Of a stretch of 64,000 nucleotides of DNA, positions 1 through 64,000 are shown piece by piece. The notes beneath the pieces were generated by a model. It saw only the letters and a program-made list of their open reading frames with translations. It was not told the origin of the DNA and ran no database searches. The position numbers and the translations under genes were made by a program. Source of the DNA: Candidatus Poribacteria bacterium. Lineage in GTDB: Bacteria; Poribacteria; WGA-4E; PCPOR2b. Each line of letters opens with the position of its first letter. The first letter of the stretch is position 1. The DNA lies in the NCBI GenBank assembly GCA_022822785.1, contig JAJEAL010000093.1:1-64000 (forward strand). Reading direction: 5' to 3'.

Positions 1-44
1 AGCGCCTACCAAACATGTGGATCGAAAGTGTCTACATATTTATA
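1..44. repeat. End of a dispersed palindromic repeat (partial copy)
   Basis: The first 44 bases (GCCTACC, then GATCGAAAGTGTCTA) match the right end of the copy at 22183-22340, which has GCCTACC and GAGCGAAAGCGTCTA at the same spacing. The element therefore begins to the left of the window. The rest of the stretch to position 130 shows no gene. Confidence 0.55.
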
Positions 45-130
45 TTGTTCACCATAGTCATGAACATATGGGCATTTTATAATGGTTGGGGATGTGTGTC
101 AATCGAATTATTCTACAGCACTTTACCCGC

Positions 131-3073
131 TTAACAGGGAGGTAGCACAACCCGCGACCGCTTCCCACCGTGGATGCTTGGCTCTTCACACAACCGTTCG
201 CGGAGGCGATGCAAGCCTGCATGAACCTCAGGATGTGTCGCTTCAGCTATCCCAAGCACTTCGGATAGCAGCCGCCGATCCAACTCCTGACGCACCGAAT
301 CCTCAAACATCTGATTGAACGGGAGCATCTTTTTATGCTTCATCTCGTGAAAGATATGCTCGGCATTTTGTAATGCAGCTTGATCCAATTGACGCACATC
401 CAACGTCGGCATTGACTCTAGAGCCACCAAGCTAACCCTTCCACGCCCCTCATGCTGTTTGTTACAGTGCAGCCAGTGACATAACAGTCCCAAGGTTGAG
501 TTTCCCCACAAGGAGAAGACGTAATCATGCAATAGATTGGTAAATGCCACATTGGGTAAGCCAATACCGATAGCGGCCTTCTCCGTGAAGAGTACCGACA
601 GGGAATTTGCGTTAAACCGTAAATCTAAATTGTAATGGACTCGTCCATTTCTTTCCAATATTTCTTGGGCTTTGTCATAATGGTTGGACCGAATAATGCC
701 GTGGCAATCCGGTTGCACAACCATGGCGCGCTGATTATCTGCATCAAGATGCCATAGCCCCGGATACGAATCCGCCTCGGAGCACCCCATTTCTATATCG
801 AAGGCACCCCATGATGGGTCCTTAATAGTTCGGTGGTTAAAACCGATTATCCCAATTTCACCAACAGAGCTCATCGGAATTTTGAGAGGGGTACGCTGTC
901 CCGGTAACCAGACACGCCCATTCGCTAAATGGTAAGTGGACTGAATCAACCCAAGATCTTTAATACGTGAAGTGTTCCATATTTTTTTCAACGGACAATT
1001 TAAGGCAGATCCTATTATCTCATCTCCCACCTTGATAGGATTCCCACCAATCGGTGGGTCTTCAAACTTTCTGACATCCCGGAGACGCTGAATCCACTTG
1101 GCTATTTCAATCGCCTCTAAATGGCTATTTGGCCTGCGGTGTAGACAGACAAAGGTGCCGCGGCCGGTGTTTTCTGTCCTCCCTTTGAGGGCAACGACGA
1201 TACACTCCGCCATGTTCGTATCCGCGGAGAAGGCGCAGTTTTCCGTTTCAGCATCCGCAACGGTGATAACAGTTACATTGTGGTACTCCTCTGCCCACAG
1301 ATTTCGTACTTTTTGCCAGTTCCGAGAGGTCAGTACAGTCAGGGGAAGTACGAACCCCATCGTGGGCGGACACAGGACTGTTCCATCACTATCTTTTAGC
1401 ATCCGATCCGCAAGGTCAACGAAATAAGAACCGAGCCCGGCGTTACCATTTGCGATGGAGGTCTTTATGCCTCGGAGCACTGCCTTCATTTCTCTGGCAA
1501 CATCTTCCTCCCTTTCTCCGAATACAGTCGTTGGCACATCAGAATCATCGGAACTATTGTTCGCTCCCATTCGCGTAAAGGGTGGATTGTCAACGATGAT
1601 ATCAAATTCACCGTGCCGAAATTCTGGTTCTTGGGTATCGTCCTCAATAAGATCGGGATTCAAAGCAACTTGGCTGTCATCGCCTTGAACCCTCTCTGTG
1701 TTTATTAGCCCTAATGGCAAGGTTGCCTCCGGATTTTCAAGTAAGTCCAAAGCCCCTATTGCGTATTTGCCATCCGGTCGTTGTGTGCCGTATGCCATGG
1801 TATGAATGCGGGTTTTTCCAATTTTGACATCGGGGTAGGTACTCGCAATAATTGAAGCCGTGAGGTGGCTGGCATTGGGCATAATGTCAGTCCCGACGAG
1901 GTTATTTTCTACCATTTGTTGGTGAATCTCTTTCCCACTTCCACCCGCTTGTTCATGCAGTGCCAATATCCGTTGGTAAAGCCCGTTTAGCAGTGCGCCG
2001 GTGCCACAGGCAAAATCGGCAACCTTTGGGAAGGAAGGCAGTCCTTCCTCTAGGGCAAGCTCCCTGTCGGGTAAGACGAGGACAGAGAGCAGTGCAACGG
2101 ACTCGGGGCGTGTATAGTTCGCCTTGATGAATCTCCGATCAACAATCAACCGCTGAAAGACAATACCTGCTAACTCGTGTACCTGCGCTACCCCTTGCTC
2201 AATCAGTCTGTGGCCGGTGTTACACAAGGTCCATAATACTTGCCCGACCAATCTATCGTCTGTCGCTAACACCTCTTTCGTCAGACGATAGGCAACATCA
2301 AAGATTGGGCGATAGTTGACCTGTCGAACGACTTCCCACGCGTTTAAGACTTCATTGACGTTAAGTTGTTCACCTGCCGTTAAGAGTTGACCAAGGGAAG
2401 GTACGTCTCCCATTTCTGGTGTACCAGCAAGCGCACTTTGAAAAACGAAGGCGTTTGTGATAATCAGCATCGCCATTCGATAGGTTTGTTCGCCAGCTTC
2501 TTGATAGAGGATTTTTTCAATGGTCTCTGCGATGTAGGGGCGTGTTTCTGCGGCAGCAGCGAGGAAGATTGCAGCTTCATTTATGCTGTGCTCTAAATCT
2601 TCGGCAGCTCGGTCAACCTTAGAAATGGGGATGGCACCGATTTGGAGGGCTGTGACAATGTCACTGAGATTGCCTTTAATCCAACCGTTATTTGGAAAAC
2701 GGTGGGGGGCATCAGCGCTGAGGAGGACGTAATGGAGGTCGTCGGCAGCTCGGAGGGCGTTGGGGATTTCAACGCTGCTGAGTTGTCGAAACCGATGGGG
2801 CACCCGCAACGCCATGGCAGTTTTAACGGTCTCAAACGATGCCAAGCGTTTTCCGAGTCTCTGTTTAGCTTGTTCTTCGCCCTCCAAGTTTGGTGAATTA
2901 GGATGGTCTACCTTTACCTCTATGACCACTGGCTCTTTGCCAGTTTCTGTTACGGTCATATCCGGACGTTTCGCCTCGCGCAGCAGTGTTTCTTGTGATT
3001 CGACGGTCCAGGTGTTTCGTCGCTCTCGCAATATATCTGCGATATAGATTGAGATTGTGTCCTCATTCCGCAT
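131..3073 (-). CDS. Large N6-adenine DNA methyltransferase with N-terminal nuclease-like domain (type IIG-like)
   Basis: A 980-residue protein that probably both cleaves and methylates DNA. Near the N terminus, RPDMTV followed by VVIEVKVD gives a D-x13-ExK arrangement (D38, E52, K54), as in PD-(D/E)XK nucleases. Near residue 355, ADFACGTGALL is the S-adenosylmethionine binding motif I. Near residue 495, IIVDNPPF is the catalytic NPPF motif of N6-adenine methylases. The remaining roughly 480 residues would hold the target-recognition region, which I cannot assign to a family. No separate specificity or helicase gene is adjacent, so a single-chain type IIG-like enzyme is more likely than a type I subunit. 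The ATG at 3073 has only a weak ribosome site. The methylase is secure from its motifs; the nuclease role is inferred. Confidence 0.8.
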   Translation of the reverse strand: MRNEDTISIYIADILRERRNTWTVESQETLLREAKRPDMTVTETGKEPVVIEVKVDHPNSPNLEGEEQAKQRLGKRLASFETVKTAMALRVPHRFRQLSSVEIPNALRAADDLHYVLLSADAPHRFPNNGWIKGNLSDIVTALQIGAIPISKVDRAAEDLEHSINEAAIFLAAAAETRPYIAETIEKILYQEAGEQTYRMAMLIITNAFVFQSALAGTPEMGDVPSLGQLLTAGEQLNVNEVLNAWEVVRQVNYRPIFDVAYRLTKEVLATDDRLVGQVLWTLCNTGHRLIEQGVAQVHELAGIVFQRLIVDRRFIKANYTRPESVALLSVLVLPDRELALEEGLPSFPKVADFACGTGALLNGLYQRILALHEQAGGSGKEIHQQMVENNLVGTDIMPNASHLTASIIASTYPDVKIGKTRIHTMAYGTQRPDGKYAIGALDLLENPEATLPLGLINTERVQGDDSQVALNPDLIEDDTQEPEFRHGEFDIIVDNPPFTRMGANNSSDDSDVPTTVFGEREEDVAREMKAVLRGIKTSIANGNAGLGSYFVDLADRMLKDSDGTVLCPPTMGFVLPLTVLTSRNWQKVRNLWAEEYHNVTVITVADAETENCAFSADTNMAECIVVALKGRTENTGRGTFVCLHRRPNSHLEAIEIAKWIQRLRDVRKFEDPPIGGNPIKVGDEIIGSALNCPLKKIWNTSRIKDLGLIQSTYHLANGRVWLPGQRTPLKIPMSSVGEIGIIGFNHRTIKDPSWGAFDIEMGCSEADSYPGLWHLDADNQRAMVVQPDCHGIIRSNHYDKAQEILERNGRVHYNLDLRFNANSLSVLFTEKAAIGIGLPNVAFTNLLHDYVFSLWGNSTLGLLCHWLHCNKQHEGRGRVSLVALESMPTLDVRQLDQAALQNAEHIFHEMKHKKMLPFNQMFEDSVRQELDRRLLSEVLGIAEATHPEVHAGLHRLRERLCEEPSIHGGKRSRVVLPPC

Positions 3074-3095
3074 CCGTATCTTCGTCCTTCTTTTC

Positions 3096-3134
3096 GGGGC
3101 GAGATGTCCTGCCTAGAGTTGGCTGTGTGAGTCC
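3096..3134. repeat. Dispersed repeat, copy A
   Basis: The segment starting CGGGGCGAGATGTCCTGCCT is closely similar to 51884-51922 (CGGGGCAAGATGTCCCACCT), and both continue with GTTGG. It lies between the restriction-like gene and lon. Confidence 0.4.
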
Positions 3135-3190
3135 TATTTGATTGAAAATTTTCTTGAAAGCATCTGAAAACAAGGAATCAAGGCGAGTCG

Positions 3191-5572
3191 CTAACCCCCT
3201 TGTCTGAGCGCCCGATTCAGAACCTGATCCACATGATTAACAAATATGAACTCAAGCCCCTCTTTCGCATCCTCCGGAATCTCAACGAGATCTTTCCGGT
3301 TGCGTTCAGGCAAGATAACAGTCTTAATCCCCGCCTGTTTTGCGGCAAGGGTTTTCTCTTTCAAGCCGCCAATCGGTAGCACACGTCCCCGCAACGTCAC
3401 CTCACCGGTCATGGCAACTTCAGGGATAACACTATGTTTCGTCGCTAGAGAAGCGAGTGCCGTAGCGATTGTGATACCCGCAGAGGGTCCATCTTTCGGA
3501 CTTGCCCCTGCTGGTACATGCACATGGATGTCGTGCTTCTGGAAGAAATCGGGGTCAAAATGTAACGCTTCTGACTGAGATTTGACATAGCTCAACGCAG
3601 CTTGGGCGGATTCCTGCATGACATCGCCGAGCTGACCGGTGAGCAGCAACTTGCCTTCACCAACCATGCTAGTCGCTTCGATAAACAGGATTTCGCCCCC
3701 ATAAGCGGTGGCAGACATACCAGTGACAACGCCAATTTCCTCCTGCCGTTCAGCAATTTCAGAGTAGAATTTGGTTGGTCCCAGATAATCCGACACATCA
3801 TCTACCGTCACATGGGTCGGTGTGTCCGTCCCTTCGGCGATTTGGCGAGCAACCTTTCGGCAGATTGTCCCTATTTCACGTTCAAGGGTCCGTACACCCG
3901 CCTCACGGGTATACTTGTCGATCACCTGATGAATAGCGTCATCTCCAATCGAAAGCGCAACTACCCCAATGCCGTGCGCTTCAAGCTGGCGCGGGATGAG
4001 ATACTGCTTGGCAATCATCAGCTTCTCATTGGCAGTATAGCCAGGTAGCTCTAGGATTTCCAGACGATCAAGCAATGCCGGCGGAATGGTGTGAAGTTGA
4101 TTCGCTGTGGCAATGAACATAACCTTCGAGAGGTCGAAGGAAACCTCAAGGTAATTATCCACGAAAGCGGAGTTCTGCTCCGGATCGAGCACCTCAAGCA
4201 GCGCTGCCGCGGGATCACCCCGAAAATCTGAACCGAGCTTGTCAACTTCGTCTAACATAAAAACCGGGTTATTGGATTCCACCTGACGCAGGCTTTTTAT
4301 AACACGTCCCGGCATTGAGCCGATGTAGGTCCGTCGGTGTCCCCGAATTTCCGCTTCGTCGTGCACGCCACCCAGTGAAGCCCGCACAAATTTACGATCC
4401 ATCGCCCTAGCGATTGATGACCCTAACGAGGTTTTCCCAACCCCCGGTGGGCCTACAAAACAGAGAATAGGCCCCTTCATATCTTCCTTGAGCCGCCGCA
4501 CCGCAAGGTGCTCCAGAATCCGGTCCTTGACCTTTTCGAGGTCATAGTGATCTTCATCAAGGATCTGCTTTGCGTGAGCAATATCAAGGTGCTCTTGTGT
4601 GCTGACATCCCAAGGAAGGTTAATAAGCCAGTCGAGATAATTTCGAGACACGGTCGACTCCGGGGAGGCTGAGTGCATTTTGGAGAGGCGATTGAGCTCT
4701 TTTTCCGCAACAGCGCGCACTTTTTCGGGCATGTGTGCTTTTTCAATCTGCTCGCGCATCTCCTCAACCTCTAGCAACAGGTCATCGGTCTCACCGAGCT
4801 CTTTTTGGATTGCTTTCATCTGTTCACGCAGGAAGTATTCGCGCTGCCCTTGATTAATCACACCTTGAGCATCGGATTGAATCTTGCTTTCCAACTCAAG
4901 CAAATCTAGCTCTTTAGTAAGTGAAACAATTAACTGAGTTAACCGATCCGTGGGAGAGATGGTTTCCAAGAGTACCTGTTTATCTTCAGGTTTCAGATCG
5001 AGCGTTGCAGCGATATAATCCGAGAGTCGTCCCGGTTCATCAATATTGTCCGCGATAATACTGAACTCTTCTTGATATCGTGACGATAACTCGACAATCT
5101 TTTGAAAGAGCGAGGTCGCGCTGCGCATCAGCGCTTCTACTTCAACAGTTGTTTCTTCCTCTTTCTCTTCAATGATTCGCACCTGCCCTTTGATAAACGG
5201 ATCGGTCTGTGTAATCTCTTCAATCTGAACCCGTGCGCGTCCCTGTGCGAGGAATAAGACATTTTCATCCTCTTTGCGACATTTAATAATATAAATCTGT
5301 GTTCCAACAGTGTTGAAGTCTTCAACCGTCAGTTCCGCGGCATCTTTATCCGACTCCAGCTTAAAGATACAGAGCAACCGCGAGCCATCGATCAGCGCTT
5401 CATCGACAGCCGCCGTGATGCTCTCTCCCGATAACACAACATGGTGCGGTGGAAACGGGGGAACCGGCGGCATATACGGAAAGATAACCAAATCGCCCGG
5501 AACTGGAATAATTGGCAACGCTTTTGGCTCTTCAACGGTCTGTTCCCGTTTATCGCTATCCTTCGAGGCCAT
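3191..5572 (-). CDS. lon: Lon ATP-dependent protease
   Basis: Lon is a cytoplasmic hexameric AAA+ serine protease that degrades misfolded and regulatory proteins. The N-terminal substrate-binding domain ([19 protein letters not shown]) is followed by a coiled-coil region, the AAA+ module with Walker [10 protein letters not shown] near residue 375 and Walker [10 protein letters not shown], and the C-terminal protease domain. The catalytic serine is in [10 protein letters not shown] and the lysine in [11 protein letters not shown], about 45 residues later, the usual spacing. Length (about 793 residues) is normal. The frame opens at 5608, but AGGAG sits 4 and 7 bases before two adjacent ATGs at 5575 and 5572, so the start lies there. 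It overlaps the Hsp20 gene end by about 17 bases, indicating one heat-shock transcript. Confidence 0.97.
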
Positions 5573-6068
5573 CATCAAGCTCCTTTCGCTCCGGGTTGTC
5601 AGGCACACCAGCCGCTAACTCTTGCTTGGCTTGGACAATAATGTCTTTCGGTTTATTCACCTGCGCCTTTGGGATATGGATTTCAAGGAAACCGTTTGCA
5701 TAATTCGCAGCTGGTTCCACATCATCCGCCAAGATATTGGGTAATACAATCGATCGCTCAAAGGGACCGTAATTTAATTCGGCTTGATGGTAGTGTTCTT
5801 TCTTCAGGGCAGTCCGATCTTGTCTGTATCCTTTGAGCGTCAAGACATTTCGATTCAGCTGGATTTTAACGTCTTCGCCCGGTTCTATACCTGCAATCTC
5901 AATCTTAACGACAAAACTATCAACCGTTTCATAAATGTCCATTGGTGGTCGCCAATGTGTTGTTTCAGTCGTTAGGTTCTGGGACGGTTCTAAATCATCG
6001 AAAAGACGGTCTATCTCCTTCTGCATCTGAAAGAAATGATCAATTAGTCGATTCGGGTTTGATTTCAC
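5556..6068 (-). CDS. Hsp20/alpha-crystallin family small heat-shock protein
   Basis: A small ATP-independent chaperone that holds unfolding proteins for later refolding or proteolysis. Of its 170 residues, the middle (WRPPMDIYETVDSFVVKIEI through GFLEIHIPKA) is the alpha-crystallin domain, with the family's N-terminal PPMDIYE and A-NYANGFLEI features. The start is GTG at 6068, preceded by a strong GGAGGAG site. The 3' end overlaps lon, so chaperone and protease are probably co-expressed. The long acidic C-terminal tail ([11 protein letters not shown]) lacks an obvious IXI motif at its end. The family is certain; which substrates it protects cannot be said. Confidence 0.95.
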   Translation of the reverse strand: MKSNPNRLIDHFFQMQKEIDRLFDDLEPSQNLTTETTHWRPPMDIYETVDSFVVKIEIAGIEPGEDVKIQLNRNVLTLKGYRQDRTALKKEHYHQAELNYGPFERSIVLPNILADDVEPAANYANGFLEIHIPKAQVNKPKDIIVQAKQELAAGVPDNPERKELDDGLEG

Positions 6069-6166
6069 TAGTCTCTCCTCCTTTCATCGATTTAAATAGA
6101 CTAAAAGGATATGCGTGGGGCAGTGCCCTGACGCGGGATATGGCACGGGGAAAGCATGGTTACAGT

Positions 6167-9100
6167 CTAACCCACACGGTGGTATCCGTGCCCATCACCT
6201 GTAATCTGATACAAAGCATCCGCCGCCCAAAAGTGGATGTCACCGTCCGAATCCGCTAGCGCTGCCTTCAGCACTGGTACAGCTGCCTGGTTCTTCGCTT
6301 CACCAAGTGCTTTGAGGATGTTGATTCGCACCTTTTTATCCGACTGACTCGCCTGGAGCGCGTCTAGCTTTGTAGTCAGCACGGTTACAGCCGCATCGTT
6401 CCCAATCTTCCCAAGAGCGGTTGCTGCATCCTGACGGAGGGCAATAGCATTGGCATCATTGTTGAGCGTCTGTCCAAGGACTGGTACAACGGAAGGATCG
6501 CCAAGATCGCCCAATCCCTGTGTTGCCCACCGTCGCACATCCACGTTGGCTTCACCATCCCCCAACATCTTCTTTATAAGATCATCCTTGAATTGACCGA
6601 GCTTGCCTTCACCGGCGCCGAGCGCCGTGTATTGGCGTATCTGCACGGTTGGGCTAGCGAGCAGTTCCTTGATTCTCGGCATAACCTCAGGGTCACCAGT
6701 TTTTGCGAGCGCATTGGCAGCGTGTGCCTTCACGGGCCACTCTTCTAGTGGATCTTCAATTCGCGCAATCATCTTCGGAACAATAAACATAGGCAACCGG
6801 AACGGCTTTGTCGCTGTGACAAAACGCTCCCAACTCCAGTTATGTTTTGGAATTTTTTTACCATATATATCTACGATTGCGATGATATATTCCGAGTCGT
6901 CAATAAGCCGTCTGCCAAACGCTTCCGCGGCGCGTTGGTCTTTGATTTTGGCGAGTGCCGCGGCGGCTTTTGTGCGCGCGGACAGGCCTGCAAGCGCAGC
7001 CGTCCGGGCATCTAATTCCAAGCTCTGATCTTCGAGTACTGCAATCAGACCCGGTACAGCTTTTGTACTCTTCAGATTTCCGAGTCCTGTAATGGCGTTC
7101 TTGAAAATATTTCCTTTTTCCGTATCTGTTTCCAGAATATTGAGGAGCACCGTTTCGGCCTTTTCGCCCCCAATTAAGCCAAGCGCAGCTACACATGCTG
7201 CCTTTACGGAGGTATCCTCTAACGGTGAGTCAAACAGTTCAATGAGTTTATCGACCGCCCGTGCTTCCCTGATAGAACCTAGCGCAGCAACCGCTCGTGC
7301 CCGGACTTCGATATGTTCATCATCTAGGGCGGCAAGGAGCGCCGGTGCTGCGCGTTCATCAAGCAGCGTGCCCAGCGCCGTTGCAGCACTTGCGCGAATC
7401 GATTTGTACTCATTTTTGTCCTCAAGGATATCGATCAATATTTGAAACGAGTTCCGATCTTTGCTCAGTCCAAGCCCAAGCACCGCCTCCTTGCGAACAG
7501 CATAGTTTGGATGTTCCAACTCAACAGTCATTGCTTCCGTAGGTGGATCGTAATTTTCGTCAAGCCTTCCTAGCGCATACACCAATTTCCACAGCGTCCA
7601 CTCATCCTCCACAGATTTGAGTGCGTTTATTAGAGACTTTGCTGTCGCCTCATTGCCAAGTTTAGTTAAAGAAGCAATCACCTCATTTTGAACCGATAGG
7701 ACCTCTTGCTTATCTTCAAAGACTCCCCACCCTTTTTTTAGCACATCAACCAGTCCATCATCGGCAAGGTCAGCCGGTAACTCACGTAGTGCAATAGCTG
7801 CTTGTTTGCGCGCACCTTCAAATTTATCCCGTTTGAGTGTCGTTAACAAAGGATTTACCACTTTGTCCCCTTTGATTTTGCCCAAAGCAACTGCAGCTTC
7901 TTGACGCACAATCCCCTGCTCATCGCTTCTAAGTGCTTCAATCAAGGGGTCGACTACCGCTGCGCCTTTAACCTCTCCCAAAGCAAAGGCAGCACTCTTA
8001 CGCACCGCTGCGCGTTCATCTTCCTTGAGCGCGTCAATGAGCGGCTGTACAACCGCCTGACCCTTGATTTTACCAAGTGAGAGCGCAGCCTCACTACGAA
8101 CGAGACTCGGAATCGGTTTGAGTTCACCCCACGTTCGATAATCCGGTGGAGTGTAGTCGCCTGTCCACTCAACCCCTAAGTTGCCAATCGCTTCTTTTAA
8201 CCGGGCGAGGGTGTTGTACTCCCGCTTCAGGTGTCTCTGGAAATCCTTGATATTTTCATAGCGTGTTCCCAAAACCCACACCAGCGCCGGGACCGATTCC
8301 GGTGCCTTAATCGCTCCCAAGGCGGCCACAGCCCCTTTGCGGAGGGCAGGACTAGTCTCATCGCTTAACATCAAAAGCAGCATCGGTTGGACCGCTTGGG
8401 TAGCGGCCAGTCTTGTCAACGCGGAGAGTGCAGCATTCCGCACGGTTTCACGTCCCCGTTTGTCCATTGCCATCGCGATGAGTTCTTGCACCGCGTCATC
8501 GGTACCAATTTGGATTTGACCGAGTGCGTTCGCAGCGTTCGCAGCGGTTGTGTCATCTAACTTCAATCCTTGAATCAGCGCATCGCGCGCGCTATTATTC
8601 GTGCCACGACCCCTTAAGACACTAAGTGTTTTGGCTGCCGCTGCTCTCACATCCTTTCGCGGATCGGTCATCAACGCCTCACTGAGACCGTCCACCGAGC
8701 GTAAATCGGTTATACCCGCTAGCACCTCTGCACTCCGAATCCTGACATTATCTCTCGGATCTTTGAGGGCGTTAATGAGTCCCGGTACTGCGACCCCCTT
8801 CATCGCCCGCAACGCAGCACCTGCACTCGCACGAAGATCATCGTTATCGAGTAAACTAATCAGTCGGGAAATTGATTTTTCGGCTCTTAATGCACCAAGC
8901 GCTCCCGCCGCGGCAGCCTGTGTGCGAATGCGATAATTTTCACGTCGATTTGTGTCAATATATGCGTTTGCAAGGTAATGGTAATTTGATGTTAATTCGA
9001 TATACTCACTTGAATTCTCATCCGGCAGAATATTCTGGGCACCGGTATCAAGAACTGCAATCAGCGGATCGATAGATGCTTCACCAATCACTGTCAGCGC

Positions 9101-10006
9101 GCTTATCGATTCTGCCCTGACATAAGCATCTAGATCTGCCAGTAGGTAAATCAGCGATGGGATGGCTTCCTCCGCCTTGAGTTGACCTATCATTTTTGCT
9201 GCATGCATCCGCACCTGAGCGGCATTGGTTTGCGTCGCTAGATTGAGAGCAGGAACAATCGGTTCCTCCTTAAGCCGCTCTAGCGCAACGATTACGTTGT
9301 AAAGCACATAGGGAGCTTCGTTCTTGTTTTTCAGGATGGACTCAAAGGTGGGGATTAGATTCGGGTCTGCCAGGTTCGCCAAATGCTTGACAGCACCCTT
9401 TCTAATATCGGCATCCGGGTGTTGTGTCGCTTTAATTAGCAGGTCGGAAACCTCTGGGGTATTGCCGAGTTTTTGAATCAGGGTCATCGCCGCGCCCCTA
9501 GCCGTTGGGTCAAAACCCTTTTCAGCTTCCAAGAGCCCGACAATGACAGCAGAATCGGGTTGACTCACCAATTCTGAAAGGAGATTGGTGTTTTTGTCGG
9601 CAGCCGTAGAGAGCGCATTTGCAAGCAGACCGGTAATCGAATTTCTAGACCGGATAAGCCGTTCCAAGCGATCGAGATCGTCAGAATCTGGATCTTCTTG
9701 TGTCTCCAATATGTTTATATCTTCATTGAGCGGCTGTAAATAATCAATAACCTTTTGAATGGTCCCTTGCCAAGCAGCAGCATCAGTGCTCCACCCTGCA
9801 GTAGTATGCAGTTGAAGTAATGCTCGCAGCGACTGCGTTTCTGGAAGATTCGGCGCGGTTTCAATAGCACTCCGGGCAGCAGGATAATTCGCCTCTGCAA
9901 TTGCTACCCGCGCTTCGAGGATGTTTCTATCTTCTTTTTCGGCGCAGCCGGTGAGAAAACCGATTGCCAGTACACAACTAATAAATAGAACTAATGTTTG
10001 CTTCAT
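6167..10006 (-). CDS. Giant HEAT-repeat (PBS-lyase-like) lipoprotein
   Basis: This 1279-residue protein is built almost wholly of about 30-residue HEAT repeats, with recurring signatures such as VRKSAAFALGEVKGAAVVDPLIEAL and VRQEAAVALGKIKGDK. It begins with a lipoprotein signal, MKQTLVLFISCVLAIGFLTGC, with the lipobox LTGC placing the lipidated cysteine at residue 21. It is therefore probably exported and membrane-anchored, and acts as a large superhelical binding scaffold. A non-repeat insertion near DYTPPDYRTWGELKPIPSL and another near KHNWSWERFVTATKPF separate repeat blocks. Nothing indicates catalysis. It is transcribed toward hsp20-lon with about 100 bases between. The partner is unknown. 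Confidence 0.88.
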   Translation of the reverse strand: MKQTLVLFISCVLAIGFLTGCAEKEDRNILEARVAIAEANYPAARSAIETAPNLPETQSLRALLQLHTTAGWSTDAAAWQGTIQKVIDYLQPLNEDINILETQEDPDSDDLDRLERLIRSRNSITGLLANALSTAADKNTNLLSELVSQPDSAVIVGLLEAEKGFDPTARGAAMTLIQKLGNTPEVSDLLIKATQHPDADIRKGAVKHLANLADPNLIPTFESILKNKNEAPYVLYNVIVALERLKEEPIVPALNLATQTNAAQVRMHAAKMIGQLKAEEAIPSLIYLLADLDAYVRAESISALTVIGEASIDPLIAVLDTGAQNILPDENSSEYIELTSNYHYLANAYIDTNRRENYRIRTQAAAAGALGALRAEKSISRLISLLDNDDLRASAGAALRAMKGVAVPGLINALKDPRDNVRIRSAEVLAGITDLRSVDGLSEALMTDPRKDVRAAAAKTLSVLRGRGTNNSARDALIQGLKLDDTTAANAANALGQIQIGTDDAVQELIAMAMDKRGRETVRNAALSALTRLAATQAVQPMLLLMLSDETSPALRKGAVAALGAIKAPESVPALVWVLGTRYENIKDFQRHLKREYNTLARLKEAIGNLGVEWTGDYTPPDYRTWGELKPIPSLVRSEAALSLGKIKGQAVVQPLIDALKEDERAAVRKSAAFALGEVKGAAVVDPLIEALRSDEQGIVRQEAAVALGKIKGDKVVNPLLTTLKRDKFEGARKQAAIALRELPADLADDGLVDVLKKGWGVFEDKQEVLSVQNEVIASLTKLGNEATAKSLINALKSVEDEWTLWKLVYALGRLDENYDPPTEAMTVELEHPNYAVRKEAVLGLGLSKDRNSFQILIDILEDKNEYKSIRASAATALGTLLDERAAPALLAALDDEHIEVRARAVAALGSIREARAVDKLIELFDSPLEDTSVKAACVAALGLIGGEKAETVLLNILETDTEKGNIFKNAITGLGNLKSTKAVPGLIAVLEDQSLELDARTAALAGLSARTKAAAALAKIKDQRAAEAFGRRLIDDSEYIIAIVDIYGKKIPKHNWSWERFVTATKPFRLPMFIVPKMIARIEDPLEEWPVKAHAANALAKTGDPEVMPRIKELLASPTVQIRQYTALGAGEGKLGQFKDDLIKKMLGDGEANVDVRRWATQGLGDLGDPSVVPVLGQTLNNDANAIALRQDAATALGKIGNDAAVTVLTTKLDALQASQSDKKVRINILKALGEAKNQAAVPVLKAALADSDGDIHFWAADALYQITGDGHGYHRVG

Positions 10007-10065
10007 TTTTTATCTCCCTTTTTTTATCTTTGATGCGTAAAACCTAAAATCTCGTCCATTGTACT

Positions 10066-13000
10066 TTAATTTCCCGCAATAACTAACTTTGTCAAATCAG
10101 CAAGTGGATATACCTTCTGTGAAATAGCGTTTAATAGCGCGAGTCGATTGGATCGTACAGCAGTATCTTCCGCCATGACCATCACATCATCAAAGAATTG
10201 ATCGATCGCGGGTTGAAGTTCGCCAAGCTGCGTGAGAAGTCCCTCATAGTCGCGCTTCTGGACGCATCGATTTAGCTCTGTTTCTGTGGCGTTCACAACC
10301 TCCCCCAACCGCTTTTCAGCATCATCTTGAAAAAGGTCGGGGTGAATTTCCGTTGGTGGTTGGTCCGGCAGAATTCTCAGCACACGGTTCAGTGCCGGAT
10401 ATACCCTGTCAAAGTCCGGTTGCTCACGGAACGCTTTGAGAACCGCCGCCCGCTCTAGGATATCAATCACATCCACCCCGTCTGGTGCAAGGACTGCCTC
10501 AATAAGGTCTGGTGCATAAATAAGATTGGGCATATAACTTCGTCCACTCAAGAGCACTTCCATTCGTCCTTTGATAAAATCAACCACCGCACGTTCTGTA
10601 TCTTCGACGAAATCAACGCGATATAGTTCAATTGCCTTCTCAATGATAGGCGTCAATGCCAAGGGTTGGTTCCTCTCGTGGAGGATGCGTATAGTTCCGA
10701 TTGCGTGTCGTCTGAGCGAATACGGATCTTGGGAGCCTGTCGGTCGTTCATCAATACCGAAGTACCCAACGATGGTGTCAATTTTATCCGCAAGCGCAAT
10801 AATTGTCCCGACTTCGGTACGTGGGATGGCCGCGTCAGCAGCAATCGGTTGATAATGTTCTTCAATCGCCACTGCAACCGCTTCAGGTTCGCCAGAATTT
10901 TCGGCGTAATATTTCCCAATAATCCCTTGCAGGGAGGGAAATTCAATCACCATCTGCGTCGTCAGATCCGCCTTGCAAAGTGATGCCGCTCGAATAGCGT
11001 GATCCGTGACGCTTTCGCCAACCCCAATCCGTTCCGCGATAAAGGCCGCAAGTTCCTCCAATCGGGTGAGCTTGTCATACAGCGAACCAAGTTTCACCTG
11101 AAAGACTACGTTATGAAGTCTATCAACTTTATCAGCGAGCGAGGTCCTCTGATCTTCCCTATAGAAAAACGCAGCGTCGTTGAACCGGGCATGTAAAACC
11201 CGCTCGTTGCCATGTCTGACACCATCAACATTTCCATCGGTACCGTTGGAAATTGTTATGAACTTTGCCGCTAGCTTTCCATCAGCTTCGTTCCGAGAGT
11301 CCGAGACCTGCCACATCGGAAAGTAACGCTGGTGCGTTTTCATCGGGGTTATTAGAACCTCTTTCGGCAAAGAGAGATGTGATTCGCTGAAGCTACCCAC
11401 AATCGCTTGGGGATTTTCCACCAGAAAATTAACAGTTTCTAGCAATTCTGAATCGATTGTGCTCAAACAACCTTCAGCCTCCAAGATGTCCATGACTTGG
11501 GTTTCAATCTCTTTTCGCCGCTCCTCCGGATCGACAAGCACATTGACCTCGCGTAAACGCTCAATATAAGCTTCAAGCGAAGCGGAGGAGAGCTCAATCG
11601 GCTCAGGATTCAACGAACGATGACCGTAGGTCTGCCCCCCTGAACGCAGCGTGTCTAGTTGGAAGTCAACGACGCTATCCCCTAGTAAAGCGACCAACCA
11701 TCGTATGGGCCGTGCAAACCGCAGATTATCCCAGCGCATCGTTTTAGGGAAACTCAGGGATTGGATCCACTCAGGAATCAGTGTTCTCAGGAGGTCATGG
11801 GTGGATTCCCCTTTTTCAAGTTTATCTGCAGCGACATATTCCCCCCGCTGCGTTTCAACGATTCTTAAATCTTCTACGTTGACCCCCTGCGTCCTTGCAA
11901 AACCGATTGCCGCTTTTGTCGGGTTTCCATCCGCATCGTAGGCGACGCGCCTCGGCGGACCGACCACCTCAGACACCTGATCCGGCTGCAGCGTTGCCAA
12001 CCCCTTGACCCATAATGCTAAACGTCGTGGAGTCGCTAGCGTCCGGATAGCTTCAAATGAAAGCCGTGCGCCTGCCAACGATTCACCCACAATCTCCTGA
12101 AACTGATCTAAGACTGGTGGAATATAGCCGGCGGGGATCTCCTCAGTACCAATCTCTAGCAGAAAATCTTTAGAGACTTCAGGTGGGGACTGTTCTTCAT
12201 GCTGCCGCTCTATCTCCGACTGAGCGTTCAAAACCTTTTCTTCATCCACCCCTGTCTGCCCCTCAAGTTTCCAACGATTCAACAGTGGATGCCCCATCTC
12301 CTCCCGCTGCGCCACATAAGCGCGTGCAGTCCGTTGTGCAAGCCGACGTACGCGCTCAATGTACCCCACACGCTCCGTCACACTGATAACGCCGCGAGCA
12401 TCAAGAACGTTGAACGTATGCGAACACTTCAGGACATAATCCGTCGCCGGCAGTACCAAACTGTGTTCCAGGCAGGCTAACGCCTCCTTCTCATACGCGT
12501 CAAAAAGGCTAAACAGCGTCTCAACACCGGCACGTTCAAAATGGTATCTGGAATATTCCACCTCGCTCTGGTGATATACATCCCCGTAGACCAGTTGCTC
12601 GTTCCATTTGATGTCGAAGAAACTACTGACATCTTGTAGATAGAGCGCTATGCGTTCAAGTCCATAGGTCAACTCAGCACAGATTGGGTCTAATTCGATA
12701 CTTCCCATCTGCTGGAAGTAGGTGAATTGTGTCACTTCGGCACCATTCCACCACACCTCCCAGCCGAGTCCAGACCCCCCTAACGTCGGCGCCTCCCAAT
12801 CGTCCTCAACAAAGCGAAAATCATTACGGCGGGGGTCAATTCCCAAATGCCGTAAACTCTCAAGGTAGATTGGTAGTACATCTGTTGGCGCCGGTTTAAG
12901 GATTACCTGATATTGATAGTAAGCACCAAGCCGAAACGGATTTTCGCCGTACCGACCATCGGTGGGTCTTCGCGATGGTTCGACATAAGCGACCTGCCAC

Positions 13001-13140
13001 GGCTCTGGTCCGAGGCAGCGTAAAAAAGTAGCAGGATTAAACGTCCCCGCACCGACTTCAACATCAGTCGGCTGCTGAATAGTGCAGCCGTAATCCGCCC
13101 AAAATTTTTCTAATGCAAGTATTATTTCTTGAAAAGTCAT
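10066..13140 (-). CDS. glyQS: Glycyl-tRNA synthetase, fused alpha and beta subunits
   Basis: Charges tRNA-Gly with glycine in the cytoplasm. Residues 1 to about 290 are the catalytic alpha subunit ([17 protein letters not shown] near the start, then [17 protein letters not shown] and [19 protein letters not shown]). After a short charged linker ([10 protein letters not shown] region) the beta subunit begins at [17 protein letters not shown], containing the HD-like region and a C-terminal anticodon-binding domain. In most bacteria these are two genes; the single 1024-residue chain is known from some lineages such as Chlamydia. AAGGA precedes the ATG at 13140. It is the distal member of the phoH-ybeY-corC-recO-glyQS run. 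Confidence 0.96.
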
Positions 13141-13187
13141 CGTTATGATTCCTTACAGATACTGTCGGTTCAACATTTTATTATACA

Positions 13188-13412
13188 TTACCAAGTCAAC
13201 CCCAGTTTTTCAACGACTTTCTGTGCAGATGTGGTTTCGCTGCCAGTTTCTACAGCGGCAAGGGAGCCCAGAAGCTCTTCGGCAAAGTTATCGCGCAATT
13301 CCAATCCTTCATCGGGGGCGTCTAGCATTTCTGACAGCGTTTGTATGACAACTGCCCGAACAAGGTTTCTAAACTCATCAATTGTTAAATCTGCCACTTT
13401 TGCAGGTGTCAT
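13188..13412 (-). CDS. Small antitoxin-like protein of unknown function
   Basis: A 74-residue protein starting with ATG at 13412. Its pattern (TIDEFRNLVRAVVIQTLSEM, then DAPDEGLELRDNFAEELLGS, then AQKVVEKLGL) resembles small proteins of cyanobacteria and Poribacteria that often sit upstream of RelE/ParE-type toxins. Here the downstream gene is glyQS, so no toxin partner is present. Resemblance is from memory of the DEGLELR motif, not from a search. It may be an orphan antitoxin left by decay of a toxin-antitoxin pair. Confidence 0.6.
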   Translation of the reverse strand: MTPAKVADLTIDEFRNLVRAVVIQTLSEMLDAPDEGLELRDNFAEELLGSLAAVETGSETTSAQKVVEKLGLTW

Positions 13413-13428
13413 TCTGAATGATTAGTGG

Positions 13429-13500
13429 ATTTTAGAATTAGTGAGACACGCCAAACCGGTGCGGTTGAAAACCGTACCTACCAGGGGCAAAAGTGTCTAT
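13429..13500. repeat. Dispersed palindromic repeat (MITE-like), complete copy
   Basis: The element runs from TTTTAGAATTA and GAGACAC on the left, through the internal palindrome GGTGCGGTTGAAAACCGTACC, to AAAAGTGTCTAT on the right. AGACAC and GTGTCT form short inverted ends. Related copies are at 1-44, 22183-22340, 32683-32738 and 44199-44276. Confidence 0.65.
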
Positions 13501-14061
13501 TTATTTTCTGCCGAGGGCGGGTGTAAGGGAGATTTCCCCTCGGCTTGATCAATTCTTTCCAATAACCTGTGGATTTGGTAAATGCTGTCGGTTTCAATCC
13601 CTCGCTTTTTTGCCTGCCCCTTTAAGTTTTCCCAGATCATATCATTGTGCCCTACTTCTTTATGGAACCAAATTGAGGTAGGTATCAACCCCTGCTTTGA
13701 CCTCCGATAGAAACCGCTTTATTCTTGGAACATTATCCCCTTTTTCACCAAACCATATTCGGTTATCCTTAATGAGCTCTTGGAATCCTTCTTTAGAAAC
13801 ACGCCAGCATGTACCCTTGGGCGGAACAACTTTTTTACCTAAAGGTGTTCTGATAGTATAATCATATTCTGCAGAATAAGTTTTGACATCTAATCCTCCC
13901 GACCTCCACGGTCCTCTTGGATCATCATCGGGATTTTTGTACCGTTCATCCATTTTTGGGGTTCTTGGTAGAAGATTCGGGGACCAGATCTCTTTCGTTT
14001 TGGCGAACACGATAATATGATCGTGGTTATCAGAGAACCATTTCGCATCATTCTCCCTCAT
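13497..14061 (-). pseudogene. Type III restriction-modification DNA methyltransferase (Mod) fragment, frameshifted
   Basis: The upstream part (SDNHDHIIVFAKTK, PDDDPRGPW, PPKGTCWRVSKE, then RIKRFLSEVKAGV) is the conserved C-terminal half of type III Mod adenine methylases. The expected continuation, PTSIWFHKEVGHND, is in another frame: one extra base (C on the plus strand at about 13686) shifts the reading so the first frame ends in DTYLNLVP. Beyond EVGHND the sequence no longer looks like Mod. The N-terminal half with the S-adenosylmethionine and DPPY motifs is missing, because the preceding gene ends at 14048, inside this fragment. No Res subunit is present. This is a dead remnant, abutting the repeat at 13429-13500. 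Confidence 0.75.
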
Positions 14062-14380
14062 ATACCGTCACCCCAACCCGCTGGATATGACCAATCACAT
14101 CGGGATCACTGATGTCGTGAAAAATGGATAAATCAATCGTGTAGGGAAGATATAGGTCGTCTAGGTCATTAGCAATTTTGCAGAGCACATTCAGCGTCAA
14201 GTCGTCTCCACCCCGGAGGGTTAGGTCAATGTCAGAGCCGGTTTTGTGGGTGCCTTTGGCACGTGAACCGTACAAAACCACTTTCTCTACCTGTGGGTAG
14301 CGGACGAAGACAGCACGTATCTTTTGGAGGACAGGGTCGGGTAAGCTGGCCCCCGAGCTGGGCTGCGGATAAGATGTCAT
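14048..14380 (-). CDS. MNT-family nucleotidyltransferase antitoxin (MntA-like)
   Basis: A 110-residue minimal nucleotidyltransferase. The motif GSRAKGTHKTGSDID is exactly GSX10DXD, the signature of MntA-type antitoxins, which inactivate the HEPN toxin by adding AMP to a tyrosine. A later acidic residue of the fold lies in TIDLSIF. The start overlaps the end of the upstream HEPN gene by 4 bases (ATGA), implying translational coupling and a fixed ratio of the two. Its end overlaps the Mod fragment by 14 bases. The function follows from the characterised HepT/MntA family; activity here is inferred. Confidence 0.9.
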   Translation of the reverse strand: MTSYPQPSSGASLPDPVLQKIRAVFVRYPQVEKVVLYGSRAKGTHKTGSDIDLTLRGGDDLTLNVLCKIANDLDDLYLPYTIDLSIFHDISDPDVIGHIQRVGVTVYEGE

Positions 14381-14802
14381 TCTGATTCCCCCCGTGTCAA
14401 GCCTTCCAATTTGATTTGTAATGCCTGAAATTCCGCGAAGTATGTGTCAAGAATCGCCTTAACAATCTGGTTGGCTGTAGACTCGTTATAGGTATGCGTG
14501 GTCAAGTTGCGGCTTTGGATCATCTCCATCCATGTTTCACCATTTTCGATTAAACCCGTTCTGAAAGCGGCGCGAGTCGTATCCCTTGATCCGTATAGAT
14601 TCCCCACGCCCTGCGTCTCCAGAAAATCTTTGAGCACATTCCATGCCAATTCGTGGGTGCACTCAAAACCCTGTATTAACCCTTGTGCCTCTAACTTTGA
14701 GAGTTGGCGTTGCTGTGCTAGTTCAACGGCCTCTTTCAGTTGAGAGAAAGCCTTGTCAAAACTATTGGATCTCTGAATCCAACGGATGTCTTGACCGTTC
14801 AT
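14377..14802 (-). CDS. HEPN toxin of the HI0074/HepT type
   Basis: The protein matches the nucleotidyltransferase substrate-binding (HI0074) family, an all-helical HEPN fold (RWIQRSNSFDKAFSQLKEAV at the start). Near the C terminus RNLTTHTY fits RX4HXY, the HepT RNase motif whose tyrosine is modified by the partner. It pairs with the adjacent MNT gene. The frame can be extended to a GTG at 14838 whose GTGA overlaps the recO stop, but the family normally begins near the ATG at 14802 chosen here. The pair sits between recO and the rest of a conserved housekeeping run, suggesting insertion. Confidence 0.88.
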   Translation of the reverse strand: MNGQDIRWIQRSNSFDKAFSQLKEAVELAQQRQLSKLEAQGLIQGFECTHELAWNVLKDFLETQGVGNLYGSRDTTRAAFRTGLIENGETWMEMIQSRNLTTHTYNESTANQIVKAILDTYFAEFQALQIKLEGLTRGESE

Positions 14803-14834
14803 AGGGGGATCCCCACAAAACATCTTTCCACGTT

Positions 14835-15590
14835 TCACACGTTCAGATTATCAATAAATTCGCGGCTCTTCAGAGTGCGCTCGGTATGATAGGAGATAAA
14901 ATTTGAAAGCACAAACTTAAGCTCCCTGTGGTTGAGATTGGAGGCACGAAAACGGGGTAAATAAGAAAAGTCGAATTTTTGTAACTGCTTCATCAGTTCA
15001 CAACTCCCACGTGAAATCGATCTCGCCGTTGCATCCTGTCCTTCACAATCTGCACACAGCAAACCCCCAAGGCGGGGGCTGAAATGTACCATTCTACCGT
15101 GGAAGTTCTCCGCACAAGTTACGCACCGCGAGAGTTGAGGCGCATATCCTGCCAATCCCAGAAATTGGATTTCAAAAGCACGGGCTAACAACGGAATATC
15201 TTCGACTTGCGCCAACGTTTCCAGCGCGTACTGCAACAGATGAAAGACGCTTTGGTCTGCTAACTGCCCCGCCAGCTCCGTAGCATCCACTAACTCCACC
15301 AAATAGCAGCCGTAAGCGGTTCGGTCAAAGTCCGCTTTGACCGCGTCAAAGTCGTTAACCAGTTCAAAATCATCAACCCTGTGAAGGTCTTTATTTGGGT
15401 ATTCAAAGAAGGCGAGGTTACCGCAGTTGAAAAGTTCGAGGCTACCGCCGAAACGACTCTTGGGTCTCCTGATGCCATGTGCGACCGCACTGACCTTGCC
15501 AAACTCAACCGTATAGAACCGAATAATCTTGTGCATTTCCCCAAGTGGATGCGAACGAATGACAATCGCCTGTGTCTTTTGAGTTGGCAT
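14835..15590 (-). CDS. recO: DNA repair protein RecO
   Basis: RecO loads RecA on single-stranded DNA with RecF/RecR during recombinational repair. The 251-residue chain begins with the OB-fold motif QAIVIRSHPLGEMHKIIRFY, which is diagnostic. A zinc-binding pair CVTC and CADC follows near residues 157-180, and the C-terminal helical domain ends at FISYHTERTLKSREFI. Length is typical. It lies in a recO-near-glyQS context seen in many bacteria, with corC and ybeY upstream. Confidence 0.93.
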   Translation of the reverse strand: MPTQKTQAIVIRSHPLGEMHKIIRFYTVEFGKVSAVAHGIRRPKSRFGGSLELFNCGNLAFFEYPNKDLHRVDDFELVNDFDAVKADFDRTAYGCYLVELVDATELAGQLADQSVFHLLQYALETLAQVEDIPLLARAFEIQFLGLAGYAPQLSRCVTCAENFHGRMVHFSPRLGGLLCADCEGQDATARSISRGSCELMKQLQKFDFSYLPRFRASNLNHRELKFVLSNFISYHTERTLKSREFIDNLNV

Positions 15591-15684
15591 TTTTCCCCTA
15601 TAATAAAATGGGACAATAGCGCGGACGACAAGCCCACTCCTTTAAGGCTGGGTAGTTGACCGTTCCATTGTCCCATGAAAATAA

Positions 15685-15759
<75 letters not shown>

Positions 15760-15827
15760 TCATAAACTCTTAACAACGCATCAATCAGATAGCAAGTAAC
15801 CGCCGCCCTTTCCGATTTGTCGGAACC

Positions 15828-15852
15828 CGCTAACCGGACTGCGCTACGCCCC
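15828..15852 (-). repeat. Duplicated 5' half of tRNA-Pro
   Basis: Twenty-five bases are identical to tRNA-Pro positions 2-26 (acceptor strand, D arm), placed 68 bases upstream of the intact tRNA in the same orientation. The rest of the cloverleaf is absent. This is a truncated second copy or an integration/recombination scar. Confidence 0.8.
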
Positions 15853-15911
15853 AATTAGTACAGGGGCGTGTGATTTTATCATACACCGTAGAATCTGTCA
15901 AGTCCACTTTT

Positions 15912-17213
15912 TTATTTTTCCGATGTACCCTCCACTCGCTGCATCCGGATCCGATGGATACGGCGTTCGTCTGCCTCCAATATGGTAAACGTGAATCCTT
16001 GGTAAGAGAATTGGTGTCCCTGTTCGGGGACTGTTCCTAGATGATCGAAAATAAATCCGCCGATTGTGTCCGCATTTTCCGACTCAATCTGCGTTTCTAA
16101 CTGTTCATTGAGATCGACAAGACTCATCCGTGCATCAACCGAATAGCTATCTTCAGCAAGAGGAATCAACTCCTCTTGTTCATCAAAATCGTACTCATCC
16201 TGGATTTCCCCAACAATCTCTTCAATAATATCTTCGAGCGTCACGATTCCTGCTGTACCGCCGTACTCATCAACAACGATTGCCATGTGCTGCTTATTTG
16301 CCCGCAGTTCTTGGAAGAGGTCCGATATTTTTTTACCTTCAGGCGTGAAATGCGGCGGTCGATCGGTGGCAATAGATTTCAGATCGAGGGGTTCGTCTCT
16401 CGCCCAATCGTCTAACAAATCTTTGACATGGAGGAGACCGATAATGCGGTCAATCTGCTCCTCGTAGACAGGAATACGCGAATGCCGAGATTCGATTGCA
16501 GTTTGGAGCACAACTTCTTTTGGGGAGGAGACATCGAGGCAGGTCATATCTGTTCGAGGAATCATAATCTCGCGAGCCACCTTATCAGGTAGGTCAAGGA
16601 TACGCGAAATCATCTCGCGTTCCTCCTCCTCCAAGATGTCTTGGCTATTCCCAACATTTTCTAATGCTTCAAGGTCTTCCGGTGAAACACTGCTATCCTG
16701 TTCGGCCCGGTTCCTTCCACCCAAGATCCGAACACCAAGATAGCTAAGCAGCGTCAACGGTTTAATGAGCGGATATAAGACCCAATAAACAGCGTGTACA
16801 AAACGGAGCGCAGAAATCGTTGAGTTTTCAGAGCTGCCTTGTACATAATTTTTGGGGACGAGCTCCGTCACAACAACAATGAGGAAAATTGCAAGGAGGG
16901 CACCAATTATCCGATCACTCAGAGAATTGAAATCGAACACGGAGAGCAGCAGAACAACAATACAGACGATTAATATGCTCTTGGCAACGATAATCGTCAC
17001 AGAAGATCTCTGTGGGTAGCGCAGTAAAGCGGTCAACATCTCATGCTGCGGTCCCCCAGTTTCTGCTATATTTAGTATTTCATTCCGGCTGAGCCGGTTG
17101 ATAAGCACCTCCACGACAGAGAACAGCACCGCGAAGACCGACAAAACAACCAAGCTAACCAGTTTAATTATGTCTATATCGTCCAAACGTGGGATCACAC
17201 CCCCAAGGTGCAC
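15912..17213 (-). CDS. CNNM/CorC (hemolysin C) family membrane protein with CBS pair
   Basis: A 433-residue inner-membrane protein. It starts with a CNNM (DUF21) domain of about four hydrophobic segments (KLVSLVVLSVFAVLFSVVEV, IIVAKSILIVCIVVLLLSVF and others), followed by two CBS domains (EIMIPRTDMTCLD and GIVTLEDIIEEIVGEIQDEY) and the C-terminal CorC/HlyC domain (GGFIFDHLGTVPEQG). Family members are linked to magnesium and cobalt export or homeostasis; the older hemolysin label is not supported functionally. The annotated GTG at 17213 has no clear ribosome site; a GTG six codons later is an alternative. It lies directly after ybeY in the phoH-ybeY-corC order. Confidence 0.9.
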   Translation of the reverse strand: MHLGGVIPRLDDIDIIKLVSLVVLSVFAVLFSVVEVLINRLSRNEILNIAETGGPQHEMLTALLRYPQRSSVTIIVAKSILIVCIVVLLLSVFDFNSLSDRIIGALLAIFLIVVVTELVPKNYVQGSSENSTISALRFVHAVYWVLYPLIKPLTLLSYLGVRILGGRNRAEQDSSVSPEDLEALENVGNSQDILEEEEREMISRILDLPDKVAREIMIPRTDMTCLDVSSPKEVVLQTAIESRHSRIPVYEEQIDRIIGLLHVKDLLDDWARDEPLDLKSIATDRPPHFTPEGKKISDLFQELRANKQHMAIVVDEYGGTAGIVTLEDIIEEIVGEIQDEYDFDEQEELIPLAEDSYSVDARMSLVDLNEQLETQIESENADTIGGFIFDHLGTVPEQGHQFSYQGFTFTILEADERRIHRIRMQRVEGTSEK

Positions 17214-17273
17214 TTGTAAACCAGAGGAGATTGAATTCTCTGCGAAAATCTAGGACCTAATAAGCAGCCAAGG

Positions 17274-17705
17274 CTAGGCCCCAATTAAACCGAGCAATTC
17301 CAACTGTTTATCAAACATAATTTCCGCTTGCTCTGGCGTTTGGTGATCGTAACCGAGAAGATGCAGTGTACCGTGTACACTCAGTATGGCAAGCTCAATA
17401 TCTAATGAATGTCCATGGGCGACCGATTGACGCTGGGCTGTCGGAACGGATATGACCAAATCGCCAAGCAGCTCGGGGTTTAAGTCTCCCCCGATGCCTT
17501 CTCGCATTGCAAAAGCTAATACATCGGTGGGCGCATCAATATGACGGTATTGCTGGTTGAGCACCTGAATCTCTGCATCATCCGTTAAGAGGATGCTCAA
17601 CTCGTAATTAACAAAACCGTGAGCCTTTAGCGTCGTCAACGTCGCATTATGAATAATTGCTTCATCAAAATCGATATCTTGACATTCGTTGCTAATGAGT
17701 ACCAT
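17274..17705 (-). CDS. ybeY: Endoribonuclease YbeY
   Basis: A metal-dependent RNase for 16S rRNA 3'-end maturation and ribosome quality control. The zinc-binding signature HGTLHLLGYDH is complete (H-x3-H-x5-H), and DAPTDVLAFAM is the conserved upstream motif. At 143 residues it is a normal length. It starts with ATG at 17705, only 48 bases after the phoH-like gene, in the widespread phoH-ybeY arrangement. Confidence 0.96.
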   Translation of the reverse strand: MVLISNECQDIDFDEAIIHNATLTTLKAHGFVNYELSILLTDDAEIQVLNQQYRHIDAPTDVLAFAMREGIGGDLNPELLGDLVISVPTAQRQSVAHGHSLDIELAILSVHGTLHLLGYDHQTPEQAEIMFDKQLELLGLIGA

Positions 17706-17753
17706 CCGCAGTCGTCCTTACAACGGACGCTTGATTCCATTTGCACATCAGAG

Positions 17754-18743
17754 TTAGATGTTATCGGTCTTTCCTAACCTTTGAGCATCGCGCTCCTCGT
17801 ATGCCTCCACAATCTGCTGTACAAGTTCGTGTCTCACAACATCCTCCCTTGAAAAGTAGATAAACGCGATACCGTCAACATCTGACAGAACCGACTGCGC
17901 ATCAACTAGCCCCGACTTTGTACCGGTCGGCAAGTCAGTTTGCGTAATGTCTCCGGTGACAACGGCTCTAGAATCAAATCCAAGCCGTGTGAGGAACATC
18001 TTCATCTGCTCAATGGTTGCGTTTTGTGCCTCATCAAGGACGACAAACGAGTTATTTAACGTCCGTCCACGCATGAAGGCAATCGGTGCCACCTCAATTA
18101 CATTACGCTCAACATAACGCTCAAGGGATTCGGGAGGCATCATATCGTAGAGCGCATCGTACAGCGGACGCAGATAGGGATTAATCTTTGCTTCAATATC
18201 GCCAGGTAAAAAGCCGAGTCTTTCACCCGCTTCCACCGCAGGACGGGTTAGAATGATTCGGCTCACTTCTCCACTTTTCAATGCAGAAACCGCCATCGCC
18301 ATAGCGAGATAGGTCTTTCCAGTGCCGGCAGGACCGATACCAAATACGAGATCGTGCGATTTGATTGCGCTCACATAGAGTTTCTGGGCAGGGGTCTTCG
18401 GACGTACAACGCCACGTTTAGAAAAAACCGAGATAGCTTCACCGACCACTTTTCCCAACTGAATGGACGTATTCCCCTTCGAAGTACGAATTGCATATTT
18501 GACATCATTCGCATTAATCGATTGTCCACTTCGGATGAGATGGAGTAGCGATTCAAAGGTTTTGGTTACACGATTAACATCATCGGAGTTTTTGCCCGTA
18601 ATCTCTAAACCTTCGCTCTTTAAGAGCACCTTGACGTTAAAACGTGCCTCAACAATGTTTAGAAAAGCATCAGACTGCCCAAAAAGCACTTGAGCTTCTG
18701 TGTTGCTTTGAATCGGTATTTTTAAAGATTCTTGGTTCTGCAA
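17754..18743 (-). CDS. PhoH-like ATPase (YbeZ type)
   Basis: A 329-residue predicted RNA-associated ATPase. An N-terminal KH-like region (ARFNVKVLLKSEGLEITGK) precedes the P-loop ATPase core with Walker A GPAGTGKTYLA, Walker B SFVVLDEAQN, and the GDITQTDLP motif, all standard for PhoH/YbeZ. It partners with YbeY in many bacteria, and ybeY follows here. The start is TTG at 18743 with AGGA about 11 bases upstream. The AT-rich region upstream (18744-19075) may hold its promoter. Confidence 0.94.
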   Translation of the reverse strand: MQNQESLKIPIQSNTEAQVLFGQSDAFLNIVEARFNVKVLLKSEGLEITGKNSDDVNRVTKTFESLLHLIRSGQSINANDVKYAIRTSKGNTSIQLGKVVGEAISVFSKRGVVRPKTPAQKLYVSAIKSHDLVFGIGPAGTGKTYLAMAMAVSALKSGEVSRIILTRPAVEAGERLGFLPGDIEAKINPYLRPLYDALYDMMPPESLERYVERNVIEVAPIAFMRGRTLNNSFVVLDEAQNATIEQMKMFLTRLGFDSRAVVTGDITQTDLPTGTKSGLVDAQSVLSDVDGIAFIYFSREDVVRHELVQQIVEAYEERDAQRLGKTDNI

Positions 18744-19075
18744 TACGCTATTATTCCTGTTTTTGGATGGAGGCAGCCGGTGTTATCCCCGTCGGAAACT
18801 AACTTCATCTGTAATTTTACCAAAAATTTGCCAGCTTTCCAAGTAAATTTTTTGCTCTGCTCCCCCAAATTGCTATGCAAATCGAGAATTTCGGCTGTTA
18901 TTTATCAAAAAGCAGTCAAGTTTTTTTAACAAAACTTGACCGATATATCCGAAAAGATTAATACCATCAGGGCTTACGCAGCTAGCTGTAGGCGGGGCAT
19001 CCCCAATAAATCGGGATTCAGAGGGACTTGCCCCGTCCTGACATGCGTTAGTCCTATACCATGCTAGAGAATTAA
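18744..19075. other. Intergenic region with two hairpins
   Basis: No gene is visible in these 332 bases. A 10-bp AT-rich hairpin lies at 18915-18940 (GTCAAGTTTT, loop TTTAAC, AAAACTTGAC); its run of A/T could terminate transcription. A second imperfect palindrome spans 18991-19038 (GGCGGGGCA with TGCCCCGTCC). The region separates the dehydratase gene from the phoH-led operon. Confidence 0.5.
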
Positions 19076-20212
19076 CTACCAATTCGTATACGCCCCATCA
19101 TCCCTTTGATAACCAGAAGGTGGGCCCGGAGCCGGCGGTGTAGCATCGACGACGGCGTCCTCGTTAAACTCAATACCGAGTCCAGGGCCTTCAGGCGGGA
19201 GTAAATAGCCATCAGCAAACGGCATCTGAACCGGAATGACATCGGTAAGGCTCGTCATCGGTGGACGGGGCAGTTCCTGAACCCCAACAAGCGCTGATGC
19301 TAGACAGAGGTGGAGACAGGCTGCTGTTGAAACGGGACCAAGCGGATTATGCGGAACGATGTGAATGTAGTGCGTTTCACACCAACCGGCAATCTTTCGA
19401 GCCTCAGTCAACCCGCCAGCGATGCAGAGATCTACCCGGCAATAATCCATCAAGTCGTCTTCAATCACTTCCCGAAAACTCCATTTGCTGTCAAACTGTT
19501 CACCCACCGCCAACGGAACTGATGTGTTTTGTCGAACCAACCTCAGACTCGCAGGATTTTCGCTGCGGAGCGGGTCTTCAATGAAGAAGGGGCGATATTG
19601 CTCAACCCCTTTACAGAATTCAATGCTCGCGGGTGGATCCAACCGCGTATGGACATCCACGCAAATCTCTACATCATCACCGAGTGCCTCTCTGACCGCT
19701 TTTACCTGCTCAATCCCGAACCGCACCGCTCGTTTCGGCTCAAAACGACCGTCGCCTTCCGGGTCACATAACCCCCATCGAACAAACTTCCAGCCCGCTT
19801 CATAGGTCTTTCGGCAACTCGTAACGAGCGATTCGATATTATTTGGATCGCCGTTGTGGGGATAGCAGACCACCTTATCTCTGGTCCTCCCTCCGAGCAG
19901 CTCGTATACCGGCACTCCTAACGCCTTCCCTTTAATATCCCACAGTGCAATATCTACCGCGCTCACCGCCGCAGACTGAATCACGCCGCCCGGGAAAAAA
20001 CCGCCACGAAACATCCGCTGCCACAAATATTCAATGCGAAACGGGTCTTGACCGAGTAGAGTAGGTTCAGACGAATGGATTACCTCCGCCATCGCTCGTC
20101 CACGTCGCTTCAAGCCCCCTTCACCAACCCCGTAGATACCTTCGTCCGTCTCAACCTTCACGAAAAAATTTCCACTTGATGCAATAAACGGCTTGACCGC
20201 TGTAATCTTCAT
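19076..20212 (-). CDS. Mandelate racemase/muconate lactonizing family sugar-acid dehydratase (galactonate dehydratase-like)
   Basis: An enolase-superfamily enzyme that removes a proton next to a carboxylate using magnesium. The metal ligands appear in order: EICVDVHTRLD, FFIEDPLRSEN and LAVGEQFDSKW. The later VPHNPLGPVS histidine segment is typical of acid-sugar dehydratases such as galactonate dehydratase, so dehydration of an aldonic acid to a 2-keto-3-deoxy acid is the best guess. The frame opens at 20266, but GGAGG seven bases before the ATG at 20212 sets the start (MKITAVKPF), giving 378 residues. Nearby DapA-like, Ldh-like and Gfo/Idh genes fit sugar-acid breakdown. Substrate is not determined. 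Confidence 0.9.
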   Translation of the reverse strand: MKITAVKPFIASSGNFFVKVETDEGIYGVGEGGLKRRGRAMAEVIHSSEPTLLGQDPFRIEYLWQRMFRGGFFPGGVIQSAAVSAVDIALWDIKGKALGVPVYELLGGRTRDKVVCYPHNGDPNNIESLVTSCRKTYEAGWKFVRWGLCDPEGDGRFEPKRAVRFGIEQVKAVREALGDDVEICVDVHTRLDPPASIEFCKGVEQYRPFFIEDPLRSENPASLRLVRQNTSVPLAVGEQFDSKWSFREVIEDDLMDYCRVDLCIAGGLTEARKIAGWCETHYIHIVPHNPLGPVSTAACLHLCLASALVGVQELPRPPMTSLTDVIPVQMPFADGYLLPPEGPGLGIEFNEDAVVDATPPAPGPPSGYQRDDGAYTNW

Positions 20213-20405
20213 GTACAACCTCCAGTTATGTGTTATTGGCAGACCGATCCAGTTTTCACATTTCACATCCTAGCTTCGACGAATGAGCACGTCAACAGCT
20301 GCAAATTCCGATTTCGTTGTCTTGGCCTTTGTCAGAATAAATAAAATCGTGAATCCACGATTGTGTACAGAAACTAACGCAATCGGGACCAACACCATCA
20401 AATTA

Positions 20406-21215
20406 TTACACACCGTCAGCTGGTGAAAGTACATTATCCTGGCAGTAGACAGGACGGAAGAGCGTAGTGCGTTTGAACGGCATTTCAGCAAGATGTTTCG
20501 GATGGGGCTCCCACTTATGCCATTTGTTGCCAACAACGTTGTAACAGTTAAAGATGGCGACCCGATCCGCCGTATTGTCTTCCCACCGGGCGCCGGTGTG
20601 TGTTATCGCTTCCGTGAAAAACAGTACCGACCCCGCCGGACAGGAATAATCATCCCAGAGCGGACAATCCCGATCTTGCGTCGATTTTGGTGGTGGGAAG
20701 GCACCTTTATGACTTCCCGTCAAGAACAGGGTGCCGCCGCTGCGTTTCTTGACTGGATTCAGTTCCCATACGACCCGCGTCAATCCGCTGTGCGCTTTGT
20801 CGTGGTGCATGTGATAGGTATGTGAGTTGCCCGGAAAATTCAGTAACCCTCGTCCGCCGTGAGGACTGAAGTTGTCATGCCCTTTGGGTCGAATCGTCAG
20901 GAACGTCCCTTCCAACCGAAAACCGTAGCACTCCTCCGCTGCATAACCTGTCGCAACAAATTCGTTCATGAAGCCGAGGACAATAGGATGGTCGGTCAAT
21001 TTTTCGAGGGGGCCGCCGATGGAGGAGCGGTGATGCTCAGGAATGGATTCGGGCTCCCGTTTCAGACGGTAGCAAAACTCCCGCATCTCGGCAACGTCGT
21101 CATCGGTCAACACACCGGGGAGAGCTATCCACCCCCGCGTGTCAAAGATGAATTTCTGGTCTTCGGAAAACTCTATCGCCGATTTGCCATCGGCGTTCGT
21201 CGTGGGTATAGGCAT
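20406..21215 (-). CDS. Phytanoyl-CoA dioxygenase (PhyH) family protein
   Basis: A non-haem iron, 2-oxoglutarate-dependent oxygenase with a cupin fold. The iron ligands are visible: HMHHDKAHSG supplies the HxD pair and TEAITHTGARW the distal histidine; the arginine in DRVAIFNCYN would bind 2-oxoglutarate. Length is 269 residues. AGGAGG lies 8 bases before the ATG at 21215, the better spaced of two starts. PhyH proteins of this kind are greatly expanded in Poribacteria; substrates are generally unknown. It shares orientation with the dehydratase gene downstream. Confidence 0.9.
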   Translation of the reverse strand: MPIPTTNADGKSAIEFSEDQKFIFDTRGWIALPGVLTDDDVAEMREFCYRLKREPESIPEHHRSSIGGPLEKLTDHPIVLGFMNEFVATGYAAEECYGFRLEGTFLTIRPKGHDNFSPHGGRGLLNFPGNSHTYHMHHDKAHSGLTRVVWELNPVKKRSGGTLFLTGSHKGAFPPPKSTQDRDCPLWDDYSCPAGSVLFFTEAITHTGARWEDNTADRVAIFNCYNVVGNKWHKWEPHPKHLAEMPFKRTTLFRPVYCQDNVLSPADGV

Positions 21216-21676
21216 ACACATAACCTCCTAATTAGCTTATGTCAAAAGGAAGCGCAATACGCAAAGGACGTGAAACGTGATGCGTGAAACGTGAAAATAG
21301 GTAGTTCATTGGTTCATTAGTTCACTGGCTGATACCTTATCGGGTTCATTGCTCAACCAAAAATTCGTAAGTACACATGAATCAATACAAGGGTTTTGGA
21401 AAAAAGCGTTACTCAAATGACGTACCGTGCGCTCATTATAGCCAAACTCTCATTTTTCGACAAGAGGTTTTTGGAGGGCCGACTTTTGTATGGATGCCCC
21501 CCCTGAGTTTATGATAACATAGATTTTTAATATAGGCTCATGTAAAAAGAAAGTGCAAAACACGAAGAGAAACCGAGTTTTCAAAAAAAAACTCGGTTTC
21601 TTTGCACTAAATCTCAACATGAGCGTTAATATATTGACGCAAGTGACGCACAGTTCCCAAAAAAGACAAGGTGATT
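21216..21676. other. Divergent intergenic region
   Basis: This region separates the leftward PhyH gene from the rightward sixA gene, so promoters for both should lie here. No gene is seen. It contains one copy of the ACTCGGTTTC hairpin repeat at 21561-21607. Confidence 0.5.
21561..21607. repeat. ACTCGGTTTC hairpin repeat, copy 1
   Basis: After CACGAAGA, the arms GAAACCGAGTTTT and AAAACTCGGTTTC form a 13-bp hairpin, followed by TTTGCAC. Copies 2 and 3 are at 26891-26921 and 50451-50489; copy 3 shares the CACGAAGAGA flank. Confidence 0.75.
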
Positions 21677-22174
21677 ATGAAAACATTACTAATTTTACGT
21701 CATGCCAAGTCAAGTTGGAAAGATACATCGTTGCCGGATCACGATCGTCCCCTCAACAAGCGTGGCAAACGGGATGCGCCGCGAATGGGAAAGTTTTTGA
21801 GGGAGCAAGAACTAGTACCTGACAGGATAATTAGCTCAACCGCCAAACGCGCGCGAAATACCGCTAAGGCAGTTGCCAAAGCATGTCATTATAAGGATAA
21901 GGTTGAATTGACATCGGAGCTTTATCATGCGGGACCAGGGGCATACCTCGCTGTTCTAGAAAACGTCCCCGACGATAACCAGCGGGTGATGGTGGTCGGG
22001 CATAATCCGGGGATGGAGGCGCTGGTTGCTCACCTGACAGGCAGAATAGAAACAATGCCGACAGCGGCACTTGCCCATGTTGAGCTTCCCATTGAACGGT
22101 GGAAAGAATTGGATTATGAGGTACAAGGGGAGTTGTTGCATTTGTGGCGTCCAAAAGCACTTCCATCAGAATGA
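21677..22174 (+). CDS. Phosphohistidine phosphatase SixA-like (histidine phosphatase superfamily)
   Basis: A small cytoplasmic enzyme of 165 residues predicted to remove phosphate from phosphohistidine, as SixA does on histidine phosphotransfer domains. LLILRHAKSSW carries the RHG-type catalytic motif with its nucleophilic histidine; SSTAKRARNTA and VMVVGHNPGMEAL hold the other phosphate-binding arginine and histidine. An in-frame GTG lies two codons earlier at 21671, but the ATG at 21677 with AAGGTG upstream fits better. No histidine kinase is adjacent, so the target is unknown. Confidence 0.88.
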   Translation: MKTLLILRHAKSSWKDTSLPDHDRPLNKRGKRDAPRMGKFLREQELVPDRIISSTAKRARNTAKAVAKACHYKDKVELTSELYHAGPGAYLAVLENVPDDNQRVMVVGHNPGMEALVAHLTGRIETMPTAALAHVELPIERWKELDYEVQGELLHLWRPKALPSE

Positions 22175-22182
22175 CGTAACCA

Positions 22183-22340
22183 TTTTAGAATTAATGAGAC
22201 ACTCCAAACCGAACCGCATTGCCCCCAGGGCCGGTAGGTGTGGTTTCTAACCGCACCGCACTCAATCTAACCCGGTAGGCGCTGTTTCCAACTGCGCCTA
22301 TGCAACGCCTACCATACACGGGGAGCGAAAGCGTCTATCG
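22183..22340. repeat. Dispersed palindromic repeat, long composite copy
   Basis: It starts with TTTTAGAATTAATGAGACAC like the copy at 13429 and ends with GAGCGAAAGCGTCTATCGG. Inside are two successive GGTAGG-type palindromes (GGTAGGTGTGGTTTCTAACC and GGTAGGCGCTGTTTCCAAC), so this copy looks duplicated internally. Confidence 0.6.
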
Positions 22341-22393
22341 GTTTTTAGGATTTACTAATAAATGAGAGAAATAACAAACGGAGGAATTTATAC

Positions 22394-23299
22394 ATGACAA
22401 AATTTGATCCGATGAAGGGAGTTTTTGGTCTGCTACCCACACCCTATACAGAAGACCTAGAAATCCATACCGCCGATCTACAGGCTACCGCGAATTTCTG
22501 CTGTGAGTCGGGTCAGCACGGAATTGTTTGGCCCGTCATGGTAGGGGAGTTCTACTTCCTCGGCGAGGCAGAGCGTATCCGCAACTTAGATGCCGTCCTC
22601 GAAACAGTGGAGGGTAGACTTCCGGTGGTTTTTGGCTGCTCCGGCATCTCCGTGCCACAAGTCCTACTCTATGCAAAGGCAGCACAGCAGGCGAGGGTGG
22701 ATTCGATAATCGCGATGGCACCGGCACGGACCAACGCAGCGACCGCGATAGATATGTTCAAGCGGCTTGGAGAGGTCTTTGATGGACCGATTATGGTGCA
22801 GAACGCCGATAGCTATGCGCCGTTGACTGGGGAGCAGATTGTTCAACTCGCAGAAGATGTCCCGCAGATTGAGTATGTCAAGGAGGAGCGGCAGCCGGGA
22901 CCACAGCACATTGGCGAAGTCAAGGAGTTGGCTGGAGATCGGATCAAGACCATCTTCGGAGGTGCTGCCGGTAAGGTGCTGCCCGCAGAGATGACACGTG
23001 GGGGCGACGGGTGCATGCCCGCCTGTGAATTTGGCGATCTGCTCGCAAAAATTATGGAACTCTGGTGGGGGGGCGATGAGACCGGCGCACGGGAGTTACA
23101 CACCCGTTTGCTTCCGCTGATTAACTTGGAAAACCATCAATTTGTCCGTTATATTCTTAAACGTCGAGGTGTTCTGACCTCTATGGTGGAGCGAGCACCT
23201 GCGCCTCATGAGTTGGATGCGGCGGATAAACGTGAAATCTCCATCCTGCTGAAGGCAATCGAAAACGATGTTGAGACCTTCCCTTTCGGCGCGGAATAA
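22394..23299 (+). CDS. DapA/N-acetylneuraminate lyase family aldolase-like protein
   Basis: A class I aldolase-type TIM barrel of 301 residues. The Schiff-base lysine is visible in IEYVKEERQPG, and FGLLPTPYTED matches the family start. Two features differ from dihydrodipicolinate synthase: the GTTGE loop is VMVGEF here, and the catalytic tyrosine motif (usually YN-P) reads PIMVQNAD. It is therefore unlikely to be the lysine-pathway enzyme, and more likely a 2-keto-3-deoxy acid aldolase or dehydratase acting after the nearby sugar-acid dehydratase. GGAGG precedes the ATG by 9 bases. Confidence 0.85.
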   Translation: MTKFDPMKGVFGLLPTPYTEDLEIHTADLQATANFCCESGQHGIVWPVMVGEFYFLGEAERIRNLDAVLETVEGRLPVVFGCSGISVPQVLLYAKAAQQARVDSIIAMAPARTNAATAIDMFKRLGEVFDGPIMVQNADSYAPLTGEQIVQLAEDVPQIEYVKEERQPGPQHIGEVKELAGDRIKTIFGGAAGKVLPAEMTRGGDGCMPACEFGDLLAKIMELWWGGDETGARELHTRLLPLINLENHQFVRYILKRRGVLTSMVERAPAPHELDAADKREISILLKAIENDVETFPFGAE

Positions 23300-23342
23300 T
23301 CAATTTGTAGATTGAATACCTCACCACTTTGAGAGGATTGCA

Positions 23343-23564
23343 TTGAAGGAACTAGAATGTGAATACTGCGCTGCGGCAATCAAGCCTAAAAAGATCACAG
23401 TAGAACATTGGTATGATGGGAACTTAGTAATTATAAAAGATGTGCCAGTCGGAGTATGCAACCAATGTGGAGAAAGATACTACGACGCGGTAACTTTAGA
23501 GCAATTGGATATAATTGCTCAAGAAAGAATCCCTGTCCCCGTGATGGTGTTTGCGACATCCTAA
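23343..23564 (+). CDS. YgiT-type zinc-finger protein (MqsA-like antitoxin N-domain)
   Basis: A 73-residue protein with two CxxC pairs, CEYC near residue 5 and CNQCGERYYDA near residue 40, as in YgiT/MqsA zinc domains that act as antitoxins. The C-terminal helix-turn-helix of full MqsA is missing. The likely start is TTG at 23343 with GAGAGGA upstream. No toxin such as MqsR or a DUF4258 protein is beside it, so it appears to be an orphan. Confidence 0.75.
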   Translation: MKELECEYCAAAIKPKKITVEHWYDGNLVIIKDVPVGVCNQCGERYYDAVTLEQLDIIAQERIPVPVMVFATS

Positions 23565-23691
23565 TCCGTCGGGCCAGATACTAATGCCCCCTTACTACAC
23601 ATGACTGTACTGTTTACAACTCTGGCCATGAATGCTCTCTACGAGAGATTGATTCAGACGCTCGGAGCTGCTTTAACGAGAACCGTCACAA

Positions 23692-23717
23692 TAGGGAACG
23701 TAGATCTGCGTTCCCTA
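23692..23717. terminator. Hairpin between convergent genes
   Basis: TAGGGAACG and CGTTCCCTA form a 9-bp stem with an 8-base loop between the zinc-finger gene and the convergent Ldh-like gene. There is no T run, so termination is only inferred from the position. Confidence 0.4.
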
Positions 23718-23764
23718 CACAAGCTGACCTCCATCAATTCCAAAGGGTAAGATGGCAATTCGGG

Positions 23765-24814
23765 TTAATCTATATCCACGCCCAGCGATTCGGCGAGCGT
23801 CTCTAGTCTCTCCCAAAGCGCATCGGCGATGGGGATGCCGTCGCGTTTACGAGCTTCTTCCGCTCGTGCCTCAAGATCACCGGGGAGTATCACCTCGTCG
23901 AAACCAGGGGCAGGTGGCACGGATCTGACCTGATTCCCTAAATCCTCCATTCGTGCCGAATAATCCGTCAGCGACTGAAACAGATCCGCTTTCAGGACCA
24001 TCATGGTAACGCCGGAGTGACGGAAAGTGGGCCCACCCCGCTTCTCTTCGGTTGCAAAAGCATCCGCTGCGGGCAGAATCCGTGCAAGGAACTCAACCGC
24101 TAACATCAAGGCGTAGCCTTTGTGGCCTCCGAACGGGAGCAGTGAACCGCCTTCCAAATAATCAACCGGATCCGTGGAAGGATTCCCATTTTTGTCAACA
24201 ATGCTACCCGGTGGCAGCTGTTCGTTTTTATCCCTCGCTGTGAGGACTTTACTCCCCGCAATAACCGTCGTGGCATAATCGATAACTATTGGCGGCCCAT
24301 CACCGACAGGGAACCCCATACTAATCGGGTTAGTGCTCAAAACCCGTTCCCGCCCACCATAAGGAACAGCAACCGGCTCTTCTACACCGTACCCACCAGC
24401 CCAGATTACGGCTAACATCTCGTTAGCAGCCGCAATTTCAGCGTATTCCCCCAAACGTCCGATATGGTTTAGCTGAACGGCACTTACAACCGCTAGGTTG
24501 TGACTTGCAGCTTTCTCTATTGCAACCTCGATCGCATACTTGGCTGTTACATGTCCAAATGTCCAGTTACCCGCTACGAGAGCACTAGTAGCATCCTCCT
24601 GCCTAATCTCGGGCCAAGCGGTGGGCACAATTTCACCGTTTTGAATCTTCTCGACGTAGCTCGGCAGATGTAAAATCCCGTGTGTATCAACGCCGCGCAA
24701 GGTGGATGAAACTAACGCTTCCGCAACACGGTTGGCGTTCCGTTCATCGGCACCCGCCGCAAGCAACGCCTCGCGGATGAGTTTGTTAAGTTCAGCAGCT
24801 GTCTTTATAACCAC
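23765..24814 (-). CDS. Malate/L-lactate dehydrogenase (Ldh_2/YlbC) family oxidoreductase
   Basis: An NAD(P)-dependent oxidoreductase acting on 2-hydroxy or 2-keto acids, distinct in fold from classical lactate dehydrogenases. Family motifs include STLRGVDTHGILHLPSYV near the N terminus with the catalytic histidine, then LSTNPISMGFP and LLPFGGHKGYAL. Length is 349 residues, typical of the family. GAGGAGG precedes a GTG at 24814, chosen over the frame opening at 24862. Its setting beside sugar-acid genes suggests reduction or oxidation of a keto-acid intermediate. Confidence 0.88.
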   Translation of the reverse strand: MVIKTAAELNKLIREALLAAGADERNANRVAEALVSSTLRGVDTHGILHLPSYVEKIQNGEIVPTAWPEIRQEDATSALVAGNWTFGHVTAKYAIEVAIEKAASHNLAVVSAVQLNHIGRLGEYAEIAAANEMLAVIWAGGYGVEEPVAVPYGGRERVLSTNPISMGFPVGDGPPIVIDYATTVIAGSKVLTARDKNEQLPPGSIVDKNGNPSTDPVDYLEGGSLLPFGGHKGYALMLAVEFLARILPAADAFATEEKRGGPTFRHSGVTMMVLKADLFQSLTDYSARMEDLGNQVRSVPPAPGFDEVILPGDLEARAEEARKRDGIPIADALWERLETLAESLGVDID

Positions 24815-25022
24815 TGTTAAGGTCCTCCTCAGAATAGTATCCCCGCTCATCAACAAAATCAAATTTAGGGCTATATTGCTACATAAAATTTGCTCGGTTT
24901 TCGTGTAGGCTGCCCAAATAGAATTATCTACTGATTCAGACCATAACTATAGCATGTATCCTTAGCGCAATCAATCAGATTCGGAGGTGTCTTACTGTGA
25001 GAAGAGATGTCCGTAAAACTCC

Positions 25023-25052
25023 TTGACGCAGCGGTTCTCGCTGTGCTAGCAT
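25023..25052 (+). promoter_or_regulatory. Candidate sigma-70 promoter for the Gfo/Idh gene
   Basis: TTGACG at 25023-25028 and TAGCAT at 25047-25052 are separated by 18 bases, with TG just before the -10 box (extended -10). The gene start follows at 25115. Confidence 0.45.
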
Positions 25053-25114
25053 ACACAAAGTAATAATTGTGGTTAGCACCTATTTTTTCATCAGATAACG
25101 AGGAGGAATTCAAC

Positions 25115-26209
25115 TTGGCTGAAAAATTTAGAGTTGGTATTATTGCAAGCGGCCGTATTGCACGTTCACACGGTCAAGGTTGGACCGAATGTAACCGCAC
25201 TGAAATCGTTGCCATCGCCGATTCCCATCCCGAAGCACTCGCAGATTATGCGCGGGATTTTAACGTTAAAAGCCAGTATCTCGATTATCGGGAAATGATG
25301 GAAAAGGAAGATCTCGACATCGTCAGCGTCTGCTCTTGGAACCCACAACACGCTGAGATGACGATTGCAGCAGCAGTTCACAAGCCCCAAGCGATTCTCT
25401 GTGAGAAACCGATGGCGTGCTCCTTAGGAGAAGCCGAAGCAATGATGATTGCCTGTGAACGCAACAATGTTAAATTTGCAGTCGGTCATCAACGTCGTTT
25501 CTATTCCTCGTGGCAGGAAGCGAGGCGACTCCTTGCGGACGGTGCCATCGGTGAGCCGCGCCGGCTCTGGTCCTCGGTGAGAGCGGGGATGCTGAATACA
25601 GGGACTCACTGTGTCGATTTCCAACTCTTTGTCCTAGGAAATCCACAGGCGGAGTGGGTCATGGGGTCTGTAGAACGCAAAACCGATCACTATCTCTTCG
25701 GACATCGGGTCGAAGACCGTTGCTGTGGACTGATAGGATACCCCAATGATGTGGAAGGTGTCATTGAGAATGAAGTTCCTATCAGTGGTGGGCTTTATCA
25801 AGTTGGTGCGACGATATACGGCAGCGATGGTATGATGGATGTCAACGATAACAGCTTGAAATACATGACTCCGGAGAAGGCGGGCTGGCAGGTGTTTGAA
25901 CCCACCGAAACAAATCTGACCGGATATGGCAGTGCCTTCACTAGTCAGGCTTACGCAATCTGCGACTGGATCGACGGCAAGATTGATGACTACCCGGGTG
26001 AGTCAAAGTATGGGAAGGCTGCACTGGAGATTATGATGGCGGTCTACGAATCAGCCCGTATGCACGAGCGGGTCCGACTGCCACTAGAGACGCGCGCCAA
26101 TCCGTTGGATGTCGCGGTGGAAACCGGCGCTATCCCGGTTGAGCGTCCCGGTCAATGGGATGAACGCTCTTTCTTGGTACGCGGTGAATCAATGACCTGG
26201 ATCAAATAG
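25115..26209 (+). CDS. Gfo/Idh/MocA family oxidoreductase
   Basis: A predicted NAD(P)-dependent sugar or inositol dehydrogenase of 364 residues. The Rossmann start FRVGIIASGRIARSHGQGW carries a slightly altered GxGxxA loop (GIIASGRIA). The family motif AILCEKPMACSL holds the conserved EKP lysine, and GHQRRFYSSW begins the substrate domain. The frame opens earlier, but GAGGAGG eight bases before the TTG at 25115 marks that as the start. The next gene, a hydrolase, follows after about 70 bases and may be cotranscribed. Confidence 0.9.
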   Translation: MAEKFRVGIIASGRIARSHGQGWTECNRTEIVAIADSHPEALADYARDFNVKSQYLDYREMMEKEDLDIVSVCSWNPQHAEMTIAAAVHKPQAILCEKPMACSLGEAEAMMIACERNNVKFAVGHQRRFYSSWQEARRLLADGAIGEPRRLWSSVRAGMLNTGTHCVDFQLFVLGNPQAEWVMGSVERKTDHYLFGHRVEDRCCGLIGYPNDVEGVIENEVPISGGLYQVGATIYGSDGMMDVNDNSLKYMTPEKAGWQVFEPTETNLTGYGSAFTSQAYAICDWIDGKIDDYPGESKYGKAALEIMMAVYESARMHERVRLPLETRANPLDVAVETGAIPVERPGQWDERSFLVRGESMTWIK

Positions 26210-26280
26210 ACGCTAAGGTGTCGTATGAGCAATGTGGAAATGCAGATCATCACACTCTCATCCATAAGGAGAACATTTCA

Positions 26281-26859
26281 ATGCAACAACTTATCCTCAT
26301 CGGCGATTCAATTCGCATGGGCTATCAAGCCGATGTGATTCGTGAGCTCACCGAGCTTGCCGACGTTTGGGCACCGACGCAGAACGGCGGGAATAGCGCG
26401 AATATTCTTCAACATCTCAACGAGTGGATTATCTCTCGGGCGCCCGATGTCGTTCATATCAACTGCGGGCTGCACGATTTGAGAAAGGATTTCGATACCG
26501 GTGAGCCAGCTATCCCGATTAATCAGTACGAATCCAATCTCCGCACTTTCCTCAAACGCATTTTAGACAAAATCAACTGCACTGTCATCTGGGCGCTGAC
26601 CACGCCTGTCAACGAGATTTGGCATCATGAACGGAAGGGGTTTGATCGACTAGAAGCCGATGTCGCAGCGTATAATGCCGTCGCTTGCAAGGTCGCAGAC
26701 GACTTGGATATCGCGATTAACGACCTGTTTGGCGTTATCACGGAGGCGGGACGGGATAGCTATCTGACCCCGGATGGTGTTCATTTTACCCCCGAAGGCT
26801 CCGCGCTACTCGGCACAGCGGTCGCCGAATTTGTTAAGCCGTACCTCACAACATCATAG
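26281..26859 (+). CDS. SGNH/GDSL-family hydrolase
   Basis: A 192-residue esterase-like protein. LILIGDSIRMGY is block I with the nucleophile serine in GDS; VHINCGLHDLR is the block III region (usually GxND, here GLHD); LTPDGVHFTPEGSALLG is block V with the Asp and His of the triad. No signal peptide is seen. AAGGAG nine bases before the ATG at 26281 sets the start. It may remove acyl or acetyl groups from carbohydrate substrates handled by neighbouring enzymes. Confidence 0.85.
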   Translation: MQQLILIGDSIRMGYQADVIRELTELADVWAPTQNGGNSANILQHLNEWIISRAPDVVHINCGLHDLRKDFDTGEPAIPINQYESNLRTFLKRILDKINCTVIWALTTPVNEIWHHERKGFDRLEADVAAYNAVACKVADDLDIAINDLFGVITEAGRDSYLTPDGVHFTPEGSALLGTAVAEFVKPYLTTS

Positions 26860-26890
26860 GACAGCCGGGTGTAAATGCTAGTTGGTCAAA

Positions 26891-26921
26891 GAAACCGAGT
26901 TTTTGACAAAAACTCGGTTTC
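26891..26921. repeat. ACTCGGTTTC hairpin repeat, copy 2
   Basis: GAAACCGAGTTTTTG and CAAAAACTCGGTTTC form a nearly perfect inverted repeat just after the hydrolase gene. It could act as a terminator or processing site. Confidence 0.75.
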
Positions 26922-26969
26922 CCTTCACATTTTGTACTTTCTTTTTATACGAACCAACGAGGGAATAGT

Positions 26970-27848
26970 ATGGCAAACGATACGATACGAGTCGCCTCGA
27001 TCGCAATGCACAGCATTATGGGCGCCCCGTCCGCTAACTTGGAACGTGTAGCGGAATGGGCGCACAAAGCGCACACACAAGGAGCGGACTTTGCGATTTT
27101 CCCAGAAGAGTGCATCACCGGGTCAATGAACAAATCCGACCTTACGTTTGAGGAAGCGCGGAAAATTGCAGCAGCGGCAGCAGAGGAATCGGTGCCATTT
27201 CTAGAAGCTCTCTGTCGCAAATTACAGATGACGCTGGTGGTTGGTACGATTGAACCGTTCGGCGAGCAACTCCGTAATAGTGCCCTCATCGTCGGACTCG
27301 ACGGATATCTAGCAACCTTTTCAAAACTCCATTTGCCTAATCCGAATGAGCGGGAATGGTTTGTGCCCGGCGATACGTTCCCGGTGGTCGCCTCGCAGGG
27401 ATGGACGTTTGGTGTGGGGATCTGCTACGATTTGCGTTTCCCCGAACTTTTTCGGAGCGCGGCGCAGAAAGGGGCGGAACTCTTTTTCATCCCTGTTGGC
27501 GGCAGCGGGGCAAACGAGAAGATTTCCAACAACGGAGATCAACGAGAGCAAGCCGAGTTTCACAAGGAATTGGCGATGCAACTGCTACCGGGGCGTGCGG
27601 TCGATAATGCCCTCCATATCTTCTATGCGAATCAGTCGGGGCATAGCGGCAATGCGTGGTTTCCCGGACTATGCTTGGCGATAGATCCGAGCGGGGAACT
27701 GATCGATGAGTATCTCCCGGACGAAGGGATGATTGTCACAGAAGTCAAAAGGGAGATAGCTGATAGGGCAAGGGCGTCCGCTAGTTGCACCGTTGATGAG
27801 GCGAGGCCCTCGGTCTACGAGGCAGCCGAACTTGTGAAAGGAGAATAG
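26970..27848 (+). CDS. Carbon-nitrogen hydrolase (nitrilase superfamily)
   Basis: An amidase or nitrilase-like enzyme of 292 residues. The Glu-Lys-Cys catalytic triad is complete: FAIFPEECITG (Glu), FSKLHLPNPNE (Lys) and VGICYDLRFPE (Cys). The family also includes omega-amidase and carbamoyl-putrescine amidase, and no feature here allows a choice. The start is ATG at 26970 after GAGGGA. It lies 48 bases after a hairpin repeat and is followed by a convergent GMC oxidoreductase gene. Confidence 0.9.
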   Translation: MANDTIRVASIAMHSIMGAPSANLERVAEWAHKAHTQGADFAIFPEECITGSMNKSDLTFEEARKIAAAAAEESVPFLEALCRKLQMTLVVGTIEPFGEQLRNSALIVGLDGYLATFSKLHLPNPNEREWFVPGDTFPVVASQGWTFGVGICYDLRFPELFRSAAQKGAELFFIPVGGSGANEKISNNGDQREQAEFHKELAMQLLPGRAVDNALHIFYANQSGHSGNAWFPGLCLAIDPSGELIDEYLPDEGMIVTEVKREIADRARASASCTVDEARPSVYEAAELVKGE

Positions 27849-28022
27849 TTCTCCCACCTATTCAATCAATGATCGATCATATGTCTGATGAACAAATCAG
27901 TTCGTTTCAGTTAAGATTATCTGGACACAAAGCTATGCTATTGGCTGCTCCGTAGTATGTCAACACACATCAAATTTGAAGAGCAAGACGAAATATCATC
28001 AAGGGGGCATTGAAATTAAGTT

Positions 28023-29675
28023 CTAATCTGCGGTGACAAAATCTTCTGCGAGAATAGTTTCTATGTTACGCTCGGCCAAAGCCGCAATCGTCAACGACGG
28101 ATTGGCGGTGGCACATGAACCGGGCAACGCAGAACCGTCCATTACATACATTTTGGGATAGCCGTGAACCCGCCCGTTCAAATCACACGCTTTGTCCATT
28201 ACCATCCCACCCAACGGGTGATACGTAAAATCTTTTAGCACATCAGGCAATTGAAAAGGCAGTCCTGCGGGTGGACCAAGGAGACCGCCGTTGGCTGCGT
28301 TCATACGCTTAGCAAAATCCATTGCCGCTCTTACCGCTTGATCGCTGCCTGAGACAGGCCACATCAACTCCGTTTTGTTGGTAGCTGAATTATACGAAAA
28401 TTGCCCGCGCTCGGTGTCTAAAGAGAGCAAAAGGTGTAACAGACACCCGCATTCCTGCCCGAGGGGAAAGAAGACTGATTCAATGCTCGATGGACTTGCA
28501 GCATTATTGTAATCTGAAATCATTTTGATTATGGGACCGCCCTGCATCTTCCCAGTTAATTCGTTCACGGAACGCATGAACATGGAACTTCCATTCGTTC
28601 CCCACCCCTGTCCAACTTCTGCATTGAGATTCGGCAAATCTCCTAACTCGTGAGCTTTAACCAACAACTCCGTTGTGCCCACAGAACCTGCGGCTAAAAA
28701 CAGATAGGTCGTGGTGATTTCCTTCGTTTGCAGAACCCTACCTGTCTCGTCTATTTCTTCAACCGTTACCCTATAGTTCTCACTGCTTTTTTGAGCGATG
28801 TCAATCACACGGCGCAAGGGATGGATAGTCACATAACCTGTGGCTTCAGCCATCGGCAGATAATTTTGATCCAGACTGTTTTTGCTACCGCCATTATTGC
28901 CATAATACGCCTCTCCGATGATGGTAGAGGGTCTTACAGTGCCAGCAATTTCGGATCGGATAACATCCCAGTCGGTCGCTTGTCCCACAGATTGGACTTC
29001 TAATCCGGCGTTAGCCCCATGCTCAGCAAAGACACGGGCGTAATCGTAGTATGGCTGTGCCTCAATGTCCGCCGGCACCGTTGTAATACGGAGTATATGT
29101 CGAACCCGATCATAGTAAGGTTCTAACTCCTGATAGGAGAGACCACGAGGGAAAATCTCATAGAAAAGGTCTTCGGGCGGTTGCACGGTGATGCCGCCGT
29201 ATACAATCGATCCTCCTCCTACTGCTGTCCCCCGATATACCTGCATATTTTCATAATCAATGCGATCTAACACGCCGGTGTGTCTGCTGATCGGTAATGA
29301 GGGACCGAACGGCAAAATGGTTCGTGTTCGCAACCACGTCGAGCGTCCATCTGGTGGAAAAGAGGGGCTAAATGTATTCGGTGTAATCGGCCACCGTTTG
29401 CCTTGTTCAAGGACCATCGTGCGAATCCCGGCTTGACCCAATCTCAAGGCTGTTACCGCACCGCCAAACCCACTGCCAATAATGAGAGCAGGGACATCGT
29501 GGGCAGTCTCTGTAGGCGTACGAACCGGCGAAACTATATCTGCAACATCACAACCTAAAAGCCCTAAACCGCTGAGAGCTAATCCCGCGGTGGAAAATCG
29601 TTCTATAAATTGTCTTCGCGTGAGTTTGGAATCGTGCTCTGGGTGATAAATCCTATCTGTTATTTTTCTATTCAA
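28023..29675 (-). CDS. GMC/cholesterol-oxidase-like FAD-dependent oxidoreductase with Tat-like signal
   Basis: A predicted exported flavoprotein of 550 residues that oxidises an alcohol or sterol. The N terminus has TRRQFIERFSTAGLALSGLG, with a twin-arginine motif and hydrophobic stretch followed by LGC, which may also be a lipobox. The FAD-binding Rossmann motif is ALIIGSGFGGAVTAL, and the C-terminal HPLGGMVMDKACDLNGRV and DGSALPGSCATANPS match cholesterol oxidase-type GMC enzymes. The start is TTG at 29675 with AAGG seven bases upstream. Substrate is unknown; sterols are plausible for a host-associated bacterium. Confidence 0.88.
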   Translation of the reverse strand: MNRKITDRIYHPEHDSKLTRRQFIERFSTAGLALSGLGLLGCDVADIVSPVRTPTETAHDVPALIIGSGFGGAVTALRLGQAGIRTMVLEQGKRWPITPNTFSPSFPPDGRSTWLRTRTILPFGPSLPISRHTGVLDRIDYENMQVYRGTAVGGGSIVYGGITVQPPEDLFYEIFPRGLSYQELEPYYDRVRHILRITTVPADIEAQPYYDYARVFAEHGANAGLEVQSVGQATDWDVIRSEIAGTVRPSTIIGEAYYGNNGGSKNSLDQNYLPMAEATGYVTIHPLRRVIDIAQKSSENYRVTVEEIDETGRVLQTKEITTTYLFLAAGSVGTTELLVKAHELGDLPNLNAEVGQGWGTNGSSMFMRSVNELTGKMQGGPIIKMISDYNNAASPSSIESVFFPLGQECGCLLHLLLSLDTERGQFSYNSATNKTELMWPVSGSDQAVRAAMDFAKRMNAANGGLLGPPAGLPFQLPDVLKDFTYHPLGGMVMDKACDLNGRVHGYPKMYVMDGSALPGSCATANPSLTIAALAERNIETILAEDFVTAD

Positions 29676-30535
29676 GTTGCTACCTTGGTAGCACTGCAGT
29701 TAAGTGTGGTAAGTATCAAATGTCTGAAATTATGGGCGAAATCCGAGGCACACCCAAAAACGTCATACATCGGTAATACGCCTCGAAACCCTGTGTTCAT
29801 TGAGGATTTCTCTGATGTATGCCTTGTTACTGTATGAACGATTTTGCAAACCTGAGTACCGATTTCACTACTCCACACTTTAGTGCAGACCTACTCCTTA
29901 TTGCTATTGGTTGACCTAAAAAAAGGGGCTGCATGGTCGGATTATCCCGAATCGTGCAGCCCCTTTTATTTAGATCGAAACTAACAGCGTAAAGGGTTAT
30001 ACTATAGAAGATTGTTAGATTCCAGTCTAACAATCAGGAAGCGATTCGAGCTTGCCTCTCGTTTTGCTTCAGTGGGCTTCGAGCCGACAACTCGGAGCCC
30101 ACACAATCACCCATCTTATACTATGTCCAAAAGGCTGTCAATACTTTTTTTGCTTGTTTTTTTTGGGTTCTAGAGTGATTTTTCTATTTCAGTAGGATGA
30201 GTTTGGAGGCTGGTGTGGTAAACTTGAGGGTCTGGATCATTTGTCTTGACGATTAGGTGGGTGTGTGCTGTCATTCAATCAAAGAAAATGCCGGTATGAT
30301 TATGGAGCTCATACCGGCAAGGTTATATTGACTTAATCAGAGTCAATTTACTTACATAATATCGAGCAACGCTCTGGATTGTGGAGCGCACTTTTTTTGG
30401 TTTGGTTGGTTTCGCCGATTGACTTTGGACTATGAACGCTCTGCTGAGACGGCTGAGGCGATGGTGTACATTGCTTCCATTTACTTGATGCGAAACCGTA
30501 TCAAATGAATTTTCAAACAGACTCTAAGTAAGAAC
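29676..30535. other. 860-base intergenic region with four hairpins
   Basis: No convincing gene is seen. Hairpins lie at 29925-29963, 30010-30035 (GATTGTTAGA with TCTAACAATC), 30072-30102 (GTGGGCTTCGAG with CTCGGAGCCCAC) and 30290-30318 (GCCGGTATGA with TCATACCGGC). This is an unusually long gap for the window and may hold a small RNA or the promoter of the GMC gene. Confidence 0.55.
29925..29970 (+). terminator. Strong intrinsic terminator-like hairpin
   Basis: GGGGCTGCA pairs with TGCAGCCCC at 29955-29963, with an inner TCGG/CCGA stem, followed by TTTTATTT. On the other strand the stem is followed by seven T's, so it could work in both directions. Confidence 0.7.
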
Positions 30536-31882
30536 CTAGAATGCCCCGGAATGTTTGGCTTCTTTGGCTTTCTCCTCATCTACAAAGGCGAGCAGAATCA
30601 GACCTACAATAAAGAAGACCATCAGCGAAATGATGGCTAATCGTGGTGTTCCGGTAACTTGCCGTATAATGGCAAACACCAAGGGGCCCCAAATTGCTGA
30701 GAACTTGCTGAAGACAGAATAAAATCCGTAAAACTCCGCGGAGGCTTCTTTCGGAATCATCGCCCCATAAAAAGAACGACTGAGCGCCTGCGACCCGCCG
30801 AGCACGATTCCTACAACGACACCCAAGATGAAAAACTCCGTAACGGTATGCAGGAAATAAGCATAGGTGACAACCCCGCTCCAGAGGAGTAACGATAGCA
30901 TCAAAGCCCGTTTCGCACCGATCTTCTCGGCAACCCGACCGAATAGTAAGGCACCGCCTGCGGCGATAATCTGAATCATCAGCAACGTGACCATCAAGAC
31001 CGTTGCGGAAAATTTCAGTTCTTCAGTCCCATAAATCGTTGCCATGCTGATGACTGTCTGAACGCCATCGTTATAGATCATGAAAGCGATTAAAAATAGC
31101 AGTAGGTGCTTGAAGCGTTTAACCTTTCTAATCGTAGCAAGGGTTCGCGTAATTCCGATGGCGGCATAAGCGATTATCTTCGGTTGCGATTGGTATTTTT
31201 CTGGCATTGTCTCTATCGCCTCCGCCTCTTTCAGGTTCTTGAGCGTAAAGAGTGTAAAACCTGCCCACCATAAGCCTGCCATTCCCAGTCCAATACGGGC
31301 TGCGAGTCCTTGATCAATCCCAAGCTGCTCGTGACCTGCGACCAGCCCTAACGTAATGGCAAATTGCAACCCACCGCCGATATATCCATAGGAAAATCCT
31401 TTGCTGGATACCCAGTCTATTTTATCTTCGGCTGCAATTTGAGGCAGAAACGCATCATAGAAGACATTCGCTCCTACAAATCCAATCTGTGCGACCAGAA
31501 ATAGGGTGGCGGTTCGCCACACATCTCCGGATTGAGAGAAGTAGAGAAGCGTTGCGCTGATGCTGCCCATATAAGCAAGCGTGATCAGGAACTTTTTCTT
31601 CGATGCAGAGAAGTCTGATATGGCACCGAGGACGGGAGCAAAGAGAAAGACAAACATCGCGGAAGCACTGACCAGATATCCCCAAAGGGCATCTGCGCTA
31701 ACGATGGTGCTCCCGATTTGGACACCGCCTTCGCCCACAATAGCGGTGGCGAAATAGATAGGCAAAACGCCTGCAACCACCGTGGTTACATAGGCAGAGT
31801 TTGCCCAATCGTACATACACCAACCGAAAATCTGGGGACCGCCTGAAACATTGTGCTGATTTTGCTGCTCTATCTGTGTCAT
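30536..31882 (-). CDS. MFS transporter, UMF1/Atg22-like family
   Basis: A 448-residue inner-membrane transporter with about twelve hydrophobic segments. The opening FGWCMYDWANSAYVTTVVAG is the family signature of UMF1/Atg22-type permeases, which in yeast export amino acids from the vacuole; bacterial substrates are mostly unknown. The cytoplasmic loop KNLKEAEAIETMPEKYQ lies mid-protein. AAGGA precedes the ATG at 31882. It follows the upstream membrane protein gene by 13 bases, so the two form an operon. Confidence 0.9.
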   Translation of the reverse strand: MTQIEQQNQHNVSGGPQIFGWCMYDWANSAYVTTVVAGVLPIYFATAIVGEGGVQIGSTIVSADALWGYLVSASAMFVFLFAPVLGAISDFSASKKKFLITLAYMGSISATLLYFSQSGDVWRTATLFLVAQIGFVGANVFYDAFLPQIAAEDKIDWVSSKGFSYGYIGGGLQFAITLGLVAGHEQLGIDQGLAARIGLGMAGLWWAGFTLFTLKNLKEAEAIETMPEKYQSQPKIIAYAAIGITRTLATIRKVKRFKHLLLFLIAFMIYNDGVQTVISMATIYGTEELKFSATVLMVTLLMIQIIAAGGALLFGRVAEKIGAKRALMLSLLLWSGVVTYAYFLHTVTEFFILGVVVGIVLGGSQALSRSFYGAMIPKEASAEFYGFYSVFSKFSAIWGPLVFAIIRQVTGTPRLAIISLMVFFIVGLILLAFVDEEKAKEAKHSGAF

Positions 31883-31895
31883 CCGTTAGTTCCTT

Positions 31896-32618
31896 CTAAG
31901 GTGACTGTTTTGGAGAAAGGGATTTCAGCCAATCGCCAATTAAGAAAGGGGAGTAGACCACAAAGAAAAGAACGAGAGCCACGCCATCTAAAATGGGGAT
32001 ATACCAGGGCCAGGGCGCGAAGAAAAAGGGAGATTTCGTATGCGGTGGATCGCAAATGAACATGTAGTTAGATTTCAGCAGCAGATTGACGCCCACCATA
32101 ACCACCATATAAAAATTGGCAAGTAGGAATGAACGCAATAAGCTTTTGAATGTGGGCCGCATTCTCAACCCCCACGTCGCAAATAGCACGCTGACAACAA
32201 TGCCACCGTGTACAATAAAATATTGAAAGAAACGGTAGTGCGGAAAACCGACCTCCAGTTGAGGCGTGAGAACAGCGTTTAATGTGCCAACGAGTCCCCA
32301 GAAATAACCGATTTCATAGAGAATCTGGTTCCGACACAACAGGGCTAACACTATGACAAAAAGCGCAACCCCGCAGATGTGGAGGGGCAGGTGCCTCTGC
32401 AAGAATACGCTGAACGATTGCACTGTTGCCATGCGGTAAACCCAATTCCCAACTTCATTGACGATTAATATCGCGCCCAAAAGGTAGCAAACCCCATTCG
32501 TCACGACCGATGAGTCTGCTTTTCTCACCAGTACCGATAGCGCAATGGGCAGCGTAACTGTTAGGACTAGCACGACAATATGAGGAATGCCAAGAAATTG
32601 AAATTCAGAGGTCGGCAC
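31896..32618 (-). CDS. TIGR02206/YwaF-like integral membrane protein
   Basis: About 240 residues with six or seven hydrophobic segments. LPLHICGVALFVIVLALL and FFQYFIVHGGIVVSVLF fit the YwaF/TMEM164-type family, whose conserved histidines in LPLHIC and HGG are present. Its role is not established; eukaryotic TMEM164 is an acyltransferase. The frame opens with an ATG at 32654 lacking a ribosome site; a GTG at 32618 preceded by GGGAG is preferred, though spacing is long. It is followed at once by the MFS gene. Confidence 0.75.
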   Translation of the reverse strand: MPTSEFQFLGIPHIVVLVLTVTLPIALSVLVRKADSSVVTNGVCYLLGAILIVNEVGNWVYRMATVQSFSVFLQRHLPLHICGVALFVIVLALLCRNQILYEIGYFWGLVGTLNAVLTPQLEVGFPHYRFFQYFIVHGGIVVSVLFATWGLRMRPTFKSLLRSFLLANFYMVVMVGVNLLLKSNYMFICDPPHTKSPFFFAPWPWYIPILDGVALVLFFVVYSPFLIGDWLKSLSPKQSP

Positions 32619-32682
32619 GGCTGCTTCATCTCCCGTAGGACTTACGCATTTCAATGCGGGGTACGATGAAGATTATGGTAGA

Positions 32683-32738
32683 TTTTAGAATTACTTAGAC
32701 ACTCCAAACCGGTGCGGTTGGAAACCACACCTACCGGT
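32683..32738. repeat. Dispersed palindromic repeat, copy ending at the purD stop
   Basis: TTTTAGAATTACTTAGACAC then CCGGTGCGGTTGGAAACC and ACACCTACCGG. It runs to the purD stop codon at 32739-32741, so it forms the purD 3' end and could act as its terminator. Confidence 0.65.
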
Positions 32739-34019
32739 TTATGAAGCACGGTCTAATGCCCGGTATCCGATGTCAGTCCGAAAGTGGGCTTGATCGAAGT
32801 GGATTTCCTCCACCCCGCGGTACGCTTGCACTATCGCCGATTTGATGTCATGGGCGAGTGCAGTAACGCCGAGGACCCTACCGCCTCCCGTAGCGATGTT
32901 TCCGTTCTGCATCTGCGTCCCTGCATGAAAAACCGTCACGTCCTCCAGCGCATTAGCGCGGTCTAGCCCGGCAATCACTCTGCCTGTTTCGTAAGCGTCC
33001 GGGTATCCGCCTGACGCCATTACCACACACGTCGCCGCTTCGGATTTCCATTTGCATTCGACCTTGTCCAACGTTCCATCAATACATGCCTCCAGCATCG
33101 GCACAATATCGCTTTCCATGCGGGTTAGCAGCACCTGTGCTTCGGGGTCGCCAAGCCGGCAGTTAAACTCGATTACTTTGGGACCTGCTTCGGTAATCAT
33201 TAGACCCACATACAAAATACCCTTGAAAGTGCGTCCCTCCGACGCCATCCCGCTGATAGCTGGTCGCACAATCGTATCCATAACCTGCTCGCTGAGTTCA
33301 GGCGTCATGACCGGCGCGGGTGAATACGCGCCCATGCCCCCGGTGTTTTTGCCCTTGTCACCATCTAAGGACATTTTGTGATCTTGAGAGCTTACAAAGG
33401 GGAGACAGGACACGCCATCCGTTAAGACTGTAAAACTCGCCTCTTCGCCGAATAACGCTTCCTCAATTACTACTTTATCCCCGGCACTTCCGAAGTTCCG
33501 ATCAACCATGATTTCCTGCACTGCTTTAACGGCGGCATCAAGCGTTAGTCCCGGAATAACGCCTTTCCCCGCAGCCAATCCATCCGCTTTGATAAAGACC
33601 GGTGCGTTTATTTTTTCAAGATAAGCGATTGCTGCGTCCGCGTCCTCGAACGTGCGATGTGCGGCGGTGGGGATACCATTTTGTGCCATTAACTGTTTTG
33701 CAAAATCTTTGCTCGCTTCAAGAATCGCAGCTTTCCGGTCCGGTCCAAAGGCTCGGAGCCCTCGCGCTTGGAAGACATCAACGATGCCCCGTGCCAGTGG
33801 GTCTTCGGGACCAACGACGGTCAGGGCTATCTTTTTCGTTTCGGCAAAGTCCGCAAGCTCTGAAAAGTTGTCCTCAAGGGAAATTGACCGACATTCGGCA
33901 ATTTGGGCGATACCGGGATTGCCCGGCACACAGTACACCTTTTCAACAAGCGGACTTTGTACAATCTTCCAGACAAACGTGTGCTCTCTAGCACCACTCC
34001 CAACAACTAAAATTCTCAT
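32739..34019 (-). CDS. purD: Phosphoribosylamine-glycine ligase
   Basis: GARS catalyses the second step of purine synthesis, joining glycine to phosphoribosylamine with ATP. Motifs include the start MRILVVGSGAREHTF, VVGPEDPLARGI, the ATP-grasp signature FIKADGLAAGKGV, and FNCRLGDPEAQ near the active site. The length, 426 residues, is normal. The frame has a TTG one codon before; the ATG at 34019 with AAGGAG six bases upstream is used. It is not with other pur genes here. Confidence 0.97.
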   Translation of the reverse strand: MRILVVGSGAREHTFVWKIVQSPLVEKVYCVPGNPGIAQIAECRSISLEDNFSELADFAETKKIALTVVGPEDPLARGIVDVFQARGLRAFGPDRKAAILEASKDFAKQLMAQNGIPTAAHRTFEDADAAIAYLEKINAPVFIKADGLAAGKGVIPGLTLDAAVKAVQEIMVDRNFGSAGDKVVIEEALFGEEASFTVLTDGVSCLPFVSSQDHKMSLDGDKGKNTGGMGAYSPAPVMTPELSEQVMDTIVRPAISGMASEGRTFKGILYVGLMITEAGPKVIEFNCRLGDPEAQVLLTRMESDIVPMLEACIDGTLDKVECKWKSEAATCVVMASGGYPDAYETGRVIAGLDRANALEDVTVFHAGTQMQNGNIATGGGRVLGVTALAHDIKSAIVQAYRGVEEIHFDQAHFRTDIGYRALDRAS

Positions 34020-34055
34020 CAAGTTCTCCTTAATCTGGGTTGGTAGACTCCGTTA

Positions 34056-34099
34056 ATTGTCTGAATCGCGGATTAAGCGGATTAAAGGATTACACGGAT
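34056..34099. repeat. Direct repeat flanking the orphan antitoxin, right of purD
   Basis: Forty-four bases beginning ATTGTCTGAATCGCGGATTA match the segment at 34446-34489 at 42 positions. The two copies flank the gene at 34110-34418. Confidence 0.8.
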
Positions 34100-34109
34100 G
34101 CAAATGCAA

Positions 34110-34418
34110 TCAGTTCTCTCGTGCTTCAATTGAAAATTTAAATCCTAATCCATGCAGTATTTTGCCCATCGTGTTTAGTTGTGGATTACCATTTTCCGAA
34201 AGGGCTTTATAAAGCCCCTCACGGGTTAGGTTGACGCACTCGGCCAATTTAGACATGCCACCTTGCGCTTCTGCGACATCCCTCACCGCAAGTAAAAACG
34301 CTTCTGTATCCTCGTTTTTCTCGTAATCCTCAAGTGCAACAGAAAGATATATTTTTGCGTCTTCTGAATCGCGTAGCTGTTCAATATGATAGTCTTTGAA
34401 GGTTCTATAGTTACTCAT
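34110..34418 (-). CDS. Addiction-module antidote protein (HI1420/HigA-like)
   Basis: A 102-residue helix-turn-helix antitoxin. VAEAQGGMSKLAECVNLTREGLYKALSENGNPQLNTMGKILHGLGF style sequence is characteristic of the HI1420 family, whose toxin partner (HI1419 type) is normally encoded just upstream. Key pieces are AQGGMSKLA and REGLYKALSENGNP. Here no toxin gene is present on either side. The gene lies between two 44-base direct repeats, suggesting it moved as a cassette or that its toxin was deleted. Confidence 0.88.
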   Translation of the reverse strand: MSNYRTFKDYHIEQLRDSEDAKIYLSVALEDYEKNEDTEAFLLAVRDVAEAQGGMSKLAECVNLTREGLYKALSENGNPQLNTMGKILHGLGFKFSIEAREN

Positions 34419-34445
34419 TCAATTTTCCACAATGGCGATTTCCTC

Positions 34446-34489
34446 ATTGTCTGAATCGCTGATTAAGCAGATTAAAGGATTACACGGAT
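34446..34489. repeat. Direct repeat flanking the orphan antitoxin, second copy
   Basis: ATTGTCTGAATCGCTGATTA and the following 24 bases repeat 34056-34099 with two substitutions in 44. Confidence 0.8.
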
Positions 34490-34538
34490 TCAATGGATTG
34501 GACAAGTCGGTTTGGATTCTAAAGTATTAGCGCTGGTA

Positions 34539-35030
34539 TCAATACGTTTCTCCTGCAAGTTGTAACACTTTATCAATCAACGATTGTTTCAGATACATAC
34601 CGTTATCACGCAACGTTTCCAAGAGCGGCTTAATGGCATCAATTAACCCTTTTTTCTTTGCCTCCAGCAAAACCCCAACCGTGCCCTTGACCGGCAATCC
34701 GATCTGTTTGGCCTCCTCTCGTGCCTTCTTTTCGTCAATAATTACGAGATGTGCATTGTGTTCTTTTGCAAGAGCTAAAACTGAGGCTTCGCCCCGATCG
34801 AGCCCACCATAAACTGATGTGCTTTGTGGATTAGTCAGCGACACAGTTCTAATCCACGGTGCACCGTTGAGTGAGGAACGGCGAACGATCGTATCAGTTC
34901 CAAGAAACTCTTCTTGGACCTCTTCTGGTATCCACACATCTGTATAGAGTTCGCGCAACAGGGGAAGGAGATTGAGTATCCAGAGAAAAACGAGCGGACT
35001 ATTATTGATGATCACTGGCTTTGTGGGCAT
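34539..35030 (-). CDS. DUF3368 PIN-like nuclease (toxin partner of UPF0175)
   Basis: A 163-residue PIN-like protein. PVIINNSPLVFL is the strand-1 motif in which DUF3368 has Asn-Ser-Ser instead of the usual Asp; LDRGEASVLALAKEHNAHLV provides the conserved Glu, VIIDEKKAREEAKQIG the later acidic residue, and KGTVGVLLEAKKKGLID the family C-terminal motif. DUF3368 proteins pair with UPF0175 antitoxins in predicted toxin-antitoxin systems. The frame opens at 35159, but ATG at 35030 starts the family homology. It overlaps the upstream gene by 29 bases with no clear ribosome site, implying translational coupling. RNase activity is inferred. Confidence 0.85.
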   Translation of the reverse strand: MPTKPVIINNSPLVFLWILNLLPLLRELYTDVWIPEEVQEEFLGTDTIVRRSSLNGAPWIRTVSLTNPQSTSVYGGLDRGEASVLALAKEHNAHLVIIDEKKAREEAKQIGLPVKGTVGVLLEAKKKGLIDAIKPLLETLRDNGMYLKQSLIDKVLQLAGETY

Positions 35031-36717
35031 TGGCAAAATCCGATGCAAGTTCCTCTGCTGTTTCTCCAACAGGGGAGAGTTCGTGCTGACCCATAAGAAG
35101 GAGAAACTCGGAATATGGCATACCCGCCAGTCGGGCAGCAAGCCCGGTGCTGAGTTCACCGGTTTCGTAACCTTTCAATGCTAATGCGAGACGGGTCTCT
35201 TTTTTAAGTTCAATATGCTCCACTTGGGGATTCAGCATGGCAGCGATATCTTCCGGCAACCGAATTCCTGTTCTTTGCTCAAAATCTGCGACGCTTTTGT
35301 AGATCTGGTGAAACAGCGCGCTGATGTTCACGCGCAGGATTATGGCAACGGTCAAATCTACTTTGGCATTTCCCCACTGTTGCAAATGTAACCATGCCAC
35401 GCCGCAATTACCATAGGCGAGCCCCGCATCTGAATTGAGTTTTATCGCCGCGTTATAGTCTTCAATAGCACGGTGAATATCAATTTTACCGAGGTAGACA
35501 TTACCACGATGGGCATATACTTCAGCAAACTCTGGATTCAACCCTATCGCCATACTATAGTCTTGGATGGCATAAATAATCTCTCCTTTCTCATGATAAG
35601 CCACCCCACGATGGGTATATGCTTTAGCAAGATCAGGATGCAGTTGTATTGCTTTGGTATAGTCTGCAATGGCGCGGTCATAATCGCCTTTTTCCCCGTA
35701 AGCCACTCCGCGATTCAAATAGGCGTCGACATAATTGGGATTCAGTTCTATCGCTCTAGTATAGTCTGCAATGGCACGGTCATAATCGCCTTTTGTCCCG
35801 TAAGCCATTCCGCGATTCAAATAGCCGTCAGCATAATCAGGTTTGAACTCTATTGCTCTGTTATAGTCGTCAACAACCTGTTCCAATTTGCCTGCTTTAA
35901 GATAAGCAGCACCGCGATTGATGTATGCCTCAGCAAAGTCCGGTTTGAGTTGTATTGCTTTGGTATAGTCTGCAATGGCGCGGTCATAATCGCCTTTTTC
36001 CCCGTAAGCCACTCCGCGATTCAAATAGGCGTTGACATAATTGGGATTCAGTTCTATCGCTCTAGTATAGTCTGCAATGGCACGGTCAAAACTATTCTTG
36101 CTCCCATAAGCGGACCCTCGATTATTATAAGTATAGGTATTATTCGGATTGAGTTTGATCGCATCTGCGTAAATTTCTATTGCCCTGTCTACTTGCCCAA
36201 GCATCATTAAAACGTTACCTTGTTGGAATGCCAATTCAGCGTGTTGCTCTTTTTTGGATCTCCCAGACGAGGTCTCCGCTTGAGACTGTATTTTGTCAAT
36301 GGCTTTTTGAATGTTTTCTACCACATTTTGCCAACCTCTGCTATCAGGGAACCATTCGTTAATAGGCTTACCTTCGACAGGCAGAACTTGGATGTCGCTG
36401 AGTTGATGATTTAGCCAATCGCAACGCTCAAGGATGATGGGGATGACTCTTATCTTTGCGCTCAACGCTTCAGCCAATTCTCTGTTACAGTTTTCAGACG
36501 CAAGACTTGCAGCGGAAACGAGGTAGAACAGAATGTCCGAAGTGACAAGGTTATTGGAAATTTTCTTATACCACTTGTCGCCTAGGCGGATTTCGTTATC
36601 GTCCCAAAATTTTATCTCGCCTTTCCTCTCCATTACACCAAGGTACGCGATCAATTTGTTCTTTGCTGCCTTATCTTTATGTGCATAGGTAATGAATATC
36701 TTTAAGGGCTTATTCAT
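35002..36717 (-). CDS. TIR domain-TPR-UPF0175 fusion protein
   Basis: A 571-residue protein in three parts. Residues 5 to about 140 are a TIR domain (KIFITYAHKDKAAKNKLIAY, FWDDNEIRLGDKW, ILFYLVSAASLASENCNREL, VIPIILERCDW); Glu80 sits where NAD-cleaving TIRs have the catalytic Glu. Residues about 160-470 are nine tetratricopeptide repeats with the consensus NRGVAYGEKGDYDRAIADYT. A short DFEQRTGIRLPEDIAAML linker follows. The last 70 residues (RLALALKGYETGELSTGLAA, RLAGMPYSEFLLLMGQHEL) look like a UPF0175 antitoxin domain. GAGG lies close before the ATG at 36717. The downstream DUF3368 gene overlaps it. A sensor-gated toxin module is inferred. Confidence 0.85.
   Translation of the reverse strand: MNKPLKIFITYAHKDKAAKNKLIAYLGVMERKGEIKFWDDNEIRLGDKWYKKISNNLVTSDILFYLVSAASLASENCNRELAEALSAKIRVIPIILERCDWLNHQLSDIQVLPVEGKPINEWFPDSRGWQNVVENIQKAIDKIQSQAETSSGRSKKEQHAELAFQQGNVLMMLGQVDRAIEIYADAIKLNPNNTYTYNNRGSAYGSKNSFDRAIADYTRAIELNPNYVNAYLNRGVAYGEKGDYDRAIADYTKAIQLKPDFAEAYINRGAAYLKAGKLEQVVDDYNRAIEFKPDYADGYLNRGMAYGTKGDYDRAIADYTRAIELNPNYVDAYLNRGVAYGEKGDYDRAIADYTKAIQLHPDLAKAYTHRGVAYHEKGEIIYAIQDYSMAIGLNPEFAEVYAHRGNVYLGKIDIHRAIEDYNAAIKLNSDAGLAYGNCGVAWLHLQQWGNAKVDLTVAIILRVNISALFHQIYKSVADFEQRTGIRLPEDIAAMLNPQVEHIELKKETRLALALKGYETGELSTGLAARLAGMPYSEFLLLMGQHELSPVGETAEELASDFANAHKASDHQ
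35643..35782. repeat. TPR-coding block, copy 1
   Basis: One hundred and forty bases are repeated at 35949-36088, exactly 306 bases (three TPR units) away, with a single substitution (GCGTCGAC against GCGTTGAC). This marks a recent in-frame duplication inside the TIR-TPR gene. Confidence 0.9.
35949..36088. repeat. TPR-coding block, copy 2
   Basis: Partner of 35643-35782. The near identity ends abruptly on the right at CGGTCA, beyond which the two units diverge. Confidence 0.9.
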
Positions 36718-36846
36718 TTTTTCCTCTGTCTGAATCTGGATTCTCAGGATTTTTTGGGCATGCTGTTTCTCATTCCTATATCGCTTGGATCTTTTTATTC
36801 AACCCCTTAACCCTCATCAGCATTTACCATTTGACAAGAAAAATGG

Positions 36847-37572
36847 TCATACCACATCCTGACCCAATGCAGCCCGGTAGTCCTTCACCGATTGCTCAAG
36901 TCCGACATAAAGGGCGTGCGCCATCAGGTGATGCCCAATCGAGACCTCAAGTAGACCGGGGAGATTTCTCATGCGCGGTAAATTTTCTAGGTTAAGATCA
37001 TGTCCTGCATTGACGCCAAGCCCCACGCTGACCGCCCTTTCAGCGGCTTGGACGAGCAAGCCGAATTCGTGTACAATCTCCTGTTCGGTTTTCGCCCACG
37101 CATAAGGCGCGGTGTAGAATTCAACCCGATCCGCGCCAACTTCCTTCGCCAATTCGATTTGATGCAGGTCCGTACCGCTAAACAGACTCACACGGATACC
37201 GGCATCCTTGAGCCGATGAATGACCGGTTTCAGTCCTTCACCTTCCGCTGTTAGATCCCAACCGTGGTCGCTCGTCACCTCGCCCGGTGTGACGGGAACA
37301 AGCGTACATTGGTCCGGGCGCACCTCTATTACCATATCCAACAGGTCGGGTCGGGGATCGCCCTCAATGTTATATTCGACGGTAACCATCTCAGCAATTT
37401 CGTAGACATCGTGGGGTTTGATGTGGCGTTGGTCTTCGCGTGGGTGCACCGTAATCCCCTGTACCCCTGTATTGATGCAGGTTTGTACCGCTTCGATGAC
37501 ATTTGGAACATCTTCGCCCCTAGAATTTCTTAGTGTTGCGACCTTATTGACATTCACGCTCAGGTTAATCAT
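36847..37572 (-). CDS. pdxJ: Pyridoxine 5'-phosphate synthase
   Basis: PdxJ condenses aminoacetone phosphate with deoxyxylulose phosphate to make pyridoxine phosphate, the last step of the DXP-dependent vitamin B6 route. Motifs: [16 protein letters not shown] near the start, [31 protein letters not shown], and [17 protein letters not shown]. Length 241 residues is normal. GGAGG nine bases before ATG 37572 sets the start rather than the frame opening at 37593. No pdxA is nearby. Confidence 0.96.
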
Positions 37573-38020
37573 TGTCTGCTCCCTCCATCTCATGTTTTAA
37601 GGTTTCTATTATCCAAGTTTGGGGCGCGGTTGTCAACCAAAATTGTTGGACTGGTGTCAAGGGAATTTACTTGACATCAGCAATTTATGTAATGTATTAT
37701 AACAAGTCTATTTACCATAATTTTTCATTAGATGTAGTGTTTTCGGAGTAAGCGTAACAGATTCCCACCAAATGATTTCCCTTCCTGAACCTTCATCTTA
37801 TCGAACTATTTCAGCAAGTAATCATTAGGTTTCGGACTATTGGGAGCACATACTCCCGTATCTGCCGATCCAGTCTGAAAAGTGTTTCTCATCGCTTCAG
37901 AGGATATGATCGGGGCGCTATCAGGGTAGAAGCAAGTCAGAGATAAAGCAAATAAAAACCGCAGCAAGAGCAACAAAGAGATACGGATTCTCGGAACGAC
38001 GTAGAACAAGAAAGGGCAAA
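37573..38020. other. pdxJ-gltB divergent region with long gltB leader
   Basis: The two genes diverge. The candidate gltB promoter at 37671-37700 leaves a leader of about 310 bases before the gltB ATG. The leader includes a GGGAG/CTCCC hairpin near 37838-37855. No known riboswitch was recognised. An open frame at 37806-38009 on the minus strand is not convincing as a gene. Confidence 0.45.
37671..37700 (+). promoter_or_regulatory. Candidate sigma-70 promoter for gltBD
   Basis: A perfect -35 TTGACA at 37671-37676 and a -10-like TATTAT at 37695-37700 are 18 bases apart, pointing toward gltB. Confidence 0.55.
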
Positions 38021-41000
38021 ATGAAAGGAAAGATAGGTATTCCGAAAAAGCAAGGGCTTTATAATCCCGCCTACGAACATGATGCCTGTGGTATCGGTTT
38101 TGTCGTCAACATCAAAGGTAAAAAATCAAATACACTCGTGCGTCAGGCACTCGATGCGCTCGTTTGTCTTGACCATCGTGGCGCCCGCGGTGCCGAGGAA
38201 AATACCGGCGACGGAGCAGGTGTTCTAATGCAGGTGCCACACAACTTCCTTCAACATGCCTGCGAAGAGGTAGGAGTTAACCTGCCCGATCCAAAACAGT
38301 ACGGTGTTGGCATGGTGTTTTTCACCAATACCGAGGACGGTGAACTCCTTCAACGCTGTCAGCAAAAACTTGAGGAAATTGTTGTCGAAGAGGGCCAAAC
38401 CGTTTTAGGTTGGCGCGAAGTTCCCACTGACAATTTCTATCTAGGACCGATCTCCCGCTCTTCTGAACCCGCTGTATGGCAAATCTTTATCGGTAGAAAC
38501 CCCAATATCGAAGATGACCTCGCCTTTGAGCGCAAATTATATGTAATTCGGAAGCGCGCTTCCAATATCATCCGATATGGCGGGATAGATGAAGACTTTT
38601 ACATCCCGAGTCTATCTAGCCGGACTATCGTTTATAAGGGGATGCTCACCCCGATGCAGGTCCCCGAGTTTTACCCCGAACTGAAAGATCCGCGGATGGA
38701 GGCGGCGATTGTCCTGCTTCATTCCCGATTCTCAACGAACACCTTTCCAAGCTGGGCGCGGTCACACCCCTATCGATATATGATTCACAACGGCGAAATT
38801 AACACCGTGCGCGGCAACCAGAACTGGATGAAAGCACGGCAAGCGATGCTAGCATCCGATCTGTTTGGGGATGACCTACCGAAGCTATTTCCGATCCTTG
38901 ACGAGGATGGCAGCGACACCGCTATTTTCGATAACTGCTTGGAATTTCTTGCACTCTCCGGCAGATCGCTTCCCCACTCCGTCATGATGATGATTCCAGA
39001 ACCGTGGGAAAATCATGAGAGCATGAGCCCTGAGAAACGGGCGTTCTATGAATATCATAGCTGTCTAATGGAGCCGTGGGACGGTCCGGCCTCCATCGCT
39101 TTTACCGATGGCACAGTTGTCGGCGCTTCTCTAGATCGCAACGGTTTCCGGCCGTCTCGCTACTACATCACAAATGATGACATGCTCGTTCTCGCTTCGG
39201 AAACTGGCGTATTGGATATTCCCGCTGAACGGGTTGTCTCCAAGGGACGCCTTCAACCGGGTCGAATCCTTCTGATTGACACAAGTGAGGGGCGCATCAT
39301 CAGTGATGATGAAGCTAAAGATGAAATCGCCGCTGAACATCCGTACGGTCAGTGGCTCAACGAGCACCTTACCCCATTGGAAGATCTGCCGGCGGTTGAA
39401 CCGAAAGTACCTGAAAAAGACCATGACCAGATTTTACAACGTCAACAGGCATTCGGATACACATTTGAAGATCAGCGCATCTTCCTCGGGCCCATGTCGA
39501 AGATTGGTCGCGACCCTGTTGGCTCAATGGGGAATGATGCCGCTTTGGCGGTACTCTCTAACCGACCGCAGCTGCTTTACAACTATTTCAAACAGCTATT
39601 TGCACAAGTTACCAATCCACCGTTAGATCCGCTCAAGGAAGAGATTATCACTTCATCCGAAACAACAATAGGTCCCGAACGCAACCTGCTTGTACCGGAA
39701 CCGGAGAGTTGTCGTCAGATTCACCTAGAGACCCCAGTGATTTCAGATGAGGAGTTAGAACAGTTGCGCCGTGTAGATCTGCCGTGGTTCAAATCCACCA
39801 CGCTTCCCATCCTGTTTAACGTTGCCGATGGAGAGGACGGGCTTGAAAAAGCGATGGACGACCTCTTTGAAGCCGCAGATCGCGCCATTGAACAGGATTA
39901 TACCATTCTTATCTTGTCTGACCGCGGCGTGGATGAAAAATCTGCTCCCATCCCCGCGCTGTTGGCTGTTGCAGGTCTCCATCACCACCTGATTCGGCGG
40001 GGCACACGTACAAAAGTGGGTATCGCGCTTGAATCGGGTGAACCCCGCGAAGTCCATCACTTCTGCTTGCTAATCGGATATGGTGTCCAAGCAGTTAATC
40101 CTTATATGGCGTTTGAGAGTCTAGCGGATATGATCGCCGAAGGACAACTGACAGATATCGGGTATAAAGACGCTGTCAAAGGATACATCAAATCAGCCAC
40201 CAAAGGTGTCGTCAAGGTGATGGCAAAGATGGGTATTTCAACCATCAAGTCATATAGAGGCGCGCAAATCTTTGAAGCCATCGGTATCAAGCAAGAGGTC
40301 GTTGACCGTTACTTTACATGGACGGAAACTCGCGTGGAAGGGGTTGGACTTGATGTTATCGCTCGCGAAGCTTTGATGCGGCACCGTGCAGCCTTCCCAG
40401 AAATTCCGGTTGATAATCGTACTTTGGACGTCGGTGGGCATTTCCAGTGGAGACAGGATGGCGAATATCATCTATTTAACCCAGCCACGATTCATAAGCT
40501 GCAATTGGCTGCCCGTACCAATAACTACGAAGTCTATAAAGACTACGCAAAGTTGATTAATAATTATTCCCAGAATATGGCGACGCTACGTGGCCTCTTG
40601 GAACTGAAGTTCCCCAATGAACCGATTCCGATTGACGAGGTAGAACCGGTTGAAGAAATCTGCAAGCGTTTCAAGAGCGGCGCGATGTCTTACGGCTCTA
40701 TTAGCAAGGAAGCACACGAGGCACTAGCGATTGCGATGAATCGTATTGGCGGAAAGAGCAATACCGGTGAAGGGGGAGAAGACCCGGCACGGTACTTTCC
40801 TGAACCCAACGGCGACTCTAAAAATAGCGCGATTAAACAGGTCGCCTCCGGTAGATTCGGCGTTACTAGCAACTATTTAGTCAACGCGAAGGAGCTCCAA
40901 ATCAAAATGGCACAAGGTGCCAAGCCCGGTGAAGGGGGAGAGTTGCCCGGTAGAAAAGTCTATCCGTGGATCGCCACAGTGCGCCACTCGACGCCGGGGG

Positions 41001-42616
41001 TCGAACTGATTTCACCGCCTCCACACCACGACATCTATTCGATTGAAGATCTCGCTCAACTCATCCACGACCTGAAAAACTCGAACCACCATGCGCGGAT
41101 TAATGTTAAGTTAGTATCCGAGGTCGGTGTCGGGACAATCGCAGCAGGTGTCGCAAAAGGACACGCAGACGTTGTGCTGATCAGCGGGCTTGATGGCGGT
41201 ACGGGGGCTTCTCCACAGACCAGTATTAAACACGCTGGCTTGCCTTGGGAACTTGGCGTAGCGGAGACACATCAGACATTGGTGTTGAATAACCTACGTT
41301 CTCGTATTATCGTGGAAACAGATGGTCAACTCAAAACTGGTCGAGATGTTATTGTCGCAGCTTTGCTAGGCGCTGAAGAGTTCGGTTTTGCGACTACGGC
41401 GCTGGTGACGCTCGGTTGTATTATGATGCGCGTATGTCATCTGGATACCTGCCCGGTGGGTGTGGCAACGCAAAATCCAGAGCTGCGTGAGAAATTCATG
41501 GGAGACCCATCCCACGTCGTGAATTTCATGCATTTCATCGCACAAGATATGCGTGAAATCATGGCACAGTTGGGAGTTCGTACGGTCAATGAACTAATCG
41601 GTCGTACCGACCTACTGGAGCCCGCCAAGGCAGTCGATCACTGGAAAGCGAAAGGCATAGATCTGTCGCCCATTCTTTACCAACCTCAAGTTGGACCCGA
41701 AATCGGTCGCTATTGCCAAATTGACCAAGACCACGGTTTGGATAAAGCCCTAGATAACGAAATCCTTCTGGATTTTTGTGAACCGACCTTACGGGATGGA
41801 ACAAAAGTTACGGGCTCCTTCCCAATTAAGAATACAAACCGAGTTGTCGGTACAATTTTAGGTAGTGAACTTACCCGACGCCACGGACCCGACGGACTAC
41901 CCGACGATACCATTGACATTCATTTTCAAGGGTCTGCGGGCCAATCCTTTGGTGCTTTTACACCTCCTGGTATCACGTTCCGACTTGAAGGCGACGCAAA
42001 TGACTACTTCGGTAAAGGGCTCTGCGGCAGCAAGTTGATTGTATATCCGCCCAAAGTCTCCACATTCAAGCCTGAGGAAAACATCATTATCGGCAACGTT
42101 GCATTCTACGGCGCGACCAACGGCGAAGCCTATATCCGCGGCATGGCGGGTGAACGATTCTGCGTGCGGAATAGCGGGGTCCGTGCTGTTGTTGAAGCTG
42201 TAGGCGATCACGGATGTGAGTATATGACGGGTGGCAGAGTCGTTGTGCTCGGTAAAACAGGACGCAATTTCGCCGGTGGCATGTCGGGCGGTATCGCGTA
42301 TGTCCTTGACCGGGATGGCGATTTCCATATCCGTTGTAATCAGGAACAGTGCGACCTTGAACGCTTGGAGGATTCAGTAGAGATCCTGGAGGTCAAGGGA
42401 ATGATTCAGCGGCACGCCGAGTATACTGGCAGCGAACTTGCGTTAGAAGTTTTGGAGGACTGGGAGAATATGATTCCTCAATTCGTCAAGGTCATGCCGC
42501 AAGATTACAAAAGGATTCTTGACGCGCTTCAAGAGGCAGAAACAGAAGGATTTGAGGGAGAGGACGCTTGGCTAGAGGCGTTCCGGCGTGGCGTCGCTGC
42601 TGAAGAAGCAGCTTAG
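38021..42616 (+). CDS. gltB: Glutamate synthase large subunit
   Basis: The large subunit of GOGAT, 1531 residues, makes glutamate from glutamine and 2-oxoglutarate. The N-terminal amidotransferase begins after a short propeptide; the predicted catalytic cysteine is Cys23 in [11 protein letters not shown]. The central domain and the FMN synthase domain follow ([20 protein letters not shown], then [20 protein letters not shown]). The 3Fe-4S motif is C-x5-C-x4-C in [17 protein letters not shown]. The C-terminal beta-helix domain ends with [20 protein letters not shown]. The gltD gene follows by 25 bases. AAAGGG precedes the ATG. Confidence 0.98.
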
Positions 42617-42641
42617 AAAGTTACGATTGTAAGGAGACAGC

Positions 42642-44138
42642 ATGGCAAAACCAACGGGATTTATGGAGTATGATAGAGAACTTCCGCCCGATCGTTCACC
42701 ATTAGAGCGTATCAAAGACTGGAACGAATTTCACGAACATTTTACTGTAGAAAAGCTTCAGACGCAAGGGGCACGCTGTATGGATTGTGGCATCCCGTTC
42801 TGTCATACGGGAATGCGATTGCCGGAGAATAGTCCCGCTGCATCGGGCTGTCCGATCAACAACCTGATACCGGAGTGGAATGACCTCGTTTATCGCGGTC
42901 TGTGGAAAGAGGCGTTGGAACGGCTGCATAAAACCAATAACTTTCCTGAGTTCACAGGTCGGGTCTGTCCGGCACCTTGCGAAGGTGCCTGCGTTCTAGG
43001 CATGATTGAACCGCCGGTAACAATTAAAAATATTGAGGTCTCAATTATCGACAAGGGCTGGGAGGAAGGTTGGGTCGTTCCTGAGCCGCCTGCGAAACGT
43101 ACAGGTAAGCGAGTTGCCGTCGTGGGGTCTGGCCCGGCGGGTCTATCTTGCGCTGCACAACTTAACCGGGCAGGACATCTCGTCACGGTCTACGAACGCG
43201 CTGACCGCGTTGGTGGGCTATTGATGTATGGTATCCCCAACATGAAGTTAGATAAAAAAAGAGTCGTTCAACGCCGAATCGATTTAATGGCAGCAGAGGG
43301 GGTCAATTTCGTTACCAACACCGAAATCGGTAAGGATATCTCGGCAAAAGAACTGACTGACAAGTTCGATGCGGTTGCTCTCTGCGGCGGTGCTACCAAG
43401 CCACGGGACCTCCCTATCGAAGGGCGCAACCTCAAAGGCGTTCATTTTGCTGTGCCCTTCCTTCACGCCAATACCAAAAGTCTCCTTGATTCTAATCACA
43501 AAGATGGCGATTATATCTCCGCCAAAGACAAACACGTCATCGTCATCGGCGGTGGAGATACAGGCACAGACTGCGTGGGCACCTCCATGCGCCACGGCTG
43601 TAAAAGTCTCACCCAGTTTGAGATTCTAGAACGTCCGCCTGACGAACGCGCACCCAATAACCCCTGGCCCGAATATCCACGGATTTACCAACTCGATTAT
43701 GGACAGGAAGAAGCCGCCGCTAAATTTGGTAGCGATCCGCGCATCTATCTTATCAGTACCATGAAATTCGTCGGTAACGAAAAAGGTCATGTGAAAGAAC
43801 TTCATACTGCCGAAGTTGAATGGGTGCCGGGAGACGATGGGCGCCCTTTCCCTAAACCGATTGAAGGTACCGAGAAAGTGTGGCCCGCCGATTTAGTGCT
43901 TCTAGCGATGGGTTTCCTCGGTCCCGAAGATACCATTCTGGAAGAACTGAATGTGGAACGCGATGAACGTTCTAACGTCAAAGCGGAAGAGGAGAAATAC
44001 ACGACCAGCATCCCTGGGGTATTTGCTGCCGGTGATATGCGACGCGGACAGAGCCTCGTTGTCTGGGCATTCAAAGAGGGGCGTGGTGCCGCTCGCGAAA
44101 TCGATCGATATTTAATGGGAACAACAGACTTGCCGTGA
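42642..44138 (+). CDS. gltD: Glutamate synthase small subunit
   Basis: The 498-residue small subunit passes electrons from NAD(P)H through FAD and two 4Fe-4S clusters to GltB. Cysteine motifs [10 protein letters not shown] and [12 protein letters not shown] are at the N terminus, followed by the FAD motif [17 protein letters not shown] and the NAD(P)H motif [22 protein letters not shown] before ATG 42642 and the 25-base gap show coexpression with gltB. The product is the electron-input arm of the complex. Confidence 0.97.
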
Positions 44139-44198
44139 GATTCCCCAACCAAATCGGACGAACATGGGTTACCCTATATTGAAGATTAATAAATAAAT

Positions 44199-44276
44199 TG
44201 GGTAATCTTCAAGCGATGTCCGGTGCGGTTGGAAACCGCACCTACCGGGTCTAGGAGAAAATATAGAATTACCCGA
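44199..44276. repeat. Dispersed palindromic repeat, copy in opposite orientation
   Basis: GGGTAAT at the left and ATTACCC at the right are inverted ends; the core GGTGCGGTTGGAAACCGCACC is a perfect 9-bp palindrome. TAGAATTA now lies at the right end, so this copy is inverted relative to those at 13429 and 32683. It lies between gltD and the Uma2 gene. Confidence 0.65.
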
Positions 44277-44357
44277 TTATTTTCTGAAACCTCATTCAGG
44301 GTAAACTAGCAAGGCAGTTCAACTATGATTGTTGGCCCTCCCATTGGAGGTAAACCG

Positions 44358-44954
44358 ATGCAAGCAACACCGACTACTTGGGAAAAATTAAAAGAAAAGA
44401 AGATTACCCTTGCGGACTATCTGCTGATGCCCGAACTTAATCACCCGTATGAGATCATTGATGGAGAGATGATGCCTAGTCCGGCTCCAATACCCGCCCA
44501 TCAAATAATAGGTGCAAATATCTTTATCCCACTAACTCAGTATGTGAGGGCAAAAGAGTTAGGTGTAGTCCTCTTCACGCCGGTTGATATTATCCTCCAA
44601 CGTGACCCGTTACGAACGCGCCAACCCGATGTGTTGTTTATCTGCAAAGACAAACTGCCCGGTACTAGCCTTGATGATCTTGAAGAACTGCAACTTCTTG
44701 AAATTACCCCGGATTTGGTCGTCGAAGTGCTTTCACCCTCAGATACAAAAAAAGTGCTAGCTGGCAAGTTGATAGATTATCAACGGATTGGTGTCAAAGA
44801 GTGTTGGCTGGTCGGTCGGGAAACTCGCTCGGTTGAAGTCTTGCGCCTAGCAGCGGAGAAATCCGATCGAGTAGGTCTCTATGGCCTCGGCGAGACCGTC
44901 CGTAGTGAAGCCATTATAGACTTCCGGCTGAACGTGGATGCAATCTTTGCCTGA
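44358..44954 (+). CDS. Uma2 family endonuclease (DUF820)
   Basis: A 198-residue PD-(D/E)XK nuclease-fold protein. The family hallmarks are YEIIDGEMMPSPAP, then RQPDVLFICKD and PDLVVEVLSPSDTKK, where the Asp and Glu coordinate metal, and YQRIGVKECWLVG. Uma2 proteins are abundant in cyanobacteria and Poribacteria; their targets are unknown. GGAGG seven bases before the ATG at 44358 fixes the start; the frame opens earlier at 44325. Confidence 0.9.
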   Translation: MQATPTTWEKLKEKKITLADYLLMPELNHPYEIIDGEMMPSPAPIPAHQIIGANIFIPLTQYVRAKELGVVLFTPVDIILQRDPLRTRQPDVLFICKDKLPGTSLDDLEELQLLEITPDLVVEVLSPSDTKKVLAGKLIDYQRIGVKECWLVGRETRSVEVLRLAAEKSDRVGLYGLGETVRSEAIIDFRLNVDAIFA

Positions 44955-44957
44955 TAC

Positions 44958-45812
44958 CTATGAACGCAAATCTGTTTCCGCCTGACGCAAATAATCTGAA
45001 ATCCGCCGATAGGCAGTGTTAAGTCGCTGCATCATCCCAAGGCTGCCTCCCTTATCCGGATGATAATTTAACGCAAGCTCACGATAGCGCTCCCTTAACA
45101 TATTCAGGTTAGCCGGATAGCTCAACCCCAAAAACTGAAAGCTGTCCCGTAAAGCATCAGGTATACTTACTACTTGACTTCTCGTTTCACCCCAGCTCCT
45201 CCCCTCGACACCCCGTCGACAAACACCTTCCAAGTACTTTTCCAGCCGGACTTCGGACATCAACCGAATCTGATCCACTTCAAAAAATAGTTCTCCGACA
45301 CATCTAGCATGAATCTCTGATTGGGTCCAGTCCGTCGTTTCGGCAAGCCTACCTTCAACTCCTTCGATCTCCTTGCGACGCACTTCAGACACAGTTTTTT
45401 CGTAGTAATCTTGAACGAGTGCTTGGTAAAGCTCCCATTTGGGTGACTGTAGACCGATTGAGGCCCAATTTCTTAACCGATAACCAATGAAACTGTCGAG
45501 CACTTCGCGTGCAGTGTACGCAGAAATCTCGTTCTGAATCAGTTCCTGATCGGGCGCATCAAACCCCTGAAAGACAGAAAAATCCAACTTGCGTCGGTAG
45601 AAATCGCTCAACATCTCCAAATGACAGCTTGAAACCAAAGACATCGGTGGCTTTATGAAATGACTCTCCCATGTGCACAGTTGCTGCCGAAATTGTTGGA
45701 CCTCTTTGAAGGGAATTTGGGGGGCTGCGTCATTCGCAGACCTGTTAAAAACCACCTGCAATCGATCCGAGATGAATGCTAGCTCATCAACAAATAAATA
45801 ATTTTTGACCAT
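44958..45812 (-). CDS. Protein with C-terminal J domain
   Basis: About 284 residues. The last 70 contain a DnaJ-type J domain: FLGLSYPANLNMLRERYREL, then the HPD motif in LNYHPDKGG, then MQRLNTAYRRI. HPD would stimulate the ATPase of an Hsp70. The N-terminal 200 residues are helical, polar and unrecognised; they lack the G/F and zinc regions of true DnaJ. No dnaK gene is nearby. Start is ATG at 45812, or a TTG at 45827. It converges on the Uma2 gene with 3 bases between. Confidence 0.8.
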   Translation of the reverse strand: MVKNYLFVDELAFISDRLQVVFNRSANDAAPQIPFKEVQQFRQQLCTWESHFIKPPMSLVSSCHLEMLSDFYRRKLDFSVFQGFDAPDQELIQNEISAYTAREVLDSFIGYRLRNWASIGLQSPKWELYQALVQDYYEKTVSEVRRKEIEGVEGRLAETTDWTQSEIHARCVGELFFEVDQIRLMSEVRLEKYLEGVCRRGVEGRSWGETRSQVVSIPDALRDSFQFLGLSYPANLNMLRERYRELALNYHPDKGGSLGMMQRLNTAYRRISDYLRQAETDLRS

Positions 45813-45827
45813 CTCACACCAGTCCAA

Positions 45828-46423
45828 TAAGAGAGATAATTAAAGTATACCGCCTTTTGCCACTTTTTTCCAGTACCTTTGGCACAGATTTCAATCCACT
45901 GTTTCACCAATCTGATTTTGGCACAGCCACGTATTATTGGAAGCGGGATTTCTCCTTCGCCCCGACACATCTTAGAACAATTCACTGATGTACCGCCCCC
46001 CTGTTTTATCTTGACTTTATAGGATTGACTTTGCTACAATACCATGAGCTAAACAGATGATCGGTTGTCCTTACCAGTTGAGATAATGAGAATGCCATAA
46101 CCGCGTCGATTAACAACACCCAACTGAATGGTTTGTGTGCCCCTGATAGTATAAACTGTGGTGCCTTCCTCATCTCTTGGCTAAGCCGCCTCCTTTTCTC
46201 CACGATTCGCAGTTGCGACAACCTCTTCTAGTAAACATAGAAGGTATTAGTGTAAGTATCAAGAAAATCTTTTCTTCACAATAGAAATGAATGCCCCACA
46301 GACACCTAAAGATAGGACTCCAATACCGTATATCATTCAAGCGAACAATTCGAGTGAAAAATCATCCCTGCCGCAATACCCCACACGCCCAGCTCTGATC
46401 ACCCCTCAACTAAGGAGATTTTA
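45828..46423. other. Intergenic region before citrate synthase
   Basis: About 600 bases without a convincing gene. It separates the leftward J-domain gene and the rightward citrate synthase gene. A promoter candidate lies at 46011-46040. A short frame at 46006-46221 on the minus strand has no recognisable product. Confidence 0.4.
46011..46040 (+). promoter_or_regulatory. Candidate sigma-70 promoter for the TCA genes
   Basis: TTGACT at 46011-46016 and TACAAT at 46035-46040 are 18 bases apart. It is 384 bases upstream of the citrate synthase start, which would leave a long leader. Confidence 0.5.
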
Positions 46424-47986
46424 ATGGCAACGAAGATAGCAGCCATGCGAAAGATGTTTTCACAACTCCCTGCAATTTCAACGTACAGTCCGGTGACGGA
46501 TGCGTTGCAAAGCGCAGGGCAATTGGATGAACAAGACATCGCAAATGCTCTCAAAGCTTTCAGTACTATGCCGCAGTCAACACAGGTCTTCGCAAACCCC
46601 GTTTTACATCACGCAAAGGTTGATTGCGATGGCGCAGATATAACACTGAATATCCGCAGTTTTAGCCTCCGCGGTGTAATTCCAGAAAGCGAAATTATTT
46701 CCAGTGGACTCGCACCCGCTCATGTGATTTTTGTTGGTTTGTTCGGTAGAAGACCTAAAAAAGTTGAGGCCGATTTTGATGAAGAGGGAGCGCTTAGGGA
46801 GCTGATAAATCGTAAGTTTTATAGGGCTAGCAGAGCTATCAGGGAAGATACGTCGGGACGCAAAGCATTAATCGAGCAGGTTGCCAATTTTGTTCAAACA
46901 TTTCCAGAGTCGGGACCGGAACTTGCTATGCAGCATTTTTCAATCCTTAGAAAAGCGAATAGGGCGAAAAACCGTATCCCAGAGCGTGGGTTGAACGACG
47001 AAAGGCGTGCGGGACGCCTTCTGATTCAAATGATTGGAACACATATGGAGAATGTCGCAGTCGGGGCGATGTCAACCTATATGCGCGGCCTGCTAGAAAA
47101 TAACGCAAGTTTAATCCCTGACCAGCTCGTTCACCAAACAGATGCACTCATTACCGAAGAAAAAAACGCTGGTAAGACAGCATTTCAAACCTGCTACAGT
47201 CTTCTTCTAGGGCATCGTGCAAATGAAATCGAAAATAAAGCGCTAGAGCGGATGGGAATCATACAGATGCACCACGGATCAGCCGGATCCAACATGGTTG
47301 CCCGATATATGGCAACCCTACACACTCCCTATGTCTCGGACTTCTTGATTGCTGCCCACATGAACCTTGACGGAGATCGGCATTTTGGCGCAATCCACGA
47401 CATGACCCACTTTATCAATGTACTTGAACAGCTTTCCCCAGAAAAACGTGAAGACGCTATCCGGAATGAAGTGCTAGGGGGCGGAATTCCGACGTTTGGT
47501 CACCCGGAAATTGCTGCCGCTGGGAGAGTCAACGAAATCCAGCAAGATCCGAGACCGGCAATCTACCTCGAACCCGTCTTACAAGCAATAGATAACGGAA
47601 ACCTTGCGCTTGATTATAAGCAAAAGCAACGACTCGGCATGATTCAGCGTATCTATCAAATCGCGTTTGTCGAAGGTGTGATTAAGCCGGGGCGAGAAGA
47701 CGATCCACCACTGCGCTTGACCCCAAACACCGATTTCGGAGGTTGGACGGTTCAAGAAGCATTGGGTATCCATGAACTAGATCGGACTTTGCTCACCTAT
47801 ATCTTCAGGGGCTTTGGTTGGATGCTGGACGTGCGAGAACAACTGCAAGACCGCCATATTATTCGTCCGGTCATTCCCCCCGATCCCCAGATTATCCCTA
47901 CAGGTAGTAGTGAACCAACGATTCCAGACCTAGTCATTTCAACCCACAATCGACTGGTTCAAGGGGATGCTTTTTCCGCACATTAA
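46424..47986 (+). CDS. Divergent citrate synthase
   Basis: A 520-residue citrate synthase family protein that would condense acetyl-CoA and oxaloacetate. The recognisable core is MHHGSAGSNMVARY, then DGDRHFGAIHDMTHF in place of the usual GxxHG segment, and GGGIPTFGHPEI followed by DPRP, matching the catalytic G-GH and DPR region. The chain is longer than the usual 370-430 residues and the N terminus is unlike classic enzymes. AAGGAG precedes the ATG. Isocitrate and malate dehydrogenase genes follow, supporting a TCA role. Methylcitrate synthase is an alternative. Confidence 0.78.
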   Translation: MATKIAAMRKMFSQLPAISTYSPVTDALQSAGQLDEQDIANALKAFSTMPQSTQVFANPVLHHAKVDCDGADITLNIRSFSLRGVIPESEIISSGLAPAHVIFVGLFGRRPKKVEADFDEEGALRELINRKFYRASRAIREDTSGRKALIEQVANFVQTFPESGPELAMQHFSILRKANRAKNRIPERGLNDERRAGRLLIQMIGTHMENVAVGAMSTYMRGLLENNASLIPDQLVHQTDALITEEKNAGKTAFQTCYSLLLGHRANEIENKALERMGIIQMHHGSAGSNMVARYMATLHTPYVSDFLIAAHMNLDGDRHFGAIHDMTHFINVLEQLSPEKREDAIRNEVLGGGIPTFGHPEIAAAGRVNEIQQDPRPAIYLEPVLQAIDNGNLALDYKQKQRLGMIQRIYQIAFVEGVIKPGREDDPPLRLTPNTDFGGWTVQEALGIHELDRTLLTYIFRGFGWMLDVREQLQDRHIIRPVIPPDPQIIPTGSSEPTIPDLVISTHNRLVQGDAFSAH

Positions 47987-48150
47987 ATGATAATACATGG
48001 GAAATCGCGCGTACATCCGACTTCCTGAAATCTGAATTCAAACTGTCATTAATAACTAGGCTCATTTACTCTTCGGAGTGGAATTCATTGGTAACATATT
48101 TTCACTACGTCATCTGAGCCGCTGCCCTTATAGTTAGAAAGGAGACCAGA

Positions 48151-49359
48151 GTGGTCAACCCAGAAGCAATTGAGACTGCAAAAGAACATTTTGGAACCGT
48201 TTTGCAGCAACAGCTCGAGCGAGTCGAAAAGCTTAAACAAGCACCAGATTGGACAGACTATAGCTCCATTTCGCCAATTATTATTGGTATGCTCGGAGGC
48301 GACGGCATCGGGCCGACAATCAGTGCTGAGACCCAGCGTGTGCTTGAATATCTCCTGCGTGCCCCAGTCAACAGCGGGAACGTCGAGTTTCGGGTAATAG
48401 AAGGGCTCACCATTGAAAACCGGGCTGCACAGATGCAATCAATACCGGACGATGTGCTTGAGGAGATCAAGGGGTGCCACGTAACGCTAAAGGGCCCAAC
48501 ACATACACCGGAACAGGGCGACGGATGGCCCAACCTTGAGAGTGCGAACGTCTCCATGCGTAAATCACTTGACCTGTTCGCCAATGTTCGCCCGGTACGT
48601 GTTCCCGCTGAAAACATTGACTGGACCTTTTTCCGTGAGAACACTGAAGATATGTATGCGGTCGGCAGCCAAGGTATCAATATCACCGATGACTTGGGGA
48701 TAGATTTTCGTGTTATCACCAGCCAAGGGTCTGAACGGATCATCGAGGCAGCCTTTGCTCACGCGAAACGGACAGGCAAAACGAAGGTAACTGTTGTTAC
48801 AAAGGCAAACATTGTTAAAACAACCGATGGTAAGTTTCTCGACTGTGCCCGGCAAATTGCACAACGCTATCCGGAAATCGAATGGGATAGTTGGTACATC
48901 GATATCATGACCGCAGCGCTGATAAATCCGGCACGTCAACAGGATTTCCAAGTCCTTGTGCTCCCCAACCTCTACGGCGACATTTTGACTGACGAGGCAG
49001 CGCAGATTCAGGGCGGCGTTGGCACCGCTGGCAGCGCGAATATCGGCAAACAGTATGCCATGTTCGAGGCGATTCACGGGAGTGCCCCGCGAATGGTACA
49101 AGAAGGAAGGGCACAATATGCTGACCCAAGCTCTCTTATCCGCGCGGGTGCCATGATGCTTGAACATATCGGATTTGATGAACTCGGTCAAAAGCTGCAC
49201 AAAGCGCTCGACATCTGCGGACAGTATGAACGCAAAATTGTCATGACCGGGCGTAACACAGGCGCAACCAGCGAGGCGTTCGGCAACTACATCATGGAAA
49301 CAGTCGAAGATGCAAGCGTTGAAGCGCGATGGGAAGACTATGTGAACGCAGACGGATAA
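48151..49359 (+). CDS. Isocitrate dehydrogenase (isocitrate/isopropylmalate family)
   Basis: A 402-residue oxidative decarboxylase making 2-oxoglutarate. IIIGMLGGDGIGPTISAE is the start of the fold; NVSMRKSLDLFANVRPVRV contains the serine and arginines that bind substrate; FFRENTEDMYAVG and LPNLYGDILTDEAAQIQGGV supply the metal aspartates and the tyrosine. An N-terminal extension of about 45 residues is unusual for the family. Isopropylmalate dehydrogenase is less likely given the neighbours. The GTG at 48151 is preceded by AAGGAG. Confidence 0.9.
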   Translation: MVNPEAIETAKEHFGTVLQQQLERVEKLKQAPDWTDYSSISPIIIGMLGGDGIGPTISAETQRVLEYLLRAPVNSGNVEFRVIEGLTIENRAAQMQSIPDDVLEEIKGCHVTLKGPTHTPEQGDGWPNLESANVSMRKSLDLFANVRPVRVPAENIDWTFFRENTEDMYAVGSQGINITDDLGIDFRVITSQGSERIIEAAFAHAKRTGKTKVTVVTKANIVKTTDGKFLDCARQIAQRYPEIEWDSWYIDIMTAALINPARQQDFQVLVLPNLYGDILTDEAAQIQGGVGTAGSANIGKQYAMFEAIHGSAPRMVQEGRAQYADPSSLIRAGAMMLEHIGFDELGQKLHKALDICGQYERKIVMTGRNTGATSEAFGNYIMETVEDASVEARWEDYVNADG

Positions 49360-49523
49360 TTGAGGTAATGCGTAACGAGCAATAGATTATCCACACAACC
49401 ACTATCATTTGTAGACAGCTTTTTACGCATCAGGTATTACGGATTATTTTTTTAGAGCACAGTGCAATCAGCAGTAACTTATTGCTACAATGTTTCATTT
49501 TTAATTTATCATAGGAAGAACAA

Positions 49524-50450
49524 ATGGCTAGAAAAAAAATTAGTGTAATTGGTGCGGGAAACGTTGGCGCGACCGCCGCACTGTTCATCGCACAGAAACA
49601 GCTTGGCGATGTCGTAATGGTGGACATCATCGATGGCGTCCCGCAAGGAAAAAGCTTAGACATGGCACAGGCGTCACCCGTTGAGATGTTCGATGCACGT
49701 GTCACAGGTTCAACAGGTTACGAAGAGACAGCACACTCCGACTTAGTGATTATCACCTCTGGATCACCCCGCAAGCCGGGAATGACGCGCGAAGATCTGT
49801 TGCAAACAAACGCAAACATCGTTGGCAGCGTCACGGAAAATGTCGTGAAGCACTCGCCGGATTGCATCATTGTGATGTTGACCAATCCGTTGGATATTAT
49901 GACCTATCATGCGTGGAAGGTTTCGGGATTCTCGTCCAATCGAGTGGTTGGACAGGCGGGTGTACTCGATTCAGCGCGTTTCCGTTACTTCATCTCCCTT
50001 GAACTGGGTGTGTCTGTTGAAGATATCAGTGCGCTTGTGATGGGAGGCCATGGAGATACGATGGTGCCCCTACCACGTTACACAACGGTTGGCGGAATCC
50101 CAATTACGCAACTTATAGCTGCAGAGCGGATTGAGGAGATGGCACAACGTACGCGCGACGGCGGCGCAGAAGTAGTCGATCTCCTAAAAACGAGTGGTTA
50201 CTATGCGGCGGGGGCATCGCTCGCGCAGATGGCGGATGCAATTATTCGTGACAAAAAACGACTCATTCCTTGTGCAGCACACCTGACCGGACAGTTCGGT
50301 ATCAACGACCTATATATCGGCGTTCCAATTAAATTGGGAGCGGACGGCGTCGAGCAAATCATCGAAGTCGATTTAACCGATGATGAAATCCAAGCGTTGC
50401 AAACATCGGCTCAAACGTATCGCGAAGGGATTGAGCTGCTGGGGTACTAA
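49524..50450 (+). CDS. mdh: Malate dehydrogenase
   Basis: NAD-dependent malate to oxaloacetate interconversion. ISVIGAGNVGATAALFIAQK is the NAD-binding motif, TSGSPRKPGMTRED the substrate loop with its arginines, MLTNPLDIMTYHAWK the next conserved block, and MGGHGDTMVPLPRY carries the catalytic histidine. At 308 residues it is of the lactate-dehydrogenase-like bacterial type. AGGA before ATG 49524. A hairpin repeat starts right at the stop codon, and larC follows. Confidence 0.96.
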   Translation: MARKKISVIGAGNVGATAALFIAQKQLGDVVMVDIIDGVPQGKSLDMAQASPVEMFDARVTGSTGYEETAHSDLVIITSGSPRKPGMTREDLLQTNANIVGSVTENVVKHSPDCIIVMLTNPLDIMTYHAWKVSGFSSNRVVGQAGVLDSARFRYFISLELGVSVEDISALVMGGHGDTMVPLPRYTTVGGIPITQLIAAERIEEMAQRTRDGGAEVVDLLKTSGYYAAGASLAQMADAIIRDKKRLIPCAAHLTGQFGINDLYIGVPIKLGADGVEQIIEVDLTDDEIQALQTSAQTYREGIELLGY

Positions 50451-50489
50451 CACGAAGAGAAACCGAGTTTTTGGCAAAAACTCGGTTTC
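50451..50489. repeat. ACTCGGTTTC hairpin repeat, copy 3 (mdh 3' end)
   Basis: CACGAAGA, then GAAACCGAGTTTTTG paired with CAAAAACTCGGTTTC. It begins at the first base after the mdh stop and so may end mdh transcripts before larC. Confidence 0.75.
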
Positions 50490-50551
50490 TGCTGCACCAC
50501 AGAATATATACAAAGTCCCCATCCAAATTTGCCAGCCAAAAGGAGAACAGG

Positions 50552-51813
50552 TTGAAAATTGCCTATTTCGATTGTTTCTCAGGGATCAGCGGAGATATGG
50601 TACTCGGTGCCTTGGTTGATGCGGGTGTCGATCCAGAGGCATTGAGCACAGAATTAGCCAAGTTGAAGCTCGACGAATTTTCTCTGCGTTTCGAGAAAGT
50701 CACGAAACACAGCATCAGCGGCACACACGTCGTTGTGGAAACAGAAGATTTCACTGAGGATTGGCACGGGCACAATCATTCTCCAACGAAGAATCACCAT
50801 CACACCCACGACCATGATCACGACCACGAACATCATGATCACTCGCATACGCACGGTCCAAGCCGGCACCTCTCCGATATTTTTACTATTCTGGACAACA
50901 GCGACCTTGAAGACGCAATCATCAATCGTGCAAAGCGAATATTTGATCGACTAGCAGCAGCAGAAGCGAAAATCCACAACACCTCCAAAGATCAGGTGCA
51001 CCTACACGAAGTGAGCGGCATCGACGCGATTGTGGATATCGTTGGTGCTGTCGCCGGACTACACCTGCTAGCGGTCGATGAGATCTACGCCTCTCCACTA
51101 TCGCTCGGTGGAGGCTTCGTCCGATGCGCCCATGGACTTATGCCTGTCCCCGCACCGGGGACGATGGAGCTGCTGCGCGATGTGCCCGTCCGACAGACCG
51201 AAATCCGAAAAGAGTTGGTAACCCCCACCGGCGCAGCCATTATCACGACGCTTGCGGATGGCTTCGGCACAATGCCGGAGGTGACCATCAACAGTATCGG
51301 CTATGGCGCCGGCACACGTAACCTTGAGGAACAACCGAACCTCTTGCGGCTATGTGTCGGTAAAAAAAAAGCGGTGAGGGTGATCAGGTCTGTGTGATTG
51401 AAACCAACCTCGACGATATGTCGCCAGAGATTGCAGGCTACCTGATGGAGCAGCTCTTTGAACGGGGCGCCCTCGACGTTTTCATGACACCGATTTTTAT
51501 GAAGAAAGGACGCCCGGCGACGAAATTGAGCGTTCTTTGTACACCCTCCCTCCGTGATGCCTTGAGCGAGATGCTGCTCGTAGAAACAACCACGTTTGGC
51601 GTCAGATACCACACCGTTAACCGATTAAAACTCACCCGTGATTTTGTTGATATCCAGACGCAATGGGGAATCGTACGTGCGAAGTGCGGATATTTGGAGG
51701 GACAGTTAATTAAAACAGTCCCCGAATACGAAGATTGCAAGCGGCTTGCGGAGCAACATAGTGTCCCACTTAGAGAGGTCTATGAAGAAGCAATCCGACA
51801 GATAGGCAGATGA
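50552..51813 (+). CDS. larC: Nickel-pincer cofactor nickel insertase LarC, with internal frameshift
   Basis: LarC inserts nickel into the pincer nucleotide cofactor of lactate racemase-type enzymes. The first frame (50552-51397) begins KIAYFDCFSGISGDM and includes a histidine-rich stretch (HDHDHDHEHHDHSHTH). It ends in VRVIRSV. The second frame (to 51813) carries ETNLDDMSPEIAGYLMEQ, the usual continuation. A run of nine A's (51362-51370) joins them: slipping back one base gives GKKKSGEGDQVCVIETNLDD without a stop, and the -1 frame is closed by TAA at 51361-51363. Lactobacillus larC is made by programmed frameshifting, so a real -1 shift is likely. AGGAG precedes the TTG start. Confidence 0.9.
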
Positions 51814-51883
51814 GCGAAGTTTTGAGCTGAGGGTGTTCGGGATTACCTACTGACACTTATCTTTCTATTCACGACAAAATGGC

Positions 51884-51922
51884 GCGGGGCAAGATGTCCC
51901 ACCTACGGTTGGTTAGGGTACG
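51884..51922. repeat. Dispersed repeat, copy B
   Basis: CGGGGCAAGATGTCCCACCT matches the copy at 3096-3134 in most positions. It lies within the apparent N-terminal extension of the following gene, supporting a start downstream at 51930. Confidence 0.4.
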
Positions 51923-51929
51923 CGAAATT

Positions 51930-53357
51930 ATGAACTGGAAAGACAAAACCATCTTCATCGGCGACAATCTCCACATCATGCGGGGGATGAATAGCGATAG
52001 TGTAGATCTCATCTACCTCGATCCGCCGTTCAATTCTAACCGCAACTACGCTGCCCCCATCGGCAGCCGAGCCGCCGGCGCCGCCTTCAAAGACACCTGG
52101 ACACTTTCCGACGTTGACCAAGCTGAACACGGCGAACTTGCCGAGGGTGCACCACCCCTGCACACAATGATACAAGCAGCGCGAGAAATACACGGAAAGG
52201 GAATGCAAAGCTACCTGATTATGATGTCCACCCGCCTGCTGGAGATGGAACGCATCCTGAAAGACACCGGCAGCATCTACCTCCACTGTGATTCAACAGC
52301 GAGCCATTATCTGAAGTTAGTGATGGATACGGTGTTTGGAAAGGATAACTTTCGGAATGAGGTGATTTGGAAGCGGACATCAGCACATAACGACCCCGGT
52401 AGATTCGGACGCATCCACGATACCCTCCTTTATTATGTTAAGGGAGAGAGCGCGACGTGGAATATACAGTATGAAACACATGATCCAGACTACATTAGCA
52501 AAAACTATCGTCGTAAAGATGCTCGTGGACACTATAGTATTGGAGATCTCACGGGGCCAGGAACGACCCAAGGGGAGTCCGGCCAACCGTGGCGTAATGT
52601 TGACCCCACAGACATCGGGCGATGTTGGTCTGTGCCGCGCGCCGGGGCGTATTCCGAATATATCGAAAAACATTTCATTCCAAACTACAGACAAATATCG
52701 AGTGTACATGACCGTCTAAACGCCCTTGATAAGGTTGGACTGATTTATTGGCCCGATAGAGGGACAATGCCAAGACTCAAGCGATATTTGGCTGCTAGCC
52801 CGGGGCGTCTGCTACAGGATATAATTGTTGACATCAATCAGCTTGGGGCAACTGCCAAAGAACGCACCGGCTACCCTACGCAGAAACCTATCGCACTGCT
52901 AGAGCGCATTATCAAAGCTAGTAGTAACCCCGGCGATGTCGTGTTTGACCCCTTCTGTGGGTGTGCCACGACGTTGGTGGCGGCGGACCGGTTGCAACGG
53001 TCATGGGTAGGGATTGACATTTCACCAAAGGCGGCGGAGTTGGTAGTAGAGCGGATTAAGGCAGATCAAGGTCTATTCCCGGAGATTGTCCATCGTGACG
53101 ACTACCCCAAGCGCACTGACATGGGCGATACACCGCCGGCACGGACGCATAAACACACGCTTTTTGGATTGCAGGAGGGGATATGTGGAGGTTGTGGGAT
53201 TTTCTTCCCGTTTCGGAATTTGACGATTGATCACAAAATTCCGCGCAGTAAGGGGGGAACCGACCACTTTGATAACTTATGGCTGTTGTGTGGGGCGTGC
53301 AATTCTGCGAAGGGGACAGGAACGGTAGCGGAATTACGAGCGAAGTTAAATCAATAG
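51930..53357 (+). CDS. Site-specific DNA methyltransferase fused to an HNH domain
   Basis: A 475-residue protein with an adenine or cytosine-N4 methyltransferase core in beta-class order: catalytic LDPPFNSNRNY near residue 35, then the FDPFCGCATTLVAADRL motif I about 330 residues on, with the YPTQKP motif between. The C-terminal 80 residues are an HNH endonuclease domain: CGGCGIFFP, TIDHKIPRSKGGTDHFDNLW and CGACNSAKG, with zinc cysteines and the catalytic His. No separate restriction partner is adjacent, so both activities may lie in one chain. ATG 51930 is chosen because the earlier 17 codons come from a repeat. Confidence 0.85.
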   Translation: MNWKDKTIFIGDNLHIMRGMNSDSVDLIYLDPPFNSNRNYAAPIGSRAAGAAFKDTWTLSDVDQAEHGELAEGAPPLHTMIQAAREIHGKGMQSYLIMMSTRLLEMERILKDTGSIYLHCDSTASHYLKLVMDTVFGKDNFRNEVIWKRTSAHNDPGRFGRIHDTLLYYVKGESATWNIQYETHDPDYISKNYRRKDARGHYSIGDLTGPGTTQGESGQPWRNVDPTDIGRCWSVPRAGAYSEYIEKHFIPNYRQISSVHDRLNALDKVGLIYWPDRGTMPRLKRYLAASPGRLLQDIIVDINQLGATAKERTGYPTQKPIALLERIIKASSNPGDVVFDPFCGCATTLVAADRLQRSWVGIDISPKAAELVVERIKADQGLFPEIVHRDDYPKRTDMGDTPPARTHKHTLFGLQEGICGGCGIFFPFRNLTIDHKIPRSKGGTDHFDNLWLLCGACNSAKGTGTVAELRAKLNQ

Positions 53358-53557
53358 GATAGGGAATTAAAGATTACAAGAGGGGATTTTAGGAAAGGAA
53401 TGGAAACGAAAGTATTTATGATTAGATGTTTGGCGGCTGCTGATTCTGCAGTAGTACAGAGTAGCAGAACACGCTGTCTTAATAAGTCGGGCAAGATGCT
53501 GTAACCATTGTGCGGTTTACGGCACACGGCGTGTGCCTACTACTTTGCCAACAGCAC

Positions 53558-53794
53558 CTAATTATCAGAATTACCAAAACCCTCAAAAACACCCGCCACC
53601 GATGAATACTGTGCCAACTTGACGATGAAGCCCAACAAAAGGAGCGGCACCGCAATAAGCGCAATCAGTATAATAATCCCCCAGATCCACGTCTTCTTAC
53701 CCCGGTCCGTTTTGGCAATCTCTGCCAGCTTTGAAATGAGTATCCCCGCCCCGATTATCACCATCGCAACAAAACCGAAGACCAACGCAATCAT
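53558..53794 (-). CDS. Small two-helix membrane protein of unknown function
   Basis: Seventy-eight residues with two hydrophobic segments (FGFVAMVIIGAGILIS and IIILIALIAVPLLLLGFIV) joined by a positively charged loop (KTDRGKKTW). GGGGGAG sits just before the ATG at 53794, which supports translation. No family is recognised. It lies downstream of the TPP-enzyme gene on the same strand. Confidence 0.65.
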   Translation of the reverse strand: MIALVFGFVAMVIIGAGILISKLAEIAKTDRGKKTWIWGIIILIALIAVPLLLLGFIVKLAQYSSVAGVFEGFGNSDN

Positions 53795-53845
53795 GGTTCT
53801 CCCCCTCTAGACAAACCAACAACCTTACGCATCACTCGTCACGCA

Positions 53846-55480
53846 TTAATCTTCCATCCGGTGCGGCTTGAGGATTAAATCATCGTATTCCGCCGGATCA
53901 ACAAACGCTTCGACAATCACAGGGGCGTTCATTCCAAATGCTTTAATCAATGCGGAACGATATGTTTCTTCATCCTTTGCAGCAAGGACAGGGACACCAA
54001 AATAGGTATGGGCAGCGCTATAAGCCTCACCGAAAAGGCGGGTGCCGTATTGCGGAAAACCTTTCCGTTCCTGCTTAATCTTGATCAACTGGAGATTCCG
54101 ATCCGTCAGCACCACAAACACGATAGGGGTCCCTAAATTGATAGCGGTGACCATCTCTCCCGCCATCATCAAAAACCCGCCATCGCCGGTCACGCACGCG
54201 ACCTGTCGATCTGGACAGCACAGCTTCGCAGCAATCGCCGCCGGAATCCCAAATCCCATTGATGACCCTCCGTTTGTCATAATCTGATTGCCCCAACGAT
54301 AGGTCTTCCAAAGCTGTCCGATGAGGTGGGTGTGCGCGCCGACATCACACGTCATAATCCCATTGTCAGGAAGTACCTCCCGTAAAATATTCAAGGCGTG
54401 GTGTGGCGAAAAATTTGGGGTATCGGGCGAGAGGTTAGCAAACAGTTTTTTCTTGCGATCCTGGAGTTCCTCAAGGCACCAATCATAGTCAAACCTTGGA
54501 AAACGTAGCATCGCCTCAAGCGTTTGACGGATGTCACCGATGACCTCATAGACCTCGTAACTGGAATCAATATCGGCAGCAGCGGTATCAATATGGATGA
54601 TCGGGGCATCTGGTAACCACTCTTCGTAATTGAATTCCACGACATCGTAGCCGATAGCGATAACCAAATCAGCTTCACTATGTGTCTTCGCCACCTGATC
54701 AGATAGCGCGTGGAAGAGCACACCGGCGTAGTAAGGGCTCTCCTCAGAAACTATCCCCTTCGCCATCGGTGTGAGAACCACCGGGAGGCTCTGTTTCTCC
54801 ACAAATTGGTTCACAACTGCGTGAGCGTCAGCGCGTGTCACACTCAAACCCAATGCAACAATCGGCTTTTCCGCTGATCTCATCAGCTGCTCAACCTGTT
54901 GTATTGACTCAACCGTGGGCACAACCGCTCGACGCTGATGCCCCACCGCGTCCCCGATAACAGGCTCACAATCGGGGATAGACATCTCTCCAAGCTCTGA
55001 CGGGATGCCGAGATGGACGGGCCCCGGGACCTCCTGACAGGCAATATCAACAGCTTTGACCACTGTTTCGCACAGGTTGTCCGCAGAAAGTTCCACAGTC
55101 CACTTCGAGAGCGGTTGAAAAAGCGCTTGATGGTCTATTTTCATCTGAGTCATCCGCGTCCGCATCGCTGTTGGAACTTGCGAGGTCAGCGCGAGTACCG
55201 GTGACCGATCTAGCAGCGCGTTGGCAATTCCCGTGCTCAGATTCGTAGCGCCGGGACCGAAAGTCCCGTAACAAGCACCCGGTTTGCCTGTCAACCGTGC
55301 ACACACATCAGCCATAAATCCCGCAGACGCTTCATTGCTGACTAATACGAACTCTACATCGCTCCGACGCATCGCCTCCATAAACGGCGTCCACGGCCCA
55401 CTGGGGATGCCAAAAATATATCGAATACCAAAATCGTCCAACATCTGAATTAGTGTTTCCGCAAATGTTTTCAATGCCAC
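53846..55480 (-). CDS. Thiamine pyrophosphate-dependent enzyme (acetolactate synthase large subunit-like)
   Basis: A 544-residue ThDP enzyme with the three-domain layout of acetolactate synthase, oxalyl-CoA decarboxylase and glyoxylate carboligase. The cofactor-activating glutamate is in LVSNEASAGFMADV; the ThDP-binding motif is VTGDGGFLM ending in a NLQLIK segment; the acceptor side has GTFGPGATNLSTGI. The conserved arginine and FAD contacts of true acetolactate synthase cannot be judged by eye and no small-subunit gene is adjacent, so the substrate is open. GGAGG six bases before GTG 55480 sets the start. Confidence 0.85.
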   Translation of the reverse strand: MALKTFAETLIQMLDDFGIRYIFGIPSGPWTPFMEAMRRSDVEFVLVSNEASAGFMADVCARLTGKPGACYGTFGPGATNLSTGIANALLDRSPVLALTSQVPTAMRTRMTQMKIDHQALFQPLSKWTVELSADNLCETVVKAVDIACQEVPGPVHLGIPSELGEMSIPDCEPVIGDAVGHQRRAVVPTVESIQQVEQLMRSAEKPIVALGLSVTRADAHAVVNQFVEKQSLPVVLTPMAKGIVSEESPYYAGVLFHALSDQVAKTHSEADLVIAIGYDVVEFNYEEWLPDAPIIHIDTAAADIDSSYEVYEVIGDIRQTLEAMLRFPRFDYDWCLEELQDRKKKLFANLSPDTPNFSPHHALNILREVLPDNGIMTCDVGAHTHLIGQLWKTYRWGNQIMTNGGSSMGFGIPAAIAAKLCCPDRQVACVTGDGGFLMMAGEMVTAINLGTPIVFVVLTDRNLQLIKIKQERKGFPQYGTRLFGEAYSAAHTYFGVPVLAAKDEETYRSALIKAFGMNAPVIVEAFVDPAEYDDLILKPHRMED

Positions 55481-55620
55481 AGATCTCCTCCACCTCAATT
55501 TTTTTTATCCTACCACACCGTAGCTAAAACGTCAACGAATTACCACGATTTTTGATTGCACACTAGCCGTCAGGCGTGGTATCATAACATTGGTCTGTTC
55601 AGGTAAAATGGAGGCGAAAG

Positions 55621-56394
55621 ATGCGCTTTGACAACCGAGTCGCGTTTGTAACAGGCGGAGGGGGACCACTTGGAATTGGTAGGGCAGCATGTCTGGCATT
55701 TGCGCGTGAAGGGGCAGCTGTCGTCGTGGCAGGTGGACGGACAGCGGATGGGGTTGCCGCAGAAATTCAGGACGAAGGCGGTAAAGCAATCGCCATACCG
55801 CTAGATGTGACTGTTCCTAAGCAAGTGCAAGCCGCTGTTGATACCACCGTTGAAACATTCGGACGATTGGACATCCTGTTCAATAATGCCGGTATTCTAG
55901 GCAGAAGTAAATTGTTTGAAATAACGGCTGAAGATTTCAATCGCGTTATGGCTGTTAACGTTACAGGCTGTCTGTTGTGTGCTCAAGCCGCAGCGAGGGT
56001 GATGCGTAAGCAAGGGATTCGCGGACGTATTATCAATAATTCCTCAATTTACGCGGAAGAATCGCACGCAGGTGTCCTCAATTACTGCGTTAGCAAAGCG
56101 GCGTTGAACCGACTGACCCGTAGCCTTGCCCTTGAATTGCGTCCCTACGGAATTACCGTCAATGCGATTGCTCCCGGTGGTGGTGCCCCCACAGGCATTA
56201 ATTCCCCGCAGAATCTGCCACAGGATAATTCCTTGCCAGACCTGCCCCGCGCTCCAGTCGACGGGCCTCCGCTAGATCGGCGGGCAACGGTGTGGGACTA
56301 CATCGGCGCGGTGCTATTCCTCGCCTCCGATGACGCGGCTTATATAAGCGGCGATATCATGACAATTGACGGCGGTGCGGTCGCCCGTCGATGA
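55621..56394 (+). CDS. Short-chain dehydrogenase/reductase
   Basis: A 257-residue NAD(P)-dependent oxidoreductase of the classical SDR family. FVTGGGGPLGIGRAA is the cofactor loop (TGxxxGxG), ILFNNAGILG the NNAG motif, NNSSIYAEESHAG supplies the serine and LNYCVSKAALNRL the YxxxK pair. The C terminus ends with SGDIMTIDGGAVARR, typical of the 3-oxoacyl-ACP reductase-like group. GGAGG precedes the ATG at 55621. It diverges from the ThDP-enzyme gene; substrate unknown. Confidence 0.92.
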   Translation: MRFDNRVAFVTGGGGPLGIGRAACLAFAREGAAVVVAGGRTADGVAAEIQDEGGKAIAIPLDVTVPKQVQAAVDTTVETFGRLDILFNNAGILGRSKLFEITAEDFNRVMAVNVTGCLLCAQAAARVMRKQGIRGRIINNSSIYAEESHAGVLNYCVSKAALNRLTRSLALELRPYGITVNAIAPGGGAPTGINSPQNLPQDNSLPDLPRAPVDGPPLDRRATVWDYIGAVLFLASDDAAYISGDIMTIDGGAVARR

Positions 56395-56443
56395 GCATTA
56401 GTTGACTACATAGAAGCCGACGCGAAGAAACGAAGAATTATTC

Positions 56444-56851
56444 GTGATTGAATTTATTAAAACTCACAAGGTGCTGTTTTTTCTAATTCTACCTATAATC
56501 GTTGTTGTCACGACTTTTGCAACGTTTGCAAGTATTTCGATGCTGCTTATTTCGTTACCGTCGGACTATTTCACTCGGAAGAAACGGGTAAGCCGTATAA
56601 AGAATCCGGTTCTACGTCTATTTCTGTGCATCCTGAAAAATGTGTGCGGTGCAGTCTTTTTGATTGCCGGATTCATCATGATATTTACGCCGGGGCCAGG
56701 TATTCTAAGCGCGCTTGTTGGCGTCATCCTTTGTGATTTCCCCGGTAAGCGCACGGTAGAACGCAAGATTATTGCACGTCCACGTGTGCTATCTATGACA
56801 AATCGGATTCGAGCGCGATATAACCGCCCGCTAATTGTGTTAGACGATTAG
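56444..56851 (+). CDS. PGPGW-type small membrane protein
   Basis: A 135-residue membrane protein. Two hydrophobic spans (VLFFLILPIIVVVTTFATFA and CGAVFLIAGFIMIFTPGPGI) bracket a basic loop; the motif FTPGPGILSALVGVIL matches the PGPGW family, which is of unknown function, though tryptophan is replaced here by isoleucine. The start is GTG at 56444. It stands just upstream of the nuo promoter region. Confidence 0.75.
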   Translation: MIEFIKTHKVLFFLILPIIVVVTTFATFASISMLLISLPSDYFTRKKRVSRIKNPVLRLFLCILKNVCGAVFLIAGFIMIFTPGPGILSALVGVILCDFPGKRTVERKIIARPRVLSMTNRIRARYNRPLIVLDD

Positions 56852-56884
56852 ACAAGAATTTATCCGTTTTTGCTGAAAAAAGAC

Positions 56885-56913
56885 TTGACACCTTTTTCAA
56901 AATGTGAAATAAT
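56885..56913 (+). promoter_or_regulatory. Sigma-70 promoter of the nuo operon
   Basis: TTGACA at 56885-56890 and AATAAT at 56908-56913 with the ideal 17-base spacer. It is 120 bases upstream of nuoA, which heads the operon. Confidence 0.65.
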
Positions 56914-56928
56914 ACTCCTTCGGAAATT

Positions 56929-56957
56929 ATGGGCTGAAAATGAGCCCATTCTTTTTT
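56929..56957 (+). terminator. Hairpin and T run in the nuo leader (possible attenuator)
   Basis: ATGGGCT and AGCCCAT pair around a 7-base loop and are followed by TCTTTTTT. It lies only about ten bases after the expected transcription start of the nuo promoter. It may instead end transcripts coming from the upstream gene. Confidence 0.5.
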
Positions 56958-57033
56958 GGCTTGAGCATGTGAAACATTTCACAACCTATATCCAACAACC
57001 CTAATTTTTGCCTGAAAACGCAACGCAGCTCAA

Positions 57034-57402
57034 ATGTTGACTGATTACTTACCCATACTGTTGTTACTAATTTTTGCTATCGGCTTTGCGGGAGTGAACC
57101 TTGCCCTGACTCACCTCGTCGGCCCAAAAAAATCAACGCAGGCCAAACTCTCCGTTTATGAATCTGGCGTTCAACCGGTCGGAGACACCCGGCAAAGGAT
57201 TTCCATCCGCTTTGGACTCATCGCAATGCTCTTTATCATTTTTGATATCGAGGTCGTTTTCCTATATCCATGGGCAATTGTCTTTAAGAAATTTACAGAG
57301 ACCAGCGGCTATTTTATCCTAATTGAGATGCTAGTCTTTATCGGCATCCTCTTTTTAGGTTATATCTACGCTTGGAAGAAAGGCGGTCTATCGTGGGATT
57401 AG
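57034..57402 (+). CDS. nuoA: NADH-quinone oxidoreductase subunit A
   Basis: A 122-residue membrane subunit of complex I with three hydrophobic segments. The conserved region [20 protein letters not shown] and the acidic [20 protein letters not shown] block are diagnostic. It helps form the junction between the hydrophilic arm and the membrane arm. It heads the nuo operon and its end overlaps nuoB by 10 bases. Confidence 0.95.
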
Positions 57403-57893
57403 AAAGTCAACTTGGAGATAACATATTCACCACCACTATTGATAAGTTTGTGAATTGGGGACGAAAAAACTCCCTCTGGCCAATGCCGTTCGGTACTGCC
57501 TGTTGCGCCATTGAAATGATGGCAACCTTGACGTCGAAGTTCGACCTTTCGCGCTTCGGTGCGGAAGCGATTCGATTTTCGCCGCGTCAATCGGATTTGC
57601 TAATTGTTTCGGGGCGTATCTCCATTAAAATGATGCCGGTCCTCAAGAAAATCTACGACCAGATGCCCGATCCGAAATGGGTCATCTCAATGGGGGCATG
57701 CGCCTCTACGGGCGGTGTTTTTGATACTTACACCCTAGTGCAGGGCGTGGACGGATTTATCCCCGTCGATATCTATATCCCCGGATGCCCACCACGTCCT
57801 GAAGATCTCATTGATGCTGTCATGCAGGTTCAACGCATCGTAGAACAAGAAAGTGTCTCCCCGAAAAAACGGAGTAGAGCAATCGCTAGCTAG
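57393..57893 (+). CDS. nuoB: NADH-quinone oxidoreductase subunit B
   Basis: A 166-residue subunit carrying the N2 4Fe-4S cluster, which donates electrons to quinone. The cluster cysteines are visible as the pair in [12 protein letters not shown], in [10 protein letters not shown] and in [11 protein letters not shown]. An upstream TTG at 57372 extends the frame, but GTG 57393, with AAAGGCGG upstream, fits the family start and gives a 10-base overlap with nuoA, implying coupled translation. Confidence 0.96.
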
Positions 57894-57935
57894 CAGGAAT
57901 AGTGGCCGTATACCTGATTCAGAGGATAAAATCCA

Positions 57936-58466
57936 ATGAGTGAACAGCACCACCCCCTTGTCGTGCAAAAAATTCAGGAGAAATACCCCGATGCCGTTCT
58001 TGATGTTGCCGACGCACGAGGTGAACTGACGGTTACGGTCAATAAAGATGTCATCTACGACCTGATGGCATTCCTGAAAAACGATTCAGAACTCACATAC
58101 AACTTTCTCGCGGATGTCACAGCGGTCGATTATTCCTTAATGGAAGATACCCTGATGAAATACGACTACGCCCGGTTCATGCTCGTCTATCATCTACTCT
58201 CGACCGAAAAGAAACAACGTCTGCGCGTCAAAGTACCTGTGCATGAAAACGAACTGAGCATTCCATCAATGGCATCAATTTGGAAAGTGGCAAATTGGTT
58301 GGAGCGGGAAACATACGACATGTTTGGAATCATCTTTGAGAACCATCCAGATCTACGGCGGATTTTAATGCCCGATGATTACGAAGGGTACCCGCTTCGT
58401 AAGGATTACCCACTGCGCGGGCGTGGGGAACGCGAGACCTTCAACTTTGAACAGCAAAATCTGTAA
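57936..58466 (+). CDS. nuoC: NADH-quinone oxidoreductase subunit C
   Basis: A 176-residue soluble-arm subunit. The conserved pieces are LTYNFLADVTAVDY, SIWKVANWLERETYDMFGI and the C-terminal RRILMPDDYEGYPLRKDYPL. NuoC is separate from NuoD here, whereas they are fused in enterobacteria. ATG at 57936 after AGAGGA. Confidence 0.96.
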   Translation: MSEQHHPLVVQKIQEKYPDAVLDVADARGELTVTVNKDVIYDLMAFLKNDSELTYNFLADVTAVDYSLMEDTLMKYDYARFMLVYHLLSTEKKQRLRVKVPVHENELSIPSMASIWKVANWLERETYDMFGIIFENHPDLRRILMPDDYEGYPLRKDYPLRGRGERETFNFEQQNL

Positions 58467-58530
58467 TATATTCTAGGTTCACTTTTCAATTATCAGTAGA
58501 AAATTTCCACTCCCCACCGGAGAAAAAGAG

Positions 58531-59727
58531 ATGCACAAAGATCCAGATCGAGTTTCTGGCGAGCCAATGACGTTAAACTTTGGTCCCCAGCATCCGGCAA
58601 CCCACGGTACGCTTAGAATTGTCGTCGAACTTGACGGTGAAACTGTCCTAAAAGCAACACCGCATCTCGGTTACTTACATACCGGTTTCGAGAAGCTAGG
58701 AGAGCACCACGACTACAACCAGTATATCGTTGTAACCGACCGGATGAACTACCTCTCACCGTTGTCTAATAACTTCGGCTATGTGCTCGCTGTGGAAAAG
58801 CTGCTGGATATCCAAGTTCCAAAGCGTTGCGAATACATTCGCGTAATCCTTGCTGAGCTCTCCCGCATAGCAGATCACATGGTATGGCTCGGTATGGGGG
58901 CATTGGACCTCGGGGCATTTACCATCATGTTATACGGCTTTGCAGAACGGGAGAAATTGTACAGTATCTTTGAGAAAACTACCGGTGCCCGTTTGACCAC
59001 TAGCTATACCCGTGTCGGCGGGTTGATGAGAGATATCTACGACGGTTTTGAAGAAGATGTCCGCGCGTTTCTGAATAGCTTTCCAAAAACCCTAAAGGAG
59101 GTCCACACCCTCCTAACCCGAAACCGAATTTGGATGGATCGCACCAAAGAAGTTGGGGTAGTTTCAGCGGAAGATGCAATCGATTACGGCTTCACAGGAC
59201 CATGTCTTCGCGCCTCCGGTGTAGATTGGGACTTACGAAAAGCAGAACCTTACTCTTGCTATGAGGACTTCGAGTTTGATGTTCCTATCGGTGCCAACGG
59301 CGATGTTTATGACCGCTATCTCGTGCGCATGGAAGAGATGGTTCAGAGCGGTCGAATCATCCGCCAGGCATTGGATAACTTGCCAGATGGACCTGTCAAT
59401 GTAGAGGACTATAAAATAAGTCTACCAACGAAAGAAGATGCCTACGGGAATATCGAAGGACTAATCCACCACTTCAAGATTATTATGGATGGACATGGCG
59501 TCCAACCCCCTAAAGGGGAGGTTTACTGTGCTACCGAGTCCCCAAATGGTGAACTAGGATTTTACATTGTCAGTGACGGCAGCGGCAAGGCATATCGAAT
59601 CCGTATTCGTCCACCCAGCTTTATACACTTTCAAGCGTTACCTCACATGATTGAAGGCGGCATGGTATCAGATATCGTCGCCGTATTAGGCAGCCTAAAC
59701 ATTATTGCCGGGGAATTGGATCGATAA
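58531..59727 (+). CDS. nuoD: NADH-quinone oxidoreductase subunit D
   Basis: A 398-residue 49-kDa-type subunit that forms the quinone-binding cavity with NuoB. Motifs: NFGPQHPATHGTLRIVVELD at the start, PHLGYLHTGFEKLGEHHDYN, RADHM-type RIADHMVWLGMGALDLGA, and the C-terminal VLGSLNIIAGELDR. Length and ends are complete. GGAGAAAAAGAG precedes the ATG. After it, the operon is interrupted by a gene that is not part of complex I. Confidence 0.97.
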   Translation: MHKDPDRVSGEPMTLNFGPQHPATHGTLRIVVELDGETVLKATPHLGYLHTGFEKLGEHHDYNQYIVVTDRMNYLSPLSNNFGYVLAVEKLLDIQVPKRCEYIRVILAELSRIADHMVWLGMGALDLGAFTIMLYGFAEREKLYSIFEKTTGARLTTSYTRVGGLMRDIYDGFEEDVRAFLNSFPKTLKEVHTLLTRNRIWMDRTKEVGVVSAEDAIDYGFTGPCLRASGVDWDLRKAEPYSCYEDFEFDVPIGANGDVYDRYLVRMEEMVQSGRIIRQALDNLPDGPVNVEDYKISLPTKEDAYGNIEGLIHHFKIIMDGHGVQPPKGEVYCATESPNGELGFYIVSDGSGKAYRIRIRPPSFIHFQALPHMIEGGMVSDIVAVLGSLNIIAGELDR

Positions 59728-59836
59728 TATCAATAAGCCTTGCGTCCTCGGGATACGGAGGACATCTGCCTGCAACCGGACTATCCAGTATCTATTGGGA
59801 AAAAATACATTATTAATCGCAGCGAAAAACGAAAAC

Positions 59837-60541
59837 ATGAAGCGATTAGCTCTTCTTTTATTATTCGGTCTCTGGCTCATTTCCAGGCCAGTTTTTTCCC
59901 AAAATCTAATAACAGGATCAGTTCGCGGATACGTCTCTGATACTACAAGGGCGCAGCTCCCAATTGACGGAGTCAGAGTTGTTCTTACCGCTGCCGATGG
60001 ACTCGAAACTGTAGGTGAAACGGACAACAACGGTGAATTTGAAATAGCCGGTTTGGCGCCCGGTCGGTATCTGCTAAGTTGTTATAAAGACGCGTACTGG
60101 AACTGTGTCGGTAAATCGGTCACAGTCATCGCCGGCGGCAGCCACTACGTCCGGCTTAGAACAGCTGAACATGCAAAAACAGGGGCAGTTCGTGGTTATG
60201 TCTCTGATACTACAAGGGCGCAGCTCCCCGTCGAAAGGGTCAGAGTTGCTCTCGTCGCTGCTAGCGGACTCGAAACTGAAGGTGAAACAGCTAGTAATGG
60301 TGAATTTAGGGTAGTCGGGTTGGTGCCCGGTCGGTATCTGTTGAGTATTTACAAAGATGGTTATCTTGAGCGTACTGGCAAACCGGTTACAGTTGTTGCT
60401 GGTGGGGAGCATTACGTACCTCTAAAAATAATCAAACAAGAACCGCCGTGGCTGCTACTTATCTGTTTAGGAACCGCTGCAGTCTTGATTGTTGGCATAG
60501 CCATTGTTGCAGGTTTGCGAACCGATCAACCCCCAGACTAA
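59837..60541 (+). CDS. Secreted two-repeat carboxypeptidase-regulatory-like protein inside the nuo operon
   Basis: A 234-residue protein with a signal peptide (KRLALLLLFGLWLISRPVFS), two tandem domains of about 89 residues each of carboxypeptidase-regulatory-like (beta-sandwich) type, and a C-terminal hydrophobic helix (LLICLGTAAVLIVGIAIVAG) that would anchor it. Both repeats share RGYVSDTTRAQLP, NGEF and PGRYLLS. A 28-base identical run at 59934 and 60201 shows recent duplication. The ATG lacks a ribosome site; a longer frame from 59705 overlaps nuoD but would hide the signal. It is not a known complex I subunit, yet lies between nuoD and nuoE on the same strand. Confidence 0.75.
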   Translation: MKRLALLLLFGLWLISRPVFSQNLITGSVRGYVSDTTRAQLPIDGVRVVLTAADGLETVGETDNNGEFEIAGLAPGRYLLSCYKDAYWNCVGKSVTVIAGGSHYVRLRTAEHAKTGAVRGYVSDTTRAQLPVERVRVALVAASGLETEGETASNGEFRVVGLVPGRYLLSIYKDGYLERTGKPVTVVAGGEHYVPLKIIKQEPPWLLLICLGTAAVLIVGIAIVAGLRTDQPPD

Positions 60542-60641
60542 CGGAGATTATGGTGTCTACTCTCCGCGAATAATAGAGGCTTTAGACGCCTTAACTGACA
60601 CAACGCATGTGTAGCCACTTATTCTCAAAAGGAATGAGCAG

Positions 60642-61163
60642 ATGTCCAATGAACTAATTCAAATAGAAACGCCATTCCAGTTTTCAGACGAAAATCAGCA
60701 AGAGTTTGATCGGCTGATTCAGTGGTATCCGGTGAAGGAAGCCGCAATGCTTCCTACACTGCACCTAGCACAGAAACAGGTAGGCTATATCAGCCCTGCT
60801 GTGATGGAACATGTCGCTGCACTCCTAGAAGTGTCGGTGATGAAGGTTAAAGATGTGGTGACATTCTATCCGATGTTTTTCGAAGAACCTGTAGGCAAAT
60901 ATGTCATCCGCGTTTGCTACACGCTTCCCTGTGCGTTGAGAGATTGTAAATTGGTACTGGAGCATATCAAACAAAAATTTGAGATAGATGTTGCCTCTGA
61001 AACAGATTTGGCAAAAGGCACCACCTCGGACGGGAAATTTACCTTGCTGAAATCAGAGTGTCTAGCATCTTGTGATGTGGCACCCGTCGTGATGATCAAC
61101 GATGATTTGTATAAGAACCTCACTCCGCAAAAGATGGATGAGATTTTGGATAGCTTAGAGTAG
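60642..61163 (+). CDS. nuoE: NADH-quinone oxidoreductase subunit E
   Basis: A 173-residue 24-kDa-type subunit with a 2Fe-2S cluster. The four ligands are in RVCYTLPCALRDC (C-x4-C) and LKSECLASCDVAPV (C-x3-C). It partners NuoF in NADH oxidation; nuoF begins 24 bases later. AAAGGA precedes the ATG. Confidence 0.96.
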   Translation: MSNELIQIETPFQFSDENQQEFDRLIQWYPVKEAAMLPTLHLAQKQVGYISPAVMEHVAALLEVSVMKVKDVVTFYPMFFEEPVGKYVIRVCYTLPCALRDCKLVLEHIKQKFEIDVASETDLAKGTTSDGKFTLLKSECLASCDVAPVVMINDDLYKNLTPQKMDEILDSLE

Positions 61164-61186
61164 GAACAAATTTAAGGTTACAACTC

Positions 61187-62659
61187 ATGGTTCAAGAAAG
61201 ACGCATTCTCTACGAACATCTGGATGTACCTGACATCAATACCTTTGATGTATTCCGTCAGTATGATGGGTATAAACACTTCGAGAAGACAATTCAGGAG
61301 TATCAGCCGGAAGAAATTTGCGATATGGTGATGAAATCCGGGCTGAAAGGGCGCGGCGGCGCAGGTTTTTCAACCGGGCTAAAGTGGAGTTTCGTACCCA
61401 GAGACATTGAACCGCGCTACCTGTGTTGTAACGCCGATGAGAGCGAGCCGGGCACCTTTAGCAATCGCTACGTACTTGAGAGAAATCCGCACCTGCTTAT
61501 TGAAGGTATCCTGATCTGCTGCTATGCAATGGGAATTAGCACGGCGTACGTTTACATCCGTGGCGAATTCACACTTGGCAAGCGTATGTTGGATGCCGCT
61601 ATCGAAGAAGCATATCAGCACGGTTATCTGGGAAAAAATATTCTAGGCAGTGGTTTTGATTTGGATATTTACACCCATCCAGGCGCCGGCGCGTACATCT
61701 GCGGAGAAGAGACCGGACTCATTGAATCCCTTGAAGGGAAACGCGGGCAACCGCGTGTTAAACCACCATTTCCGGCAGTCGAAGGATTGTTCCATAAACC
61801 AACAGTTGTCCAGAATGTAGAGACCCTTTGTAATCTACCTTTCCTCATGGGAAACGGTGTTGAATGGTATACGGATATTGGGCGTACTTATGCAGATACG
61901 CGAGCTAATCCGCCAACGCCAGACCCAAACACCGGGACAAAATTGTACTGTATCAGCGGAGACGTGAACAAGCCAGGCGTCTATGAACTCGATCTTGGTT
62001 TGTCCGCAGAGGAGCTAATCGAAGTTGCAGGCGGGGTCAAGGGTGAGCGCGTAAAAGCCGTTATCCCCGGCGGCAGCTCCGCACCGATTTTAACGCATTA
62101 TGAGTTGGAATGTCGTCTCGACTTCACCTCCTTAACACTCTGGAAATCAATGCTTGGTTCTGGTGGCATCATTGTCATGAACGAAACACGGAACATCGTC
62201 GATTGTCTCCTCAACATCATGAAGTTCTACGCACATGAGTCGTGCGGTCAGTGCACACCGTGCCGTTGGGGAACACCTTGGGTGAGAGATATCGTCCAAC
62301 GAATCGCCGATGGCGAGGGGCGACAAACGACGATTCAGCGCCCTAAGTTTGGCGTTGCGGAGGGTGGTAGATGGGGTGACACCGGTGAGATGGAAGAGGT
62401 TTACGAAGATCTTGATTTACTCGAAAGCGTCGCAAACAATATCGCAAATGTGGATACCATGACATGGAACACCATCTGCGTCTTTGGTATCGCTGTCTCT
62501 TGGCCCGCAGTGAGCTATCTGCGGAAATTCCGTCCCGAGTTTGAGGCTGCAATCCGTGAAGGGAAACTGGTAACATTGTCGGTAGAGGAAGCGACCGTGC
62601 CGCCGGAAGAGAATTACGCCTATCAGCAGCGGATAGTTCCGCAACTATTTGAAGCCTAA
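61187..62659 (+). CDS. nuoF: NADH-quinone oxidoreductase subunit F
   Basis: A 490-residue 51-kDa-type subunit that binds NADH and FMN and a 4Fe-4S cluster. SGLKGRGGAGFSTGLKWSF is the NADH site, YLCCNADESEPGTF the FMN site, and HESCGQCTPCRWGT the cluster motif (C-x2-C-x2-C, with a fourth Cys further on in MTWNTICVFG). It is somewhat longer than the usual 430 residues, with a C-terminal extension. AAGG precedes the ATG. Confidence 0.96.
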   Translation: MVQERRILYEHLDVPDINTFDVFRQYDGYKHFEKTIQEYQPEEICDMVMKSGLKGRGGAGFSTGLKWSFVPRDIEPRYLCCNADESEPGTFSNRYVLERNPHLLIEGILICCYAMGISTAYVYIRGEFTLGKRMLDAAIEEAYQHGYLGKNILGSGFDLDIYTHPGAGAYICGEETGLIESLEGKRGQPRVKPPFPAVEGLFHKPTVVQNVETLCNLPFLMGNGVEWYTDIGRTYADTRANPPTPDPNTGTKLYCISGDVNKPGVYELDLGLSAEELIEVAGGVKGERVKAVIPGGSSAPILTHYELECRLDFTSLTLWKSMLGSGGIIVMNETRNIVDCLLNIMKFYAHESCGQCTPCRWGTPWVRDIVQRIADGEGRQTTIQRPKFGVAEGGRWGDTGEMEEVYEDLDLLESVANNIANVDTMTWNTICVFGIAVSWPAVSYLRKFRPEFEAAIREGKLVTLSVEEATVPPEENYAYQQRIVPQLFEA

Positions 62660-62732
62660 GCTTTACCGGTGCTATCAGGAGCAGTAAGCAAACCGACCAA
62701 CGCAACGTTACGCGTTCCAGAATGAGGAAATC

Positions 62733-64000
62733 ATGGCATTCATTAAACTGAACGACCTCGAAGTTGAAGTTGAAGACGGGACCAATATCATTGAAGCTGC
62801 AAGGCAAAATGGCATTGAAGTACCACACTACTGTTACCACCCAGGGTTAACCCGCCCGGCAAACTGTCGCATGTGCCTTGTGGAGCCCCACGTCTTCTTT
62901 CCGCCTGCGGGCCAGGTTGTTCCAGACCGTCAACTCGCAACCGGGTGCACAACTACAGTGCGGACTGCACCGCCGGATCGGAAGCTGGATGGAAAGTATG
63001 ATTTTATTGTCCGCACCGATTCGCCGCGTGTGAAGCAGGCACGCGAGGACATCCTTGAGTTTCTACTCGTCCATCACCCGCTCGATTGCCCCGTCTGTGA
63101 CCAAGCAGGGGAGTGCGATCTACAGGATTTCAGTTTTAATCACGGCAGCGGCAAGAGCCGATATATCGAGGTAAAGAACGTTCCACCGAAAAAAGACCTC
63201 GGTCCCGATGTACTCCTCTATTCGACCCGATGTATTGTTTGTACCCGATGTATCCGCTTCTGCGATGAAGTTTCAGGCACTGGAGAACTTGGATTAATCC
63301 ATCGAGGTTCACACGACGAGATTGATATTCCACGCGACCATAACGGTAGCCCACTCCGGTTGCTCGATAATAAACTCGCTGGCAATGTCGTCGATATCTG
63401 TCCTGTTGGTGCCCTAACCAGCAAGGATTTTCTCTTTAAATCCCGCCCTTGGTTCATGAAGCAGGTCAATAGCGTCTGCCCGGGGTGTAGTGTCGGCTGC
63501 AATATCACCGTTGATTATAAGGAGGATGGCCTCTATCGAATTCAACCCCGCTTCCACGAGGACATTAATCAACACTGGATGTGCGATGACGGCCGGCTCG
63601 GCTATCACTACGTCAACAGCGAAGATCGACTCAAAATTCCGATGAAACAGGTAGATGGGGAACTCGTCCCAACCTCGTGGGCGGATGCATTGAATATCAT
63701 CACCGAGAAATTTTCTGAGGCCGACCCGGGCTCCATCGCGGTCATCGGTTCTGCCCAAGGCACCAATGAGGAGAATTACCTGCTGGGTAAACTAGCGCGT
63801 GAAGTCCTAAAAACGGAGTCGATCGGTCTATTTGGACGTGAACCGGGTGAGGAACACAAATTCCCGCAATTCACCATTGACGCTGACAAAAATCCGAATA
63901 CTCGTGGCGCACGGGATATGCTCAGACTAGATGACGAAACCGCTTTAGCCGGGGACGCACTTTGGGGTGGAATAGCAAATGCAAAGGTCGTTTACCTCGT
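62733..64000 (+). CDS. nuoG: NADH-quinone oxidoreductase subunit G (3' end outside window)
   Basis: The window's last gene, at least 422 residues, is the iron-sulfur-rich 75-kDa-type subunit. The start MAFIKLNDLEVEVEDG begins a 2Fe-2S domain (ligands in HYCYHPG, ANCRMCLV), followed by the His-Cys motif HHPLDCPVCDQAGECDLQ, two further Cys clusters (TRCIVCTRCIRFC and CPVGAL) and, near residue 250, VNSVCPGCSVGCNI, which opens the molybdopterin-like domain. The open frame continues unbroken to position 64000. The ATG at 62733 lacks a strong ribosome site (GAGG is close). Confidence 0.95.
   Translation, partial: MAFIKLNDLEVEVEDGTNIIEAARQNGIEVPHYCYHPGLTRPANCRMCLVEPHVFFPPAGQVVPDRQLATGCTTTVRTAPPDRKLDGKYDFIVRTDSPRVKQAREDILEFLLVHHPLDCPVCDQAGECDLQDFSFNHGSGKSRYIEVKNVPPKKDLGPDVLLYSTRCIVCTRCIRFCDEVSGTGELGLIHRGSHDEIDIPRDHNGSPLRLLDNKLAGNVVDICPVGALTSKDFLFKSRPWFMKQVNSVCPGCSVGCNITVDYKEDGLYRIQPRFHEDINQHWMCDDGRLGYHYVNSEDRLKIPMKQVDGELVPTSWADALNIITEKFSEADPGSIAVIGSAQGTNEENYLLGKLAREVLKTESIGLFGREPGEEHKFPQFTIDADKNPNTRGARDMLRLDDETALAGDALWGGIANAKVVYL

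Follow-up and report, generated by a model that had tools for sequence, protein, structure and literature searches.

The gene lying between nuoD and nuoE in the poribacterial window studied here (the whole 64,000-nt stretch of DNA that was analysed) is fixed in one genus and probably encodes an accessory envelope protein, of an already known domain kind, at a site where much of the phylum carries extra genes. Poribacteria are bacteria often found in sponges, and nuoA-D and nuoE-G correspond to the quinone and NADH modules of complex I. We directly observed the architecture of the product, the fixed position of the gene, purifying selection on it, paralogues elsewhere and different genes in the same slot. 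On balance we lean towards an accessory envelope protein peculiar to the genus, whose gene entered the nuo operon a single time, in the ancestor of the genus, at a place that tolerates insertion; on this view the protein is not a complex I subunit. Two other readings were weighed against the same evidence. By analogy with NOMO and EMC7, the protein could be an additional complex I subunit, or a factor in complex I assembly, that is peculiar to the genus; its helix would dock on the membrane arm and its sandwiches would cover the periplasmic side, which we consider rather unlikely. Or the gene could be a passenger without present importance that landed at a permissive operon junction, which strikes us as distinctly improbable.

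The open reading frame runs on the + strand from an ATG at 59837 to a TAA at 60541 and encodes 234 aa. The first-pass annotation had described an exported, C-terminally anchored protein with two tandem beta-sandwich repeats, encoded between nuoD and nuoE, and this description was borne out by the coordinates and by the analysis of the product. The codons of a signal peptide, read by eye from the sequence, occupy 59837..59899 (residues 1-21). Pfam, the DNA repeat and an AlphaFold2 model all indicated two beta-sandwich repeats, at 59915..60163 (residues 27-109) and 60182..60430 (residues 116-198). Pfam assigned two stretches of the protein to PF13620 (CarboxypepD_reg) with 87 bits against a cut-off of 32.3 (E 1.1e-24). 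The model, built from five sequences, had a mean pLDDT of 78 and a pTM of 0.48; its seven strands per repeat and CnaB-type matches indicated a prealbumin-like fold, with low whole-chain TM-scores (0.35). A C-terminal transmembrane helix was modelled at residues 204-229 (60446..60523), and the hydropathy maximum of the protein, 2.95, fell at residues 206-224. No NCBIfam family matched the protein, nor did any Nuo family in Pfam or NCBIfam, nor PF01618 (the MotA/TolQ/ExbB channel domain) in Pfam.

On the + strand, the gene is preceded by nuoA (57034..57402), nuoB (57372..57893) and nuoC (57936..58466), all named by Pfam, and by nuoD (58531..59727; PF00346, E 1e-120). It is followed by nuoE (60642..61163; PF01257, E 1.3e-48), nuoF (61187..62659; Pfam) and the start of nuoG (62733..63998), an ORF that leaves the window and was named by sequence and position, with tblastn matches at the corresponding site in relatives. 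The spacers measure 109 nt from the nuoD stop to the gene and 100 nt from the gene to the nuoE ATG, all on the same strand. The window lies within contig C88 of genome G000, and nuoH, J, K, L, M and N and then an ATP synthase cluster follow past its end; its NuoD is 93-95% identical to the best four Candidatus Poribacteria records fetched. Several features of the operon were observed alongside. nuoA and nuoB overlap by 31 nt (57372-57402), and the same overlap (-28 by match ends) was found in nearly all measurable Poribacteria. Past the window on C88, a CitMHS_2-type transporter gene (PF16980, 598 bits; L259:6922-8727) lies between nuoM and nuoN and overlaps nuoM by 11 nt, with the same order in G001. 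No nuoI-sized ORF was found in the nuoG-nuoH interval just past the window (L259:391-659); the best NuoI matches of the genome lie elsewhere, on C114 (92 bits, below the cut-off) and C53. In G006, a member of the same family, the nuo cluster at G006:C13 (L189) is far more distant (NuoD 44% and NuoE 33% identical) and may be a replacement by transfer.

A promoter-like site precedes nuoA on the + strand (56885..56913) with 11 of 12 matches, a consensus match only, in a region where the count of such matches equals chance. Between this site and nuoA, a terminator-like stem at 56929-56949 may mark where the gene upstream ends, or may act as an attenuator. No + strand promoter-like site was found in the 109-nt spacer between nuoD and the gene. 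In G005 only 11 nt separate the nuoD stop from the first in-frame start codon, which argues for a single transcript and also favours a subunit or assembly factor. Same-strand placement without an obvious internal promoter suits a complex I accessory equally well. RNA structure around the gene was considered and set aside, the spacers folding no better than shuffles (z from -1.02 to +1.78 over six stretches). Terminator-like sites overall numbered 13, against 4.2 +/- 2.3 in shuffles; one such stem, at 59872-59891 within the signal-peptide codons, was taken as chance because it is not kept in the alignment of relatives.

We then consider how the gene is distributed. The protein was searched against 58 genomes, which include metagenome-assembled ones and, for the genus of the gene, G000, G001, G002, G003, G004 and G005. 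All six gave matches, over most of the length in G000, G002, G003, G004 and G005 and as a one-repeat form in G001. According to tblastn of the nuo proteins against these loci, the gene directly follows nuoD in 6/6 genomes and directly precedes nuoE in 5/6, a constancy that favours both a genus-specific accessory envelope protein and a role in complex I. The variation in repeat number, down to one in G001, speaks against a role in complex I and in favour of a passenger, as does the state of the gene in G004. There, an element with an IS4/5-type transposase (PF13340, PF01609) interrupts the membrane-helix codons; nuoD and nuoE remain, and the nuoE contig starts inside a copy of the same IS element, after which comes what is left of the gene's 3' end. 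The reading frame is uninterrupted in five of the six genomes, contrary to what a passenger would suggest.

The gene is under purifying selection in the genus. Its NG86 dN/dS was 0.16-0.43 over 15 pairs and 0.16-0.32 over the 10 pairs without G001, where the G004 sequence includes the last codons running into the IS and that of G005 two codons before the first start codon. That every one of the 15 pairs stays well under 1, at dS 0.44-0.99, argues against a passenger; such selection counts for the accessory envelope protein and equally for a subunit or assembly factor. For nuoD, by comparison, dN/dS was 0.025-0.053; compared pair by pair, the ratio of the gene exceeds that of nuoD by a factor of about 4-12, which counts against a subunit. 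The dS of the gene copies (0.44-0.99) resembles that of nuoD (0.22-1.01), and the earlier suggestion of a recent insertion does not fit these values. Taken together, the position in all six genomes, the dN/dS and the nuoD-like dS show a gene whose age is about that of the genus, which is maintained by selection and evolves faster than nuoD.

Outside the genus the picture changes. In the sister genera represented by G007 and G008 the gene is absent from the site, with nuoD and nuoE close together, and no match was found in the nuo regions of any of the 42 genomes examined outside the genus, a point against a subunit or assembly factor. The other proposal of the first-pass annotation, a lineage-specific envelope factor, agrees with this distribution. 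That annotation had also held that an uninterrupted nuoD-nuoE in close relatives would reveal a chance insertion; relatives within the genus carry a similar gene in 6/6 genomes, and the uninterrupted arrangement occurs only outside it. A viral origin was tried and rejected, no relative being present in viral_contigs. An empty-site boundary was likewise sought from G007, whose spacer is too unlike those of the window to show the entry point.

The nuoD-nuoE gap was measured in 46 of the 58 genomes. Left out were G004, which the IS divides, G021, whose nuoD is on a different contig, the pair G016 and G050 (without a close nuoD or nuoE match), and also G025, G028, G029, G033, G041, G044, G052 and G055. 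For comparison we used 68 loci outside named Poribacteria, mostly Planctomycetota, 66 of which have both nuoD and nuoE. The gap exceeded 200 nt in 41 of the 46 Poribacteria versus 4 of the 66 outside loci. It contained the gene of interest in 5 Poribacteria, a glyoxalase-like gene (PF00903 in one representative, L043:7258-7599) in 36, and neither in 5 (G006, G007, G008, G011 and G014, with gaps of at most 108 nt); among the other ORFs found there are HicB-like and Uma2-like ones (Pfam, one representative each). Near nuoD-nuoE in the 66 comparison loci, neither the glyoxalase-like gene nor the gene of interest was found. The nuoD-nuoE junction is an accessory insertion slot in Poribacteria, filled differently by family, and the many unrelated genes at this junction across the phylum would suit a passenger. 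Counting against a special status of the junction, 57 of the 66 comparison loci showed, when estimated in the same way, more than 200 nt between nuoE and nuoF; which junction is roomy therefore varies between phyla.

The repeats have a longer history than the recent duplication first proposed. In the G000 gene, a DNA repeat of 190 nt with a spacing of 267 is 78% identical, far above chance. Measured over one fixed 190-nt stretch, the identity of the repeats is 76% in G000 and 75%, 70%, 68% and 64% in the other four two-repeat genomes. A tree built from 31 domains unites repeat 1 of these five genomes with support of 100/99, whereas their repeat-2 sequences fall outside that group and hold together only weakly (62/8). 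The single G001 domain is placed outside the other ten repeats (98/96) and next to them (84/85). Because the repeat-1 sequences form a group that excludes the repeat-2 sequences, the duplication predates the split of G000, G002, G003, G004 and G005, five of the six genus genomes, and the claim of recency is not upheld. The G000 repeats also have in common an exact tract of 29 nt (59933..59961 on the + strand, with the other copy at 60200-60228); in the other genomes the longest such tracts, of 28, 20, 15 and 14 nt, lie at different places. In the alignment, this tract bears letters absent from either repeat of the other genomes. Its chance probability is about 0.025, assuming independent sites at 78% identity and ignoring codon structure, which is weak evidence alone. 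The near-identity of the G000 repeats fits a later local homogenisation or conversion between them. As for G001, the nuoA-F tree gives no clear support to its place as first branch (52/41), and a grouping of the other five is not rejected (p-AU 0.39); the tree is compatible with a single repeat that is ancestral and with one that arose by loss.

The gene is not alone of its kind. The G000 genome has 36 PF13620 matches, 21 of them over the cut-off, including two in the gene of interest, and the nearest to it are copies on C21 (53%) and C89 (59%). On C21 the copy is flanked by a MoxR-type ATPase gene (PF07726) and a DUF58 gene. These two genes also flank copies in G004 and G005, with small ORFs between, and in G006, where the copy has three PF13620 domains and the ORF between is larger. 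In the C89 copy, the PF13620 domain is at the N terminus of ExbB (PF01618), followed by two ExbD-type genes. G007 and G008 carry a one-domain copy between MaoC and HpcH/HpaI-type genes (Pfam for G008 only), and in genomes of another family copies either neighbour an amidohydrolase gene (PF04909) or precede a gene that was named ABC ATPase-like by eye. Most copies are on the same strand as both neighbours, with at least three that differ (L235, L241, L247). Judged by the shared domain sequence and the helix after the domain, the gene is a member of a poribacterial family with signal peptide, PF13620 and membrane helix; we know of no function for its stand-alone members. Behind the last domain, the helix can be loosely aligned to helix 1 of the ExbB form, so that the stand-alone genes may have come from ExbB-type genes by truncation, or ExbB-type genes from stand-alone ones.

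These paralogues in unrelated gene clusters, together with the IS-interrupted G004 copy, speak against a dedicated role in complex I. On the other hand, within the genus the nuo copy is kept in 6/6 genomes versus 3/6 for the MoxR copy, and in G005 the ExbB copy is split in two. The better retention of the nuo copy suggests that the nuo site may matter, which counts against an accessory envelope protein and for a subunit or assembly factor. That alternative also draws on Pfam, where the protein weakly resembles EMC7_beta-sandw (E 0.0069, under the cut-off), and on the presence of 9c7u_B, from the human BOS complex, among the fold matches (TM-score 0.33). NOMO and EMC7 have a comparable arrangement on ER membrane complexes. 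Overall, a role in complex I is possible and not favoured. In its specific form, such a role would mean that the genus took on a periplasmic beta-sandwich protein with a membrane anchor as an additional subunit of complex I, drawn from a family that is specific to the phylum and occurs elsewhere as a fusion to ExbB. We regard this as very doubtful; if true, one extracytoplasmic module would be attached to two different proton-conducting machines.

For the accessory envelope protein that we favour, the following course can be proposed. A copy of a poribacterial family gene would have entered the tolerant nuoD-nuoE spot once, in the ancestor of the genus. The protein would be made from the nuo transcript and exported by Sec, and its last helix would hold it in the inner membrane, with the two sandwiches acting in the periplasm as an envelope spacer or binding module. 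The operon would supply co-expression with respiration, not a binding partner. The protein is probably co-expressed with complex I and not a core subunit.

Our literature search found no report of such a gene between nuoD and nuoE. The protein itself combines an ordinary domain with an odd place, and the standing nuoD-nuoE slot may be the more useful point. If complex I and the slot genes are linked, the latter are pointers to unknown respiratory accessory factors in an uncultured phylum; if they are not, a core operon can host unrelated genes over the long term.

Compared with the known subunits of complex I, the protein is alike in operon position and matches no Nuo family; it is encoded with complex I in related bacteria within the genus (6/6) and in none of the 42 genomes outside. 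EMC7 consists of an exported beta-sandwich domain with a C-terminal membrane helix, and the protein resembles the EMC7 and NOMO proteins of ER membrane complexes in this layout. It differs in sequence, reaching 17.0 bits with PF09430 (EMC7_beta-sandw) against a cut-off of 26.6 at the E-value given above. CnaB-like surface proteins and pilins (SdrD B, SpaA, GBS52) are similar in fold, the best model matches being 6fwv_A and 3phs (E 1.5e-10 and 1.6e-10). By contrast, identity to them is 15-17% with whole-chain TM-scores of only 0.35, and the nuo copy is anchored by a membrane helix, with no sortase motif seen by eye. The closest parallel comes from Poribacteria themselves. In the passages of PMC5087111 concerned with it, BTP, a poribacterial ExbB-type protein with a carboxypeptidase regulatory-like domain, is highly transcribed in a polycistron with ExbD genes, antibody signals of one ExbD are located at cell membranes, and several NADH-quinone oxidoreductase subunits are strongly transcribed; the nuoD-nuoE gene is not mentioned in these passages. 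BTP shares with the nuo-encoded protein a signal peptide, one closely similar PF13620 domain and a membrane helix behind it. The BTP-type protein of the genome that holds the window, on C89 (L179:6111-7106), which is equated with the published BTP by description only and without sequence comparison, is 51% identical to the second repeat and helix of the gene. The BTP-type protein continues into an ExbB proton channel and is accompanied by two ExbD genes, whereas the nuo copy has two repeats and ends after one helix.
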